Positions 1 to 49,130 of a stretch of 49,130 nucleotides of DNA are shown piece by piece. Position 1 is the first letter of the stretch, and each line of letters starts with the position of its first letter. The position numbers and the translations under genes were made by a program. This DNA comes from an uncultured Oscillospiraceae bacterium (GTDB taxonomy: Bacteria; Bacillota; Clostridia; Oscillospirales; Acutalibacteraceae). The DNA lies in the NCBI GenBank assembly GCA_949292425.1, contig CASEZK010000048.1, positions 1 through 49,130 on the forward strand, given 5' to 3'. The notes below the pieces were generated by a model. It did no database searches. It was given only the letters and a program-made list of their open reading frames with translations, and was not told where the DNA came from.

Positions 1-503
1 CGCTAATTTTAAGCTTTAGCACAAATTTATACGTTTTTGCAAACGACAAAGATTCAGAAAATGTAACTTCAGTAAATGAGGTACAAAATAACAAAAACAA
101 AAGCTCATATCTTGGGGTAGCCATTGCTACTTTAGTTGCTGCTACGTCAACAGTAGCAGTGGCAAGAATAGCTTACATCCGTGGAGCTAAAAACGGCAAA
201 GCTGATTATTGGCTAAGCGATGAAAAAGTAAAAGCAGCAATCGCTTCTGCATGGGATTGGACATCTGAAAATGTACCTTATGCTGCTTCGTTGGCTTGGG
301 ACAAAACTAAATCAGGTGCATCTTCTGCATGGGATTGGACATCTGAAAATGTACCTTATGCTGCTTCGTTGGCTTGGGACAAAACTAAATCAGGTGCATC
401 TTCTGCATGGGATTGGACAACGGACCACACTTACTGCAAAGTGTTCAATTGTGAAAAATCTAGTGCTGAAGGACCTAGTGCTGAAGGACCTAGTGCTGAA
501 TAA
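1..503 (+). CDS. Secreted or membrane repeat protein, 5'-truncated by window edge
   Basis: The reading frame is open from base 3 and stops at 501-503, so the true start lies before the window. The visible N-terminus looks like the end of a signal peptide (hydrophobic run ending VFA, then an Asn/Asp/Ser-rich stretch). It is followed by a second hydrophobic segment of about 18 residues (LGVAIATLVAATSTVAVA) and a basic RIAYIRG. Next come two DNA-identical 78-bp repeats (245-322 and 323-400; 26 residues each, rich in Trp, Ala and Lys, core AWDWTSENVPYAASLAWDK) and the first 19 bases of a third. The tail is nearly three SAEGP-like 15-bp repeats. An internal GTG at 159 could start a shorter product, but the upstream signal-like sequence favours the longer frame. 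I recognise no family; surface or secreted placement is inferred from the hydrophobic segments. Confidence 0.7.
   Translation, partial: LILSFSTNLYVFANDKDSENVTSVNEVQNNKNKSSYLGVAIATLVAATSTVAVARIAYIRGAKNGKADYWLSDEKVKAAIASAWDWTSENVPYAASLAWDKTKSGASSAWDWTSENVPYAASLAWDKTKSGASSAWDWTTDHTYCKVFNCEKSSAEGPSAEGPSAE
245..419 (+). repeat. Perfect 78-bp tandem repeat, 2.2 copies
   Basis: Bases 245-322 and 323-400 are identical, and 401-419 repeats the first 19 bases. The period is a multiple of three, so copy-number change keeps the frame. The lack of any synonymous difference suggests recent duplication or homogenisation. Confidence 0.95.
462..500 (+). repeat. 15-bp tandem repeat encoding SAEGP units
   Basis: The 15-bp unit agtgctgaaggacct occurs twice, followed by agtgctgaa just before the stop codon. 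It gives the protein a hydrophilic, repetitive C-terminus. Confidence 0.9.
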
Positions 504-514
504 ACGTTAAACTT

Positions 515-1783
515 TTAAATTTTAATTATATCATCATTGTAGTTTTTAGCTGCAGATTCAACTTTATTGTCACCAAAAATATAATACAAACGATCTTTTA
601 ACTCATCAGGAAGATACTGCTGACATACCCAATGGTTTTCGAAATTATGGGGATAGAGGTAAGTATCTTCCTTTTTTAATTGTTCTCCACTTGTATCGCA
701 GTGTACGTTTTGCAAATGTCTGGGGACAGGGTAAACTTGCCCAGACTCTATGTCATTGAATGCTGCATTTACGGCTTTGTAAGCGGAATTAGACTTTGGC
801 GAAGTAGCCACCAAAATCACAGCATCAGCTAGCGGTATTTTTGCTTCAGGCATGCCCACTTGCATTGCTATATCTGTACATGCTTTCACTATTGGCATTA
901 TTTGAGGGTAAGCTAATCCAACGTCCTCACAGGCACATACGAGAAGTCTTCGGCAAACTGAAACTAATTCTCCTGCTAAAAGTAACCTTGATAAATAATA
1001 AACCGACGCATTAGGGTCAGAGCCACGCATGGACTTTTGGAACGCCGAAAGTAGGTCGTAATGGTCATCTCCTACGTTGTTGTAAGAGAAGGTGTTTGAA
1101 TTGGATATTTGTTCCACTAGGTTTTTATCAATTATTTTTTTGTTGTCTTTTTTTATTGCAGACAAAAAGCAAACTTCCAAAAGATTTATAGCTTTTCGTA
1201 CATCTCCACCAGACATGTTACTGAGCTTCTCCAGCACATCTTCAGGCACATGTATATCTATCTTGCTTTCATTTTTAAGAAATATTTTTGCCCGAGTTAG
1301 GGCTTTTTTTATTGAAGCTGAATTTATTTTCTTAAATTCAAATACACTACACCTACTAAGCAGTGCATTATATATGTAAAAAATAGGATTTTCAGTGGTG
1401 GAAGCTATCAAAGTTATTTTTCCATTCTCTATAAATTCAAGCAAAGATTGTTGCTGCTTTTTATTAAAATATTGTATTTCGTCTATATACAAAAGTATGC
1501 CGTTCGGGGCTAACAGAGTGTCTATTTCCAACAATATTTCTTTTATATCAGAAATGGACGCAGTTGTAGCGTTTATTTTATGAAGTTTCAAATCGGTTTG
1601 TTTTGAAATTATCCGTGCTAAAGTCGTTTTGCCGGTACCTGGCGGTCCATAAAATATCATATTAGGAATATGCTTAGATTTTATTAAATTTGAAAGCAAC
1701 TTGTTTTTGCCTAGTAGATGCTCTTGTCCTACCATTTCTTCTAATGTATTTGGCCTGATTTTGTCGGCTAGTGGCACGTTCAT
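515..1783 (-). CDS. rarA: Replication-associated recombination protein A (RarA/MgsA AAA+ ATPase)
   Basis: RarA is a clamp-loader-like AAA+ ATPase that acts at stalled replication forks together with SSB and recombination proteins. The 422-residue protein matches the family length. Walker A GPPGTGKT lies at residues 46-53 and Walker B ILLYIDEI near 96-103. A sensor-type stretch with STTENP follows, and the C-terminal half carries the RarA-specific region (GSDPNASVYYLSRLL, then CEDVGLAYPQ). The ATG at 1783 has GGAGA upstream. The gene converges with the repeat protein before it and diverges from addB, placing three DNA-repair genes together. Confidence 0.93.
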   Translation of the reverse strand: MNVPLADKIRPNTLEEMVGQEHLLGKNKLLSNLIKSKHIPNMIFYGPPGTGKTTLARIISKQTDLKLHKINATTASISDIKEILLEIDTLLAPNGILLYIDEIQYFNKKQQQSLLEFIENGKITLIASTTENPIFYIYNALLSRCSVFEFKKINSASIKKALTRAKIFLKNESKIDIHVPEDVLEKLSNMSGGDVRKAINLLEVCFLSAIKKDNKKIIDKNLVEQISNSNTFSYNNVGDDHYDLLSAFQKSMRGSDPNASVYYLSRLLLAGELVSVCRRLLVCACEDVGLAYPQIMPIVKACTDIAMQVGMPEAKIPLADAVILVATSPKSNSAYKAVNAAFNDIESGQVYPVPRHLQNVHCDTSGEQLKKEDTYLYPHNFENHWVCQQYLPDELKDRLYYIFGDNKVESAAKNYNDDIIKI

Positions 1784-1864
1784 GTTTGTCTCCTTGTTTG
1801 AACTTTTTATATTAAGTATATACCTATTTCTTTCATTTTGCGAGCTTTTTTGTTCTAGGCATGG

Positions 1865-1870
1865 TATAAT
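1865..1870 (+). promoter_or_regulatory. Extended -10 promoter for addBA
   Basis: TATAAT is preceded by TGG, an extended -10 (TGnTATAAT), 30 bases before the addB ATG. No good -35 lies at normal spacing; TTGCGA at 1838 is too far upstream. Confidence 0.55.
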
Positions 1871-1900
1871 GTCTTTAGCTTTAATGAAAAGGGTGAAATA

Positions 1901-4900
1901 ATGCTACAGCTGCTATTAGGGCGGGCAGGATCTGGAAAAACTCATACAATAAAACGTAAAATTTTACAAAAAATAAATGAAAATAAAAAAAACATACTTC
2001 TTATCGTTCCAGAGCAAATATCGTTTGAGACAGAAAAAGATATGCTAAGTTTTCTGGGAGAAAAATTAAACACACAAGTATTAATTACCAGTTTTAAAAG
2101 ATTGGCCGAGTACATATTTGAAAAAACCGGAAATTTTCCTAAAGAGCGCATAAGTACTGCTGATAAGACACTTTTGATGAGTTTGGCCATCGATTCTATA
2201 AAGAAAGATTTAAAATTATATAAAGATTCTGGCGACAAAGAACTGATTGACATTATGTTGAGTGCGAGCGATGAGTTTAAAAAGTGTTATGTTGAAAATG
2301 TTGAACTCGAAAAGATTAGCAATAAGCTACAAAATAAAATATTAAAGTACAAGCTAGATGACACTATCAAGATTCTTGATAACTACAACAAAATGCTATC
2401 CGGGAAATATCTTGACCCTATGGATGAACTTTCACTCGCGTACCGTGAGCTTCGTAGCTGTAAAATTTTCAAAGACTTTTATGTTTTTGTAGATGGGTTC
2501 GATGGTTTCACACAACAGCAAATGTTGATATTAACACAAATAGCTTTAGATTCGGCTTATACGTGTGTTTCCTTTTGTACGGATGAGAGAGAATTTGTAA
2601 AAGAGCAACCTGATTTGTTTTTTCCTGTTTATAAAAACATCAGAAAAATTTTGGACATGGCAAAAGAAAATAATGTCGCAATGTCCGAACCTATATTTTT
2701 AAGTGAGAACCATAGGGCTGCAAATGAGTTAAATATTTTAGAAAAAAACTTTTTCCGCTCAAATAAAACGGTTTATGAAGGTGCTGTAAACAACGTTGTA
2801 GTTTACAAAGCCAAAAACTTGTACGAGGAAGTCGATTTCGTTGCGAGGACTATCAAACGGTTGGTCCTTAAGGAAAACTGTAAGTACAGAGACATTTCCG
2901 TAATCTCCAGGAGCGTGGAAAGTTATGAAGGCGTAATTGAAAATTGCTTTAAAAAATACAATATTCCTCTGTTCCTCGATAAACGAGAACCGATAGACTC
3001 AAAGCCGCTTATACAGTTCATTATAGCTCTGTTGAGCGTAGTGAGAACAAATTTTTCGTCAGAATATGTATTTAAATATTTGAAAATAGGCTTGTTTGAG
3101 TTTTCTTACGAAGAAATTTCCAATTTAGAAAATTATGCTTTATTATGGGGAATAGACCATGACCAATGGAAGGCAAACTTTTCAGCTAGCCCAAGTGGCA
3201 TATCTAAAAAAATAACAGATGAGGACAATGAAAAACTAAAAGAACTTAATGCCATCAGAGAAAAAATAATTTTACCTATTTTAAAATTTTCCGACAAAGT
3301 AAAATCTTGCGACGGAGAAAAATTCACAAAAGAATTATACAATTTCGTAGAAGCCATAAATTTGAGGAATAAATTGGAGGATCTTGCTGAAAAGTTAGCA
3401 CAAGCCGGAAACGACGTCTTAGCCACAGAACAGCCTCGGTTATGGGAGCTAACGATGGATATATTGGATAAGATGGCGTTCCTTTTAAAGGGTACGAAAA
3501 CCTCTGTAGGAAAGTACTTGCAGTTTTTGAAATTAGTAGTTTTATCGAGCGATTTGGGGACAATACCTGCAAAATTTGATGAAGTGACATTTAGCGCAAC
3601 CGACAGACCACAGCCAAGGGAGTCCAATATTGTATTTATTATTGGTGCAAACGAAGGAGATTTTCCCCGAAAACCTGCCAGTGCCGGCGTTTTTTCAGAC
3701 AGCGAGCGTTGCCAGCTTATTTCTCTAGGTGTAAATATGTACGATTCCCTTGAGGGCATTGCAATGACTGAAAGATTTTTAGCTTACAAGGCCGTAAGCA
3801 ACGCTAGCAAGAAGCTGTTTGTGATTTTCAGCACTTCTACCCTCACCGGCGGCGTAAAAAAATCGTCGGAAATTATAAGAAATATTGAAAGTATTTTTCC
3901 AAAGGTTAAAATTTTAGATGAATTTTCATTTGAGCAATGTGATGAAATCTGGTCCCTTGAACAGGCTCTGGAGGTTTGTTCAGAACGTTTAAATGACGGG
4001 TCCAGGTTCTCTAACACTTTGAAACATTATTTTTTAAATAGTAAATATAAAAACTACATAGAAAATTTAGAAAAAGCCATAAAAGGGAAATCATTTGAAC
4101 TGCAATGTGAAGAGAGCGGTAAACTTTTGTTCGGAGATAACTTAAAATTCTCTGCTTCACAGGTTGAAAAATATTATTCTTGTCCGTTTCAATTTTTTTG
4201 TCAGTATATGCTCCTTGCAAAAAGTAGAAAGAAAGTAATCTTCGACTCGCTAGAGTACGGTAATTTAATGCATTTTGTTTTGGAAAAAGTGCTATCAAAC
4301 CTGAGCGATAAAGAGATATTGTGCAACACAGACTCAGAGCTTGAAAAAGTGATAGTTGAAAAGTTAAACTTATACATAAAACTAAACCTGGGTTCTTGGG
4401 ACGGCAAAAGCAAAAGGTTTCAGTATCTCTTTTCAAGGCTCACAAAGGCCGCTGTACCTATAATACGTCATATTGCAGAAGAACTTTCTCAAAGTGAATT
4501 TAAAGCAACGGATTTTGAACTTAGTATAAGTGAAACCAGCAAAGTTCAACCTATGAAAATGCAATTGCCAGACGGAACCTTCGTTGAAGTTGAAGGTAAG
4601 ATCGACCGTGTAGATATCATGAAGAAAAGTTCTGAAAATTACGTTAGAGTTATTGACTATAAAACCGGCACGAAGGAATTTAAACTGTCAGACATTTTGT
4701 ATGGCTTAAACCTTCAAATGTTGATTTATTTGATGACACTTTCAAAAAGCTCAAGAGGAAAATATAAAAATGTAATTCCGTGCGGCATTTTGTACATGCC
4801 GTCTATAAAGCCTGTCGTGTCAGCCTTGAAAAATACTGAAAAAGAAAAAATAGAAAGCCAGAAATTAAAGAAGCTTAGAATGAATGGGATCTTGTTAGAG

Positions 4901-5230
4901 TCTACAGAAGTGATTTGTGGCATGGAAAGGGACGCCAAAGGAATATTTATTCCGGCATATTTGAAAAATGGGCAAGTGCAGAAAAATGAATCCGTGGTCA
5001 GTGCTGCAAACATGGGAAGAATTTTAAAACATATTGAAAAGCTCATCATCAATATGGCAAATGAGTTAAAAAGCGGAAAAATATGTCCTAACCCGGTAAA
5101 AGGTCTGTACGATGCCTGTGAATTTTGTAATTATAGTGAAATATGTAACTTCACGGCGGATGAAGCTGGAAAACACGTAGAGAAAAAATCTAACGAAGAA
5201 GTTATGAAGCTTTTACTGGATAAACCTTGA
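1901..5230 (+). CDS. addB: AddAB helicase-nuclease subunit B
   Basis: AddB is the nuclease and Chi-recognition subunit of the AddAB complex that processes double-strand breaks for RecA, the Firmicutes counterpart of RecBCD. At 1109 residues it has the usual length. It begins with a Walker A motif GRAGSGKT (residues 7-14). A RecB-type nuclease motif with GKIDRVD and DYKTG lies near residue 919. The iron-sulfur cysteines are present as C761 and C1073/C1076/C1082, with the same spacing of the last three as in the Bacillus enzyme. ATG at 1901 follows GGGTGA. The stop is 24 bases before addA, so the two genes form an operon. Confidence 0.95.
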   Translation: MLQLLLGRAGSGKTHTIKRKILQKINENKKNILLIVPEQISFETEKDMLSFLGEKLNTQVLITSFKRLAEYIFEKTGNFPKERISTADKTLLMSLAIDSIKKDLKLYKDSGDKELIDIMLSASDEFKKCYVENVELEKISNKLQNKILKYKLDDTIKILDNYNKMLSGKYLDPMDELSLAYRELRSCKIFKDFYVFVDGFDGFTQQQMLILTQIALDSAYTCVSFCTDEREFVKEQPDLFFPVYKNIRKILDMAKENNVAMSEPIFLSENHRAANELNILEKNFFRSNKTVYEGAVNNVVVYKAKNLYEEVDFVARTIKRLVLKENCKYRDISVISRSVESYEGVIENCFKKYNIPLFLDKREPIDSKPLIQFIIALLSVVRTNFSSEYVFKYLKIGLFEFSYEEISNLENYALLWGIDHDQWKANFSASPSGISKKITDEDNEKLKELNAIREKIILPILKFSDKVKSCDGEKFTKELYNFVEAINLRNKLEDLAEKLAQAGNDVLATEQPRLWELTMDILDKMAFLLKGTKTSVGKYLQFLKLVVLSSDLGTIPAKFDEVTFSATDRPQPRESNIVFIIGANEGDFPRKPASAGVFSDSERCQLISLGVNMYDSLEGIAMTERFLAYKAVSNASKKLFVIFSTSTLTGGVKKSSEIIRNIESIFPKVKILDEFSFEQCDEIWSLEQALEVCSERLNDGSRFSNTLKHYFLNSKYKNYIENLEKAIKGKSFELQCEESGKLLFGDNLKFSASQVEKYYSCPFQFFCQYMLLAKSRKKVIFDSLEYGNLMHFVLEKVLSNLSDKEILCNTDSELEKVIVEKLNLYIKLNLGSWDGKSKRFQYLFSRLTKAAVPIIRHIAEELSQSEFKATDFELSISETSKVQPMKMQLPDGTFVEVEGKIDRVDIMKKSSENYVRVIDYKTGTKEFKLSDILYGLNLQMLIYLMTLSKSSRGKYKNVIPCGILYMPSIKPVVSALKNTEKEKIESQKLKKLRMNGILLESTEVICGMERDAKGIFIPAYLKNGQVQKNESVVSAANMGRILKHIEKLIINMANELKSGKICPNPVKGLYDACEFCNYSEICNFTADEAGKHVEKKSNEEVMKLLLDKP

Positions 5231-5254
5231 GCTAGATGAAAAGAAGGTGAAATT

Positions 5255-8200
5255 TTGGAAAACAGAAAATGGACAAAACCACAGCTTGATGCAATAAATG
5301 CAAGAAACGGGAGCATTTTAGTGTCTGCGGCTGCAGGCTCAGGAAAAACAGCTGTGCTTGTGCAGAGGGTGATTGAGATATTGGTAGACGAAGAAAAGCC
5401 ATGCGACGCCAATAAACTCCTAATAGTGACGTTTACGAACGCTGCCGCCGCCGAAATGAAAGAAAGAATATCAGAAAGGTTGTCAGAACTAATACGGCAA
5501 AGACCGTTTGACGAGAGACTGAAAAGGCAGCAAGTTTTGCTGTCAAATGCCTACATAAGCACTATACATAGCTTTTGCAATAACCTTATACGGGAGCACT
5601 TTTATATTTTAGGAGTATCAAAAGATTTCAAAATCGCGGACACCAGCGAAATGTCCCTTTTGAGAGAAGACGCTATAGCCAACGTTCTTGACAGCAACTA
5701 TAACAGTGGCAGCAGAGCTTTTTTTAACCTTGTAGAAGCTTTTAGTTCTGAAAAAAACGATAAGCGTTTGGTCGAAATCATAAATTTGCTTTATGATTTT
5801 ATAAGATCGCACTCATTTCCCGAGTTGTGGCTTGATGAAAAAATTTTGATGTACGATAGTAACTCTCCAATAGAAAATACACCATTTGGAAAAGTTTTGA
5901 TAAATTATAGCCTGTCATTAATAGAATATTGCATAACATCAGTAAAACGGCTCATTTCTTTAGTTGAAGGCCATGAACTCTTGTGCGCTTATTTGCAAAC
6001 TTTCAATGAAGATTTAACGGAATTAGAAAAAGCAAGAGTTTCCTTGGGCAACGATACCTGGGACGAAATTTTTAAAGTTGTTGGCCTATTAAAGCTGGCT
6101 ACTTTAAAAAGGGTATCTGGCGTTTCCGGTGACCCAATAAAAATTAAGGTTATGGAAAAACGAAAAGAAATTAAGAGTATCATCTCACAAGTACAAAGTT
6201 TATTTTGTTCGAGTAGCGATGAATGCAAAGCCGATACTGAAAAGCTGCGCTATATTGTATTAGAGTTGTTCTCTGTAGTGAAACAGTTTTCACAGAAACT
6301 CGATGAGTTAAAAAAAGAAAGAGACGTTTGCGACTTCGGAGACTTAGAGCATTTAGTTCTAAAGCTGCTGGTTAAGCCGGACAAAAATAATAGTTTAGGC
6401 TTTTCTAGAACGGAACAAGCCGTAGAGTTGTCTAAGAGATTTAACTTTGTGATGGTGGATGAATGCCAAGACATAAATGAAGCACAAGATATGATATTCC
6501 GCGCTGTATCGCGGGATGAAAGTAACTTATTTATGGTGGGCGACGTCAAGCAGAGTATATACAGGTTTCGCCAGGCTATGCCGGAGCTTTTTTTGAATAA
6601 AAAAAATAAGTATGCTTACTATGTATCGGATAAAGATAATTATCCGGCAAAAATAATTTTGGATAAAAACTTTAGAAGCCGTAAGGGTATTTTAAATGCT
6701 GTGAATTTCGTTTTTGAAAAAATAATGTCAGAAGAAGTTGGCGAAATGGAATATACAGATGAAGAGAAACTTGCTTATGGCGCAAAATGTGAAGATAAAG
6801 CAGGTGCGGACGTTTCTCTGAAAATTTTAGATCTTTCTCTTTGTGATAGCGACGCTGATATGAACAAGTTGGAAGCAAGATATATTTCTAAGCGAATATT
6901 TAAAATGATCAGCTCCGGATATACTGTGAAAGATGGCGATTCCTTAAGGCCAGTTACGTATAAAGACTTTTGTGTGCTGTTAAGAAACGCAAACAAACAC
7001 ACCAAAACTTTTGCCCATGAGATGAGCCTTTGTGGTATTCCTACATTTACCGAAAACTCAGGCAGCTTTTTTGCCACAAGCGAGGTTTCCACCATTTTGG
7101 CTCTTCTGAATATAATAGACAATCCGATACAAGATATCGCGCTAATAACAGTGTTGTTCAGCCCAATTGCCGGGTTTTCCGCAGATGAGCTATGTTTAAT
7201 TCGACATGAAGATAAATGTAATCCATTTTATTTTGCGTTAAAAAAATTTTCAAGTAAAGACGCTAAATCTAAAATGTTTTTAGAAAAGCTAGAACGCTGG
7301 AGAATACTTGCCACCACTATGTCGAGCGATACTTTAATAAATTACATATACGAAGAAACAAACTACACAAACATAGTGCAGGCAATGGAAAATGGTTCTC
7401 TGCGCCTTGATAACTTGAGGCTGTTGCTAGAATATGCAAGAAATTTTGAAGCCGGCGAAACAAAAGGATTATCAAGCTTTATACGGTTTATAAATAGGCT
7501 TAAAGAAAACAAAATAGACTTAAATTGCGCTTCTTCTACGTCAGGGGTTGCTAACGCCGTCACCGTGATGAGTATACATAAGTCTAAAGGTTTAGAGTTT
7601 CCTATATGCTTTATCGCAAATTGTTCTAAGAAGTTTAATAAAAATCGCGATGAGATATTGCTAGATCCGTCCCTCGGCATAGGAATAAAGCTTTTCGATA
7701 AAAAATTAGGATATCGGTACAGCAGTTACCAACGAGACGCCGTGAAGTTAGTGCTGGAAAACTCAGCAATGTCGGAAGAATTGCGAGTTTTATACGTTGC
7801 AATGACCAGAGCAAAAGAAAAACTGATAATGCTAACAAGTTTAAAAAACATCGACAGTAGCATATTCTCTCTGGCAAACAAGCTCAGTTTCAACGGGACC
7901 GTTTCGCCCTATGTTGTAAAAACTGCTTCGAGCTTTTCGGACTGGCTCCTCCTGTGTGCTTTAAGTGCTTTGAGCGAAAATGTACTCTGTGAGGATGTCG
8001 AAAAAATTAAAAAAGCGTTGACGAAAAGCAGCAATGTTTGGGAGGTAGACTTTGTGACACCTTCGATCGGTGAAAAATTAAAGCCGCAGTCAAAAAGCAT
8101 AGAGGAAGAAGTACCCGTCGATAAAAAGTTTTTAAAGTTGATAGAGAACAGACTGTCTTTCAAATATCCGCTCTCTCCACTTTTTAATATTCCCACGAAA

Positions 8201-8794
8201 GTAACAGTTACCGATTTATCTTCTGGAGAAAATAAACGCCATTTTGATTTCTCTAAAGTTCCTACATTTTCTTTGAAAGAAAAAATCACTCCTGCTCAAA
8301 AAGGAACAGCATTGCACGCTTTCTTACAGTTTGTAAATTTTCGAGAGGCTAGGTTGGACCTTGAAAATGAAGTTTCACGGTTAGTTACTCAAGGGTATCT
8401 ACAAAGTGATTTAGCCAAAAAATTAAACAGAAGAGAAATAAAAAGATTTTTAGATAGCAGTCTTGTATCTAGAATCATTGAGTCTTCAAAAGTTTTGCGA
8501 GAGTATAAATTCACTACCAGACTTCGTTTGAAAGATTATGACGAAAGCGTACCGTTGGAATTTGCAAATGAGGAAATCATTTTACAAGGTGCGGTGGATT
8601 GTATGTTTCAGGAAGATGATGAGTTTGTGGTAGTGGACTATAAAACTGATAGGTTTAAGTCTATAAGCGAAATGAAAGCCAAATATGCTAAGCAGTTGCT
8701 CTTGTATAGCAGATCTGTGAAAAAATGCACAGATATCAATGTTAAACAAAATATTTTATATTTATTTTATACTGGAGAGCAAATTTTTTTGTAA
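5255..8794 (+). CDS. addA: AddAB helicase-nuclease subunit A
   Basis: AddA is the UvrD-type helicase plus nuclease subunit of AddAB. The 1179-residue protein shows Walker A (SAAAGSGKT, residues 24-32), motif II VDECQD, motif III GDVKQSIYRFRQA, motif V SIHKSKGLEFP and motif VI VAMTRAKEKL. The C-terminal nuclease centre VVDYKTD has its Asp near residue 1128. The start is a TTG at 5255 with AAGGTGA upstream; no ATG fits better. All expected catalytic motifs are visible, so double-strand break repair seems intact. Confidence 0.96.
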   Translation: MENRKWTKPQLDAINARNGSILVSAAAGSGKTAVLVQRVIEILVDEEKPCDANKLLIVTFTNAAAAEMKERISERLSELIRQRPFDERLKRQQVLLSNAYISTIHSFCNNLIREHFYILGVSKDFKIADTSEMSLLREDAIANVLDSNYNSGSRAFFNLVEAFSSEKNDKRLVEIINLLYDFIRSHSFPELWLDEKILMYDSNSPIENTPFGKVLINYSLSLIEYCITSVKRLISLVEGHELLCAYLQTFNEDLTELEKARVSLGNDTWDEIFKVVGLLKLATLKRVSGVSGDPIKIKVMEKRKEIKSIISQVQSLFCSSSDECKADTEKLRYIVLELFSVVKQFSQKLDELKKERDVCDFGDLEHLVLKLLVKPDKNNSLGFSRTEQAVELSKRFNFVMVDECQDINEAQDMIFRAVSRDESNLFMVGDVKQSIYRFRQAMPELFLNKKNKYAYYVSDKDNYPAKIILDKNFRSRKGILNAVNFVFEKIMSEEVGEMEYTDEEKLAYGAKCEDKAGADVSLKILDLSLCDSDADMNKLEARYISKRIFKMISSGYTVKDGDSLRPVTYKDFCVLLRNANKHTKTFAHEMSLCGIPTFTENSGSFFATSEVSTILALLNIIDNPIQDIALITVLFSPIAGFSADELCLIRHEDKCNPFYFALKKFSSKDAKSKMFLEKLERWRILATTMSSDTLINYIYEETNYTNIVQAMENGSLRLDNLRLLLEYARNFEAGETKGLSSFIRFINRLKENKIDLNCASSTSGVANAVTVMSIHKSKGLEFPICFIANCSKKFNKNRDEILLDPSLGIGIKLFDKKLGYRYSSYQRDAVKLVLENSAMSEELRVLYVAMTRAKEKLIMLTSLKNIDSSIFSLANKLSFNGTVSPYVVKTASSFSDWLLLCALSALSENVLCEDVEKIKKALTKSSNVWEVDFVTPSIGEKLKPQSKSIEEEVPVDKKFLKLIENRLSFKYPLSPLFNIPTKVTVTDLSSGENKRHFDFSKVPTFSLKEKITPAQKGTALHAFLQFVNFREARLDLENEVSRLVTQGYLQSDLAKKLNRREIKRFLDSSLVSRIIESSKVLREYKFTTRLRLKDYDESVPLEFANEEIILQGAVDCMFQEDDEFVVVDYKTDRFKSISEMKAKYAKQLLLYSRSVKKCTDINVKQNILYLFYTGEQIFL

Positions 8795-8868
8795 TTTTAG
8801 TATTGCAATTAATTTTCTTTTATGATATTCTAAGCTTAGGTATTAATGAAATTTTTGGAGGTAATTTT

Positions 8869-9114
8869 ATGGGCACATTTGAAATCTTTTTAGGAATCGC
8901 TCTTATTATTTTTTCAGTTTCTATAGTTCTAGTGGTTTTGATGCAAGAAGGCCATCAAAATGGTGTGGGGGTCGTAACCGGTGGCTCTGATTCATTCTAT
9001 TCTCGTCATAAATCACGTTCTATTGATGCGTTCCTAGAACGTTGGACTAGATTTATCGCTATTGGATTGTTTGTTTTAGTTATCGTTACAAACGCTATAT
9101 TGTTCTTTTGCTAA
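8869..9114 (+). CDS. secG: Preprotein translocase subunit SecG
   Basis: SecG is the small membrane subunit of the SecYEG channel. The 81-residue protein has two membrane helices: N-terminal IFLGIALIIFSVSIVLVVLM and C-terminal FIAIGLFVLVIVTNAILFF. They flank the family loop with QEG and a Gly/Ser-rich VTGGSDSFYSRHK stretch. ATG at 8869 has GGAGGT eight bases upstream and is preferred over earlier in-frame codons. secG followed by rnr is a common Firmicutes order. Confidence 0.92.
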   Translation: MGTFEIFLGIALIIFSVSIVLVVLMQEGHQNGVGVVTGGSDSFYSRHKSRSIDAFLERWTRFIAIGLFVLVIVTNAILFFC

Positions 9115-9160
9115 ACCTTGGATATAAATTTAGCGGGATAACCTTGCTATATATCTGCGC

Positions 9161-9189
9161 CTCCCTCTGAATTTCAGTGGGAGCTTTTT
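9161..9189 (+). terminator. Possible terminator or attenuator between secG and rnr
   Basis: ctccc (9161-9165) pairs with gggag (9179-9183), and an inner ctg/cag pairing extends the stem across one mismatch. A run of five T follows (9185-9189). The short stem suggests partial termination. Confidence 0.5.
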
Positions 9190-9213
9190 GTTAAAGAAAA
9201 GGAGTGTTGTTTT

Positions 9214-11307
9214 TTGGGCAGCAAGAAAAAACTGTTGGATTTCTTAAATTCGCAAAAGAGATCTATAAGCAAAGAGAAAGCCTTCTTGGAATGTGGATTT
9301 AAAAGTAAACAAAAATTTAAAAAAGCGATGGATGAGCTAAAAAGTGAAGCCTTGCTAGTAGAGAATGGTAAAGGGAAAATAGTTTCACCAAAAGTGTGTG
9401 GATTTGTAAAAGCTAAAATCGTATCTTATTGTGGAAACTTCCTGTTTGCACAGCCATTTGATTCCGTTGGCGATATATATATACCCATAGAAAAAAGTAG
9501 TGGCGCTTTAGTTGACGATATAGTTCTAATAAATAGAATAAAAAACTCCGAAAAAGGTTTAAGTGGAGCAGTAGAAAGAGTTGCAAGTAAAGGCAACAGG
9601 TTGTTTACAGGCTTAATAAGAAGAGAAAAAAAGCAGATATTTTTTATACCGGACAGTGGATACAAAAGAAGTTTACAAGTGGTAAAGAGCAATGCAAAAG
9701 GCGCCAAAGAAAACGATAAAGTGCAAGTGAAAATATTTTTGAAAGCATGCAAACCTGCTGCTAAAGTAGTAAAAGTATACGGCAAAGCAACTTGTGCGAA
9801 AATATGCGCAGATGCGATAATTGACGAAAAAGGCATAGCTACTGTTTTTTCTGATAAAGCCATATTGGATGCAGAAAACGCTGCGAAAAAAGACATTAAG
9901 AAAAAAGATATTTTAAATAGGGTTGACCTTCGAGGTGATTTAATTTTTACTATAGATGGTGAAGATGCAAAAGACCTCGATGATGCTATATCTGTAGCTA
10001 AGACGGAAAATGGCTTTTGCCTGGGCGTACATATAGCTGACGTATCTCATTATGTAAAGTTTAATAGTAACTTAGACATTGAGGCCAGGGAAAGAGGAAC
10101 TTCTGTATATTTTGCGGACAGAGTAATCCCAATGCTACCCACAAAAATATCTAATGGGATTTGTTCTTTGAATCAGGGCGAGGATAGGCTTGCTTTTTCT
10201 GTATTTATAAAATTAGATGTTGCAGGAAACGTGCTTAATTATGAACTGAAAAAGAGTGTGATAAATTCTAAAGTTCGTGGAGTATATTCCGAAATAAATA
10301 AAATTTTGGAAGGTGCAGCTTCTAAGAAATTGCAAACAAAATATAAAGGTGTATTAAATGCCTTAAAAAACGCTAAAGAGTTGTCGGATTTACTTGAAAA
10401 AAATGCACGAAAAAGAGGAAAACTTGACCTTGAAAGCGTTGAGTCAAAATTTACTTTAGATGAAAACGGAATTTGTGTTAACGTAGAAGCCAGAGAAAGA
10501 GGCCAATCTGAAAAAATAATAGAAAATTTTATGGTTTTAGCAAACGAATGCACAGCAAACTTCGCTATAAAAAACAATTTGCCGTTTATATACAGGGTGC
10601 ACGAGGAGCCAGATCCTGAAAAAATCTTAAACCTTTCTAAATTTTTAACTTTGCTAAATTTAAAATTACCAAAATCTGCAATAACTTCGCCTAAACCTAA
10701 ACATTTTGTTGCATTGCTGAACAAAGCTAAAAATACCGAAATCTATGAGTTACTGTCTGATAAAGTTCTGAGATCAATGTCTAAAGCAAGATATTTCGAA
10801 AAACCATTAGGGCACTTTGGACTGTCACTTTCTGACTATTGTCACTTCACATCCCCCATAAGACGCTACTCGGACACCACTGTGCATCGCATATTGTCTG
10901 ACTTTTTAGCTGGAAAAAGTGAAAAAGAAATATTAAAAAAGTACGGCAAGTTAGTTGTAAATGTTTCGGAAAGTGCTTCCCTTGCAGAAGTAGTTGCAAC
11001 AGGTGCAGAAAGAGATTCCGAAAAATATTATATGGCGGAATATTTGAGCAAACATGTAGGTGAAACATTCAGTGGTCAAATAAGCGGGATGATTCAGAAA
11101 GGTGTATTTGTAAGATTAGAAAATACAGTTGAAGGGTTTGTAGATTTAGAACAGGTGAGAAAACACAAGTACATTTTTGATGGACTTTTAAGCTGCAAAG
11201 ATGCAAGTACCGGGAAAAAATTAACTTTGGGAGACAAAGTGAAAGTTAAAGTTGACTATGTAAATGTAGCCGAAGGCATCATAGATTTTACTTTAGAAAA
11301 TAATTGA
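9214..11307 (+). CDS. rnr: Ribonuclease R
   Basis: RNase R is a processive 3'-5' exoribonuclease of the RNB family that degrades structured RNA and takes part in rRNA and tmRNA-linked quality control. The 697-residue protein has cold-shock/OB regions, then the catalytic RNB domain. The acidic metal site GEDAKDLDDAI lies near residues 249-259 and DYCHFTSPIRRYSD near 544-557. A C-terminal S1 domain (GMIQKGVFVRLENTVEGFV) follows. The start is TTG at 9214 with AAAGGAG upstream. Confidence 0.95.
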   Translation: MGSKKKLLDFLNSQKRSISKEKAFLECGFKSKQKFKKAMDELKSEALLVENGKGKIVSPKVCGFVKAKIVSYCGNFLFAQPFDSVGDIYIPIEKSSGALVDDIVLINRIKNSEKGLSGAVERVASKGNRLFTGLIRREKKQIFFIPDSGYKRSLQVVKSNAKGAKENDKVQVKIFLKACKPAAKVVKVYGKATCAKICADAIIDEKGIATVFSDKAILDAENAAKKDIKKKDILNRVDLRGDLIFTIDGEDAKDLDDAISVAKTENGFCLGVHIADVSHYVKFNSNLDIEARERGTSVYFADRVIPMLPTKISNGICSLNQGEDRLAFSVFIKLDVAGNVLNYELKKSVINSKVRGVYSEINKILEGAASKKLQTKYKGVLNALKNAKELSDLLEKNARKRGKLDLESVESKFTLDENGICVNVEARERGQSEKIIENFMVLANECTANFAIKNNLPFIYRVHEEPDPEKILNLSKFLTLLNLKLPKSAITSPKPKHFVALLNKAKNTEIYELLSDKVLRSMSKARYFEKPLGHFGLSLSDYCHFTSPIRRYSDTTVHRILSDFLAGKSEKEILKKYGKLVVNVSESASLAEVVATGAERDSEKYYMAEYLSKHVGETFSGQISGMIQKGVFVRLENTVEGFVDLEQVRKHKYIFDGLLSCKDASTGKKLTLGDKVKVKVDYVNVAEGIIDFTLENN

Positions 11308-11408
11308 ATAAGTAATGGAATATTTGACCAATATATTATCATATAGTTTCAATAAATCTTTGTTGTACAATCATGCTGGCGTGTTGATTAGGAAGGAAGG
11401 TTTAAAAT

Positions 11409-11666
11409 ATGAATGATATGATGACAACGTTGAAAGATTACATTGCTGTAAAACAAAGGCCTCAGACAGATAAAAAGAGTAAAATATTTGCAGATGAAAT
11501 AAAAATGATATCATCTCAGATAGCATGTGTAGATATGTGGTTCCAGATTGAAGATGATGCTGACTTGTTGGAAGCTTGCATATACGAAAGAGAAAGCCTA
11601 CAAGCTCGTTACAGGTACTTAATAAAAAAAGCAAAAGAAGCACAAGCTTCTATATCTCCGTTTTAA
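11409..11666 (+). CDS. DUF2508 family protein (YaaL-like)
   Basis: The 85-residue soluble, helical protein has the DUF2508 pattern: a mid-region with an acidic D-x-D-L-L-E-A-x-I-Y-E-R-E segment followed by YLIKKAKEAQ. Its function is not established. In Bacillus the equivalent yaaL sits directly before bofA, the arrangement seen here. ATG at 11409 follows GGAAGG. Confidence 0.75.
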   Translation: MNDMMTTLKDYIAVKQRPQTDKKSKIFADEIKMISSQIACVDMWFQIEDDADLLEACIYERESLQARYRYLIKKAKEAQASISPF

Positions 11667-11694
11667 ACTTAACAAAAATACAGTAGGTGAAAAT

Positions 11695-11958
11695 ATGCCA
11701 AACTATGCTCTTATAGTTTTTTCTTTAGGATTAATTTTATTATTTATTTTCATGAAGGTAGTAATCAGGTCTAAATATCCGATATTAAGAACTGCCTGGA
11801 ACGTTTTGGAAGGCTCTGTAGTGCTGTGGCTGGTAAATATCACAGGAGCTTTCACGGGAATTACCATCCCTATCAGTTTGTTATCACTTTTAGTCGCAAC
11901 TTTATGTGGAATACCTGGAATTACAACCATGGTACTATTAAATACGATTTTTAATTAG
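11695..11958 (+). CDS. bofA: BofA-family inhibitor of pro-sigma-K processing
   Basis: BofA is an integral membrane protein that holds the SpoIVFB protease inactive until forespore signalling permits pro-sigma-K cleavage. The 87-residue protein has three hydrophobic segments. The family features are the middle [16 protein letters not shown] and the C-terminal [18 protein letters not shown] at 11695 has AGGTGA upstream. The gene lies 28 bases after DUF2508 and 11 bases before nrdR. Its presence is one of several signs that endospore formation is, or recently was, functional. Confidence 0.85.
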
Positions 11959-11969
11959 GATGTGTAAAA

Positions 11970-12434
11970 ATGAAATGCCCTTACTGTAGCTTTGAAGAAA
12001 GCAAAGTTATTGACTCTCGCCCCACGGATGACTGTGAAAAAATTAGAAGGAGGCGAGAATGCTTAAAGTGTTCTAGGCGATTCACTACATACGAGATAGT
12101 CGAAGTTTTACCTATAATAGTAATAAAAAAAGATAAATCCAGGGAAGCTTTTGACAGAAACAAGCTGTTAAATGGTCTACTAAAAGCTTGCGAAAAAAGG
12201 CCAATATCTATAAATCAGCTCGAAAAGGCTGTGTGTGATGTAGAACGGGAAATGCAAAACAGCTTAGATCGGGAAGTGAGCTCAAAGCTTATTGGTGAAC
12301 TAGTTATGGATGCTTTGAAATCGATAGACAAAGTGGCATATGTAAGGTTTGCATCTGTATATCGGCAGTTCGACGATGTAGATAACTTCATGCAAGAATT
12401 AAAACAATTGCTTTCAGAGAAAAATAAAGTTTAA
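11970..12434 (+). CDS. nrdR: Transcriptional repressor NrdR
   Basis: NrdR represses ribonucleotide reductase genes in response to ATP/dATP. The 154-residue protein has the N-terminal zinc ribbon (CPYC at 3-6, CLKC near 31-34), the invariant-type [16 protein letters not shown], and an ATP-cone beginning [16 protein letters not shown]. Its length is typical. No reductase gene lies in the window. An organism that imports nucleotides may still need this control, but that is inference. Confidence 0.96.
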
Positions 12435-12440
12435 TAAAAA

Positions 12441-12484
12441 GTCGCTATTTTTGATGTTATTCACAAAATGTAGCGGCTTTTTTA
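12441..12484 (+). terminator. Rho-independent terminator after nrdR
   Basis: gtcgcta (12441-12447) pairs with tagcggc (12471-12477), extended by inner tttt/aaaa pairing and followed by seven T. Confidence 0.85.
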
Positions 12485-12626
12485 TATTATATATTGCCAT
12501 TATGAAATATAATAAGCAAGAGCAAAAAGTTATTATTTTAATATCAAAGAAAGGTGAATTTTAGAATTGATGCAAAAATAAAGTAAGGTAAATTAAAAAA
12601 ATCACTAAATTTTTTTAATTAAGTAG

Positions 12627-12655
12627 TTGCAATATTCTGAAACTTTGTGTAAAAT
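12627..12655 (+). promoter_or_regulatory. Sigma-A promoter of the regulator-ftsEX operon
   Basis: TTGCAA (12627-12632), a 17-bp spacer and TAAAAT (12650-12655). It sits 75 bases before the start of the PucR-type gene. The rest of 12485-12626 is AT-rich with nothing else recognised. Confidence 0.7.
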
Positions 12656-12730
12656 ATACTTAGGTCATATGAATCATTTGTTTTTTATGATTGATGAGTT
12701 TAGAACCAATAATTTAAAAGGAGCAGATTT

Positions 12731-13816
12731 ATGTCTAACAAATTATTTCAAGGTATTGTCCATCAAATGCATGATGCCGTAGGAAGAACAATAGGCGTTA
12801 TCGATGAAACTTCTGTTGTAGTTGCTTGCAGTAACCTGGATAAAATTGGAGAAGTTCACGATAATATAACTGTAGACTTTTTCAAGCCATCCTCTACCTT
12901 TATAATCAATGGATATACCTACAAATCTTTTGAATGCAAAAGTCATTCAGAGTATGCAGTATTCGTAAAGGGAGAAGACGAAGCAGCTCAAAGATATGTT
13001 TCCATATTGGCTATTTCGCTCGGTAGTATAAAGCAATACTACGACGAAAAGTATGATAAAGCTAACTTCATAAAAAATGTTATATTAGATAACATTTTGC
13101 CTGGCGATATTTACATAAAAGCACGTGAACTGCATTTTTCAGCAGATACTACTCGTGTGTGCTTGTTAGTAAAAGTAAATTCAAAAACAGAATATTCTCC
13201 ATACGAACTAATCCAAAATATGTTCCCGGATAAATCAAAGGATTTCGTTATAAACATAGCTGAAAATGACGTTGCAGTTGTTAAAGAAGTAAGAAAAGAA
13301 ATAACTCCAGAAGACTTGAACCAACTTGCTAAGTCGATAGTTGATACGTTATTGAGCGAATACTACATACATTGCTGTGTAGGCATAGGTTCTGCAGTTT
13401 CCAGCATAAAAGATTTAGCTTTCTCGTTCAAAGAAGCTCAAATCGCAATTGAAGTTGGAAAAGTGTTCGATACTGAAAAATCGATTGTAAGTTACGACAA
13501 CTTAGGTATAGCAAGGCTAGTTTACCAGCTACCTACTACACTTTGCGAAATGTTCTTAAAAGAAATATTTAAAAATGGATCTATTGATTCTTTAGATCAA
13601 GAAACTTTATTCACAATACAGAGATTCTTTGAAAATAACTTAAACGTTTCTGAAACTTCAAGAAAACTTTTCGTACATAGAAATACACTTGTTTATAGGT
13701 TAGAAAAGATTAAAAAGTTGACTGGCTTAGATCTTCGCGAATTTGAGGATGCAATAGTATTTAAAGTAGCTCTGATGGTTAAAAAATATTTATCTTCAAA
13801 TCCGTCAAAGTATTAA
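12731..13816 (+). CDS. PucR/CdaR-type transcriptional regulator
   Basis: The 361-residue protein ends in the PucR-type helix-turn-helix (LNVSETSRKLFVHRNTLVYRLEKIKKLTGLD split around the recognition helix). It is preceded by a degenerate GGDEF-like region with IGSAVSSIKDLAFSFKEA. The N-terminal ~110 residues are probably a sensory domain of unknown ligand. Family members such as CdaR control sugar-acid use, but here it heads an operon 47 bases before ftsE with no terminator between. Control of, or by, cell-division functions is therefore possible. The ligand and target are unknown. Confidence 0.8.
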   Translation: MSNKLFQGIVHQMHDAVGRTIGVIDETSVVVACSNLDKIGEVHDNITVDFFKPSSTFIINGYTYKSFECKSHSEYAVFVKGEDEAAQRYVSILAISLGSIKQYYDEKYDKANFIKNVILDNILPGDIYIKARELHFSADTTRVCLLVKVNSKTEYSPYELIQNMFPDKSKDFVINIAENDVAVVKEVRKEITPEDLNQLAKSIVDTLLSEYYIHCCVGIGSAVSSIKDLAFSFKEAQIAIEVGKVFDTEKSIVSYDNLGIARLVYQLPTTLCEMFLKEIFKNGSIDSLDQETLFTIQRFFENNLNVSETSRKLFVHRNTLVYRLEKIKKLTGLDLREFEDAIVFKVALMVKKYLSSNPSKY

Positions 13817-13863
13817 TGGATTGTAGTTGCAGCTTAAAGATAAGGATATAAAAGGAGATAAAG

Positions 13864-14544
13864 ATGATAGAATTCAGAAACGTGTCGAAAGTATATCCAA
13901 ATGGCACAACCGCTTTAAAAAACATCAGTCTTCATGTAAAAAAAGGTGAGTTCGTATTTGTTGTAGGTTCGTCGGGTTCTGGGAAAAGTACATTCTTAAA
14001 ACTTATAATGCATGAAGAAGAACCATCATGTGGAGAGATATTTATTGACGGAGTAAATACAACTAATTTAGCTAAAAAACAAATTCCGTACTTAAGACGT
14101 AAAATGGGAATAGTTTTCCAGGACTTTAGACTTATTGAAAAAATGAATGTCTTTGATAATGTGGCCTTTGCAATGAGAGTTACAGGGGCTAGCGAAAAAG
14201 ACGTAAAGAAACGAGTTCCTTACATATTGGCGCTTGTCGGTTTGCAAGATAAAGCAGATAGACGACCGGCTGAGCTTTCAGGGGGAGAACAGCAGAGAGT
14301 CAGTCTTGCGCGTGCACTTGTGAATAACCCAGCAATGATCATTGCAGATGAACCTACAGGGAATATAGACCCTGAGATGTCTTTTGAAATAGTAGAATTA
14401 TTGAACGAGATCAATAAACGCGGTACCACCATAATTATGGTTACGCATGAGCATAATTTAGTTAAAAAGTTTGGAAAAAGAGTTATTGAAATAAACGAAG
14501 GCGACCTCACCTCCGACGGTAGATTGATGGAGGTGATTAAATGA
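13864..14544 (+). CDS. ftsE: Cell-division ABC ATPase FtsE
   Basis: FtsE is the ATPase of FtsEX, which turns on peptidoglycan hydrolases at the septum. The 226-residue protein shows Walker A GSSGSGKS (near 38-45), signature LSGGEQQR and Walker B MIIADEPTGN. It begins MIEFRNVSKVYPNGT, typical of FtsE. ATG at 13864 has AAAGGAG upstream. The stop overlaps the ftsX start by four bases (ATGA), indicating coupled translation. Confidence 0.95.
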   Translation: MIEFRNVSKVYPNGTTALKNISLHVKKGEFVFVVGSSGSGKSTFLKLIMHEEEPSCGEIFIDGVNTTNLAKKQIPYLRRKMGIVFQDFRLIEKMNVFDNVAFAMRVTGASEKDVKKRVPYILALVGLQDKADRRPAELSGGEQQRVSLARALVNNPAMIIADEPTGNIDPEMSFEIVELLNEINKRGTTIIMVTHEHNLVKKFGKRVIEINEGDLTSDGRLMEVIK

Positions 14545-15440
14545 AATTATGTTCTGTGAAATATTTATTTTCTGAAGGATTTAAAAACGTTTGGAAAAAC
14601 TGGATGATGTCTACAGCTTCCATCGGTGTGCTTTTGTTATGCTTACTGCTAACAGGTGCGTCTGCACTTTTGTCTATAAACATAAGCAATACTTTGAACA
14701 CGATAGAAGCTCAAAATGTTATAAAAGTCTACTTAAAGGACGAAGTTGACAGAGAAAAAGCTTTGCAACTAGGCGAAGTTTTAAAGTCTGTAGATAATGT
14801 TGCTGTATGTGAATTTTACTCTAAAGAACAGGCCGTAGAAAAGTTTAAAGACGAACTTGGTTCTGCCTTTGAGAGTATGAAGGAAAGTAATCCACTTCCT
14901 GACGCATATAAAGTTAGTTTGAGCGATATTTCTAAGTATGAAGAAACCGTTAATAAGATTAAAGCGATAGACGGTGTAGATACGGTAGTAAACCGAAGCG
15001 AATTATTTGAAAAATTGACAAAATTTGATAAATTTGTATCATTAGCCGGTATAATTCTCGTGGTAGTGTTGGCTCTTGTGTCTTTATTTATCATTTCAAA
15101 TACGATAAGATTAACCATGTACAACAGACGCTTTGAAATAAGTATTATGAAATCTGTCGGCGCAACAGACTGGTTTGTAAGAATACCGTTCATGGTTGAA
15201 GGCGTAATTATAGGTATAATTGCCGCTGTAATATCTTCCGTAACTTTGAAATTTTTTTACGACTTCGTCATTAAATGCATAAAGAAAAATATCTCTTTCT
15301 TTAGCACACAATTCAGCGATGTATCCTTACCTTTATTTTTATCGTTTTTGTTAGCAGGTATATTGTTCGGATTAATCGGCGGGTTAATCTCAATAAGCAA
15401 GTACCTTAAAAAAGAAGGAGGAGAGATACTTGGGTGGTAA
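14541..15440 (+). CDS. ftsX: Cell-division protein FtsX
   Basis: FtsX is the membrane partner of FtsE and contacts a periplasmic hydrolase or activator. The 299-residue protein has the expected topology. One N-terminal helix is followed by an extracellular domain of about 120 residues. Three C-terminal helices follow, including IILVVVLALVSLFIISNTIRLTMYNRR (split at its centre) and the MKSVGATDWFVRIPF motif. Its 3' end overlaps the next gene by 11 bases, so the ftsE-ftsX-hydrolase set is tightly coupled. Confidence 0.93.
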   Translation: MKLCSVKYLFSEGFKNVWKNWMMSTASIGVLLLCLLLTGASALLSINISNTLNTIEAQNVIKVYLKDEVDREKALQLGEVLKSVDNVAVCEFYSKEQAVEKFKDELGSAFESMKESNPLPDAYKVSLSDISKYEETVNKIKAIDGVDTVVNRSELFEKLTKFDKFVSLAGIILVVVLALVSLFIISNTIRLTMYNRRFEISIMKSVGATDWFVRIPFMVEGVIIGIIAAVISSVTLKFFYDFVIKCIKKNISFFSTQFSDVSLPLFLSFLLAGILFGLIGGLISISKYLKKEGGEILGW

Positions 15441-16671
15441 AAAATTATATTCGAGTATATTAAGTGTTTTAATATCGATTAATTTTTTGATTATCCAAAA
15501 CAACTTAACCTCTTATTGTGCTGATATAAATATAAAAGAAAGCGAAAAAATAAGAAGAGAATTAAAGTCTGAAGAAGTTAAACTAAAAAAAGCATTGAGT
15601 GAAACCAAAGATAAAATCGAAAAAAAATCGGAGTATGGTAAAACTTTAAACTCTAAAATAGAAAATACAAGTAAGCAAATAAGGCTCGCTACCAGTAAAA
15701 TTACGTCTTTAGACAGAGAAATTTTACAAAAAAACAGAGATATAAGAGCAACTGAAGAAGACATTGAAAAAAATAAACAGATATTACTTAAAAGAATAAA
15801 AGCTGTTTATTTATCGGGCGATGTAGGTGCTCTGGAAATCGTGCTTGGGGCTAAAAGCTTTAATGATTTTGTAGATAAATTTGAAGTTATTACACGCATG
15901 AGTGAACATGACTCTAAGCTTGTAGCTGAACTAAAAAAACAAATCGACCTGATAAGTAAAGATAAAAAAATTATAGAGGATAATAAAGTTAAAATTTCTA
16001 ATGAAAAGGCTTTGTTGTCGTCAAAACAAGAAGAGCTTAAGAATCTAGTTGAAGAAAACGAAAAAGTGCTGTCAGAGCTAAATATTGAAAAAAATAAAGA
16101 ACAAAGTTGCATTGATGAAAACACAGCCGAATATAAAAAAATAGATGCGGAAATTAATAAATATTACGCAGAGCAAGCAAAGAAAAAAGCTGCAAATAAA
16201 GCTAAGGTTGTAGAAACACAACCTTTAGTCGGCAAAAACAACTACGTTTGGCCTGTGCCAGGTTTTACCCGGATTACTTCGCCGTTTAATGAGAGAAGGG
16301 GTAATGCCTTTCACAAAGGTATCGATATCGCAAGGACTAACGGCAAAAGCATTCATGGTGTGCCAGTTGTAGCTGTTGCAGACGGAGTCGTTATAAAGGC
16401 CTTCAATGGTTGTGTGCACGATTACCCGAAAGTAGGCAGCTGCGGTTGCTGTGGAGGCTATGGAAATGTAGTATTTATTGACCAGGGCAATGGCAGAATG
16501 ACAGTTTATGGGCATTTATCAAACGTTTTTGTACATAAAGGTCAAGTAGTAAAACAAGGGCAAGTAATAGGTCTTGCGGGATGTACAGGGCGCTCTACTG
16601 GCTCACATTTGCACTTTGGATGCAGACTTTACAATGAGTATTATGATCCAATAAATGAATTTTCTAAATGA
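15430..16671 (+). CDS. M23 peptidase with coiled coil, probable FtsEX-activated murein hydrolase
   Basis: The 413-residue protein starts with a signal peptide-like segment (residues 7-30). A long Lys/Glu-rich coiled coil (about 35-260) follows, then a C-terminal LytM/M23 domain. The metal ligands are present: HKGIDI supplies His and Asp, and SHLHFG supplies the HxH pair. It should therefore be catalytic, unlike EnvC of enterobacteria, which has lost them. Firmicutes FtsEX usually activates a CHAP or NlpC/P60 hydrolase; here the adjacent partner is M23. Start TTG at 15430 follows AAGGAGGAG inside ftsX. The CGCCGG-type loop (CGCCGGYGN) is an unusual Cys-rich insertion. Confidence 0.85.
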   Translation: MGGKKLYSSILSVLISINFLIIQNNLTSYCADINIKESEKIRRELKSEEVKLKKALSETKDKIEKKSEYGKTLNSKIENTSKQIRLATSKITSLDREILQKNRDIRATEEDIEKNKQILLKRIKAVYLSGDVGALEIVLGAKSFNDFVDKFEVITRMSEHDSKLVAELKKQIDLISKDKKIIEDNKVKISNEKALLSSKQEELKNLVEENEKVLSELNIEKNKEQSCIDENTAEYKKIDAEINKYYAEQAKKKAANKAKVVETQPLVGKNNYVWPVPGFTRITSPFNERRGNAFHKGIDIARTNGKSIHGVPVVAVADGVVIKAFNGCVHDYPKVGSCGCCGGYGNVVFIDQGNGRMTVYGHLSNVFVHKGQVVKQGQVIGLAGCTGRSTGSHLHFGCRLYNEYYDPINEFSK

Positions 16672-16691
16672 CTTTGTTTTGTACTTAAACT

Positions 16692-16720
16692 AAAAACCAC
16701 CAATATACTTGGTGGTTTTT
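16692..16720. terminator. Bidirectional terminator between M23 gene and rpsR
   Basis: The 12-bp arms aaaaaccaccaa (16692-16703) and ttggtggttttt (16709-16720) serve both converging operons. Confidence 0.9.
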
Positions 16721-16726
16721 AAATTA

Positions 16727-16978
16727 TTAATCATTGCTGTAAGGTAACAAAGCTAGATGTCTGGCTCTTTTTAAAGCAACAGTAAGAGCTCTTTGGTGGC
16801 TTGCGCAAGTACCAGTGACTCTTCTTGGTAAAATTTTAGCTCTTTCTGAGAGGAATCTCCGCAACTTAGCAACGTCTTTATAATCTATATTTTCAACCTT
16901 ATCTACGCAAAAGCTACAAGCTTTTTTTCTAGGTTTACGGTTCATTCTACGAGAATCTTTCTCTTGTCTTTCTGCCAA
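16727..16978 (-). CDS. rpsR: 30S ribosomal protein S18
   Basis: S18 binds the 30S platform with S6. The 83-residue protein has the family core [22 protein letters not shown] and the C-terminal [20 protein letters not shown]. Cysteines at CSFC and further on at TGTC suggest the zinc-binding form. It is the last gene of the rpsF-ssb-rpsR operon. Confidence 0.96.
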
Positions 16979-17007
16979 AACATAACACTCCCTTCATGTT
17001 TTAAATT

Positions 17008-17460
17008 TTAAAATGGTAAATCATCGTCAATAGGTATCTCTTTGAAATCGTCAACACTTCCGTTTTCAAACGAGGAAGGTGCTTGAGATTCAAAAGAGGA
17101 ATTATTTTCAGGAACTCTTTGTGATGACTGTGAGTAATCTCTTTTAGGCTCAGCAAAATGGACATTATCAGCTACAACCTCAACTGCATATCGTTTGTTT
17201 CCATCTTTGTCTTGATATGTTCTAGTTTGGATCGATCCCTGAACTGCCACTAACTGACCTTTATTGAAGTATTTAGATACGAACTCTGCTGTATTTCTCC
17301 ATGCTACGACATTGATAAAATCAGTAACTCTCTCGGAGCCGGAGCGAACATATGATCTATCCACCGCAAGAGTAAATGAAGTAACTGCAATATCGTTGCT
17401 CGTATGTCTTAGCTCTGGGTCAGCGGTAAGTCTTCCCATTAGCACTACTGTATTGAGCAT
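17008..17460 (-). CDS. ssb: Single-stranded DNA-binding protein
   Basis: SSB coats single-stranded DNA in replication and repair. The 150-residue protein has an N-terminal OB fold (MLNTVVLMGRLTADPELR, then FINVVAWRNTAEF). A Ser/Gln/Asn-rich linker leads to the acidic tip DDDLPF, which recruits partner proteins. ATG at 17460 has GGGGAG upstream. It sits between rpsF and rpsR, the classic Firmicutes order. Confidence 0.97.
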   Translation of the reverse strand: MLNTVVLMGRLTADPELRHTSNDIAVTSFTLAVDRSYVRSGSERVTDFINVVAWRNTAEFVSKYFNKGQLVAVQGSIQTRTYQDKDGNKRYAVEVVADNVHFAEPKRDYSQSSQRVPENNSSFESQAPSSFENGSVDDFKEIPIDDDLPF

Positions 17461-17483
17461 TTATAACTCCCCACTTTATAATT

Positions 17484-17774
17484 CTATTTTTTTACTATGA
17501 TTGAACGCAACAAACCGTCTGTAATTTTATAAACTCTGTCGAGTTCTGCCGGAAAACCTGCTTCGCTAGTGAAGTTAAATAAAACATAGTAGCCTTCAGT
17601 TTCCTTGTTGATTTCATAGGCTAATTTTCTTTTTCCCCATTCATCAACACCATCAAGTGTAGCGTTAGCTTCGATTAAGTCTTTAAACTTTTGCACCAAC
17701 GCAGAGACAGATTCATCTCCCATTTTTGTAGAAATAACTACAACTGTTTCATAAGATTTTTTTACATTTGACAT
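17484..17774 (-). CDS. rpsF: 30S ribosomal protein S6
   Basis: S6 forms a heterodimer with S18 on the 30S platform. The product from ATG 17774 is 96 residues (MSNVKKSYETVVVIS...). AGGAGG nine bases upstream makes this start preferable to an in-frame ATG 14 codons earlier, which has no such site. The transcript would begin near 17847, just inside a small hairpin (aagtaac/gttactt, 17832-17849). Confidence 0.95.
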   Translation of the reverse strand: MSNVKKSYETVVVISTKMGDESVSALVQKFKDLIEANATLDGVDEWGKRKLAYEINKETEGYYVLFNFTSEAGFPAELDRVYKITDGLLRSIIVKK

Positions 17775-17853
17775 TCTGTATACACCTCCTTTTGGACTTA
17801 TGCCCCTTAAAAACATTTAAGAGTAAGGAATAAGTAACGACAGTTACTTTAAT

Positions 17854-17882
17854 ATTTTACTAATTTTTCTTTATTTAGTCAA
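17854..17882 (-). promoter_or_regulatory. Promoter of rpsF-ssb-rpsR
   Basis: On the minus strand TTGACT (17882-17877), a 17-bp spacer and TAAAAT (17859-17854). Confidence 0.75.
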
Positions 17883-17933
17883 GCAACCAAAACAACTTTT
17901 ATTTTTGAAGTAGGGCTATCATGCATTCTTCGC

Positions 17934-17962
17934 TTGATTTGTAATTGATAAAATATTATAAT
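17934..17962 (+). promoter_or_regulatory. Promoter of amino-acid ABC transporter operon
   Basis: TTGATT (17934-17939), a 17-bp spacer and TATAAT (17957-17962), 54 bases before the chosen start. It is divergent from the rpsF promoter. Confidence 0.75.
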
Positions 17963-18015
17963 TTTTATATGTTTTGAAAATATTATCATCTTTTAGACAT
18001 TTTTGGAGGGATAAA

Positions 18016-19446
18016 ATGAAATCTATTTGCAAAGCTATACTTATTTTCATTTCATTATTTCTTTTGTTCACTTTGCAAGCAGTAAGTGCTTTTGCTTTAA
18101 ATAGTGTAGATAAAATCAAGTCAGATGGTTTTATAACAATGAGCACCAGTGCTCCTTTTGAGCCGTTTGAACATCTTGAAAATAACGAGATTGTAGGTAT
18201 AGATGTAGACCTTGCACAAAAAATAGCAGACAAGCTTTCTGTAAAGCTTAAAGTGAAAAATGTTTCTATAGATTCTTTAACATTTGAGTTGAAAAATAAT
18301 TTCTGTGATTTTGTATGTGCCGGAATCAGTTCGACTCCGGAAAGAAGCAAAAATTTAGACTTTTCGGATCCGTATTTTAGTGCATCTCAAATGATTATCA
18401 CTTCAAAAAATAGCCCTATTTCTTCAGCAAAGGACTTATCGGGGAAAAAAGTAGGTGTGCAAATAGGCACAACTTCTGACATATATTGTACCGAAAACAA
18501 AAATATAACCGAAACTGTGCGATTCAACAAGCATATAGATGCCATACAAGATTTACTAACAGGCAAAGTCGACGCCGTTATAGCTGATGATTTTACAGCA
18601 GATAAATTAGTTTCATCAAGTCAAAATAAAATTCATAAACTCGACCAGGCAGTTTCAAAGGAAGAATATAGAGTAGCCGTTATTAAGGGCAATAGAGAGC
18701 TTTTGAACGTTATAAATGAAACCATTTCAGAGCTAAAAGAAAGCGGTGAGTTAGACAGGATTATAACATCGCATTACGAAAAGGGAAACAATTCTGAAAG
18801 TAAATTTAAAGAATATTCGGGTTATATTACGGAGGGGTTAAAAAATACACTCATTATGAGCTTTGGAGCGGCTATTATTGGAATTTTTATTGGTATAATA
18901 ATTGCAAGTTTAAAAGTTTTTTCAAAGGGAAACAAAAAACTTAAAATATTTGTTTTACTTGCCGACATATACACTACTGTCATTAGGGGGACCCCTGCAC
19001 TTATTCAGCTTTTCATCATGTATTATGTAATCTTAGGCTCGTTCAAAGTGAACAGTCTTGTAGCTGCTATTTTGTCTTTCGGTATAAACTCTGGAGCTTA
19101 CGTGGCTGAACATGTACGAGGAGGTATACAATCGGTGGACAAAGGACAAATGGAGGCAGGTAGGTCTTTGGGCCTTTCGCAAAACGTCACATTAGTAAAA
19201 ATAGTCATTCCTCAAGCAGTAAGAAATATATTGCCATCTTTAGCTAGTGAAGCAATCACGCTTGTGAAAGAAACCTCTGTAGCCGGGTTTATCGGGGTAG
19301 TGGACCTATCAAGGGCCGGCGACATTATAAAAAGTATGTCATACGAAGCGTTAGTTCCGTTAAGCGTAGTGGCCGGAATATACCTGATATTGGTGGTTGG
19401 TTTAACTTCGCTTTTAAAAGTTTTTGAAAGGAAACTGGACAGATGA
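18016..19446 (+). CDS. Polar amino-acid ABC transporter, substrate-binding domain fused to permease
   Basis: The 476-residue fusion has three parts. A signal segment (residues 1-30) leads into a periplasmic-type family 3 binding domain (about 35-260; [42 protein letters not shown]). The C-terminal part is a HisM/GlnP-type permease (about 285-476; [13 protein letters not shown], then the EAA loop [12 protein letters not shown]). Such fusions occur in Firmicutes glutamine and other polar amino-acid systems. The substrate cannot be set from sequence. ATG at 18016 follows TTGGAGGG and is better than the in-frame ATG at 17974. The gene overlaps the ATPase by four bases. Confidence 0.9.
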
Positions 19447-20177
19447 TTAAAATCAATGATTTACATAAGATGTTTGAGCAAAAAGGGAAAAAAGTAGAAG
19501 TGCTGAAAGGCATAACGAAACATATAAAGAAGGGAGAAAAGGTGGTAATTGTAGGACCTTCAGGGTCTGGAAAAAGCACTTTGTTAAGATGTTTAAATCT
19601 TTTAGAAGTACCAAGTTCAGGCCAAATTATCTTTGAAGGAGAAGATATAACATCTCCAAAATGTAATATAAATAAGGTTCGCAGAAAGATGGGAATGGTG
19701 TTTCAAAAATTTAATCTGTTTCCGAACCTCACAGTACTTGAAAATATTACCTTAGCGCCAACTCAACTGAAGCTAAAAACATCAGAGCAAGCAAAAAAGA
19801 ACGCTTTGGTTCTTTTAAAACGTGTTGGTTTAGAAAGTAAGGCAAGTGCCTATCCTAGCCAACTTTCAGGTGGGCAGCAGCAAAGGATAGCAATAGTTAG
19901 GGCTCTTGCTATGAACCCGGATGTAATGCTCTTTGATGAGCCGACTTCTGCCCTCGACCCAGAGATGGTTGATGAAGTGCTAAATGTTATGAAAGAACTT
20001 GCTGGCACTGGAATGACGATGTTTGTAGTAACTCATGAGATGGGCTTTGCAAAAGAGGTTGCAACGAGGATATTGTTTGTGCATGAAGGCAAAGTAATAG
20101 AAGATGCTCCACCTGAGAAATTTTTTAACGATCCTAAACATCTAAGAGTGAAAGATTTCTTGTCTAGGGTTTTGTAA
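19443..20177 (+). CDS. Polar amino-acid ABC transporter ATP-binding protein
   Basis: This 244-residue GlnQ-type ATPase drives the preceding fused binding/permease protein. Walker A GPSGSGKS, signature LSGGQQQR and Walker [16 protein letters not shown] are all present, as is the PAAT-family ending [17 protein letters not shown]. The ATGA overlap with the upstream gene implies fixed stoichiometry. An importer of this kind fits an organism that takes amino acids from its surroundings. Confidence 0.94.
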
Positions 20178-20248
20178 GGCGTAACTTGATTTAAGGAATG
20201 GTGAATTAAGAAAATTTTTCTTATAATAAAAAAATTGGGAAAATATAC

Positions 20249-20277
20249 TTGATTTTTTGTTTTATAGAAGATAAAAT
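20249..20277 (+). promoter_or_regulatory. Promoter of groESL
   Basis: TTGATT (20249-20254), a 17-bp spacer and TAAAAT (20272-20277), immediately upstream of the CIRCE operator. Confidence 0.8.
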
Positions 20278-20281
20278 ATAT

Positions 20282-20308
20282 TTAGCACTCGCACGTAAAG
20301 AGTGCTAA
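20282..20308. promoter_or_regulatory. CIRCE operator (HrcA binding site)
   Basis: The sequence ttagcactc, nine bases, gagtgctaa is an exact match to the CIRCE consensus. It lies at the expected transcription start, so HrcA should repress groESL until heat or folding stress. Confidence 0.97.
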
Positions 20309-20324
20309 ATAATATTGTCTTTAG

Positions 20325-20621
<297 letters not shown>

Positions 20622-20653
20622 TAATAGATATTTTTAAATGCACAAGTTTGTTT

Positions 20654-20740
20654 GGGGCGGCGCCTTTCAAAAAATATTATTTTTTTGAAAACCAGCCTAA
20701 CCTCGGCTGGTTCACAAAAATTTTTACAAGGCGCCGCCCC
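20654..20740. repeat. Palindromic multi-hairpin element between groES and groEL
   Basis: Perfect 13-bp inverted arms, ggggcggcgcctt (20654-20666) and aaggcgccgcccc (20728-20740), enclose two further hairpins. One is ttcaaaaaa/ttttttgaa (20666-20689); the other is accagcc/ggctggt (20691-20711). An aaaaattttt palindrome (20716-20725) follows. The arms are far more GC-rich than the surroundings, and no T tract follows, so it does not look like a simple terminator. It would fold as a branched structure in RNA between the two chaperonin genes. Confidence 0.85.
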
Positions 20741-20778
20741 TCTGAGAAGTAATGCTCGATGAAAATTATAAAAAATAA

Positions 20779-22428
<1,650 letters not shown>

Positions 22429-22458
22429 AGATGATATTTTAGTAAAATATATAAAAAG

Positions 22459-22495
22459 GAACTCCTAAACTTTTTAGTTTAAGGGTTCTTTTTTT
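22459..22495 (+). terminator. Terminator of groESL
   Basis: gaactcctaaact (22459-22471) pairs, with one mismatch and one wobble, with agtttaagggttc (22476-22488), followed by a T-rich run. Confidence 0.75.
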
Positions 22496-22567
22496 ATCTA
22501 TATTTAATCTTATTACAAACAACAACGACCATAGTTTTCGAAAAATTTAAGTACTTAAAAGAAAAAC

Positions 22568-23365
22568 TTACCAAAAGAGAACAGATATTTTTCCTTTTTG
22601 CAATAATATTCTAATTTTTCTTTTTGAAATTATATAAAGGTAATAAAACAATCCGAATTTTAGTTTACTGTAAAAATAACGTAGATCTTTTTTTAAAATT
22701 TTAAACCTTTTTTTTAAAGAAGCAATATCGTTTGTATTTGCAGCAAAATTTTGTTTTAGTTTACAGTTGAATATAACAACTTTTTTGTGAAGATATCTCA
22801 TATCTCTCATAAATGCATGATCTACAAAATCGAGAAAATAGTTTTCATCGTACCTATAAGTTTTGAAAATTTCTGAAGATAATACCATGCCGCTGTTTAT
22901 CGCGCTGATTTCACCTATATTTACTTTATCTATGCTATTAGCTCTGTGGCAAAAATATTTTTTCATAATATTTGGCGATAAAAGCCCTATTTCGTCATAA
23001 ACAAGCGGCAAATATATGTCAGCTTTTTGGGTACGTTTTGTTTCAGAGAGTAAAGTAAAATATTCCAAAGGAACAGATGTATCATCATCGAAAAGGCAAA
23101 TCCATCCGGGAGATAATTTTACAATATCTTCAATGGCTGCGTTGTAAGCTGAAGACAACCCTTTGTTTCCGTTCATGGGTTTGTAATGTACATTTTTATA
23201 ATTACTTGCTATTTTATTATTGGCCGCATATTTTTTATCGTCGCTGTTATCGCATATAAAAATTTGAATATTGCTATCAATACTTTTCAAACAGTTGAAG
23301 GTTATTGATTCGCTTAAATTTTTATTATAAAGTACAACTATAGCATATATGTTTTCGCTTTTCAT
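22568..23365 (-). CDS. Family 2 glycosyltransferase
   Basis: The 265-residue protein begins YAIVVLYNKNLSESI and contains NKGLSSAYNAAIE and the metal-binding LFDDDTSVP, typical of GT2 rhamnosyltransferase-like enzymes that add sugars to surface polysaccharides. A C-terminal basic region may sit on the membrane. ATG at 23365 has GAGGT upstream. It is the last gene after an ABC-2 exporter pair on the same strand, so it probably helps build the exported glycan. The sugar donor is not identifiable. Confidence 0.82.
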   Translation of the reverse strand: MKSENIYAIVVLYNKNLSESITFNCLKSIDSNIQIFICDNSDDKKYAANNKIASNYKNVHYKPMNGNKGLSSAYNAAIEDIVKLSPGWICLFDDDTSVPLEYFTLLSETKRTQKADIYLPLVYDEIGLLSPNIMKKYFCHRANSIDKVNIGEISAINSGMVLSSEIFKTYRYDENYFLDFVDHAFMRDMRYLHKKVVIFNCKLKQNFAANTNDIASLKKRFKILKKDLRYFYSKLKFGLFYYLYIISKRKIRILLQKGKISVLFW

Positions 23366-23385
23366 TTTTTAGTGTACCTCAAAAT

Positions 23386-24120
23386 TTACTTAGTTGTGTG
23401 GCTGTACTCGTTACAAATTTCCTGAGTCTCGCCAATTTTTACAACCTGTCCAGCCTTTAACCACATAACCCTGTTGCATAACCTTTTTATCTGGTCTATA
23501 GAATGAGAAACTATTAAAATAGTTGTACCGTTTTTCATGAGCTCATTTATTCTCTGTTCACACTTTTGCTGGAAAAGGAAATCTCCAACAGACAAAATTT
23601 CATCTACAATTAATATATCAGGATCTGTTATAGTAGCGATTGCAAACCCGATTCTCGCAACCATACCTGAAGAATAATTTTTCATAGGTACGTCTATAAA
23701 CTGGTGAAGTTCGGTAAAATCGACTATTTCGTCGAATTTACTATCTATATAATTTTTCGAATATCCCAAGACAGAACCATTTAAGTAAATGTTTTCTCTT
23801 GCGGTTAAGTCCATATCAAACCCAGCACCCAGTTCAATTAACGGAGCGATACTTCCATTTACCTTTACACTGCCTTTACTTGGAGAATATATACCGGATA
23901 TAATTTTTAATATAGTTGATTTGCCACAACCGTTAAGACCAATGATACCGAAAACTTCACCTTTTTTTACATCGAATGAGACATTATTTAACGCTGTAAA
24001 TTCTTCAAAAAAAAGTTGTTTTTTAATGAACTTTAAAATGTATTCCTTGATGCTATCAACTTTTTCTTTAGCCATATTAAACTTGATGGTAACATTTTTC
24101 ACTTCAATAGCGTTTTGCAT
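23386..24120 (-). CDS. Polysaccharide ABC exporter ATPase (TagH/Wzt-like)
   Basis: The 244-residue ATPase has Walker A GLNGCGKST, the export-type signature YSSGMVARIGFA and Walker B ILIVDEILSVGD, characteristic of teichoic-acid and O-antigen exporters. It ends soon after the nucleotide-binding domain, so it lacks the C-terminal glycan-recognition domain of some Wzt proteins. ATG at 24120 follows GCGGAGGA. It is 13 bases downstream of its permease gene. Confidence 0.9.
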   Translation of the reverse strand: MQNAIEVKNVTIKFNMAKEKVDSIKEYILKFIKKQLFFEEFTALNNVSFDVKKGEVFGIIGLNGCGKSTILKIISGIYSPSKGSVKVNGSIAPLIELGAGFDMDLTARENIYLNGSVLGYSKNYIDSKFDEIVDFTELHQFIDVPMKNYSSGMVARIGFAIATITDPDILIVDEILSVGDFLFQQKCEQRINELMKNGTTILIVSHSIDQIKRLCNRVMWLKAGQVVKIGETQEICNEYSHTTK

Positions 24121-24133
24121 TTGAGTCCTCCGC

Positions 24134-24919
24134 TTAAATATATAAAATAAATGTTTTTTGTTTTTTCTTAAATATTATTGTACCGATTATCAACGAAGAA
24201 AGAGAAAAGCCTATACAAATGAGATTAAAATTAAAATCTGGGACATGATTGTACATAATGACCTCTCTAAAATAAGTGACGTAATAGTACATGGGGTTGA
24301 ACTTCATGACTTTAAATAGTTTTCCCTCTATAGCTGAGGCCGGATAAATAACAGGAGTTAAATACATCCACGTTGTTACGATGACAGAATATAGATGCTG
24401 TATGTCCCTAAACCTTACAGTCAAGGCGGCTAAGGCGAGCGAGATACCAAGGGAAAAAACATAGCAATATAAAATAGGAACTGTGAAAAGCAATGCTGAA
24501 AATCCAACTTTTACACTGGAAAATAAAATAACGATAAGTACAGCTATAAGTGAAAAGCCTAAATTTACAAGCGCAAAAGTAGTTTTTTCCAGAGGGAAAA
24601 TATATTTTGGCATATAGACTTTTTTTATCAAAGCGCCGGAACCTATAATGGATGATATAGAGCTAGTGGTAGCATCCGACATGAATGAGAAAATAACAGA
24701 GCCTGTTAAGAAATACACGTTAAAATTTTCAACATTAAATCGGAAAATCCTAGAGAAAACCATAGATATTACAATCATTGTAAATAGGGGATTGAGCACA
24801 CTCCACAATATTCCTAAAATAGAACGCCTGTATTTAACCTTTATTTCGCGGGATATCAAGTTGTATAGCAAAAACCTATATTTAAAAAAGTCATTAATTT
24901 TTTCTTTTATATAATCCAT
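24134..24919 (-). CDS. Polysaccharide ABC exporter permease (TagG/Wzm-like)
   Basis: The 261-residue ABC-2 permease has about six membrane segments. It shows the family's N-terminal LISREIKVKYRRSILGILWSVLNPL (read in two parts: REIKVKYR and LGILWSVLNPL) and a late YLTPVIYPAS. With the ATPase and GT2 gene it forms a small operon for exporting a cell-surface glycan or wall teichoic-type polymer. ATG at 24919 follows GGAGGAAATT. Confidence 0.9.
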   Translation of the reverse strand: MDYIKEKINDFFKYRFLLYNLISREIKVKYRRSILGILWSVLNPLFTMIVISMVFSRIFRFNVENFNVYFLTGSVIFSFMSDATTSSISSIIGSGALIKKVYMPKYIFPLEKTTFALVNLGFSLIAVLIVILFSSVKVGFSALLFTVPILYCYVFSLGISLALAALTVRFRDIQHLYSVIVTTWMYLTPVIYPASAIEGKLFKVMKFNPMYYYVTYFREVIMYNHVPDFNFNLICIGFSLSSLIIGTIIFKKKQKTFILYI

Positions 24920-24961
24920 AATTTCCTCCGAAATTTATATTCAATTTACTAACTTTCAAAA

Positions 24962-24990
24962 AGTATAATCTTTTTATATTTTTATGTCAA
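24962..24990 (-). promoter_or_regulatory. Strong promoter of glycan exporter operon
   Basis: On the minus strand TTGACA (24990-24985), a 17-bp spacer and TATACT (24967-24962). It has a perfect -35 and one mismatch in the -10. Confidence 0.85.
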
Positions 24991-25009
24991 ATTAAGTACA
25001 AAATTAGGG

Positions 25010-25612
25010 TTAAGGAGCTAAAGTCTTTATATTTTCCATGATTTTGCGACTGAGATCTCTAAACTCTTTGCTAGTGCCTTGAACTATATTACAATCCTTT
25101 ATGTATATAGGTTTCCCGATATTGACAACGTTTTTTCTGAAAATCTTGACTGAACTTTGCTTTTTACCTCGTATGCATATTGGTATGATGGGAGAATATG
25201 TGTTGTAGGCGATTAAAGCGGCGCCTGTTTTTGGTTTTAGAAACTCTCCTGTTTTTGAACGAGTTCCTTCTATAAAGAGTCCTAACAATTGACCTTTTCT
25301 TAAGATTTCTTCAGCAGAGGAGATAGCATTTTTGTCACCCTTACCGCGGCTTACAGGGAATGCGCCTAAATGAGATATAAATTTGGCAAAAATTTTATTT
25401 TTAAAAAGTTCAGATTTACTCATATAAAAGACTTGTCTTTTGCACACAACCCCTAAAATGATAGGATCCGCGTTAGACGTGTGATTAGGACACAGAATAG
25501 CTCGTCCGCTTTTTGGAAGGTTCTCCGTTCCGTTTATTTCGAGCCTATATATGCATTTAATTATTGGTCTAAAGATGTGCCATAAAGCTCTATACAGTTT
25601 TGATGTTTTCAT
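25010..25612 (-). CDS. plsC: 1-acyl-sn-glycerol-3-phosphate acyltransferase
   Basis: PlsC adds the second acyl chain to make phosphatidic acid. The 200-residue protein has the NHTSNADP form of the H-x4-D catalytic motif, FPVSRGKGD and the FIEGTRSKTG substrate motif. A hydrophobic N-terminus should dock it to the membrane. I start it at ATG 25612, five bases after GGAGG. The TTG four codons earlier lies within that ribosome-binding site. It follows cmk by 13 bases, a frequent clostridial pairing. Confidence 0.93.
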   Translation of the reverse strand: MKTSKLYRALWHIFRPIIKCIYRLEINGTENLPKSGRAILCPNHTSNADPIILGVVCKRQVFYMSKSELFKNKIFAKFISHLGAFPVSRGKGDKNAISSAEEILRKGQLLGLFIEGTRSKTGEFLKPKTGAALIAYNTYSPIIPICIRGKKQSSVKIFRKNVVNIGKPIYIKDCNIVQGTSKEFRDLSRKIMENIKTLAP

Positions 25613-25625
25613 AGTTACCTCCAAT

Positions 25626-26288
25626 TTAGCTGTGTAATTTGTTGCTGATTATTTCTATTATTTTTTGTATTGATTCATCCAAAGATAGGCTTGATGTATC
25701 AACTAGTATGGCGTCTGGAGCTTTTTTTAAAGGTGCTATTTCTCTTGTTGTGTCGGCTATGTCCCTTAAGTTTACATCTTTTAAAATTTCGTCATAATTA
25801 CAATTGATGCCAGAATTTTGTAGTTGTAAATATCTTCTTTTAGCTCTACATTCAGGGGAAGCTGTCAAGAAAATTTTCACGTTAGCTTTAGGTAAAATAA
25901 CTGTTCCAATGTCCCTTCCGTCCATAACGACATTGTTCTCTGAAATGATATTTTGCTGAATACTTAATAAAAACTTTCTTACTTCTTTTAACTTAGAAAC
26001 CTCGGAAACTAACAGAGTAACATCAGGAATTCTTATTAAATCAGTTATGTCATCGCCATTTAAGATGACAGCTTGACATTTATCTTCAAAACTTATTTTT
26101 ATATTTATACTTTTTAAGGCCTTGTTAATATCTTCCGCGTTTTTTATATTATTTTTTATCAAGTAAAAGGCAATAGCTCTATATAAAGCGCCTGTATCCA
26201 CATGGATGAAACCCAAACTCTCGGCAACAGATTTAGCTATTGTACTTTTACCGGCACCTGCCGGTCCGTCTATGGCTATTGATATCAT
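25626..26288 (-). CDS. cmk: Cytidylate kinase
   Basis: Cmk phosphorylates CMP and dCMP. The 220-residue protein has the P-loop DGPAGAGKST at residues 7-16, the HVDTGALYRA segment, the DGRDIGTVILP motif and a REIAPLKKAPDAI lid region. ATG at 26288 follows AGGAGT. A nucleotide-salvage kinase is expected even where nucleotides are imported. Confidence 0.96.
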   Translation of the reverse strand: MISIAIDGPAGAGKSTIAKSVAESLGFIHVDTGALYRAIAFYLIKNNIKNAEDINKALKSINIKISFEDKCQAVILNGDDITDLIRIPDVTLLVSEVSKLKEVRKFLLSIQQNIISENNVVMDGRDIGTVILPKANVKIFLTASPECRAKRRYLQLQNSGINCNYDEILKDVNLRDIADTTREIAPLKKAPDAILVDTSSLSLDESIQKIIEIISNKLHS

Positions 26289-26303
26289 AAATTTACTCCT
26301 TAT

Positions 26304-27536
26304 TCAAACTGAGCTTCCGGCCAAAAATCCTGTAGAAAATGCTATTTGTAGGTTATACCCTCCTGTGTATGCATCGACATCTAAGATTTCCCCTGCAAAA
26401 TATAAATTATTTACCAATTTTGATTGCATAGTTTTAGGGTTAATTTCAGTTACGTCTATTCCGCCGGAGGTGATGATGGCTTCCTCTAAAGGTCGGGTTT
26501 GTGTTATATCAAGCAATAATCCTTTTAGCAAATGTACAAGTTTGAGTCTCATCTCTTTAGTTACTTGGTGGCACTTAATATAAGGGCTTATGCCTGACAG
26601 TTTCACCACTACTGGTATTAATTTTTTAGGCAACAAATCGTTTAAAGAGTTGTCGAAATTTTTATTTGAGTACTTTTCTAAGTCTTTTATTATACGCTTA
26701 TCTAGCTCTTTTTCGGTCAAAGCGGGCTTTAAGTCGACTTTTGCCGTATACTTTCCAGTCATAGGGTTGATAAGGTGACAGCTGGCACTTAAAACGAGTG
26801 GGCCTGAGATCCCGAAATGAGTAAATATCATTTCTCCAAAATCTTTATAAATTTCCATATTTTTTGATTTATCGAAAATAGACAATGTGACGTTTTTCAA
26901 AGTTAAGCCTTGCAGGTCTTTGCAAAAGTGCTGTTCACATTCTAAAGGCACTAAAGATGGCTTAAGTGGAATAATTTTATGTCCTATATTTTTAGCAAGT
27001 TTATATCCCTGACCAGTTGAGCCTGTTTGTGGATATGATTTCCCGCCGGTTGCGATAATCACAGCGTCAGCGTTTAATTTTTTCCCATTTTTTAGGATAA
27101 CTGCTTTACAGTCATTTTCGCTGATTATTAAACTTTTAACATCACCTTTAAGTATTTTACAATTATTCTTTTTTAGAATATTCTTAAATGTTTCTACAAC
27201 ATCGTTTGCGTCATCAGAGGTAGGAAAAACTCGATTTCCCCTTTCTGTTTTTAGCGAAAGGCCGTTGCGCTCAAAAAAGTTCATTATATCTGCGGGAGAA
27301 AAAGAGTAGAGTGCACTGAATAGAAATTTTTTATTTGTTATTACGTTTTTTAAGAAATCATCCACGGTGCAGTTGTTGGTTACGTTGCACCGACCTTTTC
27401 CCGTTATTCTAAGTTTTTTCCCCAGAACGGCGTTTTTTTTAATTAAAGTTACATCATTGTTTTTACAGGCTGTAACCGCCGCCATGAGTCCGGCAGCACC
27501 TGCACCGACTACCAAAATTTTTTTTCTGTTTTCCAA
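26304..27536 (-). CDS. HI0933-family (YhiN-like) flavoprotein
   Basis: The 410-residue protein has the FAD dinucleotide-binding site VVGAGAAGLMAA at residues 10-21, the family marker GRCNVTNNC, ATGGKSYPQTGSTG and a C-terminal YFAGEILDVDAYTGGYNLQ. The family is widespread and its physiological substrate is unclear. Start TTG at 27536 has AGGAG eight bases upstream. It sits directly before cmk in the operon. Confidence 0.88.
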   Translation of the reverse strand: MENRKKILVVGAGAAGLMAAVTACKNNDVTLIKKNAVLGKKLRITGKGRCNVTNNCTVDDFLKNVITNKKFLFSALYSFSPADIMNFFERNGLSLKTERGNRVFPTSDDANDVVETFKNILKKNNCKILKGDVKSLIISENDCKAVILKNGKKLNADAVIIATGGKSYPQTGSTGQGYKLAKNIGHKIIPLKPSLVPLECEQHFCKDLQGLTLKNVTLSIFDKSKNMEIYKDFGEMIFTHFGISGPLVLSASCHLINPMTGKYTAKVDLKPALTEKELDKRIIKDLEKYSNKNFDNSLNDLLPKKLIPVVVKLSGISPYIKCHQVTKEMRLKLVHLLKGLLLDITQTRPLEEAIITSGGIDVTEINPKTMQSKLVNNLYFAGEILDVDAYTGGYNLQIAFSTGFLAGSSV

Positions 27537-27557
27537 GATTTTTCTCCTATTATAAAG

Positions 27558-28226
27558 CTATTTTTGATCCACTCTTTGTAAATTGGGATAAAATTTTTCT
27601 AAAAATTCGTCAGGGTAAAGCTTATCTAGAGTAGAGCTAAGCCAAGAATTAGCAGGAATGTTTTCATATCTCTGTTTTTGCCTCAGCGCGGCAAGCCCCG
27701 ATATTGTCATATTTAAAACCATATATACTAGTAAAATTAATGTAAGAATTTTTCTTTTTCTTGCAGGTATTTTTTCTATAAGACGCGACAGTCTAGGGAA
27801 AATATCTTTCACCCAAACAAGCCCTAACAGCCCCCAACAAAAGGCATAGAGCAAATTAGTTCTGCCATTGAAGTTAAACTGAGTGTCTTTGTAGTCCCAT
27901 GATATGGTATGGAAGATTTTTTCTTGAAAGAAACTACAAAAATATTCGCAAACTCCGCCAGAGAACATACATATCAGAAAAATCCATAAATCTCGCTTGT
28001 TTGCAACTTTGCAAGAAATTAAAGTCATAACCAAAGCACCGAACCCATAAACCGGATTAAATGGTCCGTAAATAACGCCCCATCTAATCTCAAAATGTCC
28101 AGTGACTGCTAAGCAGTAAATAGTTTCAACAATTGCACCAACAAAACAGCCTATAAAAAATATCCAAAAAAGCTTATAAAAACATATACCTTGAGCGAAA
28201 GTTTCTCTTTTTATATTCAACTTCAT
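27558..28226 (-). CDS. Putative membrane protein, PF06541 (CmpB-like)
   Basis: The 222-residue protein has about five hydrophobic segments and the PF06541 pattern: GCFVGAIVETIYCL, then WGVIYGPFNPVYGFGA, followed by FSGGVCEYFCSFFQE and SWDYKDTQFNFNGR. The family is called putative type IV ABC transporter but its transport role is unproven. ATG at 28226 follows GAGGTA. Confidence 0.8.
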   Translation of the reverse strand: MKLNIKRETFAQGICFYKLFWIFFIGCFVGAIVETIYCLAVTGHFEIRWGVIYGPFNPVYGFGALVMTLISCKVANKRDLWIFLICMFSGGVCEYFCSFFQEKIFHTISWDYKDTQFNFNGRTNLLYAFCWGLLGLVWVKDIFPRLSRLIEKIPARKRKILTLILLVYMVLNMTISGLAALRQKQRYENIPANSWLSSTLDKLYPDEFLEKFYPNLQRVDQK

Positions 28227-28250
28227 AAAAATACCTCAAAATTTAGCTTT

Positions 28251-28883
28251 TCATTCTGTACCAAAGACCCTATCGCCAGCATCACCTAAACCCGGTACTA
28301 TAAAGCCATTTTCATCGAGTTCTTTGTCGAGCGCAGCACAGTATATTTGAACATCAGGATGAACCTTAGCTAATTTGCCAACACCTTCAAGGGCAGCAAT
28401 TATGCACATGAACTTGATAGATTTCGGGCAAAATTCCTTAATTTTACTAATTGCAACGACAGCTGTGTTTCCGGTAGCCAGCATAGGGTCAAGGATGATA
28501 ACTTCTCTGTCCGAAATGTCTTTTGGCATTTTATTATAGTAAAATTTCATTTCTGAGCTTTTTTCATCCTTGCATAAACCAATATGTCCGACCTTAGCTG
28601 CAGGGACAAGTTCAGTGGTGCCATCCACCATGCCGAGCCCCGCCCTTAAAACTGGTATAAATGCCATTTTTCTGCCGGCCAGCACATTCGTTTTGGCTGT
28701 AGCTATAGGAGTTTCTATTTCAACTTCTTTAAGTGGTAAATCTCTGGTAGCCTCATAGCACATCAACATTGTAACTTCAGCAACCATTTCGCGAAACTCT
28801 TTTGAACCGGTATTTTTGTCCCTTAAAAGAGAAACTTTATGTTGAATTAGAGGATGATCCATTATGATAACTCGATCTTCCAT
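28251..28883 (-). CDS. upp: Uracil phosphoribosyltransferase
   Basis: Upp salvages uracil to UMP with PRPP. The 210-residue protein has the [10 protein letters not shown] segment, the PRPP-binding [12 protein letters not shown] and the C-terminal [15 protein letters not shown] at 28883 follows AAGGTG. It sits in the minus-strand run downstream of rpiB, which makes a pentose-phosphate precursor. Confidence 0.96.
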
Positions 28884-28928
28884 TTAAAGCACACCTTTCG
28901 TTAAAATCATCTCAAATTTAAGATTAAC

Positions 28929-29387
28929 TTAAAGTTTGAATTTATTATTTTCGATTTGTGTTATTTGGTTTATGCGATTTTGATGTCTACCGCCTTCAAA
29001 TTGTGTAGTTATGAAAATTTCTACAAGTTTTTTAGCAAGTTCACCGTTTATAACTCTGCCACCAAGACAAAGTATGTTGGCATCGTTATGCTTCCTGCAC
29101 ATTTCTGTACAAAATTCACTTTCACAAAGTGCTGCCCGTATGCCTTTAACTTTATTTGCGGCTATGGATATACCAATGCCGGTACCACAACATAAAATGC
29201 CCAAATCAGCTTTTTTGTTGACTATTTTTTCTGCGACTTTAAATGCGTAAACAGGGTAATCGACGGATGCGATGCTGTCTGTTCCAACATCTATGCATTT
29301 TATATTATTTTCAGTGAGGTATTTTTTTATATATTCTTTAAGTTCAAATCCACCATGATCTGACCCAAGTGCTATTATTTTACTCAT
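28929..29387 (-). CDS. rpiB: Ribose-5-phosphate isomerase B
   Basis: RpiB interconverts ribulose- and ribose-5-phosphate. The 152-residue protein has GSDHGGFELKE at the start, the catalytic-Cys loop CCGTGIGISIAANK, and RKHNDANILCLGGR. Length and motifs are typical. Confidence 0.95.
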   Translation of the reverse strand: MSKIIALGSDHGGFELKEYIKKYLTENNIKCIDVGTDSIASVDYPVYAFKVAEKIVNKKADLGILCCGTGIGISIAANKVKGIRAALCESEFCTEMCRKHNDANILCLGGRVINGELAKKLVEIFITTQFEGGRHQNRINQITQIENNKFKL

Positions 29388-29397
29388 ATTTCGCCTT

Positions 29398-30072
29398 TCA
29401 TAAAATTGGTCTTAAGTAAGTAGGGACCAATTGAGTATGATTTATACTTTTGCCTTCTAAGAATGCTTTTTTAGCAAGGAAGGCAGTATTTTTAGCGCTT
29501 TGGTGCTTAAAACCTTCGTGCGATAGGAACACATTTTTTTTATCTTTCAACACATTATAGCATAAATCTGCACCATCTCCAACAAAAATAATTTTTTTGC
29601 TATTGTTCTTGTACTGTTCGAGCTCGTCCATAAGGCTATCTATAGCTATAGCTCGGTCTTCATTTAGCCTCTTAATAGAGCTGTTTTCTACCATAAAATT
29701 CGCATTATAAACTTTATCGCATCTTGCGTCCATAACAGCGCAAGCTATACAATTTGTATCTATCAGGCTGTTCGCTATGCATTCGAGAGTAGAAACGCCG
29801 ATGCAAGGTAAATTATTTTTCATAGCCATTCCTTTTATAGCGGCGACACCGATTCTTAAGCCTGTAAATGATCCGGGCCCAGTGTTTACAGCGAAAAGGT
29901 CAATGCTGTCTGGAGATATGCTGCATATAGAAAGTAGGTTATATACCATAGGTACTAAAGTTTGGCTGTGAGTGAGCCCGACGTTTACATAAAATTCACC
30001 CAGTAATTTTTCATCCTCTACAAGTGCAACAGAGGCGGACTTAGCTGAAGAGTCCAAAGCTAATATTTTCAT
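29398..30072 (-). CDS. tsaB: tRNA t6A biosynthesis protein TsaB
   Basis: TsaB is the pseudo-ATPase partner of TsaD in N6-threonylcarbamoyladenosine formation at tRNA position 37. The 224-residue protein begins MKILALDSSAKSASVAL and carries VNTGPGSFTGLRIG. Its start overlaps the tsaE stop by four bases (ATGA). tsaD is not in the window. Confidence 0.94.
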   Translation of the reverse strand: MKILALDSSAKSASVALVEDEKLLGEFYVNVGLTHSQTLVPMVYNLLSICSISPDSIDLFAVNTGPGSFTGLRIGVAAIKGMAMKNNLPCIGVSTLECIANSLIDTNCIACAVMDARCDKVYNANFMVENSSIKRLNEDRAIAIDSLMDELEQYKNNSKKIIFVGDGADLCYNVLKDKKNVFLSHEGFKHQSAKNTAFLAKKAFLEGKSINHTQLVPTYLRPIL

Positions 30073-30491
30073 AAATCTATCCCTTCGATCGACAAAACCC
30101 TTTCATTTTCGTTCTGTCCGTAGCTAAAATGAACTTTAATTGCACCGTTTGGCAAGAATTCATCAATATTTTCGCTCCATTCGGTTATTATTATTCCGGC
30201 ATCTAAAAAGTCGAAGAACCCTACAGAATATAAGCTATCGAGACTATTTATTCTATACATATCAAAATGATAAACTTTAAACTTACCCGAGTATTCATTT
30301 AAAAGGGCAAAAGTAGGGCTGTGCACAGTATTTTCTTTTACGGAAAGCCCTTTAGCAATGCCTCTTGTAAAGCAAGTTTTCCCGGCACCCAGACCTCCAT
30401 ACAGCGCTAAAGTTTCATTGCCGGTTAACTTTTTTGCCAACTTTTCTCCGAAGGATTCTGTTTCTTTTTCTGAAAAACTTTTTAATATCAT
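30069..30491 (-). CDS. tsaE: tRNA t6A biosynthesis ATPase TsaE
   Basis: TsaE is the P-loop ATPase of the t6A complex. The Walker A ALYGGLGAGKT is followed by RGIAKGL, then HSPTFALLNEY and YHFDMYR. I use ATG 30491 (140 residues): GAGG lies eight bases upstream, and this avoids a 35-base overlap with fhs that the in-frame ATG at 30536 would need. It is coupled to tsaB. Confidence 0.93.
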   Translation of the reverse strand: MILKSFSEKETESFGEKLAKKLTGNETLALYGGLGAGKTCFTRGIAKGLSVKENTVHSPTFALLNEYSGKFKVYHFDMYRINSLDSLYSVGFFDFLDAGIIITEWSENIDEFLPNGAIKVHFSYGQNENERVLSIEGIDL

Positions 30492-30501
30492 CTTTTGTTC
30501 C

Positions 30502-32172
30502 TCAAAACAAGCCGGATATGACAGAATTTTCATCAATGTCTATACCATTTGCAGCAGGAACTTTGGGAAGGCCTGGCATAGTCATTATATCGCCTGTGAA
30601 TACAACTATAAATCCGGCACCGTTAGAAATTTTAATATCGCGAACAGTCAAGTTAAACCCTGTGGGTGCACCGAGTAGATCTTTGTTATCCGAAAATGAA
30701 TACTGTGTTTTTGCAACGCATATAGGCAAATTATCTCGACCAAGGAGTGAAATTTCATCCATTGCTTTTTTAGCTTTGTCGGTAAAGGTTACAGTTCCCG
30801 CATGGTATATTTCCTTTGCTAAAGTTTCTATTTTTTCTTTTATAGAAATATTAAGAGGATATAAAGGCTTAAAATTAGCTTTTTTTTCGTCTAATATTTT
30901 ACATAAAATTTTAGCTAATTCTAAAGCTCCGCTTCCGCCTTGTGAGAATACTTCCGATAAAGCAAAATCTACACCTTTTTCACGGCAATAATCTTCTACA
31001 AAATTGATCTCCGATGAGGTGTCGCTGTCAAATTTATTTATAGCAACGATGACCGGGATACCAAATTTTTTCATGTTGTCGATGTGTGCCCCAAGATTTT
31101 TTATACCGTCATTTAAAGCTTTTAAACTTTCATTTTTTAATTGATCAACTTTCATTTTACCATTATATTTTAACGCACGCACAGTGGCAACAAGAACGAC
31201 CGCTGCAGGCGATAAATTTGCAGAACGACATTTTATGTCGAAAAATTTCTCAGCACCGAGGTCAGAACCAAAACCAGCTTCTGTTATGCAATAATCGGCA
31301 AGCTTTAAAGCAAGATGAGTGGCTCTTACGGAGCTGCAGCCGTGTGCAATATTTGCAAAAGGTCCACCATGCATTATAGCGGGTGTATTTTCAAGTGTCT
31401 GGATTAAGTTGGGTTTTAAAGCTTCTTTCAAAAGTGCCGCCATTGCGCCATGTGCTTTTAAATCTTTTGCAAATATTGGTTCATTATCAAATGTATAAGC
31501 GACCAATATGTTACTCAAACGTTCTTTTAAGTCGCAAATATTTTTCGCAAGGCACAATATCGCCATAACTTCGTTGGCTACAGTTATTATAAATCCATCT
31601 TCTCTGGGAATGCCGTTAGTCTTTCCACCTAAGCCAACTATGATATTTCTAAGTGCTCGATCGTTCATATCAAGGCACCTTTTTACAAGAATCCTTCTTG
31701 GATCTATTTTTAAAGAGTTGCCTTGCTGTAAGTGATTATCAATTAACGCACAGAGTAAGTTATTTGCAGCGGTAATAGCATGCATGTCACCGGTAAAGTG
31801 GAGGTTAATGTCTTCCATAGGCAGTACTTGAGCATATCCGCCACCTGTGGCACCACCTTTTATACCAAATACTGGCCCAAGTGATGGTTCTCGCAATGTT
31901 ATAACAGCATTTTTACCAAGTTTAGACATAGCTTGCCCCAGCCCGATAGTAGTGGTGGTTTTGCCTTCTCCTGCAGGGGTGGGGTTTATAGCTGTGACTA
32001 AAACGAGTTTTCCATCGGGGTTATTTTTTATTTTTTCAAATAGTGAATCGTTTATTTTAGCTTTATATTTTCCGTAAAAGTCCAAATAGTTTTCGTCTAC
32101 ACCTAGACCTTTAGCTATTTCTTTTATAGGTTTTATGTTAGCTCTTTGAGCAATTTCAATATCTGTTAACAT
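30502..32172 (-). CDS. fhs: Formate-tetrahydrofolate ligase
   Basis: Fhs makes 10-formyl-THF from formate, ATP and THF for purine and fMet synthesis. The 556-residue protein has the P-loop-like [28 protein letters not shown] and a C-terminal [12 protein letters not shown] 32172 has GAGGTGG upstream; a GTG three codons earlier lies inside that site. It heads the long minus-strand run towards plsC. Confidence 0.95.
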
Positions 32173-32199
32173 ACAATCCACCTCATTTTATTTTTTTAC

Positions 32200-32205
32200 A
32201 TTATA
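32200..32205 (-). promoter_or_regulatory. Extended -10 promoter of fhs
   Basis: Minus-strand TATAAT is preceded by TGA (TGnTATAAT), 28 bases before the fhs start. A clear -35 is not seen. Confidence 0.55.
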
Positions 32206-32244
32206 TCATATTTAGCTGTCTTTGTTAAACTTAAAAGGTCGAGA

Positions 32245-32283
32245 TGCACCTAGATGATTTACTCTTCGAAGTAAATTTGTGCA
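32245..32283 (+). other. Bulged hairpin upstream of sipL
   Basis: tgcac (32245-32249) pairs with gtgca (32279-32283), and atttact (32257-32263) pairs with agtaaat (32270-32276) around a cttcga loop. No T tract follows. It may be an operator or leader structure in the fhs-sipL intergenic region; its role is unknown. Confidence 0.4.
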
Positions 32284-32341
32284 TAAAGGGGACAAAAGCA
32301 GAATATAAATGCTTTATAAATGTAAAAGGAGAGATTATTTT

Positions 32342-33880
32342 ATGGAATACAGTGTTGATAAGGAGGTACTGAATACCTGTAAAATTACATTTGAGGGGTG
32401 TTCTGAAGAAGCTATAGATTTAGATTTTAATTTACCTGATTATTGTCCGGATATTCAAAAAATATTAAAATGTCAAGTTTACCCGAAAGTAAATGCAAGA
32501 AATATAGTTGGTGACAGGTTAAATGTTGAAGGTGTATCGATAGTAAATTTACTTTACCTAGATTCAGAGAAATTGTCAATAAGGTGTTGTGAACATTCAA
32601 GTCCTTTTTCCGTGTCGTTTAATTTAAAAGAACCAATGGAAAACGCGATAGCATTTACAAAAGTAAAAGTAGAATATATAAATTGTAGAGCCGTAACCCA
32701 AAGAAGATTAGATATTCATGGGGCATTTTCAATATGTGCAAAAATAAAACAAAAGAATGAAAAAAGTATAGTTTGCGAAATAAATGGCGACACAATAGAA
32801 CAAAGAAAAACTCAAGTAAGTCTAAGTGATTTAGTGGGCTTTTCTCAACAAATGTTTACCGTGAACGAAACTGTAGAGTTAGATTCAGCGTTACCGCCGA
32901 TAGAATTGATAATAAGAAGTAACGTGGAAGTTTTTATAAATGACTACAAAACTATAACTAATAAATTGATAATAAATGCTACTGCTAATTTAGATGTATT
33001 TTACATTAGCGACATAGAAACAGGGGAGACAGAAAAAGCAAACTATAGTGTGCCTATTAGTCAAATAGTGGATGTAAACGGCATGGAGGACGAATGCTTA
33101 TGTGACATAAACATTGACGAGTTAAACCATGATTTGCAGCTGAAAACAGATAGTAATGGTGAAGGTAACTTACTGGAAGTGGAAGCAAGATTTTCAATAG
33201 CATGTTTTGCTTATAAGGAAAAAGAGATAAATGTTTTAAACGATGTTTATTCAACTGACTATGAAATGGAAAACAAGAGCGAAAGAGTAACTTTACCAAG
33301 GTATATAGATGGCATAGATACAACTTGCGCTATGAAAAATGATGTTGAGATTAACGAGGCAAGATTAAAAGAAGTAATAAATGTATGGAACGAAATAATC
33401 GATATAACTGCAAATTATGATGGAGATAAGATACTTTTTAAAGGCAAGTTCAATATTTGTGTATTGGTACTGAATGAAGATGGAGAGACAGTATATTCAG
33501 AAAGGCTGGTAGACTTTGAGTACCCGTACAGCTGGAAAAGTGACTTTAAGGATGTGAATTTTGACCCGCAAGCATTGGTGCTGTCGCTTGATGCGGATAT
33601 AAAAAGTGACAAATTTTTAGAAATATCAGCTCAAGTTAAAATTACAACTCCAGTTTATACAAGTAGTCAATTTAGCTCAATTTGCGATTTAAGCATTGAC
33701 GAAGAAAAAGTGCTCAATAAAGACTCGGCTGCAGCACTTACTATTTATTACGCTAATGCAGGCGAAGAAATGTGGAACATTGCAAGAAAGTATAATACAT
33801 CTGTAAATTTAATAAAAAAAGAAAATGAAATAGATGAAGATGTTTTAAGCGAAAGGATGATGATATTAATTCCAATGTAA
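32342..33880 (+). CDS. sipL: SpoIVA-interacting spore protein SipL (DUF3794 + LysM)
   Basis: The 512-residue protein has a tandem DUF3794/SPOCS-type region over most of its length (note FNLPDYCPDIQKILKC near residue 29 and repeated beta-rich segments). It ends in a LysM domain (about 466-512; YYANAGEEMWNIARKYNTS). This architecture matches SipL of Clostridioides difficile, which anchors the spore coat through LysM binding to SpoIVA. spoIVA begins 45 bases downstream, supporting the call. ATG at 32342 follows AAAGGAGAG; the ATG 11 codons earlier has no good site. Confidence 0.88.
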   Translation: MEYSVDKEVLNTCKITFEGCSEEAIDLDFNLPDYCPDIQKILKCQVYPKVNARNIVGDRLNVEGVSIVNLLYLDSEKLSIRCCEHSSPFSVSFNLKEPMENAIAFTKVKVEYINCRAVTQRRLDIHGAFSICAKIKQKNEKSIVCEINGDTIEQRKTQVSLSDLVGFSQQMFTVNETVELDSALPPIELIIRSNVEVFINDYKTITNKLIINATANLDVFYISDIETGETEKANYSVPISQIVDVNGMEDECLCDINIDELNHDLQLKTDSNGEGNLLEVEARFSIACFAYKEKEINVLNDVYSTDYEMENKSERVTLPRYIDGIDTTCAMKNDVEINEARLKEVINVWNEIIDITANYDGDKILFKGKFNICVLVLNEDGETVYSERLVDFEYPYSWKSDFKDVNFDPQALVLSLDADIKSDKFLEISAQVKITTPVYTSSQFSSICDLSIDEEKVLNKDSAAALTIYYANAGEEMWNIARKYNTSVNLIKKENEIDEDVLSERMMILIPM

Positions 33881-33925
33881 TTGCAAGGTTAATATTAAAA
33901 AAGATTCAACAATGGAGGTAATATT

Positions 33926-35404
33926 TTGGAAGAAAGAAACATTTATAAAGATATTGCACAAAGAACAGGTGGTGATATTTACATAGGGGTAGTAGGACCT
34001 GTTAGGACCGGAAAGTCAACATTTATAAAGAAATTTATGGATAATTTAGTTATTCCCAACATAGAAACAGAGTTAAAAAAAGATCGTGCAAGAGATGAAC
34101 TACCACAATCTGCTGCCGGCAGAACCATAATGACTACAGAGCCAAAGTTTATACCTGAAACGGCTGTTGAGATAAACGTTGACAACGTGGCAAGTTTCAA
34201 AGTAAGATTAATAGATTGTGTAGGCTATATAGTGCCTAGTTCGCTGGGGTACATAGAAGATGATCAGCCGCGTATGGTCATGAGTCCGTGGTTCGAGGAG
34301 CCTATACCGTTTAATATGGCAGCTGAAATTGGCACTAAAAAGGTAATAACAGAGCATTCTACCATAGGGTTGGTTATAACCACAGATGGAAGCATAAGCG
34401 ACATACCAAGAGAAGAATACGAAGAAGCAGAAGAGAGGGTAATAGAGGAACTAAGAGATATAAATAAACCTTTTATAGTGCTTTTAAATACAGCTCACCC
34501 TAATAGCGCTCAAACGAAGGAATTAGCACAAAAACTTAGCGAAAAGTACAATGTATCTGCTATACCGGTTAACTGTCTAGACTTAAGTGAAAACGAAATA
34601 AAAAGAATTTTAGCGGGTGTGTTGTTTGAGTTCCCAGTAAAGGAAGTAAAAATCGATATGCCGAAATGGCTAACCTCACTTGAAAATGACCATTGGCTGA
34701 GGGCATCTATCTATTCTGCTATAAAGGAAGCTTCGAAAGATATAGGAAAGATACGAGAGATACAGTCTATATTAGAAAAAATTCGGCATTGTGAACATAT
34801 AAATGATGCTAAGGCTGTTTCTATAGATTTAGCAGTTGGTAATGCACGTATATCGTTAAGCCTAGAAGAAAGTTTGTTTTACAAAGTGTTGAGCGAAAAA
34901 ACGAACCTTGACATAAGTGATGAGGGTATGTTGTTAGATTGTATTTTGGAGTTATCTAAAGTTAAAGAAAAATATGATAAAATCAGTACAGCGTACGATG
35001 ATGTACTTGAAACAGGCTATGGAATAGTAATGCCGTCAACAGAAGAGCTAACTCTAGAGGAACCGGAGATTATAAAGCAAGGTGGAAAATATGGTATAAG
35101 GCTGAGAGCGGCAGCTCCGTCTGTACATATGCTAAAGACGAGAATAGCTACAGAAGTCACACCTATTGTGGGGTCAGAGCAGCAGTCTGAGGAGCTTGTA
35201 AATTATTTATTAAAAGAGTTTGAAGAAAATCCAAGTAAAATCTGGGAATCAAATATTTTAGGGAAATCTTTGTATGAGTTGGTAAATGAGGGGCTTCACA
35301 ATAAACTTTATAGAATGCCAACAGATGCAAGGGCTAAGGTTAAGGAAACCATAGAAAAGATTATAAATGAAGGCTGTAATGGTCTAGTGTGCATAATTTT
35401 ATAA
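33926..35404 (+). CDS. spoIVA: Stage IV sporulation protein A
   Basis: SpoIVA is the ATP-hydrolysing cytoskeletal protein that polymerises on the forespore to form the coat basement layer. The 492-residue protein has MEERNIYKDIAQRTGGDIYIG, read in part, at its start. Walker A GPVRTGKS lies at residues 24-31 and the family segment FKVRLIDCVGY further on. The C-terminus NGLVCIIL is also characteristic. The start is TTG at 33926 with GGAGGTAA upstream. It is co-oriented with sipL, and spoVM lies on the opposite strand just beyond it. Confidence 0.97.
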   Translation: MEERNIYKDIAQRTGGDIYIGVVGPVRTGKSTFIKKFMDNLVIPNIETELKKDRARDELPQSAAGRTIMTTEPKFIPETAVEINVDNVASFKVRLIDCVGYIVPSSLGYIEDDQPRMVMSPWFEEPIPFNMAAEIGTKKVITEHSTIGLVITTDGSISDIPREEYEEAEERVIEELRDINKPFIVLLNTAHPNSAQTKELAQKLSEKYNVSAIPVNCLDLSENEIKRILAGVLFEFPVKEVKIDMPKWLTSLENDHWLRASIYSAIKEASKDIGKIREIQSILEKIRHCEHINDAKAVSIDLAVGNARISLSLEESLFYKVLSEKTNLDISDEGMLLDCILELSKVKEKYDKISTAYDDVLETGYGIVMPSTEELTLEEPEIIKQGGKYGIRLRAAAPSVHMLKTRIATEVTPIVGSEQQSEELVNYLLKEFEENPSKIWESNILGKSLYELVNEGLHNKLYRMPTDARAKVKETIEKIINEGCNGLVCIIL

Positions 35405-35472
35405 AAGCATATACTTATTGATAACCACCATAAAAGTTTATGTAAGAAATTAAAACGTTAAAAATATAAAAA

Positions 35473-35500
35473 TCCATATGGAAAACCATATGGACTTTTA
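35473..35500. terminator. Bidirectional terminator between spoIVA and spoVM
   Basis: tccatatgg (35473-35481) pairs with ccatatgga (35486-35494) around a four-base loop. A T-rich stretch follows on both strands, better on the minus strand. Confidence 0.75.
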
Positions 35501-35504
35501 ATGA

Positions 35505-35591
35505 CTATGTTAAATTTTCTTTTTTTATTTTAAAGATCCGTCTTAAGAAAAAACTTAAAAATTTAGGGCTCTTAACTACAACAACTTTCAT
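35505..35591 (-). CDS. spoVM: Spore morphogenetic peptide SpoVM
   Basis: This 28-codon ORF encodes a short amphipathic helix beginning MKVVVVKSPKFLSFFLRR. It aligns with SpoVM of Bacillus (MK....KLPKFL....R). Pro9 and Arg17, both important in the Bacillus peptide, are kept. SpoVM marks the curved forespore membrane and recruits SpoIVA, encoded immediately opposite. A strong AGGAGGT lies nine bases upstream of ATG 35591. The ORF is easy to miss because of its size; context, start site and sequence pattern agree. Confidence 0.85.
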   Translation of the reverse strand: MKVVVVKSPKFLSFFLRRIFKIKKENLT

Positions 35592-35616
35592 TTCTAAAAG
35601 ACCTCCTTTAAAATGC

Positions 35617-35760
35617 TCAACATCTCATTAAGCAAATCGCTAAAACTACAAGAATTGCAACTAAAACCTTAATGATAAGATGTATGGGGCACAGGTAAGA
35701 TATTGTTAAACCAGACACAAAAACTAAGGCCCATTTGGCTTGTTTACAATAGCAATTCAT
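35617..35760 (-). CDS. Small Cys-rich membrane protein upstream of spoVM
   Basis: The 47-residue ORF from ATG 35760 has two hydrophobic stretches (WALVFVSGLTISYL and LIIKVLVAILVVLAIC). Four or five cysteines cluster at the ends and the loop (MNCYC, YLCP, ICLMRC). GGTGA lies seven bases upstream. It is 25 bases before spoVM on the same strand, so the two may be co-transcribed, suggesting a sporulation link. I do not recognise a family. A longer TTG-initiated form is possible but lacks a ribosome-binding site. Confidence 0.55.
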   Translation of the reverse strand: MNCYCKQAKWALVFVSGLTISYLCPIHLIIKVLVAILVVLAICLMRC

Positions 35761-35866
35761 AATTAAATCACCGTCAGTTGGGGGATGATTGTATAGAAAT
35801 AATACATTCAATACATCATATACAAGTCCACATAATGGTGTGACAAGTTGTTAACCACTTCAATCT

Positions 35867-37159
35867 TTAAAACTCGTTAATTTTTTCTTTTAACATTTCT
35901 TCAACAGTTGCTAATTTTACACATAAGCACAACAAATCCATAGATTTACTAAGTTCAGATAGTGTAAGATAAGATGGAGCTAACCTTATATTGCTGTCAT
36001 TTGGGTCTATTTTTTTCGGAAAAGTAGACCCTGCAGGCGTTAAAGAAAGTCCGGCATCTTTGCAAAGACCTACTACTCTTTTTGCGCAGTTTCTTTTTAC
36101 GTCTAAACTTATAAAATATCCTCCTTTTGGGTCGTTCCAAGATACTATTTTGTTATTTTCAAAATTGCTTCGCAGCTTTTCAAGCACTAAGTCAAACTTT
36201 GGTTTTAGTATTTTCTTATGCTTTTGCATATGATCTAGCAATTTGTCAAAACTCTCGAAGTATTTAACATGACGTAGTTGATTTAACTTATCATAACTTA
36301 TAGTTTTGAAATAGTACATGTCCTTTAATTGTGAAATATTTTCACAAGAACCTCCAACAGCAGAAACTCCTGCTCCTGGGAAAGTTATCTTTGAGGTAGA
36401 GCAAAAAAGTAAAGGTAGATTTTCATTTGAGTTTTTTATGCACTCATCCATTAAGTTTAAAAGAGTATCTGGCTGGTCGCATATGTCGTGAATTGCATAC
36501 GCGTTGTCCCAAAAAACTCTAAAATCTTTAGCTTTCGGTCTTAGCTTTGAAAGCCTAATAACAGTCTTATCGGAATAAGTTATGCCTTGTGGATTTGAGT
36601 ATTTAGGTACGCACCAAATTCCTTTTATGCTTTCGTCTTCTATAACAAGCCTTTCAACCATATCCATATCCGGCCCTGAGCTCGTCATAGGCACAACTAC
36701 CGGCTCTATATTAAAATAATCTAAAATAGCAAAGTGCCTATCGTAACCGGGACAGGGGCACAAAAATTTAATTTTTTCCAGTTTACTCCAAGGTGTAGAA
36801 CCTAAAACACCGTTCATCATAAAACAAGATATTACATCGAACATCAGGCTAAGGCTTGAGTTTCCTCCAATAAATATATTCTTCTCGTTCACTCCTAGTA
36901 GCTTCGAAAACAATTTTTTACATTCTGGTATGCCATCTAACGTTCCATAGTTGGCACAATCTACACCGGACTCTGATTTCAAAACATCATCACTTTTCAA
37001 AGTATCTAAAAGGGCTCTTGAAAGATCTACCTGTTCTTGAGATGGTTTGCCTCTAGACATATCTAGCTTTATAGGATTAGATTTGATTTTTTTATATTCA
37101 TTTTCAAGATCCGTTTTTATTTCCTTAAGTTCCAAGGTCGTTTTTTCAAAATAACTCAA
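35867..37159 (-). CDS. PLP-dependent aminotransferase (aspartate aminotransferase, PF12897 type)
   Basis: The 430-residue fold-type I aminotransferase matches the PF12897 group: MSRGKPSQEQVDLSRALLDTL (read in part) near the N-terminus, GGNSSLSLMFD, YGTLDGIPECK, PKYSNPQGITYS, the Asp of FWDNAYAIHD, and the PLP-lysine segment CSTSKITFPGAGVS. Aspartate and oxoglutarate are likely substrates but not proven. The start is set at TTG 37159, with GGAGG seven bases upstream; the earlier TTG at 37180 precedes the site. In an organism short of amino-acid pathways this would be one of few nitrogen-handling steps, which is inference. Confidence 0.85.
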   Translation of the reverse strand: MSYFEKTTLELKEIKTDLENEYKKIKSNPIKLDMSRGKPSQEQVDLSRALLDTLKSDDVLKSESGVDCANYGTLDGIPECKKLFSKLLGVNEKNIFIGGNSSLSLMFDVISCFMMNGVLGSTPWSKLEKIKFLCPCPGYDRHFAILDYFNIEPVVVPMTSSGPDMDMVERLVIEDESIKGIWCVPKYSNPQGITYSDKTVIRLSKLRPKAKDFRVFWDNAYAIHDICDQPDTLLNLMDECIKNSNENLPLLFCSTSKITFPGAGVSAVGGSCENISQLKDMYYFKTISYDKLNQLRHVKYFESFDKLLDHMQKHKKILKPKFDLVLEKLRSNFENNKIVSWNDPKGGYFISLDVKRNCAKRVVGLCKDAGLSLTPAGSTFPKKIDPNDSNIRLAPSYLTLSELSKSMDLLCLCVKLATVEEMLKEKINEF

Positions 37160-37190
37160 AGTAATTCCTCCATTTAACAAAACTACAAAA

Positions 37191-37219
37191 AGTATAATGC
37201 ATTATTTTTTTGTGGTCAA
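37191..37219 (-). promoter_or_regulatory. Promoter of aminotransferase gene
   Basis: Minus-strand TTGACC (37219-37214), a 17-bp spacer and TATACT (37196-37191), 32 bases before the chosen TTG start. This also supports the downstream start. Confidence 0.8.
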
Positions 37220-37263
37220 TGCAGTTTATAAATGAATCACAAAATAGTTTTAGTTTATCTTAT

Positions 37264-37291
37264 TTGCAAACGAAAGAATTTGTGATATAAT
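37264..37291 (+). promoter_or_regulatory. Promoter of corA leader and corA
   Basis: TTGCAA (37264-37269), a 16-bp spacer and an extended -10, TGATATAAT, with TATAAT at 37286-37291. The transcript would start near 37298, giving a leader of about 130 bases before corA. Confidence 0.8.
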
Positions 37292-37334
37292 AAAAATAAT
37301 GATAATATAATTTGTGATAAAAGGAGATGGTATT

Positions 37335-37421
37335 GTGAAACCTGGTCCTACGTTGGGTCAACTAAATGTAAAACTTTTCAGGACACAATACTATTTTTGG
37401 TTTGTGTCCTCTGTAAATTAG
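37335..37421 (+). CDS. Putative 28-codon leader peptide of corA (MgtL-like N-terminus)
   Basis: A GTG start at 37335 has AAGGAG eight bases upstream and opens a 28-codon frame ending in TAG at 37419-37421. Its first 16 residues read MKPGPTLGQLNVKLFR. They resemble the Mg2+-sensing enterobacterial leader MgtL ([17 protein letters not shown], from memory): M-x-P-x-P-T at the start and KLFR later. The corA ribosome-binding site overlaps the stop codon, so the two are coupled. Codons 16-18 form one arm of a hairpin. Expression has not been shown, and the resemblance is short. Confidence 0.55.
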   Translation: MKPGPTLGQLNVKLFRTQYYFWFVSSVN

Positions 37422-37426
37422 GAGGA
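37380..37426 (+). promoter_or_regulatory. Mutually exclusive hairpins controlling corA ribosome-binding site
   Basis: Arm aggacacaa (37380-37388) pairs perfectly with ttgtgtcct (37402-37410). The end of that second arm, tcctc (37407-37411), can instead pair with gagga (37422-37426), which is the core of the corA Shine-Dalgarno. Only one pairing can form at a time. A ribosome on the leader codons would decide which, the layout of a translational attenuator. Confidence 0.55.
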
Positions 37427-37429
37427 GCT

Positions 37430-38362
37430 ATGATTACTTATTATAAGACGATAAACAACAGGGTAAAGAAAATAAAACAATACGAAGAAAACTGTTGGAT
37501 AAATTGTATAACGCCCGATGAAGACGAAATAGAAAGCTTGATAGATGACTTTAATATCGATCCAGAATTCTTAAAGGCTGCGCTGGATGCCGAAGAATCA
37601 TCACATATAGACAGCGAAGACGGAAATACGTTGATTATAATAGATGTGCCGATAGTACAAAAAACGGAGAAAAATATCAGCTATCAAACGATGCCGCTCG
37701 GTATTATAATTACAAGTAAAAACGTCATAACTATTTCACTGAGGGAAAATACTGTAATAGGTGAAATTTCAGACGGCGTTGTAAAAAACATAAATACCGA
37801 GTTGAGTGCACAGTTCGTTTTAAATATAATATTGCGAACGGCTTATAAATATTTGCAGTATTTAAAGCAGATTGACAAAATAAGTGATCATGCAGAAAAA
37901 GAACTCAGACGTTCAATGAAAAATAAAGAATTGATGCAATTTCTAGAAGTTGAGAAATCTTTGGTTTATTTTTCCTCCTCACTTAAATCAAACGAAGCTA
38001 CATTAAAAAAGATAATGCGTGGCAGGATCATAAAACTTTACGAAGAGGACCAGGATTTGCTAGAGGATGTTCTCATCGAAGTTAGACAAGCTATTGAAAT
38101 GTCTAGTATTCAAATGAACATTATATCCAGCACCATGGATGCATTCGCTTCCATTATATCTAACAACTTAAATATCGTCATGAAAATTTTAGCCTCCATA
38201 ACTTTAATTTTTTCCATCCCGACTGTTATTTCCGGATTTTACGGCATGAATATAGGTGTACGTGCGATGCCGCTTGACGATTATTGGTGGTTCCCATGGG
38301 TACTTTCGGGCGTGTTGATGCTTATCTCCGGGTATGTCTTAAAGAAAAAAGATATGCTATAA
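37430..38362 (+). CDS. corA: CorA-family magnesium/divalent cation transporter
   Basis: CorA forms a pentameric Mg2+ channel. The 310-residue protein has a long cytoplasmic helical N-terminal domain. Two C-terminal membrane helices follow, with the signature YGMN (SGFYGMNIG) between them. A basic tail (LKKKDML) ends the protein. I start at ATG 37430 after AGGAGGAG; the frame open from 37397 has no site. Its leader region appears regulatory (see the leader entry). Confidence 0.92.
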   Translation: MITYYKTINNRVKKIKQYEENCWINCITPDEDEIESLIDDFNIDPEFLKAALDAEESSHIDSEDGNTLIIIDVPIVQKTEKNISYQTMPLGIIITSKNVITISLRENTVIGEISDGVVKNINTELSAQFVLNIILRTAYKYLQYLKQIDKISDHAEKELRRSMKNKELMQFLEVEKSLVYFSSSLKSNEATLKKIMRGRIIKLYEEDQDLLEDVLIEVRQAIEMSSIQMNIISSTMDAFASIISNNLNIVMKILASITLIFSIPTVISGFYGMNIGVRAMPLDDYWWFPWVLSGVLMLISGYVLKKKDML

Positions 38363-38393
38363 TTAATGGTAAATTTGATTTTAAAGCCTAACA

Positions 38394-38425
38394 AAAAAGA
38401 ACAATCGTTTACAATTGTTCTTTTT
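38394..38425. terminator. Bidirectional terminator between corA and translocase gene
   Basis: aaaaagaacaat (38394-38405) pairs with attgttcttttt (38414-38425), giving A- and T-runs usable on both strands. Confidence 0.88.
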
Positions 38426-38444
38426 CTTCCATATTTTCTATTTA

Positions 38445-39953
38445 TTAATTTTTGCTTTCATTTTCACTAACTGTATCATTAACAGCCGCCTCGTATTTGC
38501 CACTTAGACGGAATACAGATACAATCCATCCAATAACGGACACTGCAAATATCGCTAAAATAGCAATAACGTTGTTCATAACGTCTGGGCTGAACGCATA
38601 CATGAACTGTTGAATAAGCGATGCACCAGCTTTACCAGCTCTTCCTCCAACAACTTCAACTGCAGCCTGACCTTTTGTCTTTGTGTCTTCATCAAGAGGA
38701 ATGTAAACCATGCTCTTAGTTGTATCAAACAGAGTATACTTAACACTTTTAGCCATTGAGTCTTGGATTATACCGGCCCAAACTGCAAGTGCTAAAGCTG
38801 AAAATCCAAATAGTTGTGGACTTACATATCTGTTATACAAAGTGACACCAAAGAATATTGAACCTGCAAACAAGAATATAGCTGGAGTAACAATAGCTGC
38901 TGTTTTCCATTTACATCTTCTAAGAATATTCGAAGCAAGTATAGTAACAAATATAGTTAATATACTTATGATCTTTGACATAGTACTATACATATGCATA
39001 TATTCACCTTGAGTTGTACAAAGTGATTTCATTTGGTCTTTCATAACAACTTCAGAGAAATTAATAGCCATGCCGTAGCCAATAACTAACATAGCTACAA
39101 GACCCATATAAGAGTTTGTGAAAAGAATTTTGATTCCTTCCATGATACTGACTTTTTCTTTTTTCTTCTTTTTACTTTTTATCTGATTTGGATCAAAACA
39201 CCTAATGTCAGTTAAAACCCACTTGTGTATTAAAGTATACATAACTAAAGCTAATATACCACTCAAGCAGGCACATATCATTAAGAACAAAACGTTGCGA
39301 TCATTTAAATTTTTGGAAGATTTAGCAATAGCTTCTGCTGCAACAAAGGAACCAATGTTTCCTATAATTGGGAATAAACCGAAAAACCTTTTTACTTCGT
39401 TTTTCATTGTGGTAGCATTTGCAAATTGCCAGAACAAAGACGATATTGCCATTGTCCCCCATATTTCTGAAAAGATGTAGAACAAGGTGATTGGCCAGTT
39501 AAAAAGACAAGTTAAAAATGTATGAAAAGCTTTCGGGCAAGAATTTAATATTTCGGTGATTTGCTCTGCTGGCATTATTAAAACATCTAAATTTGGATAA
39601 ACAAACAAGCCAAATATTGCAAAAAACGCAACAAAGAAAGTTATAATTATGTAAAAAGTCTTTTTAGACCCAAATTTATTTACAAGCAACGTAAACAACA
39701 TAACAGCCAAAAATGCACAAGGCAAAACATACCACATTTTTAATGCACTGATTAAAGGAGTTGTTTTTGTGCCGAAAGCGATGTGACTTCTATATTGCAA
39801 AAAAGCATCCTTAAGGTCTCTAACAAGAGTATAAACAAAGAGAATAAAAAACATCAAAAAGCTCATAGGGACAAATTTTTTAAGTTCATGCCTATGAATA
39901 GGCCAGAAAAAAGCGCGTAACTTACTAAACTCTTTAGGTTGAGTAGTCGTCAT
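38445..39953 (-). CDS. tlc: ATP/ADP translocase (nucleotide transporter, Tlc/NTT family)
   Basis: The 502-residue protein has about twelve hydrophobic segments and the hallmarks of Rickettsia/Chlamydia/plastid nucleotide transporters: SEIWGTMAISSLFWQFAN, INFSEVVMKDQMKS, and the C-terminal KYTLFDTTKSMVYIPLDED, then KTKGQAAVEVVGGRAGKAGAS. Family members exchange host ATP for ADP, or import nucleotides with protons; which activity applies here cannot be told from sequence. Several lysine-rich and acidic stretches (KSKKKKKEK loop) are local features. ATG 39953 has AAGGAG nine bases upstream. The gene is monocistronic with its own promoter and long leader. It is unusual for Clostridia and implies acquisition and an intracellular or energy-parasitic life. 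Confidence 0.95.
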   Translation of the reverse strand: MTTTQPKEFSKLRAFFWPIHRHELKKFVPMSFLMFFILFVYTLVRDLKDAFLQYRSHIAFGTKTTPLISALKMWYVLPCAFLAVMLFTLLVNKFGSKKTFYIIITFFVAFFAIFGLFVYPNLDVLIMPAEQITEILNSCPKAFHTFLTCLFNWPITLFYIFSEIWGTMAISSLFWQFANATTMKNEVKRFFGLFPIIGNIGSFVAAEAIAKSSKNLNDRNVLFLMICACLSGILALVMYTLIHKWVLTDIRCFDPNQIKSKKKKKEKVSIMEGIKILFTNSYMGLVAMLVIGYGMAINFSEVVMKDQMKSLCTTQGEYMHMYSTMSKIISILTIFVTILASNILRRCKWKTAAIVTPAIFLFAGSIFFGVTLYNRYVSPQLFGFSALALAVWAGIIQDSMAKSVKYTLFDTTKSMVYIPLDEDTKTKGQAAVEVVGGRAGKAGASLIQQFMYAFSPDVMNNVIAILAIFAVSVIGWIVSVFRLSGKYEAAVNDTVSENESKN

Positions 39954-39964
39954 TTTACATTTCT

Positions 39965-39987
39965 CCTTAATAAAATTTTATAAAAGG
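39965..39987 (-). promoter_or_regulatory. Hairpin covering the translocase ribosome-binding site
   Basis: On the minus strand CCTT (39987-39984, within the last codons of the leader ORF) can pair with AAGG (39968-39965, part of the tlc Shine-Dalgarno). An inner ATAA/TTAT pairing stacks beneath. A ribosome reaching the leader stop at 39978-39980 would open it. The stem is short and AT-rich. Confidence 0.4.
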
Positions 39988-40064
39988 GTCGCTGTGCCAG
40001 GTAAAACCGTAAACAAAAAATGGAAGCCATTCGAATTGACTAAATTATTTCCAGACAAAAACAA
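39978..40064 (-). CDS. Putative 28-codon leader ORF of the ATP/ADP translocase
   Basis: Inside the roughly 175-base leader, a TTG at 40064 has GAGGAGGG seven bases upstream, the best ribosome-binding site in the region. It opens 28 sense codons (beginning MFLSGNNLVNSNGFHF) ending 24 bases before tlc. In-frame ATGs 8 and 14 codons further upstream exist but lack a site. The sequence matches no family I know. A regulatory role is inferred from position and the hairpin covering the tlc site. It could also be a chance frame. Confidence 0.4.
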   Translation of the reverse strand: MFLSGNNLVNSNGFHFLFTVLPGTATLL

Positions 40065-40136
40065 ATTTAATCCCTCCTCTTTTGTCATTTTAGCTAAAAC
40101 TAACATTTCGACGGAATATAACCTGTTACATTTATT

Positions 40137-40165
40137 ATTATATCAAAAAACAACCGCATTTTCAA
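40137..40165 (-). promoter_or_regulatory. Promoter of the ATP/ADP translocase gene
   Basis: Minus-strand TTGAAA (40165-40160), a 17-bp spacer and an extended -10 TGATATAAT with TATAAT at 40142-40137. It predicts a 5' leader of about 175 bases. Confidence 0.8.
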
Positions 40166-40445
40166 TACCTTGTTGCCCTATTTTGTAATAATATTAAATT
40201 TAATTTATATGTTTTTGTAGATGTTATGTTGTTAAGTGTAACGTGAGATATTTTTTGTGTACGAAAAAAGTATCAATTTTTATCATATCTAAAGAGAAAC
40301 AATTATTATGAATATGTAAAATTATACAAATTTTCTACTAAGAATAACATTACAGATTATTATTTCAATTGAGATCATCCTTTGGAACAGCTTCACAAAA
40401 CCTTATGAATTTAACTTTAGTTACATTAATATACTATCGCTTTTT
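40166..40445. other. AT-rich intergenic region between translocase promoter and ksgA
   Basis: I see no gene, no convincing terminator and no repeat here. The stretch is very AT-rich. Together with the tlc leader it forms the longest gap in the window without a standard gene. It could be decayed sequence at an insertion point, but nothing recognisable remains. Confidence 0.5.
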
Positions 40446-41306
40446 TTAATAAGATGTGCATTCGTTTGCTAAAGATATAAACTGTTCCATCGTCAAGTTT
40501 TCAGCCCTTAAATTAATATCTAACCCTAACTTCAACAGAACTTCCTCAATAACAACTTTGTCTAAGTTTAACCCTTTAGATAGTGAATTAAGTATAGTTT
40601 TTCTTCGTTGTAGAAATACAGATTTTACTACTTTAAAGAAAACTTCTTCATCTTTTACTTTCACAGAGTTGTCATCGTTTATGTCAAGCTTTATTACCGC
40701 CGAGTCAACCTTCGGGGAAGGCATAAAATCGGATCTACTAACCGGAAATAAGATCTTAGGCTTACTGTAATAATTCACAGTTACTGTTATGTTGCTTGAT
40801 TCCCTGGTACCAACACCTGCGCAAATCCTTTCCGCAACTTCTTTTTGTACCATAGCTACTATAGATTTCAGTCTTAGCTTACCTTCCAACAATTTTATTA
40901 TCACAGGAGATGTTATATAGTACGGGAGGTTTGCGCAGACCACTATGTTTTCAACGTCATTGAATTCCTCCAGGATTAGTTCCTTTAAATTTATTTTTAA
41001 TATGTCGGCATTTAAAACTTTTACATTGCTAAATTCAAACAAAGTTTCGCTTAATACAGGCAAAAGCCTTCGGTCTATTTCAATTGATATAACCTTTTTG
41101 GCTCTTTTGGCAAGCTCATTTGTCAAGACGCCAATCCCCGGGCCTATTTCAATTACACCTGTGCTTTCATCTAATTCACTTAGATCTGCCATTTTGGGAC
41201 AAATTTCTGGATTTATAATGAAATTTTGCCCAAGAGAATGTGAAAATTTAAAATTATGTTTTTTTAAAATCTTCCTAATGTTATTTATGTTAGATAAATT
41301 TTCCAT
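40446..41306 (-). CDS. rsmA: 16S rRNA dimethyladenosine transferase
   Basis: RsmA (KsgA) dimethylates two adjacent adenosines at the 3' end of 16S rRNA. The 286-residue protein has LGQNFIINPEI, the SAM-binding VIEIGPGIGVLTNELA and the catalytic NLPYYITSPVI. FLQRRKTILNSL lies in the C-terminal domain. ATG 41306 follows AAGGATGG. It lies downstream of glmS behind a terminator. Confidence 0.95.
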   Translation of the reverse strand: MENLSNINNIRKILKKHNFKFSHSLGQNFIINPEICPKMADLSELDESTGVIEIGPGIGVLTNELAKRAKKVISIEIDRRLLPVLSETLFEFSNVKVLNADILKINLKELILEEFNDVENIVVCANLPYYITSPVIIKLLEGKLRLKSIVAMVQKEVAERICAGVGTRESSNITVTVNYYSKPKILFPVSRSDFMPSPKVDSAVIKLDINDDNSVKVKDEEVFFKVVKSVFLQRRKTILNSLSKGLNLDKVVIEEVLLKLGLDINLRAENLTMEQFISLANECTSY

Positions 41307-41351
41307 ATTTCCATCCTTATTCAGCTATATTTCCTCTATGTAAAATAAAAT

Positions 41352-41372
41352 GTGCGCATTTAGAGTGCGCAC
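41352..41372 (-). terminator. Terminator of glmS
   Basis: On the minus strand gtgcgca (41372-41366) pairs with tgcgcac (41358-41352), followed by a T-rich run (41350-41341). Confidence 0.65.
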
Positions 41373-41377
41373 CGTTT

Positions 41378-43198
41378 TTATTCAACCGTTACAGATTTCG
41401 CTAAATTTCGAGGTTTATCTATATCACAGCCCTTATACAGAGCCAAATAATACGAAAGTACTTGAAGTGGTAGTACTGTCATGGATGGTTGCATCATTTT
41501 ATTTGTCTCTGGAACGTAAAACACAAAGTCCGCTACATTTTGAGTTTTTGCTAATTTTTCAGTGGTTACTAGCAAAACAACTGCGCCTCTCGCTTTAACT
41601 TCACGTATATTGCTAATCATCTTCTCAAACAAATCTTCATTTGTAGCTAGAGCTACCACAAAAGTTCCATCCTCCACTAAAGAGATGGTACCATGCTTCA
41701 ACTCACCAGCGGCGTAAGCTTCCGAGTGAATGTACGAAATTTCTTTCGCTTTCAATGCACCCTCAAGTGCTACTGCATAGTCCACATTTCTTCCGATAAA
41801 GAATATATTTTTACAATTGAAAAAGTCCTGTGCAAGCTTTTTTATTTTGTCTAAATCCTTCAAGACAAGTTCTGCTTTTTGCGGTAAAGCCTTTAAGTCT
41901 TTGATAAAAGACTCATATTCATTTGAAGAAATTTTCCCAAGTTTTTCAGCCATGTATATCGCCAGCATGTAAATAACCGTAAGTTGTGTACTGTACGCTT
42001 TTGTTGTAGCTACAGCGATCTCAGGCCCTGCGAAAGTTGGTACGACTATATCTGCTTCGTTTGCAATGGAACTTCCTACTACGTTCACTATTGCCAAAAC
42101 CTTAGCACCTTTGTGCTTAGCTTCTTTCACAGCTGCTAAAGTATCCGCAGTTTCACCCGACTGGCTGATTGCAATGACCATCACATTTTCGTCTATCAAA
42201 GGATCTTTGTAACGAAATTCAGAAGCTATTTCCACGTCAGTTTGTATTTTTAAAGTCCTTTCAAAAACGTATTTTGCCATACAGCCTACGTGATAAGCAG
42301 ACCCACAGCCTATCATGCAAATTTTTTTAATGCCCTCTAGCTCCTCTTTGCTTATATTCAACTGGGGTATATTTATTTTTCGTTCAATAATTCTGGGACA
42401 GAACGTAGCTTTTATAGCATTTGGCTGTTCCATAATTTCTTTCATCATAAAGTGGTCGTAACCGTTTTTTTCAGCACTCAAAATTGTCCAATCTACATGA
42501 CATATTTCTTTTGAAATCTTGTTAAATTTCTTGTCAAAATATTCTATAGAATCGGGTTTTATAACTGCAAGTTCTCCATCACAGAGTCTGACTACGTCTC
42601 TGGTTTTATCGACTATAGCTGAAATATCTGAAGCTATAAAGTTTTCACCTTTTCCTAGTCCTATAATGAGCGGGCTGTCTTGCTTAGCCACTATAAGTTC
42701 ACTTGGAAAGTCGCTACACATTATTGCAATACCATACGAGCCTTCTACAGCACTTAGAACTTTCTTTACTGTTTCAAAAAAGTTTCTATTGTAATAATAT
42801 TCGAGCAAATTTGCAACTACTTCGGTATCTGTATCGGACTTAAACTTAAAACCGGCAGATAGCAACTCCTCTTTTAGAGGTATGTAGTTTTCAATAATTC
42901 CATTATGTACAATCGCAAATTTGCCGTTTGCACTTAAATGCGGGTGTGCATTTTCGATGGTAGGCTTGCCATGAGTCGCCCATCTGGTATGTCCTATTCC
43001 TACATTTGAATTTAAATTAAGCTTGTTTATATCATTCCTAAGTTCAGCTATTTTTTTCGTGTCCTTAAAAACTTTTATTTTATTTTCATATATAGCTATT
43101 CCTGCAGAATCGTAACCTCTGTATTCCAGCTTTTCTAAAGCATTCAACAGTATTGGTGTTGCCTGATTGCATCCTACATATCCAACTATTCCACACAT
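41378..43198 (-). CDS. glmS: Glutamine-fructose-6-phosphate aminotransferase (isomerizing)
   Basis: GlmS makes glucosamine-6-phosphate, the first step to UDP-GlcNAc for peptidoglycan. From ATG 43198 the 606-residue protein begins MCGIVGYVG, exposing the catalytic Cys directly after Met. This fixes the start over an in-frame codon four residues earlier. The glutaminase part has GIGHTRWATHG and two SIS domains follow, ending KPRNLAKSVTVE. GGAGG lies upstream. Continued investment in wall synthesis agrees with the division operon in this window. Confidence 0.97.
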   Translation of the reverse strand: MCGIVGYVGCNQATPILLNALEKLEYRGYDSAGIAIYENKIKVFKDTKKIAELRNDINKLNLNSNVGIGHTRWATHGKPTIENAHPHLSANGKFAIVHNGIIENYIPLKEELLSAGFKFKSDTDTEVVANLLEYYYNRNFFETVKKVLSAVEGSYGIAIMCSDFPSELIVAKQDSPLIIGLGKGENFIASDISAIVDKTRDVVRLCDGELAVIKPDSIEYFDKKFNKISKEICHVDWTILSAEKNGYDHFMMKEIMEQPNAIKATFCPRIIERKINIPQLNISKEELEGIKKICMIGCGSAYHVGCMAKYVFERTLKIQTDVEIASEFRYKDPLIDENVMVIAISQSGETADTLAAVKEAKHKGAKVLAIVNVVGSSIANEADIVVPTFAGPEIAVATTKAYSTQLTVIYMLAIYMAEKLGKISSNEYESFIKDLKALPQKAELVLKDLDKIKKLAQDFFNCKNIFFIGRNVDYAVALEGALKAKEISYIHSEAYAAGELKHGTISLVEDGTFVVALATNEDLFEKMISNIREVKARGAVVLLVTTEKLAKTQNVADFVFYVPETNKMMQPSMTVLPLQVLSYYLALYKGCDIDKPRNLAKSVTVE

Positions 43199-43250
43199 AA
43201 AATCCTCCATGTTTATTTAGCATTTTATTTGCATGTTAAATTATTTTAAT

Positions 43251-43279
43251 ATTTTACCACAGTTTGATTTGGCAATCAA
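43251..43279 (-). promoter_or_regulatory. Promoter of glmS
   Basis: Minus-strand TTGATT (43279-43274), a 17-bp spacer and TAAAAT (43256-43251). The leader of about 46 bases is too short for a glmS ribozyme. Confidence 0.75.
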
Positions 43280-43415
43280 TAATTCCACACGTCATTACAG
43301 AATATACCATTTATTTATACTACGATGTAACATGTTTTTTTGTGATATTTAATAGTCTTGAATTGTTGTTAATATATATAGATTTTAAACAAATAATAAT
43401 ATATAATAGAACCAA

Positions 43416-43444
43416 TTGTACTTAATGATACATTTGAATATAAA
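43416..43444 (+). promoter_or_regulatory. Candidate promoter of hydrogenase operon
   Basis: TTGTAC (43416-43421), a 17-bp spacer and TATAAA (43439-43444). A second -10-like TATAAT at 43402-43407 lacks a -35. Confidence 0.4.
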
Positions 43445-43469
43445 GTAATCTCACAAAGGAGAACCTTTT

Positions 43470-43976
43470 ATGCTAAAAAAAATTAGTAATAATCAATTTA
43501 CCGGTACTGAAGAAAAAAAACAAAAGTTATTTAAAGTTATTGAAAAGTATAAATACCAACCCGGTGCCACTATGCCGATTTTGCAGGAAGCCCAAGAAAT
43601 ATATGGATATTTACCGTTGGAAGTTCAAACAATAATAGCTGAAAAATTAAATATCCCTTTAGAAGAAATTTTTGGTGTGTCTACTTTTTATTCACAGTTT
43701 TCACTCGTGCCAAAAGGTAAATATAACATATCTGTTTGTCTAGGAACAGCTTGTTATGTAAAAGGTTCTGGTGAAATACTTAAAAAGGTTAGCGCTCTTT
43801 TAGGAATAGGGGCAGAAGAATGCACTAAAGATGGTTTATTTTCACTTACGGCTTGCCGCTGTGTGGGTGCTTGCGGTTTGGCTCCGGTAATGACAGTAAA
43901 TGATGACGTTTACGGCAGGCTTAAACCTGAAGACATCGAGGGTATCCTTAATAAATATAAAGATAGAGAAAATTAA
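43470..43976 (+). CDS. hydC: Electron-bifurcating hydrogenase subunit C (NuoE-like, 2Fe-2S)
   Basis: The 168-residue thioredoxin-like ferredoxin subunit has the two cysteine pairs of a 2Fe-2S site, CLGTAC and CRCVGACGLAP. The helical N-terminus contains MPILQEAQEIYGYLP. It accompanies HydB and HydA in NADH/ferredoxin-linked [FeFe] hydrogenases that produce or consume H2. ATG 43470 follows AAAGGAG. A 294-base interval to hydB contains a palindromic element and a shortened gene. Confidence 0.92.
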   Translation: MLKKISNNQFTGTEEKKQKLFKVIEKYKYQPGATMPILQEAQEIYGYLPLEVQTIIAEKLNIPLEEIFGVSTFYSQFSLVPKGKYNISVCLGTACYVKGSGEILKKVSALLGIGAEECTKDGLFSLTACRCVGACGLAPVMTVNDDVYGRLKPEDIEGILNKYKDREN

Positions 43977-43989
43977 AAGTGAAGCTGTT

Positions 43990-44088
43990 TGAACCGGCAT
44001 AGAATTTTTCAATAAAAATTCTATGCCGTACAGAGCGGATAAATCCGCTCTGTACGGCAACATCAATAAAATTGATGTTGCCGGTTCA
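43990..44088. repeat. Cloverleaf-like palindromic element in the hydrogenase operon
   Basis: Outer arms tgaaccggca (43990-43999) and tgccggttca (44079-44088) are perfect complements. They enclose three perfect hairpins: tagaattttt/aaaaattcta (44000-44023), a 17-bp stem with a two-base loop (44024-44059, core cgtacagagcgga), and acatcaat/attgatgt (44060-44078). The hairpins abut with no unpaired bases. Repeated ggca/tgcc blocks let hairpins 1 and 3 extend to 13-15 bp at the expense of the outer stem, so two folds compete. Confidence 0.9.
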
Positions 44089-44139
44089 TCGTACTGTAGC
44101 TAACTAATAAGAATAAATTTTATAAAGGTGGCATCACAC

Positions 44140-44268
44140 ATGAAAAGCATAGAAGACCTTAAAAAGATCAAAGGAAAAGTGCGTCCTAATATAGAGATTC
44201 GTTTAAAGCATTCAAATCAAAACGCAAAAAGACAAAATATAAAAAAACAAATAGCAAAAGGAGAGTAA
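44140..44268 (+). CDS. Short ORF, probable remnant of hydrogenase-operon 2Fe-2S protein
   Basis: A 42-residue basic peptide beginning MKSIEDLKKIKGKVRPNIEI lies directly before hydB and contains the hydB ribosome-binding site. In many Clostridia a 2Fe-2S domain protein of about 120 residues with a similar MKS-x-E-x-L-K-x-I start occupies this slot. Here the cysteine-bearing part is absent and the frame stops. AAAGGTGG lies ten bases upstream, so it may still be translated to couple hydB. The remnant call is from remembered family patterns and is moderate. Confidence 0.55.
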   Translation: MKSIEDLKKIKGKVRPNIEIRLKHSNQNAKRQNIKKQIAKGE

Positions 44269-44270
44269 AT

Positions 44271-46058
44271 ATGTACCGTTCAACTGTATTGGTGTGTGGT
44301 GGCACAGGCTGTACATCTTCTGGCAGCCAACAATTAATTGATGTACTAAATGAAGAAATAAAAAAGCATGGTATACAAAAAGAAGTAAACGTAATAAAAA
44401 CAGGATGTTTCGGACTGTGCGAACTGGGACCTATTATGATAGTTTATCCAGAAGGCAGCTTTTATAGTAGAGTAGATGTAAAAAACATACCAGAAATTGT
44501 GATTGAACACTTGATAAACGGTAACGTAGTCACTAAATTTTTATATAAAGATACCGTAAAAGAGGACAGTATCATTTCTTTGAATGAAACTCCATTTTAC
44601 AAAAAGCAAATGCGAGTTGCACTTAAAAACTGCGGTGTTATCTCTCCGGAATGTATCGATGAATACATAGCGATGGACGGATACTTTGCACTTGCTAAAG
44701 TTTTGAGCGAAATGCAACCTGAAGACGTAATAAAGGTAATAAAGGACTCGGGACTTCGCGGCAGAGGCGGTGGAGGTTTTCCTACAGGAGTTAAGTGGAG
44801 TTTAGCTGCTGCTAATAAATCGGACCAAAAGTTTGTATGCTGTAACGCCGACGAAGGTGACCCTGGAGCTTTTATGGATAGATCTATCCTTGAAGGCGAC
44901 CCTCATGTGGTGCTTGAAGCTATGGCAATTGCAGGTTATGCCATCGGTGCTTCGCGCGGTTTTATATACGTTAGGGCCGAGTACCCCGTTGCAGTGAGAC
45001 GACTTAAAATCGCTATAAAACAAGCTTATGATTATGGTCTCCTCGGGGGAAATATTTTTTCATCTGGGTTCGATTTCGACATAGAAATACGCCTAGGAGC
45101 AGGTGCTTTTGTCTGTGGTGAAGAAACTGCACTTATGATGTCTATTGAAGGCAAAAGGGGCGAACCTCGACCGCGACCTCCGTACCCAGCTGTGAAGGGG
45201 TTATTTGGTAAACCAACTATTTTAAACAATGTTGAAACTTACGCAAACGTCCCACAGATAATTTTAAATGGTGCTAATTGGTTTAATTCGATTGGAACTG
45301 AAAAATCTAAAGGAACCAAAGTTTTTGCTTTGGGTGGCAAAATAAGACGAACAGGGTTAGTGGAAGTTCCTATGGGTACTACCTTGAGAGAAATTGTTGA
45401 GGAAATCGGCGGAGGTATACCCAATGGCAAAAAATTTAAAGCAGCTCAAACAGGTGGTCCGTCCGGAGGATGTATACCTGCCAAATATCTCGACATAGAA
45501 ATGGACTATGATAACTTACTTGAAATAGGCTCTATGATGGGATCTGGCGGACTTATAGTTATGGATGAGTCCACCTGTATGGTAGATATAGCGAAATTTT
45601 TTCTTGAGTTTACTGTAGATGAATCTTGCGGTAAATGCACCCCTTGCAGAGTAGGCACGAAGCGTCTATTAGAAATGTTAACGGACATTACTGAAGGAAA
45701 AGCCGACATGCAAGAACTTGAAAAAATGGAAAATTTGTGTCATTACATTAAGGAAAATTCTTTATGTGGCCTGGGGCAAACAGCACCGAACCCAGTTTTA
45801 TCTACATCGCAGTATTTCCGAGACGAATATGTAGAACATATAAAAGAGCATAAATGCCGCGCTGGAGTATGTAAAGCAATGTTGAGGTATACTATATTGG
45901 AAGACAAATGTAAAGGCTGTTCAGCATGCTCTAGAATTTGCCCTGTGGGTGCCATCTCAGGTACTGTAAAAAATCCGTTCAAGATAGATTGGGACAAATG
46001 TATACGCTGCGGAGCTTGCTTAAATACTTGCAAATTTAAAGCCATTATTCGAGAATGA
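44271..46058 (+). CDS. hydB: Electron-bifurcating hydrogenase subunit B (NuoF-like flavoprotein)
   Basis: The 595-residue protein has a thioredoxin-like 2Fe-2S domain (about 1-95; VCGGTGC, KTGCFGLCELGP). Next is the FMN/NADH-binding NuoF core (GLRGRGGGGFPTGVKW, CNADEGDPGAFMDR). A 4Fe-4S site (ESCGKCTPCRVGTKRL) and a C-terminal two-cluster ferredoxin domain (CKGCSACSRICPVGAI, CIRCGACLNTC) follow. It links NADH and ferredoxin to the hydrogenase. All cluster ligands appear intact. Confidence 0.95.
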   Translation: MYRSTVLVCGGTGCTSSGSQQLIDVLNEEIKKHGIQKEVNVIKTGCFGLCELGPIMIVYPEGSFYSRVDVKNIPEIVIEHLINGNVVTKFLYKDTVKEDSIISLNETPFYKKQMRVALKNCGVISPECIDEYIAMDGYFALAKVLSEMQPEDVIKVIKDSGLRGRGGGGFPTGVKWSLAAANKSDQKFVCCNADEGDPGAFMDRSILEGDPHVVLEAMAIAGYAIGASRGFIYVRAEYPVAVRRLKIAIKQAYDYGLLGGNIFSSGFDFDIEIRLGAGAFVCGEETALMMSIEGKRGEPRPRPPYPAVKGLFGKPTILNNVETYANVPQIILNGANWFNSIGTEKSKGTKVFALGGKIRRTGLVEVPMGTTLREIVEEIGGGIPNGKKFKAAQTGGPSGGCIPAKYLDIEMDYDNLLEIGSMMGSGGLIVMDESTCMVDIAKFFLEFTVDESCGKCTPCRVGTKRLLEMLTDITEGKADMQELEKMENLCHYIKENSLCGLGQTAPNPVLSTSQYFRDEYVEHIKEHKCRAGVCKAMLRYTILEDKCKGCSACSRICPVGAISGTVKNPFKIDWDKCIRCGACLNTCKFKAIIRE

Positions 46059-46079
46059 GAAAGGAGAATCGTTGTTTAA

Positions 46080-47822
46080 ATGGGAAATACAGTAAATATT
46101 AAAATCAATAATATTGAAGTTGCTGCAAAAAAAGGCCAAACCATTTTAGAAGCTGCCAGAGATGCCGGCATTCATATTCCTACGCTTTGTTATTTAAAAG
46201 ATATAAATGAAATTGGCGCTTGTAGAATCTGTGTAGTAGAAGTCAAAGGAGCTAAAAACCTAGTGGCATCATGTGTAGCGCCAGTAACTGATGGCATGGA
46301 GATATTTACAAATACTGAACATGTAAAAAAATCTAGAAAAACTACGCTTGAACTTCTGCTTTCTACACACAAACGGGCATGCCTTTCTTGCAGTAGAAAC
46401 GGCGAATGCGAATTACAGAGTTTAAGCAAACAGTTCGGTATACAGGATGAAGGTAACTTCGATGGGGCATTGCCGGATTACAGATATGATGACAGTTGTC
46501 TGCATTTAATTCGCGATAACAGCAAGTGTATATTATGCAGAAGATGTGAAGCGGCTTGCAGAGAACAGCACGTAGGGGTCATCGGTGCAAACAATAGAGG
46601 GTTTGATACTCAAATAGGATGTGCTTTTGATAAAGACTTAAACGATGTCACGTGCATATCTTGCGGGCAGTGCATAGTAAACTGTCCGACAGGCGCACTA
46701 AGGGAAAGAGACAGTGGAGACGACGTGATGGAAGCTATAAACGATCCATCGAAATATGTTGTTGTCCACACAGCTCCGTCAATTAGAGCTACTTTAGGCG
46801 AAAGTTTCAATATGCCCATAGGCACCAACGTGAAAGGGAAAATGGTAGCAGCATTGCGTAGACTAGGGTTTGATAAAGTTTTCGATACGGACTTTGGTGC
46901 AGACTTGACAATAATCGAGGAGGCGCATGAGTTCATAGATAGACTGAAAAATGGTGGTACTCTTCCTATGATAACGTCTTGTTCACCAGGATGGATCAAG
47001 TTTTGCGAACACTATTACCCAGAACTCTTGAAAAATCTCTCAAGCTGTAAGTCCCCGCAACAGATGCAAGGGGCCATAATAAAGACCTGGTATGCAAAAA
47101 AGAACAATATAGACCCTAAAAGTATAGTGGTAGTTAGCATAATGCCATGTACAGCGAAGAAATTTGAAATAACACGCTATGATCAAAACGCAGCGGGTGT
47201 TCCAGATACTGATTTTACATTAACGACAAGAGAACTTGCCAGAATGATAAAAAGTGCTTGCATAGATTTTCAGTCACTGCCTGATGAAGATTTTGATCCT
47301 ATTCTTGGCGTTTCTACAGGAGCTGGAGCTATTTTCGGCACAACTGGTGGTGTAATGGAAGCAGCTCTTAGAACTTCTAACGATATTTTAACTGGCAAAA
47401 GTCAGGGGAATTTGGAGTATCATGAGTTGAGAGGGCCTGCGGGTATCAAGGAAGCTGTATATAAGATTGCCGAGTTCGACGTAAAAGTGGTTGCTGTAAG
47501 TGGCCTTAAAAATGCGGTTGTTATTTTGGATAAAATAAAAAATGGTACAGCTGATTATCATTTTATTGAAATAATGTGCTGTCCTGGCGGCTGTGTAAAC
47601 GGAGGTGGGCAGCCGTTACAAAGCGCAGATGTCAGAAATTTTTCTGATTTAAATAAACTAAGAGCAGAAGCCCTTTATAAGGAGGATAGAAGTCTTTCTC
47701 TGAGAAAATCTCACGAAAACCCCGCTATAAAAGAACTGTACAAGGACTTTCTGGGCGAACCCGGTAGCCATAAAGCACATGAGATTCTACACACAAGCTA
47801 TAAAAAAAGAAATCGGTTTTAA
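46080..47822 (+). CDS. hydA: [FeFe] hydrogenase catalytic subunit
   Basis: The 580-residue catalytic subunit has an N-terminal 2Fe-2S domain and the His-Cys3 cluster region (THKRACLSCSRNGECELQ). Two 4Fe-4S sites (CILCRRCEAAC, CISCGQCIVNCPTGAL) follow. The three H-cluster signatures are TSCSPGW (about 300), MPCTAKKFE (about 355) and EIMCCPGGCVNGGGQP (about 497). All H-cluster cysteines are present, so it should be active once matured. No maturase gene is in the window. Hydrogen metabolism in a possible energy parasite suggests redox balancing, which is inference. Confidence 0.97.
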   Translation: MGNTVNIKINNIEVAAKKGQTILEAARDAGIHIPTLCYLKDINEIGACRICVVEVKGAKNLVASCVAPVTDGMEIFTNTEHVKKSRKTTLELLLSTHKRACLSCSRNGECELQSLSKQFGIQDEGNFDGALPDYRYDDSCLHLIRDNSKCILCRRCEAACREQHVGVIGANNRGFDTQIGCAFDKDLNDVTCISCGQCIVNCPTGALRERDSGDDVMEAINDPSKYVVVHTAPSIRATLGESFNMPIGTNVKGKMVAALRRLGFDKVFDTDFGADLTIIEEAHEFIDRLKNGGTLPMITSCSPGWIKFCEHYYPELLKNLSSCKSPQQMQGAIIKTWYAKKNNIDPKSIVVVSIMPCTAKKFEITRYDQNAAGVPDTDFTLTTRELARMIKSACIDFQSLPDEDFDPILGVSTGAGAIFGTTGGVMEAALRTSNDILTGKSQGNLEYHELRGPAGIKEAVYKIAEFDVKVVAVSGLKNAVVILDKIKNGTADYHFIEIMCCPGGCVNGGGQPLQSADVRNFSDLNKLRAEALYKEDRSLSLRKSHENPAIKELYKDFLGEPGSHKAHEILHTSYKKRNRF

Positions 47823-47841
47823 GAAGCGTATTAATCTGTTG

Positions 47842-47886
47842 CATTTGTTCGCACCAAGCGTGATTTTATGCTTCACAAATGTTTTT
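47842..47886 (+). terminator. Possible terminator after hydA
   Basis: catttgt (47842-47848) pairs with acaaatg (47875-47881), followed by five T. The loop is long, with minor internal pairing. Confidence 0.5.
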
Positions 47887-47909
47887 ATGTAATATATTTC
47901 CTTTCACTA

Positions 47910-47938
47910 TTGCAATGCTAATTAAAATAAGTTAAAAT
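47910..47938 (+). promoter_or_regulatory. Promoter of rubrerythrin gene
   Basis: TTGCAA (47910-47915), a 17-bp spacer and TAAAAT (47933-47938), 28 bases before the start codon. Confidence 0.78.
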
Positions 47939-47965
47939 TATAGTATTTTAAAAGGAGGTATTTTT

Positions 47966-48505
47966 ATGAAACTTAAAGGAAGCAAAACAGAAGCAAATCT
48001 TTTAACTGCATTTTCCGGTGAATCTCAAGCTAGAAATAAATATACGTTTTATGCTAGTGTTGCTCGAAAAGAGGGGTTAGAACAGATCGCGCAAATATTC
48101 GAAGAAACCGCTGCAAATGAGCGAGAACATGCAAAATTGTGGTTCAAATATTTGAATGATGGACAAATTCCAAATACAGAAAAAAATTTATCTGACGCAG
48201 CTAGCGGAGAAAACTTTGAGTGGACTCAAATGTACGCATCTTTTGCAGATGTCGCTGAGCAAGAGGGGTTTACTGACATAGCAAAAACTATGCGCGAAGT
48301 TGCAAAAATAGAGAGTGAACATGAAAAAAGATATTTAAAGCTTCTATCTAATTTAAAAGAAGACTTAGTGTTTAAGAAAGATGATAAGGTTATTTGGGTT
48401 TGTAGAAACTGTGGTCATGTGCATGTTGGCAAAGAAGCTCCTCTTGTTTGTCCAACATGTAAGCATCCTCAATCATACTTTGAGATTAAGTGTGAGAATT
48501 ATTAA
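47966..48505 (+). CDS. rbr: Rubrerythrin
   Basis: Rubrerythrin reduces hydrogen peroxide in anaerobes. The 179-residue protein has a ferritin-like diiron domain ([53 protein letters not shown]). A C-terminal rubredoxin domain follows ([20 protein letters not shown]). ATG 47966 follows AAGGAGGT. It supports an anaerobic lifestyle and could protect the oxygen-sensitive hydrogenase next to it. Confidence 0.97.
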
Positions 48506-48541
48506 AAATTGTTTTGTTAATTGGACCAGTAATTAAATAAC

Positions 48542-48570
48542 GCTTGACTTTAATAGTCAAGCATTATTTG
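48542..48570 (+). terminator. Terminator of rubrerythrin gene
   Basis: gcttgact (48542-48549) pairs with agtcaagc (48555-48562), followed by attattt. Confidence 0.8.
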
Positions 48571-48659
48571 TATATATAAAAAGTTATAAAAAAATACTTT
48601 GAGAAACAACTTTCAGTATCTATAATGATCTTTTTCCTAAAATATTGGAATGCAATTTA

Positions 48660-48981
48660 TCAAACAGAATATAGTTGCAAACTTACGATTTCAGGTCGGT
48701 TATTTAGTCTTACCGGTACAATACTATTTCCGATCCCGCGGCTAACGACCATAGTAGTTCTGCATTCTTTAAAAGATACCACTGTCGTATTTTGGGAAGA
48801 AACCTTGATCTGGAGCAAAAAGTCCACCTATAATAGGAATTCTAAACTGCCCACCATGTGCGTGACCACTGAAAACTAAATCTATATCAGCTGAGACGTA
48901 TGTGCGAAAAGCTTCCGGCCGATGGAATAGCAATATCTTAAATCCTTGCTGTAAGTTGAGATTAGTTAACTTCATTTTCAA
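48660..48981 (-). pseudogene. Metallophosphoesterase (YkuE-like) remnant, truncated and frameshifted
   Basis: The minus-strand frame encodes only the C-terminal third of a calcineurin-like phosphoesterase: [24 protein letters not shown] with the metal-binding GHAHGG, and [13 protein letters not shown]. It then hits TAA at 48769. The family's conserved ending continues in another frame after one extra T in a run of four (48771-48774): TTMVVSRGIGNSIVPVR, then NNRPEIV, ending at TGA 48660. Upstream of 48981 all frames are stopped and no N-terminal metal motifs are seen. Intact relatives are much longer, so this is a decayed gene. Confidence 0.85.
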
Positions 48982-49130
48982 TAATTTTCATGAAATTGTC
49001 AATAAAGGTTGACACAATTTATTAGCGGAACTAAAAATTTAATATGCATGGCCTAAAGAAGCATAATATAGTTGCCTTTTGATTAGAGGAGGCATGCCTT
49101 CATTGGCAGAGCAAATTCTCCTGTTGTTCC
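48982..49130. other. Window-edge region without a recognised gene
   Basis: The 149 bases upstream of the phosphoesterase remnant carry no homologous coding sequence. A plus-strand frame from about 49079 to the window end is open but too short to judge. Confidence 0.4.

Follow-up and report, generated by a model that had tools for sequence, protein, structure and literature searches.

A candidate ATP/ADP translocase alongside sporulation and fermentation genes in a small-genome member of the Clostridia

Analysis of a 49,130-nucleotide stretch of DNA (the window), which is contig C48 of a clostridial MAG (G000), revealed an open reading frame on the minus strand at 38445–39953 that encodes a protein of 502 amino acids, with an ATG start at 39953. 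The plus strand of the same interval is dense with stop codons, and the minus-strand frame has exactly these bounds. The protein matches the TLC profile PF03219 with 429.9 bits (score cut-off, 21 bits; E 1.7e-128) over profile positions 3–491 of 491. A strong Shine-Dalgarno sequence (AAGGAGAAATGTAAA) lies ahead of the ATG, and a stem-loop and a T run are found downstream of the stop codon. About 185 nt upstream of the start, at about 40137–40165 on the minus strand, there is a promoter-like site (TTGAAA-17-TATAAT with a TG-extended −10) that matches 11 of 12 consensus positions; as a promoter of this gene it is suggestive only, a consensus match not being evidence of function. The neighbors are a plus-strand gene for a CorA-family Mg/Co transporter at 37397–38362 (TIGR00383, E 2.2e-31, below the cut-off) and, upstream, rsmA/ksgA on the minus strand at 40446–41306 (TIGR00755, 244.7 bits).

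When the protein was compared with solved structures using phmmer, the nearest was NTT1 of Chlamydia pneumoniae (9j3n, E 9.2e-93), with 39% identity across 476 aligned positions, followed by Arabidopsis AtNTT1 (9j3j, E 2.5e-73), with 34% identity across 461. In the alignment K48, E163, E301 and K441 are the same residues in both of these proteins, and they line up with the four charges (K, E, E, K) on which ATP/ADP exchange by AtNTT1 depends; K48 and K441 are invariant across 32 aligned sequences. An AlphaFold2 model built from 6 sequences, of moderate mean pLDDT (62.5) and a pTM of 0.61, had NTT1 structures as all of its top five PDB matches (TM up to 0.80, for 9j3n), with other MFS transporters ranking far behind. 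The full-length profile match, the kept charged residues and the predicted NTT1 fold confirm, on sequence grounds, that the product is a full-length Tlc/NTT nucleotide transporter, as the original prediction had it. The C. pneumoniae transporter (9j3n, 9j3o) resembles it along its full length in identity, fold and charged residues, yet belongs to a Gram-negative, non-spore-forming obligate parasite of another lineage; AtNTT1 (9j3j, 9j3l, 9j3m) has the same points of likeness but supplies ATP to a plastid, whereas the protein described here sits in a bacterium. Theft of host ATP is best documented from microsporidia and from Gram-negative bacteria with an obligate intracellular life.

Homology, the conserved residues and the predicted fold indicate that the protein most likely lies in the membrane and carries out ATP/ADP exchange. 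It would work in the plasma membrane as an antiporter, most likely bringing host ATP in and ADP (with phosphate) out, possibly carrying further nucleotides too, and would swap ATP and ADP by alternating access like its solved relatives. Members of the NTT family are able to carry other nucleotides, so that ATP/ADP as the substrate is not certain, and related isoforms of Chlamydiae and Rickettsiales take such nucleotides. The transporter might then move nucleotides other than ATP and ADP and serve nucleic-acid synthesis instead of energy supply, and some relatives have 2–4 divergent NTT copies. The published account of the clade likewise permits this for its members (Takahashi et al. 2023, PMC10579323). 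We nevertheless consider such a role improbable here, given that among solved structures the protein is closest to ATP/ADP exchangers, those from C. pneumoniae and Arabidopsis, that the four charged residues tied to this exchange are kept and that a single NTT copy was seen in the window genome.

The window also contains sporulation genes. On the plus strand are spoIVA at 33926–35404 (TIGR02836, 733 bits, full length) and, at 32309–33880, the gene of its partner SipL, with SPOCS domains in two stretches (PF12673, E 1.1e-26) and a LysM domain. Beside spoIVA, a minus-strand frame of 28 amino acids at 35505–35591 (MKVVVVKSPKFLSFFLRRIFKIKKENLT) was recognized by eye as spoVM-like, and a bofA-like gene lies on the plus strand at 11695–11958 (TIGR02862, 39.8 bits, E 4.2e-10; curated cut-off, 53). 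The four spore genes that the original prediction placed here are in the window, BofA with a score under its cut-off and the SpoVM-like peptide as an assignment by eye.

The window genome comprises 1,017,798 bases in 64 contigs and is 97.9% complete and 0.17% contaminated; the GC content is 35.2% in the window and 32–38% in sampled stretches of the genome. These values lie within the range (about 0.86–1.4 Mb, 30–39% GC) of the "small genome clade" of Acutalibacteraceae described by Takahashi et al. 2023 (ISME J, PMC10579323), which includes Ca. Improbicoccus, Ca. Paraimprobicoccus and related MAGs. As described there, the clade comprises three protist endosymbionts of termites and 23 MAGs from a termite, ruminants and humans, an NTT is present in all but one, and the NTT tree distinguishes types I and II. 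The protist-associated Clostridia with translocases to which the original prediction referred do exist in print. G000 appears to belong to this clade, with which, as published, it shares a size of about 1 Mb, low GC, an NTT/TlcC, gut-derived relatives and a spore-forming background.

Among 398 genomes sampled from the family of G000, which is also that of the other translocase-bearing genomes, 23, spread over 10 of 135 genera, matched the TLC model, and none of 14 control genomes did; two of the 23 matches are weak or divergent only (G090, 52.6 bits; G325, 24 bits). The positive genomes measure 0.8–1.8 Mb, G325 excepted, and for those genomes that are listed with a handle the median is 1.1 Mb where an NTT is present and 2.2 Mb where it is absent. 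The closest relative, G001, has an NTT that is 80% identical to that of G000 and identical in sequence to that of RGIG5006, a MAG obtained from the rumen of roe deer. A maximum-likelihood tree separated 28 clostridial NTTs from the chlamydial and plant sequences, its only two references, with support of 100/100; the G000 and G001 proteins are sisters in the same tree (100/100). A scan of genome contigs with the NTT returned only five close relatives, and viral contigs yielded no NTT homologues. The gene was probably inherited from the common ancestor of this clade of 0.8–1.8-Mb gut Clostridia. Several clade members (G203, G337, G345, G122, G277 and G090) encode a further, divergent TLC-like protein, their second or third, of about 450–470 amino acids (50–65 bits). 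In the termite MAG G006 two secreted-looking Ras-family small GTPases adjoin the NTT (L033:3620–5504; PF00071, E 4.2e-36 and 1.9e-27), and such GTPases are among the features reported for the published endosymbionts (PMC10579323).

The original prediction had raised the concern that the contig might be chimeric. The third-position GC of the NTT gene is 0.294, compared with 0.308 ± 0.033 for 12 other window genes, and an independent assembly carries the NTT (46.6–48.1 kb), sigK (23.8 kb), pyruvate kinase (92.8 kb) and acetate kinase (2.5 kb) together on one contig of 112,774 bp (G233:C30). This linkage and the matching composition answer the concern, and the contig does not look chimeric. That the NTT and the spore genes come from different organisms and were joined by the assembler is conceivable for a MAG in 64 contigs; the composition, the linkage of NTT and sigK in G233, the contamination of 0.17% and the clade-wide co-occurrence of NTT and spore genes make it extremely improbable.

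Elsewhere in the window genome the sporulation inventory is extensive. Spo0A has both its receiver and DNA-binding domains, and a second Spo0A-like protein scores just below the cut-off. SpoIIAA, SpoIIAB and SigF form one operon, SigG adjoins a Ger germinant-receptor operon with an intact receptor, and SigK and SpoIVB are also present. SpoIIE is an open frame of 781 amino acids that scores under the curated value, as it does in every family genome searched. SpoIIR, SpoIID, SpoVT, SpoVAE, GerW, SpoIIIAA and SpoIIIAE were found as well, and other spoIIIA genes were assigned by position and sequence. Profile and protein searches of the readable assembly did not find SigE and SpoIIGA, both of which are present in the sister genome G001; this absence is not proof, because some short contigs read entirely as N. 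TrmK and NIF3, the neighbors of SigE and SpoIIGA in G001, lie on contig C57 of G000 beside leuS and without the two spore genes, so that a loss of SigE and SpoIIGA is possible. An argument for an assembly gap hiding SigE, based on a 6.5-kb block of G001 that has no DNA match in G000 though other orthologous regions match easily, was dropped once TrmK and NIF3 of that block had been found on C57 by protein sequence. SpoIIR is the signal that triggers SigE processing, and its being intact in G000 argues mildly that SigE exists.

Across the 22 NTT-bearing genomes Spo0A was detected in all, although G345, which is 70% complete, showed only a terminal fragment, and SpoIIE in 21, with a partial match in G337. 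Matches to sigma-70 region 2 numbered five in 17 of these genomes, four in 4 (G000 included) and two in G006, compared with 2 to 15 in the NTT-negative relatives searched. SigE, SigF, SigG and SigK were all identified in G001, G139 and G233, where nine of the factors were placed by model or by position in spoIIA/spoIIG operons, SigG and SigF of G233 by sequence and operon position and SigK of G139 from its N-terminal half; the five factors of the remaining NTT genomes were counted, not classified. The termite MAG G006, with its two sigma-70 matches and no match to SpoIIE, may have lost sporulation. As judged from genes, sporulation thus appears to persist in the greater part of the clade but not throughout. 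The sigK gene is interrupted inside the conserved ARCIENE motif in the close relatives G139 and G300 (L061:5418–5774 and L067:1820–2176); in G300 the insert encodes a phage-type Sak annealing protein and resembles a skin-type element. Where G139 has spoIIGA-sigE, the window has a TagGH-like exporter and a glycosyltransferase (22568–24919), adjoining plsC/cmk.

The gene set, with Spo0A, SpoIIE, SigF, SigG and SigK present and SigE and SpoIIGA not found in the readable part of the G000 assembly, supports sporulation in G000 and most of the clade. The spore-forming background of the original prediction was right. We also considered that the lineage no longer sporulates and that its spore genes are decaying, for which the missing SigE and SpoIIGA of G000 and the state of G006 would speak. 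This is unlikely in view of the many large intact spore genes of G000, SpoIIR and the Ger receptor among them, and of the SpoIIGA and SigE of its sister. Endospores have, moreover, been seen in published members of the clade: transmission electron microscopy showed them frequently in two of the three endosymbiont species, which partly answered in 2023 whether such Clostridia kept sporulation (PMC10579323). The main text of that paper has no word that begins with "spore" or has "sporul" anywhere in it, and no spo0A, and its supplements may hold a gene inventory. In the NTT genomes of about 1 Mb, what seems to be the sporulation sigma cascade survives and nearly all other alternative sigma factors are gone, a pattern which suggests that the spore is indispensable to these bacteria and perhaps their route between hosts.

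The glycolysis genes called for by the original prediction were inventoried as well. Full-length, intact genes for GAPDH, PGK, iPGM, enolase and pyruvate kinase are present in G000, the last with a C-terminal and an extra PEP-mobile domain, and TPI was recognized by eye. Enolase is unlikely to be contamination, because its contig also carries ribosomal protein operons. A motif scan of the G000 stretches read found no phosphofructokinase, a result that is not decisive but leaves upper glycolysis unproven. PFOR is complete, acetate kinase (AckA) is present, and a V-type ATPase operon has its A and K subunits by domain match and others too. Within the window a three-subunit [FeFe] hydrogenase is encoded on the plus strand: a NuoE-like subunit of HydC type at 43470–43976 (NCBIfam HoxE/NuoE models, E 2.9e-46), a NuoF-like subunit of HydB type at 44271–46058 (PF01512, PF10589, Fer4) and the catalytic subunit of HydA type at 46080–47822 (PF02906, E 6.1e-99; PF02256). 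With this gene content the organism can probably make its own ATP by fermentation.

PGK was found in every genome of the set searched. Enolase was detected in 3 of 22 NTT genomes versus 6 of 12 NTT-negative ones (Fisher p 0.04, relatedness ignored) and pyruvate kinase in 11 of 22 versus 11 of 12 (p 0.02, again ignoring relatedness); G000 and G233 are the only NTT genomes with both enzymes, and the sister genome G001 is without enolase. We rejected the absence of enolase as a specific mark of energy parasitism, given that six of the 12 NTT-negative relatives have no detectable enolase either; its loss in the family thus extends beyond the parasitic clade. The six are G002, G004, G007, G019, G023 and G024, genomes of 1.1–2.6 Mb and high completeness.

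The published endosymbionts are described as having neither enolase nor any known net ATP-generating system (PMC10579323). G000 differs from them, as published, in its genes for enolase, pyruvate kinase, PFOR, AckA, a hydrogenase and a V-ATPase; it apparently also has shikimate-pathway and folate-biosynthesis genes, which were recognized by eye (L086:11054–14703 and L092:11318–13600) and by which it appears less reduced. A strict energy parasite like Improbicoccus, in which the glycolytic genes are relics or biosynthetic and all net ATP arrives through the NTT, would fit the clade and the genome size, which are those of the published obligate parasites (PMC10579323), as well as the counts of enolase and pyruvate kinase among the NTT genomes (3 and 11 of 22), the absence of enolase from G001 and the phosphofructokinase result. 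For G000 itself this is a minority possibility in our estimate, weighed against five intact lower glycolytic genes, PFOR, AckA, hydrogenase and the V-ATPase operon, and an enolase gene on the ribosomal protein contig. The "energy parasite" of the original prediction finds only half support in G000; judged by its genes, the bacterium seems to import ATP while also fermenting for itself, and thus not to be a parasite that depends on its host for energy.

Our main reading, to which we give a probability of roughly 0.7, joins an ATP/ADP antiporter, a gene inherited within the clade, kept sporulation, and the cell's own ATP supplemented by import. The cell would probably use the transporter inside a gut eukaryote, at least part of the time, the imported ATP would probably add to that from fermentation, and the sporulation and germination program would probably be kept to survive between hosts. 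We infer the direction of transport and its substrate, the intracellular life, the working spores and their use as a route between hosts. Tentatively, and at slightly under even odds, we propose that G000 represents an intermediate state: a gut Clostridium that forms spores and imports host ATP while still fermenting its own. Were it true, ATP import would have been gained before self-sufficiency was lost, and selection would be maintaining sporulation as the stage by which an intracellular, ATP-importing lineage disperses, one that discarded nearly all other sigma-factor regulation. Because enolase and pyruvate kinase occur together in G000 and G233 but in no other NTT genome, the clade is suited to asking in which order ATP import and the loss of ATP synthesis occurred. 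The central idea, an ATP importer in spore-forming Clostridia, was published in 2023 (PMC10579323) and is extended here by a gene-level sporulation inventory, by the wide retention of an apparent sporulation sigma set and by a clade member whose ATP-generating pathway seems to work.

Three further loci of G000 were noted. About ten Nif11-leader-like peptide precursors stand in a row on contig C22 (30.7–34.4 kb; L088:10665–14382) next to a pair of NHLP bacteriocin export transporters (TIGR03796 and TIGR03797, both above cut-off), a large peptide-export locus for a 1-Mb genome. Contig C39 carries a nitrogenase-like cluster (L093:13511–18974) of a NifH-family protein and two NifD/K-like proteins, below equivalog cut-offs and flanked by radical SAM proteins. 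A run of phage tail/baseplate-like genes on contig C58 (L091:12925–19999), recognized by eye, is probably the remains of a prophage.
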